From: an uncultured Clostridia bacterium
GTDB lineage: Bacteria; Bacillota; Clostridia; TANB77; CAG-508
DNA length: 38,443 nt
Assembly (NCBI GenBank): GCA_944393565.1
Contig: CALYAM010000003.1
Location: 1 to 38,443 of the forward strand
Reading direction: 5' to 3'
Under the pieces are notes generated by a model that was not told the DNA's origin, did no database searches, and was given only the letters and a program-made list of their open reading frames with translations. This document shows positions 1-38,443 of the stretch, one piece after another. Positions within the stretch are counted from its first letter, which is position 1. Each line of letters opens with the position of its first letter. The translations under genes were made by a program, and so were the position numbers.

Positions 1-64
1 ACTTGCATGTCTTATGTGCGCCGCCAGCGTTTATCCTGAGCCAGGATCAAACTCTCTTGTTCTT
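1..64 (-). rRNA. 16S ribosomal RNA, 5' end (partial)
   Basis: The reverse complement contains the universal start of 16S rRNA, AGAGTTTGATCCTGGCTCAG, followed by the usual GGCGGCG segment and GCAAGT. Only the first ~60 nt of the gene lie in the window. It is transcribed leftward off the edge. The exact mature 5' end is set by analogy to other 16S genes and is uncertain by a few bases. Tandem promoters lie to the right. Confidence 0.96.
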
Positions 65-212
65 TTCTTCTTATTTTCGTCTCTTCTTGACTCTTTTTTT
101 CTTGTCTCGTTTTGAAATACTTCGTATTTCCGCTTGGTCTCTTAAAGGATTTTATTGTTTACTTTTCAATGTGCTTTTTTAAGTTCTTTGTTCTTCGCCA
201 AAGACGAATTTT

Positions 213-241
213 ATTATACTACCTAAAAATACAAATGTCAA
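213..241 (-). promoter_or_regulatory. rRNA operon promoter P2 (sigma-A)
   Basis: On the minus strand TTGACA (236-241) and TATAAT (213-218) are separated by exactly 17 bp. Both hexamers are perfect consensus, as expected for an rRNA promoter. The start would fall near 206, about 140 nt before the 16S gene. The leader then contains a boxA-like stretch (near 169-184 in plus coordinates). Confidence 0.9.
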
Positions 242-280
242 CACTTTTGTGAAATATTTTTGATTAAAAAATGACAAAAT

Positions 281-342
281 AAAAATTAGTAATTGCAAGT
301 TTTTATATTATTAATTTTGCTTATAAATTATTACTAATTTTT
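281..342. repeat. inverted repeat between rRNA promoters P1 and P2
   Basis: AAAAATTAGTAAT (281-293) is repeated inverted as ATTACTAATTTTT (330-342), giving a 13-bp stem and a 36-nt A/T-rich loop. A transcript from P1 would cross it before P2. The leftward ylmC gene (460-694) also reads toward it, so it may serve as its weak terminator. Confidence 0.4.
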
Positions 343-394
343 TCTTTAATATGTGCTTTTTTAAGTGTCTTCTCTTGTTTTTTGGTACATATTT

Positions 395-424
395 ATGATA
401 ACATAAGTTAATTATAAAAGTCAA
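395..424 (-). promoter_or_regulatory. rRNA operon promoter P1 (sigma-A)
   Basis: On the minus strand TTGACT (419-424) and TATCAT (395-400) are 18 bp apart. It lies ~180 bp upstream of P2 and is followed by the same 16-bp leader element, so it looks like a second rRNA promoter. Hexamers are less perfect than in P2. Confidence 0.65.
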
Positions 425-459
425 TAGTTTTTAAACTTTTTATGTTTACTTTTTACTCT

Positions 460-694
460 TTATAGTTCCACTAATATAATATCATCTCCTATGCATTTTA
501 TGTTTTGCCAAGGAATAACTATATCATTCCCTCCAGAGAAAACATTTAAAAATTTATTAGCCCCTGGTACTATTATTGATGTAATTGTTCCTGTTTCCAA
601 ATTTGCTGTTACATCTTGTACAAAACCGTAGTCTTTTTCCATCTACTATGTTAATTACTTCCTTATGTCTAAAATCTAATCCCTTTCCTGCCAT
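460..694 (-). CDS. ylmC: YlmC/YmxH family PRC-barrel protein, split by a +1 frameshift at CGG
   Basis: Small PRC-barrel-like protein of the YlmC/YmxH sporulation-associated family; its molecular role is poorly known. Start ATG at 694 follows a GGAGGG site. The first frame reads MAGKGLDFRHKEVINIV then DGKRL and meets an in-frame CGG (626-628), after which similarity jumps to the +1 frame: GFVQDVTANLETGTI, then IIVPGANKF and IVIPWQNIKCIGDD, all family-typical. Dropping one base joins DGKRL to GFVQDV and gives 77 residues, the normal size. Loss of one A from the run at 634-638 would also restore length (DGKDYG) but fits the family's DGKRLG consensus less well. It follows sigG, as in Bacillus subtilis. 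Either the gene is read by +1 frameshifting, it is newly broken, or the sequence has an error. Confidence 0.8.
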
Positions 695-746
695 TATTTA
701 TCCCTCCAGTTTTTATATAATTATATTCATCTTTCTTAGTAAAATG

Positions 747-775
747 AATAGAAGTTGGAAATTCCAACTTCTATT
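747..775 (-). terminator. hairpin at the end of sigG
   Basis: AATAGAAGTTGGAA (747-760) pairs perfectly with TTCCAACTTCTATT (762-775), a 14-bp stem with a one-base centre that overlaps the sigG stop codon (771-773). The minus-strand 3' side is T-rich but has no long U tract, so it may be an attenuator between sigG and ylmC rather than a full stop. Confidence 0.55.
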
Positions 776-1544
776 GATATGTTTTTCTTATTCTTTCTAT
801 TGCACTTTTTTCCAGTCTTGAAACCTGGGCTTGTGATATTCCAATTTCTTCTGCCACTTCCATTTGCGTTCTTCCGTCAAAAAAGCGTTTTGTTACTATC
901 ATTTTTTCACGCGGATTTAATGTTTTCATTGCTTCGGCTAAGCTTAAGTTCTCAGCCCATCCTTCTTCTGTGTTTTTGCTGTCACTTATTTGATCCATTA
1001 CATATATGCTATCTGTTCCATCATTATATACAGGTTCCTGCAACGAAACTGGGGATTGTATTGCATCTAGGCTAAACACAATCTCTTCTTTTTCAACTTC
1101 TAATGCTTTTGCTATTTCGTCTATACTAGGTTCTTTTTGTGTTTCTTTTAAATTTTTTTCCTTGTATTGTATAACCTTATATGCTAAGTCACGTACAGAT
1201 CTACTTACTCTTACCATATTATTATCTCTTAGATATCTTCTAATTTCTCCTATAATCATAGGAACTGCATATGTTGAAAATTGAACATTGAGGCTCATAT
1301 CAAAATTATCAATTGCTTTTATTAGTCCAATACATCCTACTTGAAATAAGTCATCTACATTTTCTCCTCTTCCTCCAAATCTTTGAATAACACTTAATAC
1401 TAGTCTTAGGTTTCCATGTATAAATTTATCACGTGCTTTACTATCTCCTTGTTTTATTTTAATAAGTAGTTCTTCTTTTTCTTTATTTGTAAGCACAGGT
1501 AATTTTGAGGTATTTACTCCACAAATTTCTACCTTGCTTATCAT
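771..1544 (-). CDS. sigG: RNA polymerase sporulation sigma factor SigG (late forespore)
   Basis: Sigma-G directs late forespore transcription after engulfment. The 257-residue protein (about 260 in B. subtilis) has region 2 near residues 40-110 (HGNLRLVLSVIQRFGG, GCIGLIKAIDNFD, GEIRRYLRDNN) and region 4.2 at the C-terminus with a helix-turn-helix (MEVAEEIGISQAQVSRLEKS). The N-terminus VEICGVNTSKLPVLTNKEKEELL is SigG-like, and no cleavable pro-sequence is seen, unlike SigE. Start ATG at 1544 follows GGAGGGT. It sits directly downstream of sigE in the conserved spoIIGA-sigE-sigG order. A forespore-type promoter candidate lies in the 68-bp gap upstream, matching the known autoregulation of sigG in Bacillus. 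Confidence 0.96.
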   Translation of the reverse strand: MISKVEICGVNTSKLPVLTNKEKEELLIKIKQGDSKARDKFIHGNLRLVLSVIQRFGGRGENVDDLFQVGCIGLIKAIDNFDMSLNVQFSTYAVPMIIGEIRRYLRDNNMVRVSRSVRDLAYKVIQYKEKNLKETQKEPSIDEIAKALEVEKEEIVFSLDAIQSPVSLQEPVYNDGTDSIYVMDQISDSKNTEEGWAENLSLAEAMKTLNPREKMIVTKRFFDGRTQMEVAEEIGISQAQVSRLEKSAIERIRKTYQ

Positions 1545-1578
1545 TTATAAATACCCTCCTTTTTTTATGTTTTAATAA

Positions 1579-1609
1579 AAGTATTTCCAAAGGAAAGTAT
1601 TTATATTCA
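1579..1609 (-). promoter_or_regulatory. candidate sigma-F/sigma-G promoter of sigG
   Basis: On the minus strand TGAATA (1604-1609) and AATACTT (1579-1585) are separated by 18 bp. The forespore sigma consensus, as I recall it, is TGAATA then CATACTA with 17-18 bp between; the -35 matches fully and the -10 at 5 of 7. The site lies ~35 bp upstream of the sigG start. Confidence 0.5.
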
Positions 1610-1612
1610 ATT

Positions 1613-2344
1613 TCATCCCGTTTTGCTCATAATATCTTTTTTCATCTTTCCAATTATTTTCTTTTCTAATCTTGAAATATAGCTTTGCGATATTCCAAGT
1701 ATATCTGCAACTTCTTTTTGTGTTTTTTCATTACCACTTTCAAGTCCAAATCTAAGTTCCATAATGTTTTTTTCTCTACGATTTAATTTATCTATTGATG
1801 CTTTTAACAATCGTTTATCTACTTCATCTTCTATTCCTCTAGATGTAATATCAGGGTCTGTGCCTAATATATCTGAAAGTAATAGTTCATTTCCGTCGCC
1901 ATCTTGGTTTAATGGTTCATCTATTGATATTTCACTCTTTATTCTATTACTTCTTCTTAAGTACATTAATATTTCATTTTCAATGCAACGTGAAGAATAT
2001 GTTGCTAATTTTATATTCTTGTCTGTATTAAACGTATTTATCGCTTTCATAAGGCCAATAGTTCCTATTGAAATAAGGTCTTCTAATCCAACACCCGTAT
2101 TTTCAAACTTTTTAGCTATATATACTACTAGCCTTAGATTTCTTTCTACTAATATTTGCCTTGCTTCAAAATCATCATTTGATAACTCATTTAGGAGTTT
2201 TTCTTCTTCCTCAGGTGTAAGTGGGGGTGGTAACACTTGGCTCCCACCTATATAATAAATAGGAAAATTTTCTATCTCATATTTTTCAATACATTTTGCA
2301 TAAAATGTGTTAAAACTGTTTTTGAGCAAATCTAGTAAATTCAC
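1613..2344 (-). CDS. sigE: RNA polymerase sporulation sigma factor SigE (early mother cell, pro-protein)
   Basis: Sigma-E drives early mother-cell gene expression. The 243-residue protein closely follows Bacillus SigE (239 residues): [21 protein letters not shown], region 2 [18 protein letters not shown] and [46 protein letters not shown], and region 4.2 [20 protein letters not shown]. The first ~29 residues form an amphipathic pro-sequence ahead of YYIGGS, the part removed by SpoIIGA. The start overlaps the end of spoIIGA by 35 bp, so the protease and its substrate are probably translationally coupled. Confidence 0.96.
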
Positions 2345-3233
2345 TGTTTTCTCTCCTTTCTAATATATCTAGACCAATTAATGCAGTATATAGCCCATTT
2401 TTCGTTAACCTTTGGCTACATATTCCAACTATTACATTTGGTATTATTATTTTTTCTTCTTCTGTACAAATTGCTATATTTTCTGCCTTTATTCCAAGTA
2501 ACATTCCATTTTCTTTTCCTATTGACGAAAAAGGAATTACCCTGAATTTTGGTAAATATTCTTCAAAAGTTTCTATCTTTTCTCCTTTTAAAATTTCAGT
2601 TATATTCTCTAATATTTTCTCTGGTAGTAATTCTTTTAAACTATATTTTTCTACTATTATAACTGGTGCTTTTGTAATTGGTTCTTTTAACATATTTCCT
2701 GTATCAACCATTGCAATCACTTTTGTTTTGTTTTCGCCTATTTGTATTTCGACTTGGCATAGCAATTCTTTTCGAGTTATTTTTCCTTTTATTACTTTAA
2801 AGGCAAATTTTATAATTGCAAAACCAACTATTGCTCCTAATAATACAATCTTTATTGGATATGTACCAATATATATTCCATTTTTCATTAATATATCCTG
2901 CGGTTTTATAAAATATAACAGTGCAAAGGTTATTCCCCCAAATATAAACGAAGTTAAATAAAAAAGTAATAATTGCTTACTTAATGTTTTAATATTTTTG
3001 GGTTTATAAGCCAAATACACCATACATATAGAAAGAATTATTTTCAAAAATAAATTAGAATATATTTCTAATATTTGCATATATGATAAAATTGCATAAA
3101 TAGCTCCTATCGTGCTTGATAATATTATTCTTAATATATTAGGATTTATTTTATATATTACTGCTGTTGCATATAAAATGATGTAATTCATGCATATGTT
3201 TTCAAGTAATACCACATCTAAATAAATTGTCAT
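2310..3233 (-). CDS. spoIIGA: SpoIIGA, pro-sigma-E processing aspartic protease
   Basis: Membrane protease that activates pro-SigE in the mother cell. The 307-residue protein (about 309 in B. subtilis) has five or so hydrophobic membrane segments in the first ~150 residues and a C-terminal protease domain with the aspartic active-site motif [11 protein letters not shown]. Start ATG at 3233 follows AGAAAAGGA. Upstream, ATGACA and TACAAT are 21 bp apart, reminiscent of the long-spacer, Spo0A-dependent spoIIG promoter of Bacillus, but no clear 0A box was found. The gene lies between ftsZ and sigE as in Bacillus. Confidence 0.94.
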
Positions 3234-3314
3234 CTTTTTTTCCTTTTCTAATAGCTGTTTGTCTTTTATTGTACTACTGTTTATTTTAAAAAGTTGTCAT
3301 ATCTTAGCATTAAA

Positions 3315-3352
3315 AAAAAGAAATCATCTATTCTTTTCGATGATTTCTTTTT
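3315..3352 (-). terminator. rho-independent terminator after ftsZ
   Basis: AAAAAGAAATCATC (3315-3328) pairs perfectly with GATGATTTCTTTTT (3339-3352), with a 10-nt loop. Read leftward, the stem ends in a run of eight T. It lies 34 bp past the ftsZ stop and separates ftsZ from spoIIGA. Confidence 0.85.
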
Positions 3353-3386
3353 ATTTTTACTATATTAAATTTCTATATGACAAAAT

Positions 3387-4511
3387 TTAACGGTTATTTC
3401 CAAGACCTTTGTTTTTTCTTAAAAAAGATGGTATATCTAAGTCACTTTGCGATGATCCACTATCTGATGGAGTTGGAATAGAATTTATTTTCTTATTCCA
3501 CGTATTTGTAACTAAATTGTCTACCCCAATACTTGATATTGTCTGCTCTTTTTCGAAGCCAGTTGCTATAACTGTAATTACAATTTCATCACCTAATGAG
3601 TCGTCTGTAACTGTACCAAATATAATATTTGCTTCTGGGTCTGCACTTCTTTGTACTAATTCTGCTGCAACGTTTGCTTCATGTAATCCTACATCTGGTC
3701 CTCCTGTAATGTTAATTATAACTCCATTTGCTCCTTCTATTGATGTCTCAAGTAGTGGACTTTGTATAGCCTGTTTTGCTGCATCTTCTGCTCTGTTTTC
3801 ACCACTTGCACGTCCTATACCCATGTGTGCCATTCCTTTATCTAACATAATTGTTTTTACATCTGCAAAATCTAGGTTTATAAGTCCTGGTGTTGCAATT
3901 AAATCCGATATTCCTTGTACACCTTGTCTTAATACATCATCTGCCATTTTGAATGCTTCTATAATTGATGTCTTTCTATCTATTACTTGTAGTAATTTAT
4001 CATTTGGTATTACTACTAATGTATCCACTTTTCCCTTTAGTGCATCTATTCCTCTTTCTGCTTGTGAAAGTCTTTTCTTACCTTCGAATGTAAATGGTTT
4101 TGTAACAACTCCAATTGTTAATATTCCCATTTCCTTTGCTGCTCCTGCTACGATAGGTGCAGCACCTGTTCCTGTTCCTCCTCCCATTCCAGCAGTAACA
4201 AATACCATATCTGCTCCTTTTAATGCTTCTGCTATTTCTGTTTTACTTTCTTCTGCTGCTTGTGAACCTATATCAGGATTTGCTCCAGCACCTAAACCTC
4301 TTGTTATTTTTTCTCCAATTTGAATTCTTGAAGGTGCTTTTGAAAGAAGTAAGGCTTGTCTATCAGTATTAATTGCTATAAATTCTACATTTTTTATTCC
4401 TGCTTCTATCATTCTATTTACTGCATTATTTCCTGCACCACCAACACCAATTACCTTAATATTGGCAGTTCCATCCATCATGTAATTGTTATCATCGCTA
4501 CTATCAAACAT
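3387..4511 (-). CDS. ftsZ: cell division protein FtsZ
   Basis: Tubulin-like GTPase that forms the cytokinetic Z ring. The 374-residue protein (about 382 in B. subtilis) shows the N-terminal GTP-binding loop [17 protein letters not shown] near residue 20, the tubulin signature [12 protein letters not shown] near residue 110, and the T7 synergy-loop region [11 protein letters not shown] near residue 210. The conserved C-terminal tail is [13 protein letters not shown], the FtsA/SepF-binding peptide. The start follows AAGGAGGAGT with good spacing. It lies 71 bp downstream of ftsA, probably one transcript, and ends in a strong terminator. Confidence 0.98.
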
Positions 4512-4582
4512 AAAATATACTCCTCCTTATTTATATACATGAGTTTCCTCAATTTTTTCATATATATTTATAATTAAATGTT

Positions 4583-5812
4583 TTATGAATAAAAAAAATC
4601 TTTTATTTTTTCCAATGCATTTTTTATAAAGTGTGTTTCTGTTTTAGTGTCAATCCTACTTGATACTGTTTTTGCAAATGGCTTGCCTGCTATATATCTT
4701 ACTAATGCATAACTTGTCCTATAGCCTTGGCCAATTGTACTAATTAATCTTCCTGTTGCAATCTTGACAGGTATATTTAATATAATCTTTCCTGCCATGT
4801 CACTCTTATTTATACTCGTAATTCCCTGTCCTGTCAATATAACATTGTTAATTTTTGATTTTTCTCCTTGTGCTGTAATATCTTTATTTACAAGTGAGAA
4901 GATTTCTTCTATTCTTGCTTCAATGATTTCAATCAATTCAGAGCTTTTTATGGATCTGCTTCTTGAATTTCCTTTGTATGTATTTAATATTATATCATTG
5001 TCATTATCTATAAAAGATTTTAAAGCTAAAGAGTATTGTTTTTTTAGTTTATCAGCTTCTTCTTCTGTTATATTTAATACCAAAGCAATATCTTTTGTTA
5101 TATTGTCTCCACCAAGCGGAATTGTATTTGTGTATGTAAAACTATTTCCTTCAAAAATTCCAATTTCCGTATTTCCGGCTCCTATATCTAGCAACATAAT
5201 GTTGTCTGACATCTCATTGCTATCTAAAACAACGTTTCTTTCTGCAAGTGTGATTGGAACTATCCCATCTACTTCTATTCCTGCTTTTCTAAAAACACTT
5301 GAAATTTGCCTTATGTATTCTTTTTCGGCTAATATAACTTGAGCTTTTAGTGTAAAACTTGAGCTAAGATTGCCTACTGGATCTTCTACAATCATTCCAT
5401 TATCTAAAATAAATTTATCTGGAACAATATCTATTAATGTTTGCTGTTCCGGCATCTCAATATCTTTTATTTGTAATATCGCTGAGCTTACATCTTTTGC
5501 TGAAATTCCTGCATATTTATCTTTTACCTCTTTTACTATACTGTTTTGTACTATTGTTACATATTTACCAGGTATCATGGTATATGCCGAATTGATTTTT
5601 ATATTTGCTTGTTCTTCTGCTTGCTTAATTGTTTTGGAAATGGCAGCTGCTATTTCTTCTTCATTGAAAATTTTGCCTTTTCGCATTCCGCTACACTTTG
5701 ACATTGTATTGCAAACAACTTCAATTTGGTTGAAATTATTTACTTCACCAACTACAGTGCTAACTCGAGATGTACCTATATCTATGCCGACGATGATATC
5801 TCCTATTGCCAA
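4583..5812 (-). CDS. ftsA: cell division protein FtsA
   Basis: Actin-like ATPase that tethers FtsZ to the membrane. The 409-residue protein begins DIIVGIDIGTSRVSTVVGEV (phosphate-1 motif), has LLDIGAGNTEIGIFE (phosphate-2) near residue 205 and VILTGQGI (adenosine motif) near residue 325. The last helix, FIKNALEKIKDFF, is a short amphipathic membrane-targeting helix. The start is TTG at 5812: a GGAGG site is 7 nt upstream and no better ATG fits. It is slightly shorter than B. subtilis FtsA (about 440). A sigma-A promoter lies just upstream. Confidence 0.96.
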   Translation of the reverse strand: MAIGDIIVGIDIGTSRVSTVVGEVNNFNQIEVVCNTMSKCSGMRKGKIFNEEEIAAAISKTIKQAEEQANIKINSAYTMIPGKYVTIVQNSIVKEVKDKYAGISAKDVSSAILQIKDIEMPEQQTLIDIVPDKFILDNGMIVEDPVGNLSSSFTLKAQVILAEKEYIRQISSVFRKAGIEVDGIVPITLAERNVVLDSNEMSDNIMLLDIGAGNTEIGIFEGNSFTYTNTIPLGGDNITKDIALVLNITEEEADKLKKQYSLALKSFIDNDNDIILNTYKGNSRSRSIKSSELIEIIEARIEEIFSLVNKDITAQGEKSKINNVILTGQGITSINKSDMAGKIILNIPVKIATGRLISTIGQGYRTSYALVRYIAGKPFAKTVSSRIDTKTETHFIKNALEKIKDFFYS

Positions 5813-5851
5813 GTTAATTCCTCCATTTCCACCATATTTTTTCTAGTCCTT

Positions 5852-5880
5852 AGAATATTATATTTTTTAAAAAAAGTCAA
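5852..5880 (-). promoter_or_regulatory. sigma-A promoter of ftsA-ftsZ
   Basis: On the minus strand TTGACT (5875-5880) and TATTCT (5852-5857) are separated by 17 bp. The spacer is T6 then A6. The start would fall near 5845, giving a ~33-nt leader to the ftsA TTG codon. Confidence 0.75.
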
Positions 5881-5908
5881 TAGAATTTGTTATATTTTCG
5901 TAATATTT

Positions 5909-5927
5909 TTGTAACAGTATTGTAACA
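5909..5927. repeat. paired TTGTAACA repeats upstream of the ftsA promoter
   Basis: TTGTAACA occurs at 5909-5916 and 5920-5927, 11 bp start to start, i.e. one helical turn, about 30 bp upstream of the ftsA -35. Such phasing suggests a dimeric regulator site. No regulator is identified. Confidence 0.4.
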
Positions 5928-6003
5928 AATATCGTAAAGCTTTGTGTTCATGCATTACATCATTTTATGAGTTATTGCCTTTTAAAAAAAGGCTAAAATT
6001 ATT

Positions 6004-6029
6004 GAAGTGAACATTTTGGGGTTCACTTC
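6004..6029 (-). terminator. hairpin after the 427-residue gene
   Basis: GAAGTGAAC (6004-6012) pairs perfectly with GTTCACTTC (6021-6029) around an 8-nt loop, immediately past the stop codon at 6031-6033. The following leftward sequence is only moderately T-rich. Confidence 0.6.
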
Positions 6030-6030
6030 A

Positions 6031-7314
6031 TTATCTGCCTTCTTTTTCTTTTTTTCTTCTGTCTAATTTTGGTTTTTCTTCTTTTCCTAATCTAAAATTT
6101 GTAATATCTACTACATAGTTGTCTGAAACATCTCCTGGAATTTCCAAGAACTTTATTCCTCTTGAGTAATATTGGCTTACTAAGAAAAGTGCTTTTAATT
6201 TGTTATTTATACTATGTTTTTGCACTTTATCTAGTTCCTCCATCCTAACCTTCCAATTTGTATTACATTCAATTATTTCTTGCCTAAGTTCATCTGTTAA
6301 AGAAAAATTTGAGTCTTCTAACAAACTCTCGACTCTATCTTCTTTTACTGCGCTAAATATTTCTTGTACAAGCTCTTCTGCCTCTTTACTTCCTAATTTA
6401 GCCCCTTTAAGTTTATTAATTATATCATATCTTTTTGTTTGCAAATACATTCGTTCTTCTGTTTTCTTTTTAGCTAGATATTGCAATATAAAGTAATCAG
6501 GCATGCATATCTTTTTAATTCCTCTTGTTTTAGCTTCTCCAATAAAATCAAGTAAACTAATTATTGCCAGTGGTTCAATTCCTCTTCCTTTTACAGCTTT
6601 TCGTAAATTTTTTATTGTATCATTTTCATTAGCTCTATTATGCAGTTGCTGAATAGCATATATATATGCTTTATCTCCTTCAATACCATAACATATAGAA
6701 GGTAAATACTGTTTTTTTCCGTTTTCATCTATGGTAAATAAAGTATATTGAAAAGGTGTTTCTCTTTCTTCTATTGCCTCTTCTACGGTCCTCCATAATT
6801 TGGGTATTTTTGTTTGTTCTGGTTTTTTTAAATCTTCCCACTGATTTTCTGTAAGAAAATTTGTATATCTTTTTAAAAAAGTGATTGGATTTTCAAAATC
6901 ATTTCTTGTTGCATTTGTCCATATATATGACATAGCAAAAAGCATTATATCTTTCCTTTCTTCAGCAATAGCTGGAGTTGTCCACATTATATTTTTACTC
7001 AAATATGTTGTAGTATATTCATATAAAGCGTCTTTAAATCCATCTACGTTACTTATTTTAATTATAGGAAATTTTTCTTCACATATTTTTTCTCTTAGCT
7101 GTTTTTCTTTATCTCTTTCTTTAAATGTTTTGTTTCCAAAAAATACTGTATCTCTCTTTTGGGAATATTCCAGTAGATTGTTTTGGCTTAATTTATCATC
7201 ATTGATTATTGCATTTATTGGAAGTAATAGCTCTTCACCATTAATGTATACTTCTCCTTTTCCACATACTTCTTTTAAAAAAATTTTTAATATTTCGTTT
7301 TTGCCCGCTTCCAC
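6031..7314 (-). CDS. unrecognised 427-residue protein between sbp and ftsA
   Basis: I do not recognise this family. The start GTG at 7314 is two bases past the sbp stop (7316-7318), so the two are coupled. The protein is charged and soluble-looking: no signal peptide or membrane segment, a Lys/Glu-rich C-terminal tail (EEKPKLDRRKKEKEGR), an RN/QN-rich middle (IQQLHNRANENDTIKNLRKAV) and a helical region near residues 285-380. No nucleotide-binding loop or catalytic motif is apparent. In Bacillus sbp is followed directly by ftsA, so this gene is an addition to the cluster. A terminator after it and a new promoter for ftsA separate it from the division genes. Confidence 0.85.
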   Translation of the reverse strand: MEAGKNEILKIFLKEVCGKGEVYINGEELLLPINAIINDDKLSQNNLLEYSQKRDTVFFGNKTFKERDKEKQLREKICEEKFPIIKISNVDGFKDALYEYTTTYLSKNIMWTTPAIAEERKDIMLFAMSYIWTNATRNDFENPITFLKRYTNFLTENQWEDLKKPEQTKIPKLWRTVEEAIEERETPFQYTLFTIDENGKKQYLPSICYGIEGDKAYIYAIQQLHNRANENDTIKNLRKAVKGRGIEPLAIISLLDFIGEAKTRGIKKICMPDYFILQYLAKKKTEERMYLQTKRYDIINKLKGAKLGSKEAEELVQEIFSAVKEDRVESLLEDSNFSLTDELRQEIIECNTNWKVRMEELDKVQKHSINNKLKALFLVSQYYSRGIKFLEIPGDVSDNYVVDITNFRLGKEEKPKLDRRKKEKEGR

Positions 7315-7315
7315 T

Positions 7316-7673
7316 CTAGTTATTTCCTTTCTTTTTGTTCCATCTTTCTATAAAATATCTTCGAATAATAGATAAATTAGTAAACATTCTACCAACAAAT
7401 ACAATAACTGCAGCAAGATATATATCAACATTTAGTTTTTGGCCTAAGTATGTAAGTAAGATTGATAGTACTGCATTTCCGAAAAAACCTGAAGTAAATA
7501 TTTTTATATCAAAATTTCCTTTTACAACAGATGTAATTCCACCAAATACTGAGTCAAGTGCTGCAATTATTGCAATTGCAAGATAACTCGAATATGTATA
7601 CGAAATAATTGGTGCATTTATTCCGAAGTAGTGCGCCTATTACACATCCTACTAAAATAGCTATAAATATCAT
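7316..7673 (-). CDS. sbp: Sbp small basic membrane protein (DUF1290), split by a +1 frameshift at CGG
   Basis: Homologue of the small basic protein encoded before ftsA in Bacillus; function unknown. Start ATG at 7673 overlaps the stop of the upstream DUF881 gene (ATGA-type). The first frame reads MIFIAILVGCVIGALL and meets in-frame CGG (7623-7625). Family similarity continues in the +1 frame: GINAPIISYTYSSYLAIAII, AALDSVFGGI, FTSGFFGNAVLSILLTYLG, DIYLAAVIVFVGRMFTNLSIIRRYF, ending at TAG 7316-7318. Reading through gives 118 residues with three hydrophobic segments, the usual size. In the zero frame translation would stop after ~38 residues. Synteny is perfect, so the gene is expected to be functional. 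Confidence 0.85.
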
Positions 7674-8374
7674 TGTTTTTTTACCTCCTCAGCATATTCA
7701 AAAGTCATATCTACTGTTGATGCTTTTATAGTAATGTTATCTTGCCTTTCTATAACCCCTGTTTTATCGTTACTTTTTATTACATAATCCATGTAGCCAT
7801 ATGTTTTAAGAGTAAGTCCACTTTCCAAATATGTCTGATCCCCAATTGCTTTTATCACATACGGTGATGTCACTGGTGATGAATCAATTCTTATAAGACC
7901 ATTTGCAATCCATTTTATATCTGTCATTGCTGTTATTCTAATATCATTTATTGAAATTGCTTCTGCTCCTGCTAGTCTCAGTTCATTTACAAGTTTATAT
8001 AAATCATATGCATCAATATATGCCATATCATTATCTTTTAGTGTTACAACAATTCCGCTTCCTGTTACATCAGTTTTTCCTAGTTTTATCATTGCTTGAT
8101 TTAATTCTTCTTTCAGTAGCTTTGAACTTTCTTCGTTATTTGCCATTGTTTGTTCATATTCAGAGATTTTTGCTTTGGTTTCCTCAAGTAATTTACTTGC
8201 CTCTTCATATTTTGTTTTCCAACTTGAAAGTTCCGCTCTTAGCTCTGTTTCTCTCATAGTTTCTAATGCTTCAATGTCTGTTTCTTCTATTGTTCTAAAT
8301 TGCATTAACATAACACATACAAGCAATGCTATCATTGCACCAATTGTTACTATTATAGTTCCTTTTCCTTTCAA
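7670..8374 (-). CDS. DUF881 family protein (YlxW/YlxX-like), second copy
   Basis: DUF881 protein of the division cluster; such genes sit between ftsQ/divIB and sbp in Bacillus (ylxW, ylxX). The 234-residue protein has one N-terminal membrane anchor (residues 7-26, IIVTIGAMIALLVCVMLMQF), a coiled coil around 35-95 rich in Glu/Lys, and the DUF881 core with GKTDVTGSGIVVTLKDND, ISINDIRIT and VIKAIGD. It is a neighbouring paralogue of 8390-9115 at 16 bp spacing. The stop overlaps the sbp start. The role is probably at the membrane near the divisome, which is inference. Confidence 0.9.
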   Translation of the reverse strand: MKGKGTIIVTIGAMIALLVCVMLMQFRTIEETDIEALETMRETELRAELSSWKTKYEEASKLLEETKAKISEYEQTMANNEESSKLLKEELNQAMIKLGKTDVTGSGIVVTLKDNDMAYIDAYDLYKLVNELRLAGAEAISINDIRITAMTDIKWIANGLIRIDSSPVTSPYVIKAIGDQTYLESGLTLKTYGYMDYVIKSNDKTGVIERQDNITIKASTVDMTFEYAEEVKKQ

Positions 8375-8389
8375 AATATATCACCTTAC

Positions 8390-9115
8390 TTAACTTAATG
8401 TTCTTATATGCTCTATTACAATAACTCCTTCATATTTCGGTATATTTACTGAATTTGATTTTTTTACTTCTTTTACGATTCCTAATCGTTGTAGAGTATC
8501 TAAACTTGCTCCTAAGGTTGTAAGTGCTCCCATTATCCCCTCTGGTGAGCCTATGGCTTTTATAACAAATGGTTGGCTTACCTTTTCTCCATTAATTCTT
8601 ACAACATTTCCATCACATACAATTCCTGTTGTACTCACTATTCTTTGGTTATTTATCGCAATGGCATCAACACCTGCATTTTTTATATCGTTTATAAGCT
8701 GAATTAAATCATCATCATGAACTACATAATCCATAATGTTTCCAGTTGTAAGTCCATCTACACTTTGAAGTTTGTTATCCTCTAGTGTTATTTCAATTCC
8801 TTTACCTGTTAAGTCAGTAAAGCCAAGTAATCTATTTGCAGTCTTTAGTTCTTCTCTTGTAGTTGTTGCAGACTCATCATTTTCCGTTACTTTTTTCCTT
8901 ATTTTTTCTAGTTTCTTTTCTTCTTCTTGAACTTTAGCATAAACTATATCATAATTTTCTTTCCATCTTAATACTTCATCCCTTAAACGGTTTTCCGAAA
9001 ACGAACCTGATGCTGTCTTATTTGCTTCAGCAATTGTTTTAAGCTGTATGCATGTTGCAAATGTTAAAATCATACATACAGCACCTAGCAATATCCCAAT
9101 TTTCGTTTTATTCAT
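8390..9115 (-). CDS. DUF881 family protein (YlxW/YlxX-like), first copy
   Basis: Paralogue of the next gene with the same plan: one membrane anchor near residues 7-25, a coiled coil from about 40 to 85, then the DUF881 core (GFTDLTGKGIEITLEDNKL, AIAINNQRIV, VIKAIGSPEGIMGAL). I chose the ATG at 9115 (MNKTKIGILL), which puts the anchor at the very N-terminus; a start at 9142 would add nine odd residues (MHEGGNGIK) that are really the ribosome-binding site. The GGAGG is then 13 nt away, longer than usual. It is 86 bp downstream of ftsQ. Confidence 0.88.
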   Translation of the reverse strand: MNKTKIGILLGAVCMILTFATCIQLKTIAEANKTASGSFSENRLRDEVLRWKENYDIVYAKVQEEEKKLEKIRKKVTENDESATTTREELKTANRLLGFTDLTGKGIEITLEDNKLQSVDGLTTGNIMDYVVHDDDLIQLINDIKNAGVDAIAINNQRIVSTTGIVCDGNVVRINGEKVSQPFVIKAIGSPEGIMGALTTLGASLDTLQRLGIVKEVKKSNSVNIPKYEGVIVIEHIRTLS

Positions 9116-9201
9116 TTTGATACCATTTCCTCCCTCATGCACACAAGATTTTCAAAATTATCTATTCTTTATTATACAACTTTTATTTTAATAACACAAT
9201 A

Positions 9202-10215
9202 TCATACTTTTTCTCTTGTATAAACATCGTCTTCATTTATATCGCCATTTATAAATACTTCTGATTCAATTCCTTGTTCCATCTCAAGAATTTTTGTCAA
9301 ATACATAATCCTTGTGTTAATATTACTTGCATCTCCTAAATAAACTATCTTTTTTTCTCCTTCAAGTATTAGTGTATAATTATTCTTATCAGATATATCA
9401 ATTTTTGTAATTTTTTCTCCAATATCATAACTGTTAGCAGTTTCCATAATTTTTAAAACACTTTCTAATTTGTATAAATCATTATTGCATAGTCTATTTC
9501 CAGGTTTTAGCTCCTCTATTGGTGTTTCGTATCCTGTAATTATCGGTGAATTTATTTTGTTTTCATTTGTTTCAAGTATATAGCCTTGATTATTAATATA
9601 TACAAAACCGTTTATTAATTCTAACATGTATGTTGCTTTTCTTTCCTGTACCGTTATTAAAATTTCATTTGGTAATTTTCTTTTTATTTCTACGCTTTCT
9701 ATATATGCATTTTCTTTTATGTTTTTTTCTGCTTGTCCTATTTTAATTCTAAAAGTATTTTCTTCCGTACTAATACCAGATAGACTAATAATCTCATTTG
9801 TCGAAATTAGGTTATTGTTTTCAACAGTAATTTTCTTTATATTAAATATTGGTGACATCAAAAAATAAACTGTAGAACCCAAGATTAATAAAAATAAAAA
9901 TATATATTCTAAAATTTTTATTTTATTTTTTTGTTCTTTGTCTGTGATTTTGTTATTTCTTTTTGAATTTTTTTTATTTTCTCTGCTAACAACATTTTTC
10001 TTCTTTTTTTCTTTTTTCTTATTTTTTTCTTTTTTTTCTATCTTATGTAATCCAATTACAATCTCATCATCAAAATTAAAAACTTCACTTTTTTGTTTTT
10101 TATGTTTTTTCCCTTTTATGGCAGGTTTTGACATACCTGCCACATCTTTGTTTTTTTTCTTATGTTCTTCTGGTACATATAGCAAGTCTATGTCTTTTGC
10201 TTTTGATTTTTTCAA
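9202..10215 (-). CDS. ftsQ: cell division protein FtsQ/DivIB
   Basis: Bitopic divisome protein. The 337-residue product has an unusually long cytoplasmic tail of ~100 residues that is extremely Lys-rich, one membrane segment near 102-121 (LEYIFLFLLILGSTVYFL), then the POTRA domain (FNIKKITVENNNLISTNEII, VEIKRKLPNEILITVQER) and the beta domain (YINNQGYIL, KITKIDISDKNNYTLIL). B. subtilis DivIB is about 263 residues; the extra length here is in the basic tail. The start overlaps the murA stop by 4 bp. Confidence 0.92.
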   Translation of the reverse strand: MKKSKAKDIDLLYVPEEHKKKNKDVAGMSKPAIKGKKHKKQKSEVFNFDDEIVIGLHKIEKKEKNKKKEKKKKNVVSRENKKNSKRNNKITDKEQKNKIKILEYIFLFLLILGSTVYFLMSPIFNIKKITVENNNLISTNEIISLSGISTEENTFRIKIGQAEKNIKENAYIESVEIKRKLPNEILITVQERKATYMLELINGFVYINNQGYILETNENKINSPIITGYETPIEELKPGNRLCNNDLYKLESVLKIMETANSYDIGEKITKIDISDKNNYTLILEGEKKIVYLGDASNINTRIMYLTKILEMEQGIESEVFINGDINEDDVYTREKV

Positions 10216-11474
10216 TTTTTATCACCTTCTTCTATTTTAATATTCGCTCCGATTGAATTTAATTTTTTATCTAAATTTTCATAGCCTCTTAATATATATT
10301 CAATATTGTTAATTTTCGTCTTTCCTTTTGCTTGTAATCCTGCAATCACCATTGCAGCTCCCCCTCTTAAATCTGTTGCAAGTACCTCTGCTCCAGATAA
10401 TCTTTTAACTCCTTTTATAATTGCCATTTTCCCTTCTATTGTTATCTTTGCTCCCATTCTGATAAGTTCATTTGTGTACTTATATCTGTTTTCAAAAATT
10501 GTTTCTATAATAACACTAGTTCCTTTAGCAGTTGTAAGCATCGCTCCAAATATTGATTGCATATCAGTTGGGAATCCTGGATATGGCAATGTTTTTATTT
10601 CAGTTGAAATTAATTTTCTTGGTGCTATTAGGCTTATCTTATCTTTTTTTACTTCTGTTTTACAACCACATTCTTCAAGTTTACTCAAAATTGGACTTAT
10701 ATGATCTGGAATTGCATTTTTCAGTTCTATTGTTCCTCCTGTAATTGCTGCACTACATAGCAGAGTGCCTGCCTCAATTCGGTCTGGCATAATTGTATAG
10801 CTTACCTCTTTTAGCTTATTTACACCTTTTATCTTTATTATATTTGTTCCTGCACCTTCTACAATTGCACCCATTTTGTTTAAAAAATTTTGCAAGTCCA
10901 CTATTTCTGGCTCCATTGCAGCATTTGTAATTACAGTTTCCCCTTCTGCATAAACAGATGCGAGCATTAAATTTTCAGTTGCACCAACACTTGGAAAGTC
11001 CAAGTGAATTTCTGTCCCTATTATTTTATCACAACTACATCTAATAAATCCACCCTCTTCTATAATATTTATTCCCAATTTTCTAAATCCACTTAAATGC
11101 AAATCAATTGGTCTCGTTCCAATATCACAACCACCTGGGTATGAAAAAATAGCATTTTTAAATCTCCCTATTATTGCACCTGCCATTATCACAGAAGAAC
11201 GCATTTGTCGCATTAGTGGATATGGAATTTCATATGATGTTATATTTGAGGAGTCTATTAATATTTTATTGTTTGTTTTCTTTACTTTACATCCCAATAT
11301 TTTTAGGATTTTTAATGCTATTTGGATATCATGTATAGTAGGTACATTATATAATTTGCTTTGGTTTCCATTTAGCATACTTGCTGCTATTATTGGAAGT
11401 GATGCGTTTTTAGAACCTGATACTTTTACCTCACCTTCTAGCTTATTTCCTCCTTGTATTATATAATTTAACAT
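10212..11474 (-). CDS. murA: UDP-N-acetylglucosamine 1-carboxyvinyltransferase MurA
   Basis: Catalyses the first committed step of peptidoglycan synthesis, enolpyruvyl transfer from PEP to UDP-GlcNAc in the cytoplasm. At 420 residues it is of normal size. The N-terminal GGNKLEGEVKVSGSKNASLP contains the catalytic-fold Lys-Asn, and the active-site Cys (fosfomycin target) lies in the loop YPGGCDIGTRPIDLH near residue 117. Further family motifs are TENLMLASVYAEG, PYPGFPTDMQ and RGGAAMVIAGLQAKG. It is first in the leftward division operon, overlapping ftsQ by 4 bp. Confidence 0.97.
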   Translation of the reverse strand: MLNYIIQGGNKLEGEVKVSGSKNASLPIIAASMLNGNQSKLYNVPTIHDIQIALKILKILGCKVKKTNNKILIDSSNITSYEIPYPLMRQMRSSVIMAGAIIGRFKNAIFSYPGGCDIGTRPIDLHLSGFRKLGINIIEEGGFIRCSCDKIIGTEIHLDFPSVGATENLMLASVYAEGETVITNAAMEPEIVDLQNFLNKMGAIVEGAGTNIIKIKGVNKLKEVSYTIMPDRIEAGTLLCSAAITGGTIELKNAIPDHISPILSKLEECGCKTEVKKDKISLIAPRKLISTEIKTLPYPGFPTDMQSIFGAMLTTAKGTSVIIETIFENRYKYTNELIRMGAKITIEGKMAIIKGVKRLSGAEVLATDLRGGAAMVIAGLQAKGKTKINNIEYILRGYENLDKKLNSIGANIKIEEGDKN

Positions 11475-11541
11475 TTTCTCTTCCCCCTTTTACATTTTTG
11501 TTATATCTTATGTACTCTTTACATAAAAGGTGTTCCCATTT

Positions 11542-11570
11542 TTTACAAAAGTTAGTTTTAATTTGATAAA
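11542..11570 (+). promoter_or_regulatory. promoter of the 6S-like RNA
   Basis: TTTACA (11542-11547) and GATAAA (11565-11570) are 17 bp apart. A start near 11577 would begin just before the conserved RNA segment. The -35 is close to consensus, the -10 matches 4 of 6. Confidence 0.5.
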
Positions 11571-11576
11571 TACGTA

Positions 11577-11806
11577 AAAGTAAGAAAGGCATTTCGCAGG
11601 GCTAGTCTCTGGAGCAACTGCGAAATACATGTCCTCGCTTTGTGCTCGGACGGCCCAAGGAAGCCTAACCTTGTTGTATACGGAAAAATCGTTAAAAATA
11701 TTGAAATATCAAAGAAAAAGTCGATTTTTCCTATACAATAAAAAGTACAAGATAAAGGAGAGAGCCTTTGCAATTTTAGACTCTCTCCTTTATCTTGTAT
11801 TTTTTG
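11577..11806 (+). ncRNA. ssrS: probable 6S RNA
   Basis: The segment 11591-11671 resembles 6S RNA, which binds sigma-A polymerase. TTCGCAGGGCTAGTCTCTGG parallels the E. coli 6S stretch TTCGCAAGCGGGCCAGTCCC, and TGCTCGGACGG followed by GGAAGCCTAACC parallels its CTCGGTCCGTCCGAGAAGCC. ATTTCGCAG / CTGCGAAAT form a local stem, and TTGTATA-GGAAAAATCG pairs with CGATTTTTCC-TATACAA at 11673-11737. The unit is preceded by a promoter and ends in a strong terminator. The mature ends are not known; the mature RNA may end before the terminator. The alignment was made from memory, so a covariance-model search would settle it. No credible protein is encoded here. Confidence 0.7.
11746..11806 (+). terminator. 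rho-independent terminator of the 6S-like RNA
   Basis: A perfect 19-bp stem: 11746-11764 (TACAAGATAAAGGAGAGAG) against 11781-11799, with a 16-nt loop, followed by a six-T run. The stem also works leftward, so it may be bidirectional. Confidence 0.85.
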
Positions 11807-11902
11807 TTGCAGAATGTATTTTTATTTAATAGCTCTACGTCCATACTTTTTTATTTTAGTATAAGGTAACTAATTTATGTGTTTTATTCCAGTACATATA
11901 AA

Positions 11903-12253
11903 CTATATGTTGGTTTTAGAATTATAATATTTTTCCAGTCCCTCCCTTATAGCTATATTTAACAGTTTATATACTGATATGTCATATTTTTCTCTTAATG
12001 TTTCCAGTTTTTTGTACATTGATTCTCTTATTATTATTGATCTTACTATGTTTATTTCCGTTTTTTCTTTTTTATAAATTATTATTTTATCTGGCAATTC
12101 TAAACTGTCTATGCATGCATCTATAATTTTATTTACAGAAGCATCTAGTTCATTAGCTGAAATATTTTTTAGCTTTTCATATAAACTCCCTTCTATTTCA
12201 ACTGACTTTTTACACCATTTCTCTTTTGCATAAAATCGCTCATACCATTCCAT
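11903..12253 (-). CDS. small protein with two ribbon-helix-helix-like segments
   Basis: The 116-residue protein has no family name I can give with certainty. Two segments look like ribbon-helix-helix (Arc/CopG-type) DNA-binding units in tandem: KSVEIEGSLYEKLKNISA then DASVNKIIDACIDSLE (about 16-52), and RSIIIRESMYKKLETLRE then ISVYKLLNIAIREGLEKY (about 70-110). In each, a short beta strand precedes two helices. Start ATG at 12253 has AAAGGAG upstream and a TATAAT near 12270 on the minus strand. It is divergent from the DGR operon across a 148-bp gap, so it may repress that operon or itself. No membrane or enzyme motifs are present. Confidence 0.7.
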   Translation of the reverse strand: MEWYERFYAKEKWCKKSVEIEGSLYEKLKNISANELDASVNKIIDACIDSLELPDKIIIYKKEKTEINIVRSIIIRESMYKKLETLREKYDISVYKLLNIAIREGLEKYYNSKTNI

Positions 12254-12326
12254 TAAATCGTCTCCTTTTGCTCGAATTATATATTATTTCGTACCTCATT
12301 TTAACCATCCTTTTATCTTATTTGGC

Positions 12327-12368
12327 CAACCCTTAGGGGTTGATTTTTGTTTTTTATTGTTTTATAAT
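12327..12368 (+). promoter_or_regulatory. DGR operon promoter overlapped by a palindrome (operator candidate)
   Basis: TTGATT (12340-12345) and TATAAT (12363-12368) are 17 bp apart, with a start near 12375. The hairpin/palindrome CAACCC-TTAG-GGGTTG (12327-12342) overlaps the -35. Followed by T-rich DNA it could also act as a terminator for rightward transcription, but nothing upstream on this strand needs one except leakage from the 6S unit. An operator role is equally possible. Confidence 0.55.
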
Positions 12369-12401
12369 TTTAGTAAATATTAATTTAGGAGGTGATTTGT
12401 T

Positions 12402-12590
12402 GTGAATTCTCTAAGACAAGTACGTCTCAATTTAGGCTATACTCTAAGAGAAGTAGCTGAAAAGTCTAATATCTCTGAAGGTTATTTATGTCATTTAGAA
12501 AACGGTTCAAAATCCAATCCTAGCAAAACCGTGATGGATTCAATTGCCAAAGCTTTAAATACAAAAGCATATCTATTATTTTACTTATAA
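12402..12590 (+). CDS. small XRE-family helix-turn-helix protein
   Basis: A 62-residue Cro/CI-type DNA-binding domain and little else: LRQVRLNLGYTLREVAEKS then ISEGYLCHLENGSKSNPS carries the helix-turn-helix, and TVMDSIAKALNTKAYLLF the last helix. The start is GTG at 12402, set by a full Shine-Dalgarno (AGGAGGTGA) 6 nt upstream. It is the first gene of the DGR operon, 16 bp before the MutS-like gene, and probably controls the operon from the palindromic promoter just upstream. Confidence 0.88.
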   Translation: MNSLRQVRLNLGYTLREVAEKSNISEGYLCHLENGSKSNPSKTVMDSIAKALNTKAYLLFYL

Positions 12591-12606
12591 TGGGAGGAAA
12601 ATACTA

Positions 12607-13011
12607 ATGAGTAAACTTTATAAGAAGTATAAAGAACTTAAATATAAAAATCCAGATTCTGTCATCTTATTTAAAAGTGGAATTTTCTATATAGCTTTAG
12701 AAAATGATGCTATATTTTTGTCTGAAAAATTAGGTTTAAAACTATCTTTTTTTAACAATGAAATATCAAAGTGTGGTTTTCCTGTTTCTCGTTTTTCATT
12801 TTACAGTCACTTATTAAATGAGCTTTCTATACCATATGTTGTTTTTGATTCACAATCGTCACTTTCTCCTTATGATATTAATCAGGCTGAATTAAATAGT
12901 GTTATTTCATATATTCTAAGTCTAAATTTGAATTGTATTACTTATCGTGAATCTTTTGATATACTTCAGAGAATTCAAGAAATGCTAAAAAAAAATTTAC
13001 GCGGAGGGTAA
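12607..13011 (+). CDS. MutS domain I-like DGR accessory protein (MSL type)
   Basis: A 134-residue stand-alone version of the MutS mismatch-recognition domain. YKELKYKNPDSVILFKSGIF aligns with the MutS start (Y..LK...P..LLF..GDFYE), DAIFLSEKLGLKLSF with the DA...S..L...L segment, CGFPVSRFSFYSHLLNE with the AG(I/V)PYHA...YL.KL segment, and IPYVVFD with the strand ending in ICE. MutS domains II-V, including the ATPase, are missing. In the Phe-X-Glu motif that probes mismatches, Phe is kept but the sequence is GIFYIAL, so Glu is Ile. As I recall, MutS-like (MSL) open reading frames have been reported with DGRs. RBS GGGAGG. The stop is 6 bp before avd. It may act on mismatched cDNA/target duplexes, which is inference. 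Confidence 0.75.
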   Translation: MSKLYKKYKELKYKNPDSVILFKSGIFYIALENDAIFLSEKLGLKLSFFNNEISKCGFPVSRFSFYSHLLNELSIPYVVFDSQSSLSPYDINQAELNSVISYILSLNLNCITYRESFDILQRIQEMLKKNLRGG

Positions 13012-13019
13012 AATTTAAA

Positions 13020-13382
13020 ATGTCAGGAAATAAACAGACTAATCTTATTATTTACCAAAAATATCTTGAAATGATTTACTATACAAATGATTTAGTTAGG
13101 AAGTATCCAAAATCGGAGACTTTTGCTTTGGTGGAAGAAATTAAACATACCATGTACTCAGGTTTACGTCTTCTAATATATGGTTTAAAGCTTTACAATA
13201 TAAAAGAGAAATTAAAGTATTTGAATGAGCTTGATATAAATTTAAACTTAATGAAAGTGCATATACGCCTTTCTTATAAGTATCACCATATTAGTATGCA
13301 AAATTATACAACGTGGAGTAATAAAATCACTGAAATTTGTAATTTATTAGGAGGTCTTATAAACTCATGCCTAAAAAGATAA
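13020..13382 (+). CDS. avd: DGR accessory variability determinant Avd
   Basis: Avd is the small four-helix-bundle partner (bAvd fold) that binds DGR reverse transcriptase and template RNA and is needed for mutagenic homing. The 120-residue protein is almost all helix with typical spacing: TNLIIYQKYLEMIYYTNDLVRKYPKSE (helix 1), ALVEEIKHTMYSGLRLLIYGLK (helix 2), IKEKLKYLNELDINLNLMKVHIRLSY (helix 3) and YTTWSNKITEICNLLGGLINS (helix 4), matching the Avd pattern. It lies directly upstream of the RT and overlaps its start by 16 bp, the usual avd-RT order. Confidence 0.9.
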   Translation: MSGNKQTNLIIYQKYLEMIYYTNDLVRKYPKSETFALVEEIKHTMYSGLRLLIYGLKLYNIKEKLKYLNELDINLNLMKVHIRLSYKYHHISMQNYTTWSNKITEICNLLGGLINSCLKR

Positions 13383-14401
13383 AAAATTGCTTCGACAAAA
13401 ATATTAATTTTTCGAAATTTTTGTCAGCTTTTTACAGAGCCAAAAAGCAAAAGACATATAAAAATGAAGTAATACAATTTGAAATGAATTTAGAAAATAA
13501 TTTGATAAATCTTATGAATAAAATTAAAAACAACGTATATAAATTAGGAAACTATTATCAATTTAAGATATATGAGCCAAAAGAAAGAATAATCCAAGCT
13601 TTGCCGTTTGTTGATCGTATTGTGCATCAATGGTATGTAGAAGAATTCATTAAGCCATATATTGTTCCCAAATTTATTTTTGCTTCATATGCATGTTTAA
13701 GCAATAAAGGTACTCATAAAGCTGTTGATGATTTACAAAAGCAAATGAGGATAATGTGGCGAAACACAAAAAATTTCTGGATTTTAAAGTGTGATATAAA
13801 AAAGTTTTTTAATTCTATAAGCCCTAACATTTTGTATTCTATTATGCAAAAATACATAAAAGATAAAAAGCTTTTAAGATTTACAAAACTTCTTATTTTC
13901 TGTAATAGAGGCTCAGCCGAAGTTGGAATTCCTATTGGAAATTATACATCTCAATTTTTTGCCAATATTTATCTTACTGAACTTGATTATTATATTAAAC
14001 GCGATTTAAAAATTCGTTTTTATGTACGTTACATGGATGATTTTATTTTGTTATTAAATACAAAAGAAGAATGTAGAACTATAAAAAAGAAAATTGATGA
14101 TTTTTTAAATAATAAACTTTTATTAGAACTTAATTATAAATCTCGATATTACCCGTTTTCAATGGGTGTTAATTTTTGTGGTTATAGAATCTTTACAACA
14201 CATAGGTTGCTTAGAAATTCATCAAAGAAAAAAATAAAAAATAATGTTAAAAAGTGGAACAAGCTTTGGGCAAAAAATAATCTTTCTTTTCCAGATACCA
14301 TTCAAAGCTTAAATTCATGGCTTGGTCATGCTTCTCATTGTAACTCATATCATTTGCAGCAAAAAGTATTAAGCAAGTGTAATTTTTTGTACAAATTATA
14401 A
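13367..14401 (+). CDS. DGR-type reverse transcriptase
   Basis: RNA-directed DNA polymerase that copies the template repeat with adenine-specific errors. The 344-residue protein has the RT domains in order: PFVDRIVHQWYVEEFI (motif 1-2 region), LKCDIKKFFNSIS (motif 3, first Asp), GIPIGNYTSQFFANIYL (motif 4; the DGR hallmark [I/V/L]GxxxSQ in place of the retroviral QG), YVRYMDDFILL (motif 5, YMDD) and GVNFCGYRIF (motif 6-7). No maturase, endonuclease or integrase domain is present, which argues against a group II intron. Start ATG at 13367 follows AGGAGGTC. The gene is last in its operon and points toward the template repeat, converging with the target gene. Confidence 0.97.
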   Translation: MPKKIKNCFDKNINFSKFLSAFYRAKKQKTYKNEVIQFEMNLENNLINLMNKIKNNVYKLGNYYQFKIYEPKERIIQALPFVDRIVHQWYVEEFIKPYIVPKFIFASYACLSNKGTHKAVDDLQKQMRIMWRNTKNFWILKCDIKKFFNSISPNILYSIMQKYIKDKKLLRFTKLLIFCNRGSAEVGIPIGNYTSQFFANIYLTELDYYIKRDLKIRFYVRYMDDFILLLNTKEECRTIKKKIDDFLNNKLLLELNYKSRYYPFSMGVNFCGYRIFTTHRLLRNSSKKKIKNNVKKWNKLWAKNNLSFPDTIQSLNSWLGHASHCNSYHLQQKVLSKCNFLYKL

Positions 14402-14615
14402 GAGGGTAACTCAAAAAGTGCCCCCTTAATTATATTTTTAAAAATTTTAGTTTCAAGCTTTGGACTTTCACATATGTTACTAGAACAAAACTTTTTTTCA
14501 TGTGTTTATCTCTTATGAGAAAGGAATTAAATTTCTTGAATCCCAAAACTATTCGGAATTTTCCGTAAAAAACTCCCCTCTAAGTCTCTGCTATATTGCA
14601 GATATACTGCATTCA

Positions 14616-14768
14616 AGTACTACACACCGAGCACCGGGCGGAAGCCATAGTTGTTGTTCGTACCGCCGTTTGCGTTGTTGAAAGCAAACACACCTGCGCC
14701 AGAACCGTTATTGAAATTGCCACCACGAAGGAAAAACGGGTTCTCGAGGTAAGGAAAGTTAGCGTAGT
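14616..14768 (-). repeat. DGR template repeat (TR)
   Basis: A 153-bp segment repeated at 14870-15022 with 19 differences, all at positions that are A in TR on the minus (coding) strand. Read in the target frame it encodes 11 Asn and 3 Tyr codons that are all altered in VR. It is GC-rich against flanks of ~25-30% GC. It is 101 bp past VR and 214 bp past the RT stop; the gap 14402-14615 holds no gene, only short hairpins such as TGCAG-ATATA-CTGCA near 14598. TR and VR point the same way (minus), opposite to the RT. Confidence 0.95.
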
Positions 14769-14782
14769 ACAATTTAATCCCT

Positions 14783-14811
14783 ATTATATATAAAAATTTT
14801 TCCCGTATTTT
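14783..14811 (-). promoter_or_regulatory. weak candidate promoter for TR RNA
   Basis: On the minus strand a perfect TATAAT (14783-14788) lies 15 bp before the TR boundary, so a start would fall near the first TR base. The -35 position holds only AAAATA, so this is weak. Read-through from the target gene is the alternative source of TR RNA. Confidence 0.3.
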
Positions 14812-14869
14812 TATTTTTATGCTTTTTTTATTAACTGCCGAAAAAAGACAAGCAGATTTTCAGTGTTAT

Positions 14870-15022
14870 AGTACTACACACCGAGCACCGGGCGGAAGCC
14901 ACAGCCGCTGCCCGTACCGCCGCCCGCGTCGTAGAAAGCAAACACACCTGCGCCAGAACCGTAAAAGAAATAGCCACCACGAAGGAAAAACGGGTCCTCG
15001 AGGCAAGGAAAGTAAGCGCAGT
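14870..15022 (-). repeat. DGR variable repeat (VR) at the 3' end of the target gene
   Basis: VR covers the last ~49 codons of the target gene and its stop (14874-14876). The 29 bp at its 3' (stop-side) end are identical to TR and very GC-rich, in the place of the initiation-of-mutagenic-homing (IMH) sequence. Substitutions versus TR, in the coding sense, are 13 A-to-G and 6 A-to-T; none is at C, G or T. Resulting changes include Asn to Tyr, Asp, Gly, Ser and Phe, and Tyr to Cys. Confidence 0.95.
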
Positions 15023-16523
15023 CATAATTCCATGATAACCCCCATGTTATTCCTGCATCATTTCGGCTAGTCTCCCATATTGCATCTCCATATTTGTTAC
15101 TATTTGCCTGATAATTTGCTTTCCTATCCGTTTCATTGTCTGCTACTCCTGTTCCTGCATATTCTTGTTTTTCGCCTAGTTCTAAATTCCTAAAATATTC
15201 TACATAGCTCGTTGTTCCATTTGTTAGATAACTTGCCATGTATTCCCATGCCCCTCCTGATAAGTCATATATTCCATATATGTTTCCTGTACTACTTCCT
15301 CTTTGCCCTTCTTCTGTTTGGTATCTATAATATGTTCTTGTATATGGGCTTCCACTTTCACTTCCATCTTCTGCATAATTTTGATATGTTATACTTATTG
15401 TCTCTGAATTGCTTTTATCTATATCTCCTATTGCTTTACTTGATGCTGATATGGCTTCGTCTCTGCTACTTCCTACCATTCCTGTCATTGTTGTATAATA
15501 TAAATTGTGTTTGTATGTTGCATTTGCATTTTCTACTATGTCTCCCTCATAATATGGGTTTGCCCATACTCCTGAGCTTGCATTCGCATTTGTTTGCTTG
15601 TTTCCATAATCGCTTTGTGTTAAATATGCTATCGCTCCCCATTCACTGTTCTTCATCATATGTGCTTCTATTCCTCTTAGTCCATGTATGTTTCCTTCTG
15701 CTGTCATCCTTTTACATGCTTCATATATTTGCTGAACTGTTATCGCCCTCCAACTTGTTACATTTGGTCTTATTGTTATTTCATCTGTTTCATTATTCGT
15801 CCTTCCATATTTTACTCCTAAATTTGGGTTTTCTTCTGTTGTTGTGTTACTACTTGCTTCAAATTTTCCTACCCAAAATCCTGTTATTTCTTTCCTTCCA
15901 CCGTTTTCTGCTTCTCCTGTAAATGCTGGATGTACTACATATTCTTCTCCATTTGTTTGGTTACTCCTTATTGCTTCCCCTCCTTTATACTTATCTTCTA
16001 CTCCATATAGAAATTGTATCTCTATTTCTCCTTCTATTGGCAAGCTTGCCTCTTCTTCTGGATGATATCCTTTTGTTATTTTATATGCATATCTTGGTAT
16101 CCATACATACATCCCTATTATATCTTCTTCTAATATACTACTCCCTGTTCCTGCTGCTTTGTATTCTTCCCTTTTTGCTTCCTTTACTGTTACTGCATTT
16201 GCCCATTTCTTATTTTGGGTATCATATTCATACCAATTCTTATCTTTGTTACTACTATCTGCTTTTTTCCACCCATTTTCATAATATACCGGTATCATTC
16301 CTTCTCCTAGTTTTGGTGGATTTACTCCTTCTGCTTCTGCTTCTAATTTTGCTAGTACTTCTTCTTCCTCCATTACTTTTTCATTCCACTCTCTTGCTGC
16401 TTCTTCTGCTTTTTCTATTAATCCTTCTGCAGTTATTGCTAAACTTATTGCCACTCCTGCTAATATTAATAACACTATTATTGTTATTACTAAGCTTACT
16501 AGCGTTATTCCTGCTTTTCTCAT
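14874..16523 (-). CDS. DGR target: prepilin-like anchored protein with FGE/C-type-lectin-like variable domain
   Basis: A 549-residue surface protein candidate. The N-terminus RKAGITLVSLVITIIVLLIL is a type IV prepilin-like signal: short basic leader, Gly, then a hydrophobic helix that would be cut by prepilin peptidase. A charged helix follows (EKAEEAAREWNEKVMEEEE, residues 37-55), then a linker. The C-terminal ~400 residues resemble the formylglycine-generating-enzyme-like / C-type-lectin fold used by many DGR targets: GFWVGKFEAS, WRAITVQQIYEACKRM, MKNSEWGAIAYLTQS, GIYDLSGGAWEYMASY, ending FRPVLGV. Variable residues lie within the last 50. RBS AAGGAGGAAAG; sigma-A promoter at 16612-16640. 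It is probably a diversified ligand-binding protein; enzymatic activity is not expected. Confidence 0.92.
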   Translation of the reverse strand: MRKAGITLVSLVITIIVLLILAGVAISLAITAEGLIEKAEEAAREWNEKVMEEEEVLAKLEAEAEGVNPPKLGEGMIPVYYENGWKKADSSNKDKNWYEYDTQNKKWANAVTVKEAKREEYKAAGTGSSILEEDIIGMYVWIPRYAYKITKGYHPEEEASLPIEGEIEIQFLYGVEDKYKGGEAIRSNQTNGEEYVVHPAFTGEAENGGRKEITGFWVGKFEASSNTTTEENPNLGVKYGRTNNETDEITIRPNVTSWRAITVQQIYEACKRMTAEGNIHGLRGIEAHMMKNSEWGAIAYLTQSDYGNKQTNANASSGVWANPYYEGDIVENANATYKHNLYYTTMTGMVGSSRDEAISASSKAIGDIDKSNSETISITYQNYAEDGSESGSPYTRTYYRYQTEEGQRGSSTGNIYGIYDLSGGAWEYMASYLTNGTTSYVEYFRNLELGEKQEYAGTGVADNETDRKANYQANSNKYGDAIWETSRNDAGITWGLSWNYDCAYFPCLEDPFFLRGGYFFYGSGAGVFAFYDAGGGTGSGCGFRPVLGV

Positions 16524-16563
16524 CTTTCTGCTTTCCTCCTTTGTTTTTTATTATTTTTCCACA

Positions 16564-16586
16564 CTAAAAGCCTAAATATCTTTTAG
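16564..16586 (-). promoter_or_regulatory. hairpin in the target-gene leader
   Basis: CTAAAAG (16564-16570) and CTTTTAG (16580-16586) are inverted with a 9-nt loop, inside the ~80-nt 5' untranslated leader of the target gene. Function unknown. Confidence 0.35.
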
Positions 16587-16611
16587 TATCTTTAACCATT
16601 ATTTATAATGC

Positions 16612-16649
16612 ATAATATCATATTGAAAAAATGTTGTCAATATTTTTTC
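16612..16649 (-). promoter_or_regulatory. target-gene promoter with operator-like inverted repeat
   Basis: On the minus strand TTGACA (16635-16640) and TATTAT (16612-16617) are 17 bp apart, a near-consensus sigma-A promoter. GAAAAAAT (16625-16632) and ATTTTTTC (16642-16649) form an 8-bp inverted repeat that brackets the -35. A repressor bound there would block polymerase. The divergent XRE gene (16720) is the obvious candidate. Confidence 0.65.
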
Positions 16650-16719
16650 CACATTGTGTCGGTTTAAATCACGTTTATTTTTTTTATTTAATTTGCTATT
16701 TTTTTATTGGTGATTTTAA

Positions 16720-17061
16720 ATGAAAACTAGCAAAAAGCTAAATATTAAAATTGGTCACATTTTGCAAACAACACGTAAATCATTGGGCTATACTCAAGAG
16801 CAATTTGCAGAAAAACTTGATTTGGGACCTAGATTTATTTCTGATATAGAGCGTGATAAAACAAAAGGAAGTATTGATACTTTAGTTAAGTTATGTAATA
16901 TTTACAATGTTACACCTACTTTTATTTTACAAGATTATATAGACTCTGTTGATGTCCCAAGTGATGAAAGTATTATTGGATTTTATCAATTAGATGAGTC
17001 TGATAAAGACATTATTCGTCAATTAATTTCTTATATGAACCAAAAAAAGAGAAAAAAATAA
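16720..17061 (+). CDS. XRE-family transcriptional regulator
   Basis: A 113-residue Cro/CI-type regulator. IGHILQTTRKSLGYTQEQFA and KLDLGPRFISDIERDKTKGS hold the helix-turn-helix (residues ~10-50), followed by LVKLCNIYNVTPTFILQDYI and a C-terminal part ending in a Lys/Arg run. The start follows GGTGAT. The gene is divergent from the DGR target gene with a 196-bp shared control region carrying an inverted repeat over the target promoter, so regulation of the target is likely but inferred. Confidence 0.88.
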   Translation: MKTSKKLNIKIGHILQTTRKSLGYTQEQFAEKLDLGPRFISDIERDKTKGSIDTLVKLCNIYNVTPTFILQDYIDSVDVPSDESIIGFYQLDESDKDIIRQLISYMNQKKRKK

Positions 17062-17066
17062 TACCT

Positions 17067-17094
17067 ATTTTGCATATGTATTTTAATGCAAAAT
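17067..17094. terminator. bidirectional terminator between the XRE and patatin genes
   Basis: ATTTTGCAT (17067-17075) pairs with ATGCAAAAT (17086-17094) around a 10-nt loop, between two convergent genes. Confidence 0.55.
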
Positions 17095-17139
17095 AAGTAA
17101 TTATTAGTTGTGTTTTGTATTTTACACTTTTGTTTAATT

Positions 17140-17985
17140 TTACATATTATAAATTATTTCTTTTATTTCTTTAATATGTTTTATTGTTTCTTCATAGCCA
17201 ATTTTTTCGCAATAATCTATTTTATCAATTGCAAGTAATCTTGTTTTCCCTGTTTGTATATTTATCGTATAATCACCTGTTTTTAAATTTTCATTTGCTA
17301 TTTCATTTGTCATAATATCTAGTGTTCTTAATAAAATACTGTATATACTATTTCCCATATATTTTTCAGCAGGCGGAAATGTAACAGAAATTACTTTGTC
17401 TGCTCCAAGTTGTCTAACTTCTTTAGTTGGCACGTTGTTTAAGATTCCCCCGTCTAGAAATTGCTTGTTATCTGTTTTACATGGCGCATATATTGCTGGG
17501 AACGAAGAACTTGCTCGTACCGCCGTCGCAATAGATATATTATCAATGTATTTTTCTCCTTCTCCTTTTTTGTTTGTAAATATATATTCTTTTCCTGTAA
17601 TTGCATCTACTGCTGGTATTACAATAGGCATACCAATTTCATTTATTTTTTCTATTTTTTTATACTTGCATGCTTCTTTTACTGCTTTTTCAATATTTTC
17701 ACCTGAAAGCAATCCTGAAATTCTAAGTCCTCTATTTTGTTTTATTGAAGCAATAAAGTATCGGGGATCTGCTTCTATTACTAGTTTCGAAAAATATGTA
17801 AAAAGCTCATGCATTTCTTCTGCATTATAGCCCATAGCGTATAGTGTTGCTACTATACTTCCTGATGATGTTCCTCCAATACAATATGGCTTAATTTTAT
17901 TTTCTTCTAACGCTCTGATAACACCTATATGTGCCGCACCTTTTACTCCTCCTCCAGATAGCGCAAGTCCGAGTCTCACTTTCAT
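17140..17985 (-). CDS. patatin-like phospholipase family protein
   Basis: Predicted Ser-Asp dyad lipid acyl hydrolase. The N-terminus LGLALSGGGVKGAAHIGVI is the patatin oxyanion/Gly-rich loop, GGTSSGSIVATLYAMG (about 38-53) holds the nucleophile Ser in GxSxG, and DGGILNNVP near residue 175 holds the catalytic Asp. The length of ~281 residues fits the bacterial RssA/YchK type. No signal peptide is seen. The start is either ATG at 17985 or GTG at 17979; the latter has the better-spaced AAAGG. It is last in a leftward topB-cdd-patatin group, 22 bp after cdd. Confidence 0.92.
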   Translation of the reverse strand: MKVRLGLALSGGGVKGAAHIGVIRALEENKIKPYCIGGTSSGSIVATLYAMGYNAEEMHELFTYFSKLVIEADPRYFIASIKQNRGLRISGLLSGENIEKAVKEACKYKKIEKINEIGMPIVIPAVDAITGKEYIFTNKKGEGEKYIDNISIATAVRASSSFPAIYAPCKTDNKQFLDGGILNNVPTKEVRQLGADKVISVTFPPAEKYMGNSIYSILLRTLDIMTNEIANENLKTGDYTINIQTGKTRLLAIDKIDYCEKIGYEETIKHIKEIKEIIYNM

Positions 17986-18007
17986 CACCCTTTCTCATAT
18001 GTATAAT

Positions 18008-18400
18008 TTAAGATAACTTAAAACAATGTGGTAATAAATCTTTCATTGTATATTCTTTTTGGTTTTCTTCATTTTGATATATAATTATTTTAAAATTATC
18101 GTCCACAAATTCACTCATGAATTGTCTGCAGTAGCCACAAGGTAAAGGAAATTGCAAGTCATTTTTGTTCACATCTTTAGCTACAATTACAATAGATTCA
18201 AATTTAGTTTCTCCTTCTGAAAGGGCCTTTACTAATGCAACTCTTTCAGCACAAATCGAAGATATTCCAGCATTTTCTATATTACATCCTGTATAATATC
18301 TACCGCTTCTTGTTTTTATACATGCTCCTACTTTATAGTTAGAGTATGGTGCATATGCATTTTCCATAATGTTTAACGCTTTTTTTATCTGCTCATTCAT
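18008..18400 (-). CDS. cdd: cytidine deaminase
   Basis: Deaminates cytidine/deoxycytidine to uridine/deoxyuridine in pyrimidine salvage. The 130-residue protein is of the small tetrameric class (136 in B. subtilis). It has YAPYSNYKVGA near residue 16, GCNIENAGISSICAERVAL with the Cys-Ala-Glu zinc/proton-shuttle motif near residue 51, and PCGYCRQFMSEF with the two remaining zinc Cys. It follows topB by 42 bp. Confidence 0.97.
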   Translation of the reverse strand: MNEQIKKALNIMENAYAPYSNYKVGACIKTRSGRYYTGCNIENAGISSICAERVALVKALSEGETKFESIVIVAKDVNKNDLQFPLPCGYCRQFMSEFVDDNFKIIIYQNEENQKEYTMKDLLPHCFKLS

Positions 18401-18442
18401 AGTGTTTCCTCCTATTCTTTTGTTTTATTTTTCTATAAAATT

Positions 18443-20356
18443 TTACATTGGCAATATCAGTTTATTTATTTTTGATTTTATATAATTTTCTAATTTTTCC
18501 ATGAATATATCTGGCTTTATTTCTTTTTTTGCTACCATGTCTAGGCCTTTTTCCCAGCTTGCTGTTAATTCAGGGTTTAGCATATCTGGCATAGAATTAT
18601 TTATAATATCATAAATTTTTTCTCCCTTTTCAGTTGGAGTAATAATTTGTGTTTTTGTATTTATATTTATATAGCCTATTCTTTCAAGTTTTTTTATGAT
18701 TTCCGCTCTTGTAGCACTTGTTCCAATTCCTGCACTTTTTATTTGCTCTCTTAATTCATCGTTTTCTATTAATTTACCTGCGTTCTCCATAGCAAGTATC
18801 ATTGCTCCTGAGTTATATCTTATAGGTGGAGATGTCTCTGCTTCTCTTGTTTCATAGTCTTGTACTGAGAGGTACTGTCCTTTTTTTAATGAGTTTAAAA
18901 TTGCTAAATTTTCATTTATGTTATTTTTTTCTTCATCTTTTTTTGTTCCCAGTACTTCCATATAACCTTTATTTATACATATTTTCCCATTAGCTGTAAA
19001 TGTTTCATTTTCCACATTAATATTAATAGATACTTTGTTGTACTCTGCTGGTGGATAAAATATTGCAATAAAGCGCTTAACTATTAATTCATATATACTT
19101 TTTTCTATTTGAGGTAATTTGTCTAAATTTTCATAGCCCTGCCCTGTTGGGATTAGTGCATAATGATCTGTTATTTTACTGTCGTTTACATATTTTGTTT
19201 TTAGCAAATTGGTTGAATACTTTTCCATTATCATTTTATTCAAGTATAGTTGTACTTCTGCATTTTTATAGTTTTTTACTATTCCGTTTAGGTTTTTGTT
19301 TATTTCTTTTGCTACTGCTGTTGAGAGCACTCTTGCATCTGTTCTTGGATATGTTACTAATTTTTTTTCATATAAATTTTGCATAATTTCTAACGTTTCG
19401 TCTGGTTTTATTTTGAATCTTTTTGTACATTCATTTTGAATTTCAGCTAAGTTAAATAGTAATGGTGCATTTTCCTTTTGTTTAGTTTTTTTGGCTTCCA
19501 GTACTATTGCGGTTTTGTTTTTTATAGATTCTATAAATTCTTTTGCATATTCTAGTTTTTTAAAGCCATTATCATTATATAGTTTTACTGATTGATATAA
19601 ACTAGATTTCTCTGTTACTTTCCATTCTGCATCAAAGTTTGATGTTTCCTCCCCAAACTTTCCAATTATTTTATAATATTTTGTTTTTTTAAAATTATTT
19701 ATTTCTCTTTCTCTTGATACTATCATTCCTAATACACATGTCATAACTCTACCAACAGAAATTGATACTTTTTCTTCATTTAATTGCTTTGCCATTCTTC
19801 TTCCAAATATTATTGATAATAATCTCGAAAAGTTAATTCCTATTAAGTAATCTTCTTTAGCTCTTAAATAAGCAGAATCAGATAAGCTGTCATATTCTGA
19901 TAAATCTTTTGCTTGTTCTATTCCTTTTTTTACCTCATCTTCTGTTTGTGAATCTATCCATACTCTTTTTTTTATTTTATTGTGTACACCTATCATATCA
20001 TCAACGAGTCTATATATGTATTCTCCTTCTCGTCCAGAGTCTGTACATACATATATTGTATCTATGTCCTCTCTTGTAAGCAAATTTTTTACTATTCTAA
20101 ATTGATTTTCGGTACTAGGTATCACTTCATATTTGTATTCTTTAGGTATAAATGGTAATGTATCTAGTCTCCATTGTTTTAATTTTTCATCATATTTTTC
20201 TGGATATGACATTGTCACTAAATGTCCAATACACCATGTTATAACCCAATCTTCTGATTCTATAAACCCATTTTTCCTTGTTGCATTAATTTTTAGGACT
20301 TTAGAAATTTCCATAGCTACACTTGGTTTTTCTGTAATTAATAATTTTTTTGTCAT
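18443..20356 (-). CDS. topB: DNA topoisomerase III (type IA)
   Basis: Type IA topoisomerase that decatenates and relaxes negatively supercoiled DNA. The 637-residue protein starts with the Toprim domain (LLITEKPSVAMEISKVL; CTDSGREGEYIYRL with the acidic metal site near residues 105-112). The catalytic Tyr lies in KKLVTYPRTDARVLS near residue 338. The C-terminal part has GIGTSATRAEIIKKLERIGYI and PTEKGEKIYDII. It is shorter than B. subtilis TopB (about 727) and ends without Cys-rich zinc fingers. Start ATG at 20356 has a promoter upstream. Confidence 0.96.
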   Translation of the reverse strand: MTKKLLITEKPSVAMEISKVLKINATRKNGFIESEDWVITWCIGHLVTMSYPEKYDEKLKQWRLDTLPFIPKEYKYEVIPSTENQFRIVKNLLTREDIDTIYVCTDSGREGEYIYRLVDDMIGVHNKIKKRVWIDSQTEDEVKKGIEQAKDLSEYDSLSDSAYLRAKEDYLIGINFSRLLSIIFGRRMAKQLNEEKVSISVGRVMTCVLGMIVSREREINNFKKTKYYKIIGKFGEETSNFDAEWKVTEKSSLYQSVKLYNDNGFKKLEYAKEFIESIKNKTAIVLEAKKTKQKENAPLLFNLAEIQNECTKRFKIKPDETLEIMQNLYEKKLVTYPRTDARVLSTAVAKEINKNLNGIVKNYKNAEVQLYLNKMIMEKYSTNLLKTKYVNDSKITDHYALIPTGQGYENLDKLPQIEKSIYELIVKRFIAIFYPPAEYNKVSININVENETFTANGKICINKGYMEVLGTKKDEEKNNINENLAILNSLKKGQYLSVQDYETREAETSPPIRYNSGAMILAMENAGKLIENDELREQIKSAGIGTSATRAEIIKKLERIGYININTKTQIITPTEKGEKIYDIINNSMPDMLNPELTASWEKGLDMVAKKEIKPDIFMEKLENYIKSKINKLILPM

Positions 20357-20396
20357 TTTTTACACTTCATTTCATTAATGCTTTTTTGTCATTATC

Positions 20397-20425
20397 AGTA
20401 TATAATATATTGTTTTTAATTGCAA
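20397..20425 (-). promoter_or_regulatory. sigma-A promoter of topB-cdd-patatin
   Basis: On the minus strand TTGCAA (20420-20425) and TATACT (20397-20402) are 17 bp apart, ~40 bp before the topB start. Confidence 0.65.
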
Positions 20426-20511
20426 TATCTACAATACAACAGTAAGTCCTATTTTACAAATGCCTTTCTTATTTAACTATGTTTATTCAAAACTTTATGC
20501 TTTCTTACCGT

Positions 20512-20540
20512 TTGCTTTTTATGCATTTTTGTAATATAAT
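20512..20540 (+). promoter_or_regulatory. sigma-A promoter of leuS
   Basis: TTGCTT (20512-20517) and a perfect TATAAT (20535-20540) are 17 bp apart. The start near 20547 leaves only a ~24-nt leader to the ATG at 20571, so there is no room for a T-box leader. Confidence 0.75.
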
Positions 20541-20570
20541 ATGGCAAACAAAAAAGAAAGGGTGCTTATA

Positions 20571-22970
20571 ATGACAACATATGATTTTAAAGCCATAGAA
20601 AAAAAATGGCAAGATTATTGGGAAAAAAATAAGACTTTTTATACTGATGTGTGGGATTTTTCTAAACCCAAATTTTATGCATTAGATATGTTCCCATATC
20701 CATCTGGGCAAGGGTTGCATGTTGGTCATCCAGAAGGTTATACTGCAACTGATATTATTTCAAGAATGCGTAGAATGCAAGGCTACAATGTACTTCATCC
20801 AATGGGTTGGGATGCATTTGGTTTGCCTGCTGAACAATATGCTATTAAAACCGGAAATCATCCAAGTGGATTCACAGAAAATAATATTAAGGTTTTTAAA
20901 AAGCAATTAAAAATGTTAGGTTTTTCTTTTGATTGGGATAAAGAGCTTTCTACTGCGGATCCGCATTTTTATAAATGGACACAATGGATTTTTAAACAGC
21001 TCTTTAAAGATGGACTTGCAAAATTGGTTGAAATGCCTGTTAATTGGTGTGAAGAACTTGGAACTGTACTTGCAAATGATGAGGTTATTAATGGAAAAAG
21101 CGAGCGTGGAGGTTTTCCTGTAGTACGCAAAAATATGAAGCAATGGGTTATGGATATACCAAAATTTGCTGAAACACTTTTAGAGGGATTGGATTATTTA
21201 GATTGGCCAGAATCTACAAAGGAAATTCAAAGAAATTGGATTGGAAAATCTGTTGGTGCACATGTTAATTTCACAGTTGCAGATTCTCCAGAATATTCTT
21301 TTACAGTATTTACAACAAGACCAGATACTCTTTTTGGTGCCACATATTGTGTTCTTGCTCCTGAGCATAATCTTGTTCCTCATATTACTACCGAAGCGCA
21401 AAAGGATTTAGTTAGAGAATATATATGCCAGTGTTCATCTAAATCAGATTTAGAAAGGACTGAATTAAATAAAGAAAAAACAGGTATATTTACAGGTAGC
21501 TATGCAGTTAATCCAGTTAATGGGAAGAAAATTCCTATTTGGATTTCAGACTATGTTTTAGCAACATATGGCACTGGGGCTATTATGGCTGTTCCAGCTC
21601 ATGATGAAAGAGATTATGATTTTGCTAAAAAATTTAATCTTGAAATCATCCCTGTTATAGAAGGTGGTAATATTGAAACATGTGCATATGAGGGGGATGG
21701 TACTCATATTAATTCTGATTTCTTAAATGGTCTTGATAAGCAATCCGCAATTGATAAAATAGTTGCATTTTTAGAAGAAAACGGCATTGGAAGCAAGAAA
21801 ATAAATTACCGCTTACGTGAATGGATTTTTGCAAGGCAGCGTTATTGGGGTGAGCCTATTCCTATTGCCTATGTTGATGGAATTCCATTTGCGCTTTCAG
21901 ATAGTGAATTACCATTGGTTTTGCCTGAGCTTGAAGATTATAAACCTTCAAAATCTGGTGCTTCTCCTTTAGAGAAAGCATCTGACTGGCTAAGAACACA
22001 AATTGATGGCAAACTTGCCATAAGAGAAACAAGTACAATGCCTGGTAGTGCTGGTTCTAGTTGGTATTTTCTACGTTATATAGATCCACATAATGAAAAT
22101 TCTATTGCAGACTTCAGACTTCTTAAGCATTGGTTACCTGTTGATCTGTACGTAGGCGGTCCTGAACATGCTGTTGGCCATCTGTTGTATTCTCGTTTTT
22201 GGAATGAATACTTATATTCTAAAGGCGTAGTTCCTGTAAAAGAGCCTTTTCAAAAATTACGACATCAAGGTATGATTCTTGGTTCTAATGGTGAAAAAAT
22301 GAGCAAGTCAAGGGGAAATGTTATTAATCCAGATGATATTGTAAAAGCATATGGTGCAGATTCTCTTAGGCTTTATGAAATGTTTATGGGACCAATTGAT
22401 GCAGCTAAACCTTGGGATCCAAAAGGCATTGATGGGGCAAAAAAATTCCTAGACCGTGTTTGGCGTTTGTTTGTTGATAGTGGAAAAGTTAAAGAATCTG
22501 ATAATCTGGCTCTAGAAAGAGTGTATCACTATACTGTAAAAAAAGTAACTTCAGATTATGAAAATATGTACTTTAATACAGCAATAAGCCAGATGATGAT
22601 TTTTATAAATTGTGCTTATAAAGAAGATATTTTACCTTTAGAATTTGCTGAGGGATTTTTGAAATTATTAAATCCAGTGGCTCCTCATATAACAGAGGAA
22701 TTATGGAATATTCTTGGACATGAAAATACTATTTCATATGAAAAATGGCCTCTATTTGATGAAACTAAAATTATTGAAGAATCACTTGAAATTCCTGTTC
22801 AAATAAATGGAAAATTAAAAACTACTATTTGTATTCCTGCAGGAAGTTCTGATGAAATAGTTAAAGAAGCTATATATTCAAATTCTGCTATTATTGAATC
22901 ATTAAATGGTAAGAATGTTGTGAAGGAAATTTATATAAAAAATAAAATATATAATATTGTTGCAAAATAA
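20571..22970 (+). CDS. leuS: leucyl-tRNA synthetase
   Basis: Class Ia synthetase that charges tRNA-Leu and edits mischarged product. The 799-residue protein has the HIGH-type motif ([18 protein letters not shown] near residues 40-57), the CP1 editing domain ([12 protein letters not shown] and [18 protein letters not shown]), [33 protein letters not shown] and the KMSKS motif ([17 protein letters not shown]). I prefer ATG 20571 ([13 protein letters not shown]) over 20541, because the upstream ATG lies directly after the -10 box and would be outside the transcript; GAAAGGG precedes 20571. No in-frame CGG codon occurs in the gene. Confidence 0.98.
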
Positions 22971-23011
22971 GAACAGTAATTCCTATGTTGTTGTTTTTTA
23001 CTTATATATTA

Positions 23012-23049
23012 AAAAAGAGTGCATCTATTTTTATTTAGAGCACTCTTTT
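23012..23049. terminator. bidirectional terminator between leuS and the cohesin gene
   Basis: AAAAGAGTGC (23013-23022) pairs with GCACTCTTTT (23040-23049), A-rich on one side and T-rich on the other, between convergent genes. Confidence 0.75.
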
Positions 23050-23067
23050 CTTTTTGCATTATATAGG

Positions 23068-24018
23068 CTATATGTTTTTTATTTTATTATATCGAATATA
23101 AGCTATTGCACCTATAATTATTGTTACAAATATTGCTGGTATAATATAATCATTTATACCTGCATATGGCAATTTATCATTATCTGATATATTTACGATT
23201 TGATTTGTATTTGTATTTGTATTTGTATTTGTATTTGTATTTGTATTTGTGTTTGTATTTGTGTTTGTATTTGTGTTTGTATTTGTATTTGTGTTTGTAT
23301 TTGTATTCGTGTTTGTGTTTGTATTTGTGTTTGTGTTTGTGTTTGTGTTCGTATTTGTGTTTGTGTTTGTGTTCGTATTTGTATTTGTATTTGTGTTTGT
23401 ATTTGTGTTTGTGTTCGTATTTGTGTTTGTATTTGTGTTTGTGTTCGTATTTGTGTTTGTATTTGTATTTGTGTTTGTATTTGTATTCGTATTTGTGTTT
23501 GTATTTGTATCAGGAGCAGGTGTTGTAGATTGATATACTATTTTTAAAGTTCCCGTTACATCTCCAATTGAAATATCCTCTTCTGCATTAGAGCAACTAA
23601 TTTCTGTTAATGTAATTTGGGTATTCCCCAGTTTAGCTGTATCTAACACTCTGAAGGTAATTTCAAATACAACATTGTCTACTTTTATTAGGTCTGCTGC
23701 TGTTCTCTCAACAACAAATAGCCCTTCATTTTCATTATATGTAACAGATGCCCATCCATTACCACTTGAAATACTTGCTTGCATAACTTTTTCAAATACA
23801 GTTTCATCATATCCTATTCTTCCCATCATTGAGCCAAGTCCTGGTTCAACTTGTATGTTAGATAGTACAAAAGATATTTTTATTGTTTCCCCTGGTTTTA
23901 CTTCTGCTGTATCTGCTTGCATAGTTACCTCATAAGTCCCTGCTGCAAAAATTTTATTTACCGTTAAAGCTAATATTGTAACTGCAACTATTAATATAAT
24001 TAAAGTTTTTCTTTTCAT
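23068..24018 (-). CDS. cell-wall-anchored cohesin-domain protein with Thr-Asn stalk
   Basis: A 316-residue surface anchor. It has a signal peptide (MKRKTLIILIVAVTILALTV...FAAG, ~1-26), a cohesin-like beta domain at ~28-160 (VKPGETIKISFVLSNIQ, GRIGYDETVFEKV, VVFEITFRVLD, NTQITLTEISCSNAEEDI), then 51 uninterrupted Thr-Asn pairs (residues 171-272). The C-terminus carries LPYAG (about 283-287), a hydrophobic segment (YIIPAIFVTIIIGAIAYI) and a basic tail, the plan of a sortase signal although LPYAG is not the classic LPxTG. It lies 77 bp downstream of a dockerin-bearing protease, its probable docking partner. Cohesin assignment is by pattern, not by alignment. Confidence 0.8.
   Translation of the reverse strand: MKRKTLIILIVAVTILALTVNKIFAAGTYEVTMQADTAEVKPGETIKISFVLSNIQVEPGLGSMMGRIGYDETVFEKVMQASISSGNGWASVTYNENEGLFVVERTAADLIKVDNVVFEITFRVLDTAKLGNTQITLTEISCSNAEEDISIGDVTGTLKIVYQSTTPAPDTNTNTNTNTNTNTNTNTNTNTNTNTNTNTNTNTNTNTNTNTNTNTNTNTNTNTNTNTNTNTNTNTNTNTNTNTNTNTNTNTNTNTNTNTNTNTNTNTNTNTNQIVNISDNDKLPYAGINDYIIPAIFVTIIIGAIAYIRYNKIKNI
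23203..23508. repeat. hexanucleotide repeat coding for (Thr-Asn)51
   Basis: A 306-bp run of 51 six-base units, plus-strand ATTTGT with GTTTGT and occasional TCGT variants. All differences are synonymous (Asn AAT/AAC, Thr ACA/ACG), so the repeat is kept at the protein level. The unit length of 6 preserves the frame when copies are gained or lost. Apparent open reading frames on the plus strand here are by-products of the repeat. Confidence 0.95.
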
Positions 24019-24095
24019 ATGTATCTCCTCTTTTATTTTTATATTTTATATTATATTCCATTTATATTAATAAATCAACATATTTTGTATAATTA

Positions 24096-26114
24096 TCAAA
24101 AGTTTCCAAAGTTAGTAATTTTACATATTACTTGCTTTATTTGTAATAGGTCTGATGGTGTTATTCCACCACTAAAATTTACATCTCCAGCTTGCTTGTA
24201 TTCTTCTTCAAGATTTTCGATATTTACAAGATCCCTTTTTATTTTTAATAAATCTGTAGCTGTTATGTCTCCATCTCCATTGACATCTCCTACTACAACT
24301 ATTTTGTATGAATTATTTGTCTGCAATAATTTAAGTTCCATACCAGTTCCCACTATATCATTCTCTTGCATTTCATTACCATATATATCATATACTTTTA
24401 ATGTATCTTCAGATGTAAAATTGTTTAGAAAATTCATTACATTTGTTCCTGGTAACACTTTTTTTATTTGTTTCTTGTTTTGTTCTATCTCATATTGTTC
24501 GGTTTTTATTAATGTTTTTTCTATATATTCATCAACTGTAAATGCTTTAATACATGCATTTACATTGCTTCTTCCATTCAACTGAAGATTAATTAGGTCT
24601 TCCCACTGGTTTCCATCAAATGATCCATAGCTTTCTCCTGAATTACTTTTCGCTGTTTCCCACATTGTATTTTCAATTCTTGATTCTACCGGTGCAGATA
24701 CTCCCTCACTGTTGCCTATATATTTAATGCAAACTACAAATTCTCTTCCTGTAATTTTCACTGGATTGTCTAGTGTCACTGTAATATAATTAGAATTTGT
24801 TTTTCCTATTGATTTTACTTTTACTAAGTCATTTGTATTTAGTACACTATTATTGGCATTTATATAAATTTCATACCCTTCATTATATGTATTATAAAAT
24901 GAAACTTCTGTTAAGTAACTTATCTCATTTTTATTTTTGTATACATTAGCAAGCCACATCTCTTGCTTTTCATCTGTATATATACTATCATTTGCTCCCA
25001 AAGGGTCATATTGGTATATATCATCGTATTTTATGTCGTCTAATTGTATTATTCCAGACATGTATGTTTCAATTAAATAATCATCATACGATACATATAA
25101 ATAGCCATTGTCAAATACAGGCTGTACTCCGTCTTCTGTTTCAACTTGTGTTCCATAGGAATTTTGGACAATCCAAGCTCCAGTTGATTTTGGTCTATGT
25201 TCCTCATTAAAGTTGTATATAGAATAATCATCATCCCATCCTACTATTGCTACTTGATGATTTGCTTCTATATTCTCATTATCACAATAATAAGCTTTTG
25301 AATTTAAAAAATTTACTTGATTGCTAAAAAATTCTTTGTGTTCTGCATTTATAACTGCCAATACGCTTCCATATTGCATAATGTGTTCTTTAACATTATT
25401 TCTAAATTCTATTATCTGGTCTTTAGTATATTCTATATATTCACCTGAGGTCTGACCATTTGAATATATAATTTCTCCATTTTTTGTTTCTTTATAAATA
25501 TTTGGAAAAGAAATAAATTCTTTGAGGTGAGCCACAGTCTCTTTCCCTTCGATTTCTGATAAATATATTTTTTTACTATTATTTTCAAATGGCATGTCCT
25601 CTTCTATAACTGGGCCTCTTCCACTTGTTAAATATGCATATGCAATATTAAAATTTCCTCCTGCATCTATTTCTCTATTATGTCCTTGTTCATTAATCCC
25701 ATCTATAAATGTTTTTGCAGTAGAATATTCAATATGCCTAGTTGAATATTCTACATTTGTTGACTTTACCTTAGCCATGTAGCTTTCTAGTTGTGTAGTA
25801 GTTGCCATTGCCCAGCATTGGTTGGTATCCATTTGGTTTTTTACCTTTAGATTTATTGTGTCTAATAAGTTGTATTTTGAGTTTATACTCAAAAGTCTTA
25901 TATTTCTTTTTGCCAAATTATTGTTTGTATTGATTTCTTTTACATACATAGCTGGAGGAATAGTTTTAGCCTTTTCTTCTTCAGATAAACCTAACCATTG
26001 TATATATTTATCACTATATTTGCTTGTCTCAACATTAAAATTAGATGCTATAACTTGATTTGTAGTATTTAGCAAGCAATAAAGCATTAATGTACATATA
26101 ATAATTTTTTTCAT
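24096..26114 (-). CDS. secreted papain-like (C1A) cysteine protease with C-terminal dockerin
   Basis: A 672-residue exported enzyme. It has a signal peptide (KKIIICTLMLYCLLNTTNQVIA) and a C1 peptidase domain from ~90 with the active-site segment NQMDTNQCWAMATTTQLESY (oxyanion Gln and nucleophile Cys), His in ANHQVAIVGWDDDY (~290) and Asn in WIVQNSYG. A beta-rich domain follows (~390-520). The C-terminus is a type I dockerin: two Ca-binding repeats, GDVNGDGDITATDLLKIKRDL and GDVNFSGGITPSDLLQIKQV. It is likely held on the cell by the cohesin protein encoded next. Start ATG at 26114 follows GAGGAG. Confidence 0.93.
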   Translation of the reverse strand: MKKIIICTLMLYCLLNTTNQVIASNFNVETSKYSDKYIQWLGLSEEEKAKTIPPAMYVKEINTNNNLAKRNIRLLSINSKYNLLDTINLKVKNQMDTNQCWAMATTTQLESYMAKVKSTNVEYSTRHIEYSTAKTFIDGINEQGHNREIDAGGNFNIAYAYLTSGRGPVIEEDMPFENNSKKIYLSEIEGKETVAHLKEFISFPNIYKETKNGEIIYSNGQTSGEYIEYTKDQIIEFRNNVKEHIMQYGSVLAVINAEHKEFFSNQVNFLNSKAYYCDNENIEANHQVAIVGWDDDYSIYNFNEEHRPKSTGAWIVQNSYGTQVETEDGVQPVFDNGYLYVSYDDYLIETYMSGIIQLDDIKYDDIYQYDPLGANDSIYTDEKQEMWLANVYKNKNEISYLTEVSFYNTYNEGYEIYINANNSVLNTNDLVKVKSIGKTNSNYITVTLDNPVKITGREFVVCIKYIGNSEGVSAPVESRIENTMWETAKSNSGESYGSFDGNQWEDLINLQLNGRSNVNACIKAFTVDEYIEKTLIKTEQYEIEQNKKQIKKVLPGTNVMNFLNNFTSEDTLKVYDIYGNEMQENDIVGTGMELKLLQTNNSYKIVVVGDVNGDGDITATDLLKIKRDLVNIENLEEEYKQAGDVNFSGGITPSDLLQIKQVICKITNFGNF

Positions 26115-26133
26115 AATTTATCTCCTCATTTTT

Positions 26134-26161
26134 ATTATATCATTTTATATGTTTTTTTCAA
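26134..26161 (-). promoter_or_regulatory. sigma-A promoter of the protease-cohesin operon
   Basis: On the minus strand TTGAAA (26156-26161) and TATAAT (26134-26139) are 16 bp apart, ~20 bp before the protease start. Confidence 0.65.
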
Positions 26162-26367
26162 TACAATTATATTGTTGGCTATGCTAACATCAAAGCTCTA
26201 TACATGTTTTGTCACGCATTTTTTGTTTTTTTATATTTACATTACATTTTTTGTATTTAAACACGTTTGTGTAATATAAATGTAATTTTTTTTTAATAAT
26301 TTTGAAATATATTTTTTCATTTTTTTGAGATATAATATTGTTAATTATATTATGTGAGGAGATACAA

Positions 26368-27471
26368 ATGAGTATAGAATCTACACTTAGAAAAGAAGGT
26401 ATCGAAGTAATAAAACAGTTAGATACTTTTCAAGTAAACTCAATTGCACAAAAAATAACAAATAAGCTGTGTTCTGCTTTTCCTGAGCAAAATTTATCTA
26501 GAACAGATTTATTTGCTAGCATATCTAGGTTGCCTATGTTTCTTGCAAAAATGTCTGACCCTTTATGTGGTGCAAAATATTTCTATAAAAACAGCTCTAT
26601 TTATTATAATATTGATTATTCTCTTTCTAATGTTGAAGATTTTGCTCTTCATGAGTGTATTCATTTTTTACAAGAAGTAAAAGATTATAAAGGTAATTTA
26701 ATTCGACTTGGCTTATATGATTTTGCAAATAATCATGGTCTTGCTATTAATGAAGCTGCTGTTCAATATATGACAATGGAAGCTCTTGAAAAACCAATAT
26801 ATGATGTTAAATATTATCAATTAAATCTCTCAACTAATAGTCCAGAATGTTATCCTTTAGAATGTTCAATTATAAGACAAATGGCATATTTTACAGGGAC
26901 ATATCCTTTATATTATAGTACTTTAAATGGAAATGACATATTTAAAAATACATTTATTACAATCACAAATGAAAAAGTATATAATCAAATTGAAAAAAAT
27001 TTAGATTCTATGTTAGATTTAGAAGAAAAGTTACATATGTATGTAGAAATGCTAAAGTTAGATGATGAAAATGCTTCTCATATTAGAAAGATAAATGATT
27101 TAATTAACTACACTAAAGAAAAAATTTCCAATTTATTTTTAGCTTCGCAAAATACTATTATTTCTAATTGTTTTTCAAAGCAGTTAGAGACAATTCGTAA
27201 TTTAGATGAAATAAGCCAATTTAAAAATAGTTTATATGAATTTCAGCATTATATAGCTACAAATGATTCATATAGTTATTATAATGATTTTTATAGAAAT
27301 ATGATGGAATCCTTAGAAAAAAAATCTATATGGATTAAAGAACATGGAGCATTTGATTTTGAAAAAGTACTTACTTCTGATATTACAATTTATACTAAAG
27401 CTAAAGGTGCCTTTGCACTTATGAAAAGGATTTTAACTCGTTTAGGTTTATTAAAACAAAAAGAATTTTAG
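26368..27471 (+). CDS. unrecognised protein with an HExxH metallopeptidase-like motif
   Basis: A 367-residue protein of no family I can name. FALHECIHFLQE (about residues 92-103) contains His-Glu-x-x-His, and INEAAVQYMTMEAL ~37 residues later offers a Glu-Ala pair, the arrangement of a gluzincin-type zinc site. The rest is helical, with a coiled-coil-like part (MLDLEEKLHMYVEMLKLDDEN) and a basic C-terminus (FALMKRILTRLGLLKQKEF). No signal peptide. Start ATG at 26368 has GAGGAGAT 7 nt upstream; an earlier ATG at 26338 overlaps the likely -10 (TATAAT near 26330). It is divergent from the surface protease, 253 bp away. Confidence 0.82.
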   Translation: MSIESTLRKEGIEVIKQLDTFQVNSIAQKITNKLCSAFPEQNLSRTDLFASISRLPMFLAKMSDPLCGAKYFYKNSSIYYNIDYSLSNVEDFALHECIHFLQEVKDYKGNLIRLGLYDFANNHGLAINEAAVQYMTMEALEKPIYDVKYYQLNLSTNSPECYPLECSIIRQMAYFTGTYPLYYSTLNGNDIFKNTFITITNEKVYNQIEKNLDSMLDLEEKLHMYVEMLKLDDENASHIRKINDLINYTKEKISNLFLASQNTIISNCFSKQLETIRNLDEISQFKNSLYEFQHYIATNDSYSYYNDFYRNMMESLEKKSIWIKEHGAFDFEKVLTSDITIYTKAKGAFALMKRILTRLGLLKQKEF

Positions 27472-27482
27472 GAAAAACACAT

Positions 27483-27530
27483 AAATTTGTGGCTCATTTT
27501 CAAACTAGTTTGAAAATGAGCCACAAATTT
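27483..27530. terminator. perfect 24-bp palindrome, bidirectional terminator
   Basis: The 48 bp at 27483-27530 are an exact palindrome centred on CTAG; arms begin AAATTTGTGGCTCATTTTC. It lies between convergent genes (stop 27471 and stop 27585) and reads A-rich/T-rich at its ends, fitting a two-way terminator. Confidence 0.75.
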
Positions 27531-27584
27531 TACCAAATTCTATGTTCTAATATCTCGCGTTCCATCTTTTCTTATATCTCAATA

Positions 27585-28841
27585 TTATAGATAAAGTGTA
27601 GAACTGGACGAATAACTATCACATTCTTCTATGTTCTTTGCTGCTTCTCTTCCAAAGTAAGATGCCCAAGCCACAGTTGTATTTTTACCAATTGAATCTC
27701 CTGTTGCATATACCTTTTTTAAATTTGTCTGATATTTGTCATTTATTTTTATATAGCCTTTCTCATTTAATTCTATATTGTCTAGCCCTTCTTTATTTAG
27801 TTTTGAGCCTATTGCCATTATAATATAGTCAGCCTCTATATAAAATGTACTATTTGGAATTTCAACTGGTATTTCTCTTTTCTCATCTTCTTTTTTTACA
27901 AGTACAGTTCTTATACATTCTAATTGGTTTTTCTCAATACCTTTTACATTTATCTGAAATTTAAAATTGATTTTTTCTTTGATCGCTTCTTCCACTTCTT
28001 TTTTTTCTGCTGGCATTTGTTCTCTGGCTCTTCTGTATAGAACTGTTACGCTTTCTGCACCTAAACGTTTTATAGTTCTACTAGCATCCATTGCTACATT
28101 TCCCCCGCCTATTACAACAACCTTTTTTCCTTCATAATTTGGATGATTCCCATATTCCAAAAGTTCATTAGCTCCAATAACGTTTTTTTGTTCTTCACCA
28201 GGAATTCCCATTTTACTAGGCTGATTTGCTCCAATTGCAAAAAGAACTGCATCATATTCTTCAATTAGCTTTTTTAGTTGCCTATCTCTTCCTAAACTAA
28301 TTTCTGTGTATATTTTTACATTTAAGCATTTTAGTTCTTCTTCTAATATATCTACATACCTTTCCTCTAATCTAAATCTTGGAATACCATATCTCAAAAT
28401 TCCACCAATTTTTTCTTTTTGTTCAAATAAATCCACTCTCCATCCCATTTTTGCTAAATAAATGCTTGCTGTTATTCCTGCTGGTCCTGCCCCAATAATT
28501 GCAATTTTTTTATCTTTTTCTTTTGCTTTTTCCACATCTAAGTACCATTTATTTTTTATTCCAATTTCACCTACATAGCTTTCAATTTCGCCTATTGAAA
28601 CAGGTTTTTCTTTTATTCCTCTAATACATTTGCCTTCACATTGCTTACTATGTGGGCATATTTTTCCGCATATAAATGGCATGATTGTTGTTTTACTTAA
28701 TATTTTATATGCTTCTTTTATGTTTCCATTTTTGGCATTCTCTATAAATGCTGGAATATCATTTTTTAGCGGACATCCTTCCTTACATGGCTTTGATTTA
28801 CAGTTCAAACAATATTCCATTTTTTGCTGTATTTCTTCCAT
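27585..28841 (-). CDS. GltD-like FAD/NAD(P)H-dependent oxidoreductase (glutamate synthase small subunit family)
   Basis: A 418-residue flavoprotein of the GltD/NfnB family. The N-terminal Cys-rich domain (CLNCKSKPCKEGCPLKNDIP and CGKICPHSKQCEGKC) would bind [4Fe-4S] clusters. An FAD-binding loop IAIIGAGPAGITASIYLAK (~112) and an NAD(P)-binding loop VVVIGGGNVAMDASRT (~240) follow, with ATGDSIGKNTTVAWA near the end. No large subunit gene is nearby, so the electron acceptor is unknown; members serve glutamate synthase, NADH-dependent ferredoxin-NADP reductase or pyrimidine reduction. It begins 5 bp after the glycosylase gene in the same operon. Confidence 0.9.
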   Translation of the reverse strand: MEEIQQKMEYCLNCKSKPCKEGCPLKNDIPAFIENAKNGNIKEAYKILSKTTIMPFICGKICPHSKQCEGKCIRGIKEKPVSIGEIESYVGEIGIKNKWYLDVEKAKEKDKKIAIIGAGPAGITASIYLAKMGWRVDLFEQKEKIGGILRYGIPRFRLEERYVDILEEELKCLNVKIYTEISLGRDRQLKKLIEEYDAVLFAIGANQPSKMGIPGEEQKNVIGANELLEYGNHPNYEGKKVVVIGGGNVAMDASRTIKRLGAESVTVLYRRAREQMPAEKKEVEEAIKEKINFKFQINVKGIEKNQLECIRTVLVKKEDEKREIPVEIPNSTFYIEADYIIMAIGSKLNKEGLDNIELNEKGYIKINDKYQTNLKKVYATGDSIGKNTTVAWASYFGREAAKNIEECDSYSSSSTLYL

Positions 28842-28846
28842 TTTTA

Positions 28847-29401
28847 TTATTTCTCCTCCATTTTTTCTAGAACTAGTTTCAAGTCCTTCCAGAAATCTAT
28901 TTTTTTACTTTCATCTCTTAAAAGTGCTGCAGGATGCCATGTAGGCATATACCATATTCCTTTTTTTTGAAACCACTTTCCTCTTGAGGCTGTAATCGAA
29001 TATTCTTGTCCTAATACATTTTTTAATGCAGTATTTCCTAGTAGCACTATTATTTTGGGTTTTACTAGCATTACTTGTGAGCGCAGATAATTCATACATG
29101 ATTTAGCTTCTTCAAGTTCGGGAGTTCTGTTTCCAGGTGGTCTGCATTTAACAATATTTGTAATATAGGCCTCTTGTCTTTTTAGGCCTAATCCAATTAA
29201 TGCTTGGTTCATCAGTTTTCCTGCTTTGCCCACAAATGGAATTCCTTCTCTATCTTCATCTGCTCCTGGTCCTTCTCCTATGAACATTAAATCTGCATTT
29301 TTATTTCCTTCCCCCAAAACAATGTTGGTTCTATTCTGATAAAGTTTACATTTTTGGCAATTACAGATATCGTTTTTTATTTGTTCCCATGTTTCGTACA
29401 T
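28847..29401 (-). CDS. uracil-DNA glycosylase, family 4 ([4Fe-4S])
   Basis: Removes uracil from DNA. The 184-residue protein has the family-4 motif [20 protein letters not shown] (about 37-56), and the HPAALLR motif near residue 159 ([13 protein letters not shown]). Candidate cluster Cys are CNCQKC near the N-terminus, CRPPGNRTP and CMNYL. Length is typical. It lies 20 bp downstream of addB. Confidence 0.95.
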
Positions 29402-29421
29402 TCATTTCCTCCAATTAGCTT

Positions 29422-32400
29422 TTATTCTTCTTTTATTTTTTCCAATAGTTCTTCTTTTTTCATTTGCCTTATGTAAAAGTATTCATTTCCTTTTTTATTT
29501 GGTGCAAAATTGCATATGCTTTTATATGGGCAATATTCACATGCTGTCTTTTTCGATTTGTCTTTAAATGGCTTCATTATAATATTTCCACTTAATATTT
29601 CTCTGCTAATTTGTTTTATAATTTTTTTTATATGTTTTTGTAAATTCTGAAACTCTTCTAATGTTACAACATTAGAACGTGTTTGATTTAAAACACCTTC
29701 CTTGTCTACATATGCAGGTATTATATCTGAATAACCATTTTCTATCCTTTTATCCATCATTCTAACAACATGTATATCTGCTAATAAAATTCCTTTTAAT
29801 TTAAATTGTTTTTTAATTTCTCTTTCTATTTCTTCATCTGTTTTATTTTTTTTAATGTTTATCAAATTATCTATTAGTCCAAAATAGAATACACCAGCAG
29901 GTAATGCTTCTTCTAAATATGTTACAGCATCAAGATATGTTAACAATTGAATTTGAATTCCTGCTAATATTTCTCCATAATCTAAACTTTTAGCTGAAGA
30001 TTTATAGTCAATTATTCTTATATATTTTCCTTTTTCATCTTTTGCAATATCAATGCGGTCAATTTTACCTGTTACTTCTATTTTCTCTCCGGTTTCAAGT
30101 GTTAATGTAATTGGCTTGTATTTTGACTCTTTTGAAAATTCTATTTCTGTTCCTGCAATATTAAAGTCACTATTCTTTAGTTGTTCTATAATGTAAAATA
30201 TTGCTTTTTCTATTAATTTCTCAAGTCTTCTAGTTAAATTCTGAAATTTTGGTGTGCTTTTAAATAAATCATTTTTGCTAAGTGATAGTTCTTCTTGTAT
30301 AATCTTTTTTATTAGCTTGATTATTTTGCTTTTTTCTAAATTTTTATAGTCTATATTATTCTCTTCTATATTAGTGAAAAACTGTGATATTACTTCATGC
30401 ATAAATGTACCCGTGTCTATTGTTTTTAAATTAAATTCTGGTGGTTCTTTTAGCTTTAATCCATATTTTAAATAAAATGAAAATGGGCATTTTTGATATT
30501 GTTCTAATTTTGAAATACTTGTTTTAAGTGTATTACCATACATTTTTTTTATGTTTGAACTATTTATAGGAGAAGGTATGTTTGTCTCTTCTTTTCCCTT
30601 AAGTGCTACCTCTAGTTTTTTATTCCACTTTTCATCTTCTTTGTATATTTCTAAAACCGTTTGCCAAATTTCATCTACTTTATTTGTTTGCAGTGCTATT
30701 AGTAAATTGTTAAATGTTATTTGTTTGTTTGCAATCTCTAAGTCCTCTTGAATGATATCACTTTTTTCCTCTATATTTGGAAAAATTTTTTTAACTTTTT
30801 TTATAAAGCTAGATGGTCTTGTAGAATTTCCTTCATTATCAGATGATGTATATGATAAATATAATTCCTCTTCTGCAATTGAAAAAGCTTTATATATTAA
30901 AAATTGTTCTTCATATAAGTTTTCCATGCTATTTTTTGCAAGTTCCATACCTTTTTTCTTTAGGTTTTCTCTATCTATGTCACTTAGAAAACCTTCATCT
31001 TTTTGGTTGCTTGGGAAAACTCCATCATTTATTCCTAGAATAAATACTGCTCTTACTTTGTGACTTCTACTTCTTTCTACATCTCCTACGATAACTTGGT
31101 CAAGTGTTGCTGGTATTGCACCTAACATGTTTCCACTAAAACCAATTTTCAGTAATTTAAGTGCTTTTTCGTATGAAATTCTTTCAGCTCCTAATACTAA
31201 AACTAAGTCGTCTAATATTTGTATGGCTATATCCAAGCTTGCCTTATACTCTTTTGCAGTTTCAATTTCCCCGAGTTGTTGCAATCTTTGTGTCTTCTCC
31301 TCCAATATTGCTTCAATTTTTATTTCCCTTAGAAATTCATATATTTTAGTTGATAATTCATATACCGTTTTTGCTTTTCCAAGACTTTCCTTAAGATGTA
31401 TAATTGGATTTACAATTTTTTTTCTAATTTCATTTATTTTCTCTTTTTTATCTGTGGTTAATCCATAGACCCAATCATTTTCATACCATTTTTTTCCCTT
31501 TATTCCCCAAGAAATTACATATTCTTCAATATCATATTCTTCTTGAAGTGTAATTGGAAAAAAACCTGTTTTTATTGCTGATAAGACATTCTCTGTTTTC
31601 CACCCTTTTGCTAATATTTCTATAATAGATAAAATATATCTAATTACTATGTTTTGGCTTAGTTCTTTTTTCTCGTCAATAAAGTTAGGTATATCATATG
31701 AACGGAAAATTGCCTTTATGAGTGCAGAATATTCATCTGTTTTCTTTGTAATTACTGCAATATCTCTATACTTATAATTATGATTTCTTACTAAGTTTGT
31801 TATAGTGGTTGCTACTTTTTCTGTTTCAGTGTATGGGTTTGAGTTTAAGTACAAATGTATATGTTCTGGTTTTTCTATTTCAAATTTTGGTGGAAATGTA
31901 AATAAATTTTCCTCGAGGATTTTGAGTTCTTTGTTTTTAAAACGATATGTATTTCCTAAATAAATAGGTGTTTGTATATTTATTTTATTTTTTTTAGCTA
32001 ATTCTATTAGTTTTTGTGCTGTTTTATTGTTTGTATAGAATAAATACTCTTCAGACATATTTTCTAAATCGTCACTTGCAATCGTAATTGTAAGTTCTTT
32101 TGCTTGTTTTAGAATAGATTCCACCACAGCATACTCTTGCATTGTAAATCCAGAAAATTCATCTATAAATACATTTTTGTTAAAAAATATTTTCTCTTCG
32201 TTTAGTTTTTTTGGTAGAATACTCAATATATCGTTTTCTTCTATATACTCATCTGACATCCTTTTTTGAAATTCCTCATAGCAATTGTATATGTCTTTTA
32301 ATTTTAATTTTAATCTCTCATCTTCTATTTTATCAATTGCTTTTCTTAATATTTCTGTTGTTATACAATGCTTTTTAAATTCTGTTATTGTTTTTGATAT

Positions 32401-32749
32401 TAGCTCGACATTTTCTTCTGAAGGTTCTATAAATGTAAGTTCCTCTTTTTTTTGGGATATAATATAATATAATAGCATTTTTTTACCATTTTCAGAAATT
32501 GTTTTTTTACATAAGTTTCCTGTTTGTTCTAATGTTCGCTTGGCTATTCTTTCAAATGTAACAATTTCTGAATATATACTACTTCCGAGTTTCTATGGTT
32601 TGTAATAACTTTTGTTCTGCTGTAAAAGAAAATTGCTCTGGAGTAATCATATAACTTGTCTGCTTGTGTTTGGAAAGTTCTTTTATTTTTTCAAAACAAT
32701 AAGTACTTTTGCCTGTTCCCGCTCTGCCATATATAATTCTTAAGCTCAT
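29422..32749 (-). CDS. addB: AddB-type helicase-nuclease subunit, split by a +1 frameshift at CGG
   Basis: Subunit of the AddAB exonuclease/helicase for double-strand break repair. Start ATG at 32749 follows GGAGAAATAAA; the first frame gives MSLRIIYGRAGTGKSTYCFE (Walker A) up to Thr-54, then in-frame CGG (32585-32587), Lys and a stop. Similarity resumes in the +1 frame: GSSIYSEIVTFERIAKRTLE, then ~1050 residues including GDVERSRSHKVRAVFILGIN (helicase-like motif) and the PD-(D/E)XK nuclease (RIIDYKSSAKSLDYGE), with CEYCPYKSICNF for a [4Fe-4S] cluster. Read through, it has 1108 residues, family size. Without the shift only a 56-residue peptide with the Walker A motif is made, or an AddB fragment lacking it. 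No addA lies in the window. Confidence 0.88.
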
Positions 32750-32767
32750 TTTATTTCTCCTTTTATT

Positions 32768-33628
32768 TTATGCTTCTCTTCTCCAGTAAAATAAATATTG
32801 TTGGGCTATTCCTGCCAAATTGCTAAACTTCTCATGAGCAATTTTCTGAATTTGTTCTTTGCCAAGTTGTGTTTTGTCTGGGAAATATAATTCTTGCATA
32901 ACTCTTCTTACCCATACATCTACTGGAAATGCATCCAACCTTTTTAAAGTTGAAAATAATAATATACAATCTGCCACTTTTTCTCCTACTCCTGGAAATT
33001 GCATTAGTTTTTCTCTTATATGTTTTGTTTCTTTTATTTGGTTAAGCTCTTCTAACCTTATTTCGCCTTGTATTACCATTTGTGTTGTTTTAGCTATATA
33101 CTTGTCTCTAAATCCAAGTCCAGTTTCCCTTAGTTCTTCTACTGACACATTTTTTAATTGCTCTGGGGTTGGGAAAGTATAATATTGTTTATTTCCCCAT
33201 TTAATTTTAGTACCATATTTTTTTGATAATTTTTCTATTATTTTTTTTATACGCGGGATATTATTATTTGCGGAAATTATAAAGGAAATTAGCGTTTCCC
33301 ATATATCTTGATTTAATAAGCGAATTCCATTACCATATAGTACACTCTTCTCCATTGTAGCATCAATTTTACTTAATTGTTTTTTTATAGTTTCATAGTC
33401 TCGATCTAGGTCAAAATACTGTATACATAGTTTATCTATTTCTTGATTACATATCCCTTTTATTTTAACATCATTTTGTTCCTTTTTTACATTCAATATA
33501 TTGTCATTAAACACTCCTGTGTAGCTTCCATCTGCTTCCAAATTCCATCTAAAACATTGCCCACATTCAAAAATTTGTTTTGGTTCAAATGATTTAATGT
33601 TTTGTAGTGTGTATGTTTGCTCCTTCAT
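32768..33628 (-). CDS. 8-oxoguanine DNA glycosylase (OGG1 family)
   Basis: Excises 8-oxoguanine and cleaves the strand. The 286-residue protein has the N-terminal OGG domain (FECGQCFRWNLEADGSYTGV) and the helix-hairpin-helix-GPD core with FPGVGEKVADCILLFS near residue 215 (catalytic Lys) and LDAFPVDVWVRR (catalytic Asp). Start ATG at 33628. It lies 18 bp upstream of addB and heads the repair operon. Confidence 0.94.
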   Translation of the reverse strand: MKEQTYTLQNIKSFEPKQIFECGQCFRWNLEADGSYTGVFNDNILNVKKEQNDVKIKGICNQEIDKLCIQYFDLDRDYETIKKQLSKIDATMEKSVLYGNGIRLLNQDIWETLISFIISANNNIPRIKKIIEKLSKKYGTKIKWGNKQYYTFPTPEQLKNVSVEELRETGLGFRDKYIAKTTQMVIQGEIRLEELNQIKETKHIREKLMQFPGVGEKVADCILLFSTLKRLDAFPVDVWVRRVMQELYFPDKTQLGKEQIQKIAHEKFSNLAGIAQQYLFYWRREA

Positions 33629-33725
33629 TATAACTTTTCCCTTTCTTAAATGATGTTTTTATGTTTTTTATTTTATCATATCACATTCCTGATTTCAATT
33701 CGTTTTCAATTTTATGGTTGTCATC

Positions 33726-34595
33726 TTACGATACTTTAAAGCCTTTGCCAAAAACTTCTCTTGCATTGCTTATAATCAAAAATGCTTTTTTGTCTATTTG
33801 TTTTACAATTTTTTGTATAATAGCTACTTCTCCTCTGCCTACTACACATAATAATAACATTTTTTCATCATTTGTATACATCCCTTTTGCATAAATTCCT
33901 GTTGTACCTCTTTCTACTTCTTCACCTATCTTTCGTGATATTTCTTCATATTTTTCTGATACAATATAAATCATTTTTGTAAAATAAATTCCTTCTAAGA
34001 AAATATCTATTACTTTTCCCATAATATAAATGGAAATAGCCGAATATAGACCTATTTCTATCTGCTTAAACACCAATACATTTACCCCAACTATAATTGT
34101 ATCAAGTATTACAATTAGCTTCCCTGTCCTAAATTCTGGCTTATATTTACGTATTATCTGTGCAAGTAAATCACTTCCTCCAGTTGAAGCATTTGCTTTT
34201 AGTATAATTGCTGTTCCTATTCCTATAAATATACCACCATATAAACATGCAAGAAGCTTATCACCAGTTAATGAATTATAATTTTCAAACAAATCTATAA
34301 AAAAGGATAGCGAAAATGTGCCTATTATTGAGCGGTAAAAAAAAGCTTTTCCATTTCTTAAAAAAGCTAAAATAAATAATGGTATATTTAGAAAAAGTAA
34401 ACTTGCTCCAAGTGGAATCTTAAATAAATAATATAATATAGTTGCTATTCCTGAGAATCCTCCAGCTGAAAGCTTATTTGGTAGCAAGAAAAAAGATGTC
34501 CCTAAAGCCATTATTGCCGTTCCACATATTATTTGTATTAATTCAATTAATATTATTCTTGCTGTCACAATAAAGCGTTTCTCATGCATTTTCAT
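33726..34595 (-). CDS. YitT family membrane protein (DUF161/DUF2179)
   Basis: Membrane protein of unknown function. The 289-residue protein has about five hydrophobic segments over residues ~10-180 (ELIQIICGTAIMALGTSFFL, LLACLYGGIFIGIGTAIILK and others), the family motif LSAGGFSGIATILYY and NASTGGSDLLAQII, and a soluble DUF2179 C-terminal domain (VERGTTGIYAKGMYT, IKQIDKKAFLIISNAREVFGKGF). I chose ATG 34595, with AGGTGA 6 nt upstream; a GTG at 34604 is inside that site. The start lies in a strong hairpin. Confidence 0.92.
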   Translation of the reverse strand: MKMHEKRFIVTARIILIELIQIICGTAIMALGTSFFLLPNKLSAGGFSGIATILYYLFKIPLGASLLFLNIPLFILAFLRNGKAFFYRSIIGTFSLSFFIDLFENYNSLTGDKLLACLYGGIFIGIGTAIILKANASTGGSDLLAQIIRKYKPEFRTGKLIVILDTIIVGVNVLVFKQIEIGLYSAISIYIMGKVIDIFLEGIYFTKMIYIVSEKYEEISRKIGEEVERGTTGIYAKGMYTNDEKMLLLCVVGRGEVAIIQKIVKQIDKKAFLIISNAREVFGKGFKVS

Positions 34596-34635
34596 AAAAA
34601 TCACCTATACTTAAAGTATGGGTGATTTTTATGAA
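34591..34635 (-). promoter_or_regulatory. long hairpin covering the yitT-like Shine-Dalgarno and start codon
   Basis: TTCATAAAAATCACC (34591-34605) pairs perfectly with GGTGATTTTTATGAA (34621-34635), and the middle ATACTT/AAGTAT continues the stem. It follows the radical SAM stop (34643) and could be that gene's terminator, but its 3' arm on the minus strand contains the Shine-Dalgarno AGGTGA and ATG of the yitT-like gene, so it may mask that start in read-through transcripts. Confidence 0.6.
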
Positions 34636-34642
34636 TTTATTC

Positions 34643-35722
34643 CTATATATGTATTTTATTGTTTTTCCTCTCTTCATCTTTAAAATCCGGATATGTTTTT
34701 AATATTTCTATTTCAAATTTTCCACTCTTTATTTCTTTGTCTTGTATAATTTTTGCATCTACATCGTATATTTCCTTTAGTTTAATTATATTCTCTTTTT
34801 TGTGGCCAATTATATTGTTTACGTTTGATGGATTTACCTTTATTCCAACTTCTTTTACTTTAACATTAAAAGCTTTTATTTTTTCTAATATGCTATCATA
34901 CCATATTGCATCTTCTACTAATTGTCCAAATGCTTCATGATATGGTCCTGCAATTACCTCGCTTTTTTCAGAATCAGGTGAAGATATAGTTTCTGTGTTT
35001 TGTAACCCCATTCTGATTACCGTAATGTTTTTTGCTTTAAAAAAATAATATAGTTCCTTGCAAGTTTCAATGGCCTGCGAAATGGTTAATGGTTCATAGC
35101 TTCCATTTTCATATTCTTTGGCAAGTTCTGTTCCTTTAATTACAAGTACTGGATATATACGTACAATTTTGGGTTTCAATTTTGCTATATCTTTTGCCGT
35201 ATTTAGCTCATCTAATCTAGTACTATCTGGCAAGCCAACCATTATTTGGTGCCCCAATATGAATCCGTATCTTCTTATTAATTTTGATGCATTTCTTACA
35301 TCTTCATATGTATGCCCTCTTTTGCATCTTTCTAAAATATAGTCATTGGATGATTGTACTCCAAGTTCTATTGTTTTTACTTTATATTTTTTTAGTCGTT
35401 TTAATGTTTCTTTTGTTATATAATCTGGTCTTGTTGAAATCCTAATACTGCTTATTTTTTTATTAACTATATATTCGTATGCTACCTCTAAAAGCTCTTC
35501 TTGTTTTTTTTCTTCTATTGCCGTAAAGCTTCCACCAAAAAAAGCGACTTCTATATCTTTTACATCTTTTATATTTTCTAAATAATATTCTATTGTATTT
35601 TTTACATCATCTTTTGTTACCTGTCTTCCCTCACCAGATATGGCTTTTTGATTGCAAAATGTACAGTTATTTGAGCACCCTAAATGTGGCACAAATATTG
35701 GAATGATGTATTGTTTTTTCAT
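34643..35722 (-). CDS. radical SAM protein, Elp3-like
   Basis: Radical S-adenosylmethionine enzyme of the group found after rnc in many Firmicutes; substrate unknown. The cluster motif is CSNNCTFC near residue 15 (CxxxCxxC). AFFGGSFTAIEEKK, STRPDYITKETL, IELGVQSSNDYILERCKRGHT and GHQIMVGLPDST are the radical-SAM barrel signatures, and the C-terminal part (GPYHEAFGQLVED) is Elp3-like. The ATG at 35722 is preferred over 35737, because AGGAGG lies 4 nt before it. It starts immediately after rnc. Confidence 0.9.
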   Translation of the reverse strand: MKKQYIIPIFVPHLGCSNNCTFCNQKAISGEGRQVTKDDVKNTIEYYLENIKDVKDIEVAFFGGSFTAIEEKKQEELLEVAYEYIVNKKISSIRISTRPDYITKETLKRLKKYKVKTIELGVQSSNDYILERCKRGHTYEDVRNASKLIRRYGFILGHQIMVGLPDSTRLDELNTAKDIAKLKPKIVRIYPVLVIKGTELAKEYENGSYEPLTISQAIETCKELYYFFKAKNITVIRMGLQNTETISSPDSEKSEVIAGPYHEAFGQLVEDAIWYDSILEKIKAFNVKVKEVGIKVNPSNVNNIIGHKKENIIKLKEIYDVDAKIIQDKEIKSGKFEIEILKTYPDFKDEERKNNKIHI

Positions 35723-35723
35723 A

Positions 35724-36401
35724 CTACCTCCTATCATTTTCTAGTGCTTTTTTTGCAGCCTGCATTTCTGCTAATTTTTTACTTGCACCTTCTCCTGTTG
35801 TCAATGGTTTTCCATTAACAACAAGTTCTACTGTAAATTTTTTATCATGGTCTGGGCCTTCTTCTTTTATTGTTTTATATTCTATATTTATATCTCCGTT
35901 TTCTTGCAATTTTTCTTGTAATACAGTTTTATAATCCTTTTGCCCAACATTTTTACTTGCGTTTTCCACAATCTCACTTAAATTTTTCAATATGAACTCT
36001 TTTGTTTTTTCCAAGCCTGCATCTAAATACATTGCTGCAATTACAGCTTCTACACTATCAGCTAATATAGTTGGTCTTTTAGTTCCATTGCTTACTATTT
36101 CGCTCTTTCCAAGGTTTAAGAAATCACTAAAATTATGCTTTATTGCAAGCTTATATAGGCTTTCTTCGCATACACATCCAGCTCTAACTTTAGTCATTTC
36201 TCCTTCAGATAGATTATTATAATTTTTATAGAGAAAATCACTAATTACAAATTCTAAGATAGCATCACCTAAAAATTCTAATTTTTCATTGCTTTCTATT
36301 GTATGTTCATATGCATATGATGTATGTGTTAATGCTCTTTCAAGAATTTCTTCGTTCTTAAAGTGTATTCCAATTTTCTCTTGAAATGCTTTTGTATTCA
36401 C
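35724..36401 (-). CDS. rnc: ribonuclease III
   Basis: Cleaves double-stranded RNA in rRNA processing and mRNA decay. The 225-residue protein has the catalytic signature NEKLEFLGDAILEFVISDFL near residue 38, the second acidic site in ADSVEAVIAAMYLDAG near residue 113, and a C-terminal dsRNA-binding domain (DYKTVLQEKLQENGDINIEY, GEGASKKLAEMQAAKKAL). The start is GTG at 36401 with GGAGGTGA upstream. Confidence 0.97.
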   Translation of the reverse strand: MNTKAFQEKIGIHFKNEEILERALTHTSYAYEHTIESNEKLEFLGDAILEFVISDFLYKNYNNLSEGEMTKVRAGCVCEESLYKLAIKHNFSDFLNLGKSEIVSNGTKRPTILADSVEAVIAAMYLDAGLEKTKEFILKNLSEIVENASKNVGQKDYKTVLQEKLQENGDINIEYKTIKEEGPDHDKKFTVELVVNGKPLTTGEGASKKLAEMQAAKKALENDRR

Positions 36402-36557
36402 TTTTTCACCTCCAATTACTATTTATATATTATATACTGCTTATTTACTTTTGGCAATAGTATATATGGTATGATTCCTCTTTTATATTTGTTTAAAATA
36501 TTAAGGTAATGCACAAAAACTCACCTCGTATAATAGCATTATTTTTATGCAAAAAAA

Positions 36558-36577
36558 AAGGCTATTTTATAAGCCTT
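36558..36577 (-). terminator. terminator after acpP
   Basis: On the minus strand AAGGCT - 8 nt - AGCCTT is followed by nine T. It lies ~10 bp past the acpP stop. Confidence 0.85.
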
Positions 36578-36587
36578 CTTTTCTTCT

Positions 36588-36830
36588 TTATTGTGCATTT
36601 TCTTTTATGTAATCTACAACATCTCCAACAGTAACTACTTTTTCAGCATCTGCATCTGGAATTTCCATATCAAATTCTTCTTCTAAAGCCATTACTAATT
36701 CTACAATGTCAAGAGAGTCTGCTCCTAAATCATCAATAAAAGACGCTTCCATTGTTACAGCTGTATCTGCAACTCCTAATTGTTCAACAATAATATCCTT
36801 TACTTTTTCAAAAACTTCTTCTGAACTCAT
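36588..36830 (-). CDS. acpP: acyl carrier protein
   Basis: Carries growing acyl chains in fatty acid synthesis. The 80-residue protein has the phosphopantetheine Ser in [21 protein letters not shown] prefer ATG 36830 ([14 protein letters not shown]): the upstream in-frame start at 36863 would translate the GGGGAGGTG ribosome-binding site. It follows plsX. Confidence 0.96.
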
Positions 36831-36933
36831 AATAATAAGTTCACCTCCCCTCAAGCTTATCATTTATTTTAATAATCATTTACATGTATACACAATAATA
36901 TATGTGTTATAAAAAGTCAAGTATTTTTATAAT

Positions 36934-37959
36934 TTACTTCCGGATTTTCTCAAATTCTTCTTTCATTTTTTCAACTGCCCTGCTTTTAGCAAATTGTTCC
37001 GCCTGTTTTATCGTAAAGTAAAATAGATATTCATCACTACTTCCATGCGCTTTTACCACTGGTTTCTTTACTCCTAAAAATAATGCTCCCCCATATTCTT
37101 TATAATCCATTGTTTTCTTGAAGCGATTAATTGCTGGAAGTGCAGGTGCTGCTGCCAACATGCTTAAAATGTTCTTTTTTAAGCTTTCTGTAAGATTCTT
37201 TTTTACTAATTTACCAAATCCTTCTACTGTTTTTAAAAATACATTTCCTGTAAATCCATCTGTTATTATTGCGTCTATCTTCCCTGAAAATGCATCCCTA
37301 CCTTCAACGTTTCCAATAAAATTTATTCCTAATTTCTTGCCATCATCTGTTAAAATTTTATAAGTTTCTTTTATAAGCTCATTTCCTTTAGTTGGTTCTG
37401 TTCCAATATTTAAAAGTCCTATTACAGGTTCTTTAATATTATATGTATTTCGTAAATATATTGTTGCCATTTGTGCAAATTGGACTAAATTCATAGGTTT
37501 GCAATTAGTATTTGCTCCTGCATCCATTAGCATTAGTCCTTTTCCATAAGCAGGTAACATCGGTGCTATTGCTGGTCTGTCAATACCTTTTATTCTCCCA
37601 ACTAAAAGTGTTGCACCTGTTAATAGTGCTCCAGAGTTTCCAGCTGATATAAATACATCTCCCTTATTTTCTTTTAACATATTAAATCCAACGACCATTG
37701 AGGAATCCTTTTTGTGTTTTATTGCTTCAGTTGGTATATCCTCCATTTCTATATTTTCTGAAGCATGTTGTATTTTTAATTTTTCTGAAATTTCTTCTAT
37801 TTTATCTTTGCCATAAAATTCTTTTATTTTTTTTAATATTATATTTTCATTTCCTACTAATAAAATGTTAGATTCAATTTCATTTACTGCCTTTATTGCT
37901 CCTTTTATTGCTGCATCTGGTGCGTTGTCTCCTCCCATAGCATCTAATATTATTGTCAT
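36934..37959 (-). CDS. plsX: phosphate acyltransferase PlsX
   Basis: Makes acyl phosphate from acyl-ACP for phospholipid synthesis. The 341-residue protein begins IILDAMGGDNAPDAAIKGAI and has family motifs EMEDIPTEAIKHKKDSSM, SAGNSGALLTGATLLVGRI, GLLNIGTEPTKGNE, GRDAFSGKIDAIITDGFTGN and GVKKPVVKAHGSSDEY. ATG 37959 follows GGAGT; a start at 37980 would include the binding site. The second-to-last sense codon is CGG (36940-36942), read as Arg in the zero frame (ending KIRK). If CGG causes a +1 shift here as in three other genes, the protein would end KIGSKL at 36927. Confidence 0.96.
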   Translation of the reverse strand: MTIILDAMGGDNAPDAAIKGAIKAVNEIESNILLVGNENIILKKIKEFYGKDKIEEISEKLKIQHASENIEMEDIPTEAIKHKKDSSMVVGFNMLKENKGDVFISAGNSGALLTGATLLVGRIKGIDRPAIAPMLPAYGKGLMLMDAGANTNCKPMNLVQFAQMATIYLRNTYNIKEPVIGLLNIGTEPTKGNELIKETYKILTDDGKKLGINFIGNVEGRDAFSGKIDAIITDGFTGNVFLKTVEGFGKLVKKNLTESLKKNILSMLAAAPALPAINRFKKTMDYKEYGGALFLGVKKPVVKAHGSSDEYLFYFTIKQAEQFAKSRAVEKMKEEFEKIRK

Positions 37960-38136
37960 ACTAATCTTTACTCCTTCCAAGTTATATTTATATCAATATA
38001 TTTATTACCAGTTTATTTTATTATTTAATTCTAAAAAAAGCAATACTTTTTTATATGATGATCACTTTCTATTTTTTTAATTCATCATGCTTATATATTT
38101 CGCACTATTTCATCGTTTGTTATTTTTTTATATAAT

Positions 38137-38173
38137 AAAAAACTACTCAAGATTAAATCTTGAATAGTTTTTT
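38137..38173 (-). terminator. rho-independent terminator after tuf
   Basis: AAAAAACTACTCAAGAT (38137-38153) pairs with ATCTTGAATAGTTTTTT (38157-38173) with one mismatch and a 3-nt loop. Minus-strand T run follows. It is 15 bp past the tuf stop. Confidence 0.85.
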
Positions 38174-38187
38174 ACATAATTTTGTTT

Positions 38188-38443
38188 TTATTCTATGACT
38201 TCAGATACTATTCCTGAACCAACTGTTCTTCCACCTTCACGAATAGCAAATCTTAATCCTTTTTCAATAGCAATAGGTGTAATAAGTTCTATAGTCATTG
38301 TTACATTATCTCCTGGCATAACCATTTCTGTTCCAGAAGGTAATTCAATAACACCTGTAACATCTGTTGTTCTGAAATAGAATTGTGGTCTGTAACCATT
38401 GAAGAATGGTGTATGACGTCCACCTTCTTCTTTTGTTAATATG
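38188..38443 (-). CDS. tuf: elongation factor Tu, C-terminal part (partial)
   Basis: Reverse translation gives the EF-Tu C-terminus: [51 protein letters not shown] and [21 protein letters not shown], ending IE and TAA at 38188-38190. The gene runs off the right edge; only ~84 residues of domain 3 are seen. Confidence 0.97.

Follow-up and report, generated by a model that had tools for sequence, protein, structure and literature searches.

The 38,443-nucleotide stretch of DNA analysed here (the window), from an uncultured Clostridia bacterium, very probably carries a chromosomal, cell-encoded diversity-generating retroelement (DGR) of the MSL-Avd type, which would produce a diversified, pilin-anchored surface protein from a template that an RNA helix is proposed to loop. 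DGRs are well known as a kind of element. The identification as a DGR, already made in an earlier note on this DNA, is borne out by mismatches confined to adenines, a reverse transcriptase (RT) of the DGR clade, an Avd protein, a structured RNA behind the template repeat (TR) and a CLec target that ends in the variable repeat (VR). On sequence grounds, the element is assigned to a widespread DGR family of Clostridia and Bacilli; the relatives of the source genome are MAGs, from the gut and elsewhere, that carry the labels Clostridia, Clostridium or Bacilli. The features are collected in Table 1.

Table 1. Features of the DGR locus, in window coordinates.
Feature	Position	Strand	Basis or remark
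DGR-bearing segment missing from a congener	11533..17149		Patatin-MurA spacing in genome G004
Promoter-like site 5' of XRE-MSL-Avd-RT operon	12340..12368	plus	TTGATT-17-TATAAT, 10/12; consensus match only
XRE-type HTH gene, small	12402-12590	plus	Pfam HTH_3 1.1e-12; probably no conserved DGR part
MSL accessory protein consisting of MutS domain I alone	12607-13011	plus	Pfam MutS_I 5.9e-11
Avd accessory protein	13020-13382	plus	bAvd 1.7e-19, over Pfam cut-off; PHROG 'Avd protein of DGR' 3.6e-23
DGR reverse transcriptase	13367-14401	plus	RVT_1 4e-16; PHROG_1423 4.9e-112
Hairpin between convergent RT gene and TR RNA	14401..14428		Fold; possibly a shared terminator
Structured 3' tail of TR RNA, Rfam RT-14 (RF02921)	14455-14596	minus	70.1 bits, cut-off 48.1
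TR-closing helix, 3' strand (AUUUAAUUCCU)	14522..14532	minus	Inside RT-14 tail
TR	14617-14769	minus	153 nt; 19/19 VR mismatches at TR adenines
TR-closing helix, 5' strand (AGGGAUUAAAU)	14772..14782	minus	Directly 5' of TR
VR, 3' end of target gene	14871-15023	minus	153 nt; in frame with ORF 14874-16523
Target gene, prepilin-like N-terminus and FGE-type CLec C-terminus	14874-16523	minus	Profile, structure alignment; 3' end is VR
Promoter-like site 5' of target gene	16612..16640	minus	TTGACA-17-TATTAT with TG, 11/12; consensus match

Repeats, genes and layout

The 153-bp template and the target gene with a matching repeat, both claimed previously, were found where the earlier note had placed them, and comparison of the pair places every mismatch at a TR adenine. 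The two repeats differ at 19 of 153 positions (13 A>G and 6 A>T). As the TR contains 32 adenines, the chance of all mismatches falling on adenines is p ∼ 4e-16. None of the 121 non-adenine positions is mismatched, and the pair has therefore not drifted since the last homing event. Searched against its own genome, the TR matches itself at 100% and the VR at 88%. The same bias was seen when 106 related loci were pooled: TR adenines account for 1448 of the 1531 mismatches, a figure that is biased upwards because strand and template were chosen as the best of four for each pair and a 75% filter was applied.

The VR is read in frame and without stops. Of the 21 TR codons that contain an adenine, 15 are changed in the VR, and since 11 TR codons are AAY only the stop codon itself can turn into a stop; the coding capacity of the TR amounts to about 10^17.8 protein variants. 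The last 31 nt of the two repeats are identical. A 7-bp stem is possible behind the VR of the window, and no consistent IMH stem-loop was found at this place among 14 loci; one resembling that of BPP-1 is not evident in the window or in most of its relatives. Two paralogues of the target elsewhere in the genome, on contigs C5 and C13, were considered as remote VRs of this TR and rejected, as their mismatches extend beyond adenines (C5, 16/37).

The MutS-like, Avd and DGR-type RT genes were likewise located as described, with the profiles MutS_I, bAvd, RVT_1 and PHROG_1423 in agreement. The RT retains both YMDD and an IGNxTSQ-type motif, and relatives of it are present in 98 of 192 related genomes. 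The comparison of RT profiles suggested earlier places it in the DGR clade: its best solved relative is the RT of the Bordetella phage BPP-1 DGR (PDB 8ub7; 9.9e-49), far ahead of the best group II RT (3.2e-15). Against the NCBIfam Avd model, the Avd protein scores 71 bits, under the cut-off of 80 of that model. The order MSL-Avd-RT is conserved among the loci of relatives. For the XRE gene the earlier claim holds in part: a plus-strand gene with an HTH_3 match is present, but its status as a DGR part does not stand, because tblastn found no match to it at the DGR loci of relatives, so that it is probably a neighbour rather than a component. In addition, no clear HTH gene was seen 5' of MSL in 41 loci by a crude inspection of ORFs. 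The description of all parts as intact is upheld for the reading frames, which are all open, and does not extend to present-day homing, for which the locus is a candidate.

MSL was already known as a DGR accessory (PMC10053308, citing earlier work). As in the DGRs named there, the MutS domain I protein of the window adjoins Avd-RT, and no difference from them was found. Measured here were the spread of MSL in Clostridia and Bacilli and a change in its wedge motif: the wedge Phe of MutS is kept in 95 of 96 alignment rows, and the Glu of F-x-E is replaced by Ile, Leu or Val. This F-x-(I/L/V) change would perhaps mean DNA binding without mismatch choice.

The earlier note is to be corrected on the arrangement of the locus, in that the TR RNA and the target run against the direction of the RT operon, with the RT-14 tail directly behind the TR. 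This tail matches the Rfam model along its full length. RT-14 was found in 113 of 292 genomes of the family and in 0 of 14 control genomes, and most related loci, as well as five phage DGRs, have it behind the TR. Beside one related DGR, a match to another Rfam family, ssNA-helicase RNA (RF03070, 43.1 bits), was observed at L015:765-814. Variants of DGR layout were already known. In the present set, 24 of 45 cellular TRs lie downstream of the RT on the opposite strand, and all 62 phage TRs lie upstream on the same strand; on the RT tree the opposite layout requires two changes, and the nearest RT to that of the window (L088) has the other layout.

Several relatives carry tandem cassettes of TR plus RT-14, with six copies at L084:5368-7365, five at L085:8830-10164, three at L086:10-863 and two at L087:276-829, spaced by ∼300-400 bp; the TR bodies are not the same from copy to copy. 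The idea that these copies vary at adenines alone was ruled out, since other positions differ too.

Target protein and genomic setting

The target is predicted from profiles and a structural model to be an FGE-type CLec variable protein of a DGR, closest to TaqVP of Thermus aquaticus (PDB 5VF4; PMC6328139), with which it shares the fold and a VR at the C-terminus. A profile of 17 target sequences has TaqVP as its best PDB match (6.6e-4), and alignment of the AlphaFold model with TaqVP using VIA-align gave Z = 11.7 over 247 residues with an r.m.s.d. of 4.9, followed by PvdO and FGE. The mean pLDDT of the model is 58.7, and a Foldseek search of this low-confidence model against the PDB returned nothing at E ≤ 0.001. 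Unlike TaqVP, the target has an N-terminal prepilin-like segment, and its VR region is of low confidence in the model. The prepilin-like motif, GITLVSLVITIIVLLILAGV, was recognized by eye; the N_methyl profile does not match the window protein itself. Among the 17 homologues, FGE-sulfatase and N_methyl each match seven, these being weak matches (best N_methyl, 0.0015). Pilin-linked DGR targets have been mentioned before (PMC6642488).

Over ∼600 bp, the body of the target gene (window:15690-16290) is 100% identical to the C5 paralogue (L036), with divergence on both sides of this segment and different VRs; either a recent event of gene conversion or an effect of the assembly would account for the identity. 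Genes sharing the first 143 residues of the target, namely the prepilin-like part and the next domain, and having no VR end occur at C6, C14, C1 and C3:62506 of the same genome.

The source genome comprises 1.19 Mb in 29 contigs. The DGR is flanked by genes for MurA, an FtsQ-type POTRA protein, DUF881, an FtsA-like protein, topoisomerase, patatin, cytidine deaminase and LeuRS. Between MurA and the DGR lies an inverted repeat of 32 nt (window:11736-11809; 91% complementary, 10-nt loop). Farther along, a cohesin-domain protein (window:23068-24018) adjoins a protease of the papain type that carries lectin-like and dockerin domains (24096-26114), a pair of cellulosome-like parts in a 1.2-Mb genome. 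In the congener G004, the homologues of patatin and MurA are separated by ∼190 bp, compared with 5.6 kb in the window. Because this gap keeps a stretch that resembles the end of the window gene 11903-12253 (a translation match made by eye), loss of the DGR segment in the congener is suggested. The source genome also contains a second DGR RT (C8; L038:8782-9742), which is truncated at the C-terminus and has RT-14 directly behind it with the TR absent, and which is judged to be a relic.

Many DGRs are phage-borne and the RT has phage relatives (best 39% identity), but a prophage origin is very improbable given the housekeeping flanks, the absence of any phage family among the genes tested and the position of the nearest RTs in bacterial genomes. 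It is scarcely conceivable that the gene encodes a defence, retron or group II intron RT that merely adjoins an unrelated gene duplication: group II and DRT profiles do match, at lower scores, whereas the lead of the BPP-1 RT, the restriction of mismatches to adenines, Avd, RT-14 and the fold of the target all argue for a DGR. A weightier alternative, although still an unlikely one, is that the DGR is intact on paper and no longer active, the VR being a record of past homing only. The decayed C8 element and the congener that keeps only an apparent piece of a neighbouring gene agree with such an end; the open frames, the uninterrupted VR and the undrifted non-adenine positions speak against it.

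A proposed helix closing the template repeat

In each of 14 loci, the TR is immediately preceded on its 5' side by a conserved leader resembling AGGGAUUAAACUG, which is complementary to a tail segment that the RT-14 model has as conserved yet unpaired. The model begins behind the TR and contains neither the leader nor a long-range helix. Pairing of the two strands would give an 11-bp helix that spans the whole TR. In an alignment of 42 loci (24 distinct rows), 99.6% of cells hold standard pairs and nine of the 11 pairs have changes on both sides. Covariation is 0.528, compared with 0.208 in shuffles, none of 500 of which scored as high, and versions with the helix slid along are at most 65% paired. 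As a caution on this alignment, GGG and UUCC motifs served as anchors for leader and tail, three rows were placed manually and ties were broken by pairing; a few of the 42 loci are present twice, from different searches. Covariation alone was taken as evidence for the helix. Single-sequence folds were set aside: the MFE fold pairs the leader region with the tail, and the folding z-scores are not significant.

Beyond this alignment, 40 distinct phage DGR RNAs were compared, and for 17 of their leaders the best pairing partner is their own tail (∼1 expected). Strong helices number 22, of which 15 begin between +57 and +61 in the tail. Shuffle tests were passed at 3/60 or better by 20 of 23 Clostridia TRs, 40 of 60 phage TRs and seven of 19 other cellular TRs. 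The helix fails in about one third of phage loci and in most Bacilli loci, in part owing to mis-set TR ends. It thus appears to be common to most of the relatives tested and to many phage DGRs. A stricter expectation, that each leader within the tandem arrays pairs solely with its own tail, was unsupported once G.U pairs were allowed.

The complementarity might instead reflect a signal at the level of DNA or transcription, such as a promoter or terminator, with no RNA helix, and the window leader does come after a TATAAT-like stretch. This stretch is not kept in relatives, and the compensatory double changes, together with a tail strand conserved without a partner in RT-14, make such a signal an improbable explanation. 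The leader-tail helix is put forward here as new, although it may already be known from the BPP-1 RNP. A possible, as yet tentative, generalization is that DGR template RNAs of phages and cells alike are closed by a covarying leader-tail helix, an undescribed core element that would fix the ends of the template and the start and stop of the enzyme, with its tail site ∼57-75 nt or more behind the TR and often a G.U at the fourth pair.

Proposed mechanism and implications

The DGR of phage BPP-1 resembles that of the window in its RT (34% identity), Avd, a TR/VR pair with adenine mutagenesis, a structured RNA behind the TR (Rfam Phage_DGR in BPP-1) and an FGE-type CLec variable domain. The window DGR differs in being cellular, in its extra MSL gene and in that no IMH stem-loop was established. 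Furthermore, the TR RNA lies opposite to the RT instead of between avd and brt, and the target has a prepilin-like N-terminus, whereas that of BPP-1 is a tail tip. A leader/spacer pairing in BPP-1, AGGGCAGG (-19) with UCUGUCCU (+62), is possible at a similar place; on its own it does not exceed chance (score 12, shuffle median 13) and was rejected as support for the helix, the resemblance being one of position only.

On the BPP-1 model, an RNA of TR plus tail would be transcribed from the minus strand, RT-Avd would bind the tail and prime cDNA at the 3' end of the TR, and the RT would misincorporate opposite TR adenines, after which the cDNA would replace the VR. To this scheme we add that the leader-tail helix would close the TR into a loop, probably keeping the template ends and the enzyme together, and that it may define where cDNA synthesis stops. 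MSL may, as a guess, bind the mismatch-rich cDNA/VR intermediate. The outcome would be a surface protein whose tip could take as many as about 10^18 forms, shown on a pilin-like anchor, the variable tip probably serving in adhesion or ligand binding.

The element adds one further cellular, pilin-like case from uncultured gut Clostridia, and the tandem TR arrays of its relatives raise the question of whether one RT serves many templates. If the closing helix is both general and new, it would offer a simple handle on how a DGR RNA bounds its template and would allow TRs to be found without a VR.

Follow-up and report, generated by a model that had tools for sequence, protein, structure and literature searches.

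A probable complete DGR in inverted layout, with a pilin-like target, in an uncultured gut Clostridia bacterium

In the genome assembly of an uncultured Clostridia bacterium (GCA_944393565.1), two neighboring 153-bp repeats differ from each other at adenines alone. They lie in a stretch of 38,443 nucleotides (contig CALYAM010000003.1, positions 1 to 38,443; hereafter the window), and they raise the question of whether they belong to a complete and working diversity-generating retroelement (DGR), which protein that DGR would diversify, and where the variable part of this protein would be displayed. DGRs are a well-known kind of system, present here in the rarer reversed layout. The reading that we favor, at a probability of roughly 0.88, is that the window holds a complete chromosomal inverted DGR that diversifies the lectin-fold domain of a pilin-like target.

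The repeat pair and the genes of the cassette

The two repeats were compared without gaps, at an offset of 254, and were read on the minus strand. The features of the pair are as follows.

14616..14768, minus strand: template repeat (TR), 153 bp with 32 adenines
14870..15022, minus strand: variable repeat (VR), forming the 3' end of the target gene, with 19 A-site changes
14616..14646, minus strand: candidate IMH* region, the TR 3' end without any TR/VR difference, read from the alignment

All 19 TR/VR differences fall on template adenines (13 A>G, 6 A>T and no A>C), and none of the 121 non-A positions of the TR differs in the VR. For 19 random differences, the chance of all landing on the 32 adenines among 153 bases is 4e-16. 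A recount thus agrees exactly with the original prediction, which had placed all 19 differences at template A (13 A-to-G and 6 A-to-T) and none elsewhere; it was correct in reading the pattern as an adenine-specific DGR signature, and all known parts of such a system are present and unbroken. It had also stated that all 14 Asn/Tyr codons are altered, which the target frame bears out: each of the 14 encodes another residue in the VR, namely Tyr, Phe, Asp, Gly, Ser or, in three Tyr>Cys changes that had been omitted, Cys. One Ala codon is changed silently (GCA>GCG), the changes create no stop codon, and the VR ends at the stop codon of the target. The description of the signature as saturated has to be withdrawn, as 13 of the 32 template adenines are unchanged; the changed share in the window (19 of 32, or 0.59) is the third highest among 44 loci with a TR/VR pair (range 0.26-0.72). 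Elsewhere in the genome assembly, the VR is the sole other high-identity match to the TR (88%), followed by matches of 74% and 71%. The last 31 bp are identical in TR and VR, and the 3' flank of the VR is partly conserved among relatives; no clear stem-loop was seen there.

Four genes on the plus strand accompany the repeats, three of them on the TR side and one beyond the target.

12607..13011, plus strand: MutS-domain-I protein, 134 aa, a likely DGR accessory (Pfam MutS_I, 5.9e-11)
13020..13382, plus strand: Avd (accessory variability determinant), 120 aa (Pfam bAvd, 70.7 bits, cut-off 40)
13367..14401, plus strand: reverse transcriptase (RT), 344 aa, intact (Pfam RVT_1, 4.4e-16; PIGNYTSQ, YMDD)
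16720..17061, plus strand: XRE-type HTH regulator, possible cassette member (Pfam HTH_3)

The translated RT contains both the (I/L/V)GxxxSQ motif, in the form PIGNYTSQ, and the catalytic YxDD, in the form YMDD. The Avd is matched by two further profiles, PHROG Avd (3.6e-23) and NCBIfam DivGenRetAVD, the latter at 71 bits and so below its cut-off of 80. Judging by the sequence, the DGR is complete and probably functional. The order of MutS-domain-I protein, Avd and RT is kept in nearly all of 80 related loci from uncultured Clostridia and Bacilli (RTs 49-71% identical), and independent A-specific TR/VR pairs are found in more than 40 related loci. RT matches at E 1e-30 or better occur in 142 of the 292 genomes sampled from the family. 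Closer to the window, only one of four congeners has an RT match, a distant RT (34%) beside phage-tail-like genes, and in congener G003 murA adjoins the topoisomerase gene without any DGR between them, so that the cassette was either gained here or lost in G003. The XRE-type regulator lies beyond the target in five relatives (55-71% identity); it is absent from three congeners that are without the RT, and it may belong to the DGR cassette.

Some further genes were encountered alongside these. Congener G004 has a DGR-like locus, beside phage-tail-like genes, whose RT lies about 2.3 kb from a MutS-domain-I protein (L245:1790-2227); this protein is separated from Avd. A second RT with AIGNYTSQ (L001, C8:49956-50741) is cut by a contig end, and no template was seen near it. 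Two neighboring genes of the window, at 23068-26114, may form a small cohesin-dockerin pair: one encodes a cohesin-domain protein whose linker is a long Asn-Thr repeat, the other a papain-like protease that carries a dockerin domain.

Strand layout and the structured template-RNA spacer

The RT is encoded on the plus strand, and TR, VR and target all lie on the minus strand, which constitutes an inverted layout. The 'inverted' DGR type was described from three gammaproteobacteria (PMC3521204). The inverted DGRs of Shewanella, Vibrio and Photobacterium (Schillinger et al. 2012, PMC3521204), to which the present locus is likened by layout, have the same arrangement of strands and long repeats with 18-21 A changes, as here, but they belong to Gammaproteobacteria, whereas the present system comes from gut Clostridia and has an Avd, a MutS-domain-I protein and a prepilin-like target. 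In an RT tree with 29 inverted and 24 direct rows, two layout changes are needed; a group of Clostridia is inverted (support 86, not starred) and the Bacilli are direct. The RT of highest identity to that of the window (71%) belongs to locus L039, which is of direct layout. Just after this RT there is a partial spacer-RNA match on the minus strand (L039:2804-2858, 35.5 bits), perhaps the remnant of an earlier inverted layout.

The stretch between the TR and the RT gene is conserved among inverted relatives on the minus strand, and it includes a structured element. A second conserved element lies at the other end of the TR.

14451..14620, minus strand: structured template-RNA spacer 3' of the TR (Rfam RT-14, own model, covariation)
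14769..14783, minus strand: conserved motif just 5' of the TR, TAGGGATTAAATTGT in the window (alignment of 25 loci)

The relatives carry this motif as TAGGGATTAAACTGT, which stands 5' of the TR in nearly all inverted loci in the alignment of 25 loci. The spacer (14455-14596) matches the whole of Rfam RT-14 (RF02921), model positions 1-144 of 144, with 70.1 bits against a cut-off of 48.1; this entry bears only that name and is here tied to a DGR template. Locus L044 also matches Rfam RT-14. In an alignment of spacer RNAs from 15 loci, 94.7% of cells pair, a figure that is favored by the derivation of the structure from the same alignment; the two-sided changes, which occur in 30 of 43 pairs compared with 15.1 in shuffles, are not explained by that. 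The covariation score is 0.465, against 0.13 or less in slid controls. The structure includes a long helix in which the end of the TR and the first flanking bases pair with a downstream strand of the spacer.

Our own RNA model gives 111 bits for the window spacer, lower than for most inverted relatives. Its matches follow the strand of TR and VR: minus where the locus is inverted, plus where it is direct. At E 0.001, the spacer RNA is found in 52 of the 292 genomes of the family survey, several of which have copies on different contigs. Matches of the RNA model to viral DGR loci are weak (best E 0.0026), and the viral contigs searched contain no exact copy of the TR end.

The locus also resembles the DGR of Bordetella phage BPP-1, in its RT, Avd and TR, in adenine-specific changes that fall at the target's 3' end, in having a structured spacer 3' of the TR (PMC12875486), and in a target fold related to the C-type-lectin target Mtd (Z ~10). 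BPP-1, however, has TR and RT on one strand, whereas they are on opposed strands in the window, where the target is moreover chromosomal and pilin-like and a MutS-domain-I protein is added. In BPP-1, the folded spacer 3' of the TR brings in RT-Avd and serves to prime cDNA synthesis (PMC12875486). By analogy, we infer that the window spacer plays a similar part in RT-Avd recruitment and cDNA priming.

The following course of events is proposed on this basis. The TR and its structured 3' spacer would be transcribed from the minus strand, opposite the RT gene; the interval between VR and TR showed no promoter-like site on that strand, so that read-through from the target gene is possible. The RT-Avd complex would bind the spacer RNA and prime cDNA at the 3' end of the TR, as in BPP-1. 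The RT would misread template adenines, giving mostly A>G and A>T, and homing of the cDNA would replace the VR, with which the target gene ends. In this way, the C-type-lectin fold would keep its scaffold and the 14 Asn/Tyr positions would vary, in a domain that would be displayed outside the cell, possibly on a pilus.

The target protein and its location

The protein that carries the VR is encoded on the same strand as the repeats.

14874..16523, minus strand: target gene, 549 aa, with a prepilin-like N-terminus and a C-type-lectin/FGE-fold C-terminal domain holding the VR (model, TaqVP match)

The C-terminal 485 residues, modeled with 29 aligned sequences, reach a pLDDT of 81. Their best solved fold match is TaqVP, a DGR variable protein of Thermus aquaticus (PDB 5vf4; 20% identity, Foldseek 3.4e-8, Z 19.3 over 273 residues), with further matches to FGE-like proteins and to two other proteins of DGRs, TvpA (Z 12.0) and Mtd (Z ~10). 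In comparison with TaqVP, the window protein has a prepilin-like N-terminus added. A model of the full-length target has a pLDDT of 57.7 and no fold match.

The first 30 residues of the target resemble the start of a class III prepilin. Because of this prepilin-like N-terminus and the presence of a type IV pilus operon in the genome, the variable domain is probably displayed outside the cell, and it is perhaps carried on a pilus. The latter location is uncertain, since the N_methyl model has no match in the window target and the target is without Glu5. These two absences also speak for a different arrangement, to which we give a little less than even weight: instead of being carried on a pilus, the lectin domain would act at the surface of the cell, on a protein whose N-terminal helix serves only as a membrane anchor. 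The Bacilli relatives, in which the same kind of C-terminal domain is found on other membrane anchors, point in the same direction. A GITL-type start in most inverted-clade targets and the weak N_methyl matches in 9 of 17 alignment members of these targets, however, argue against this arrangement, as does a 69-aa pilin of the type IV pilus operon (contig C17) that has nearly the same start as the target and an N_methyl match above the cut-off. Some minor pseudopilins are without Glu5 and occupy a cap-like position. Should the target be on a pilus, our guess by analogy would be a cap-like position, which would fit its lack of Glu5.

Paralogous targets occur on three contigs of the assembly, with 88% protein identity to the window target in the case of contig C5.

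L027:3852-5564, L028:3365-5560 and L029:2856-4629, on contigs C5, C13 and C17: paralogous pilin-like targets with VR-like ends

A frame shift splits the C17 paralogue, which sits within the type IV pilus operon. The C5 gene has about 600 nearly identical bases in common with the window target, and its VR differs from the window TR at non-A sites too. The C5, C13 and C17 paralogues were considered as recently copied targets of the window TR and were rejected because they show non-A differences too. A search of the assembly with the VR of the C5 gene and the RNA model found no second template. The DGRs of Treponema denticola, a spirochaete where the present host belongs to Clostridia, include a remote target whose VR fits another TR, and a left-over VR in this species matches the TR of another strain (PMC4891356). 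The simplest reading of the C5 VR is that it derives from a second template that has been lost.

Activity of the system and template arrays in relatives

The original prediction had concluded that the system is active or very recently active. With its parts intact, present activity of the window DGR is likely, but the absence of non-A changes says less than was claimed: the in-frame non-A sites correspond to about 31 synonymous-equivalent sites, and with none of them changed, silent divergence is bounded only to about 10%. As retrohoming overwrites the whole VR, zero non-A differences mean that the last homing was recent relative to point mutation, and no more. Zero non-A changes are also seen in 33 of the 44 loci, a rate that cannot count as independent, because the TR/VR pairs were picked by a score that rewards A-specific differences.

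It would be conceivable, and we regard it as rather improbable, that the DGR is intact but silent, the VR being the frozen product of an earlier burst that is kept by purifying selection on the domain. A single consensus sequence is at hand, and such a history would fit within the bound of about 10% on silent divergence; the VR of the C5 paralogue, which no present template explains, implies that targets can be left behind. The unbroken state of all genes and of the spacer RNA argues against silence, as do the zero non-A changes in most relatives, and likely present activity is the reading that we retain.

Among inverted relatives, the first A of AAY triplets is changed in 63% of cases, the second in 45% and other adenines in 17%, and the counts pooled over inverted loci are highest for A>G (215), followed by A>T (124) and A>C (62). 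BPP-1 in E. coli favors misincorporation of C, which is equivalent to A>G, and disfavors G in most contexts (PMC12875486). Hence, the lack of A>C among the 19 changes of the window is unremarkable. Adenine deamination, or ordinary divergence under diversifying selection, without reverse transcription can be set aside as exceedingly improbable. Of the 19 changes, 13 are the A>G that deamination gives, but the six A>T are not possible by this route, none of the 44 template T's is changed, one A>G is silent, and DGR genes and a spacer RNA adjoin the repeats.

The window locus has a single template and no array. In several relatives, the RNA model finds spacer-RNA copies in a row.

L066:3345-7647: TR-plus-spacer-RNA array, 8 copies
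L069:9107-12132: TR-plus-spacer-RNA array, 4 copies
L104:663-4531: TR-plus-spacer-RNA array, at least 11 copies
L086:3103-9439: TR-plus-spacer-RNA array, many copies, partly with weak scores

A TR-like stretch precedes nearly every spacer-RNA copy examined. In the two loci tested, the VR has 2 (L066) or 1 (L069) non-A mismatches to one template and 8-23 to the others. Differences between templates within arrays involve A in 63-68%, compared with 44-52% expected from composition, and in the array spacers the share of A is as expected, except in L096, which has four spacer differences only. This pattern is compatible with array templates being rewritten through the same mutagenic process. Alternatively, the A-rich differences among them may stem from selection on Asn codons. 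Several TRs in individuals are likewise known from T. denticola, in whose metagenomes 'multiple TRs' were described (PMC4891356). We put forward, as a tentative and rather doubtful suggestion, that the spacer RNA may turn the template into a portable unit and that the system may choose among stored templates and also rewrite them, so that they would form a heritable template library in place of one fixed template.

These results describe what is probably a clean, complete DGR with a pilin-like target in a very small gut Clostridia genome, and they indicate that the reversed layout is not a rarity but the rule across a whole clade of gut Clostridia RTs. With RT-14 linked to the DGR spacer, templates can be sought by their RNA even where the RT is not known, and orphan and tandem ones come within reach. 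Should the template arrays be confirmed, one fixed template per target would not be the limit for a DGR.
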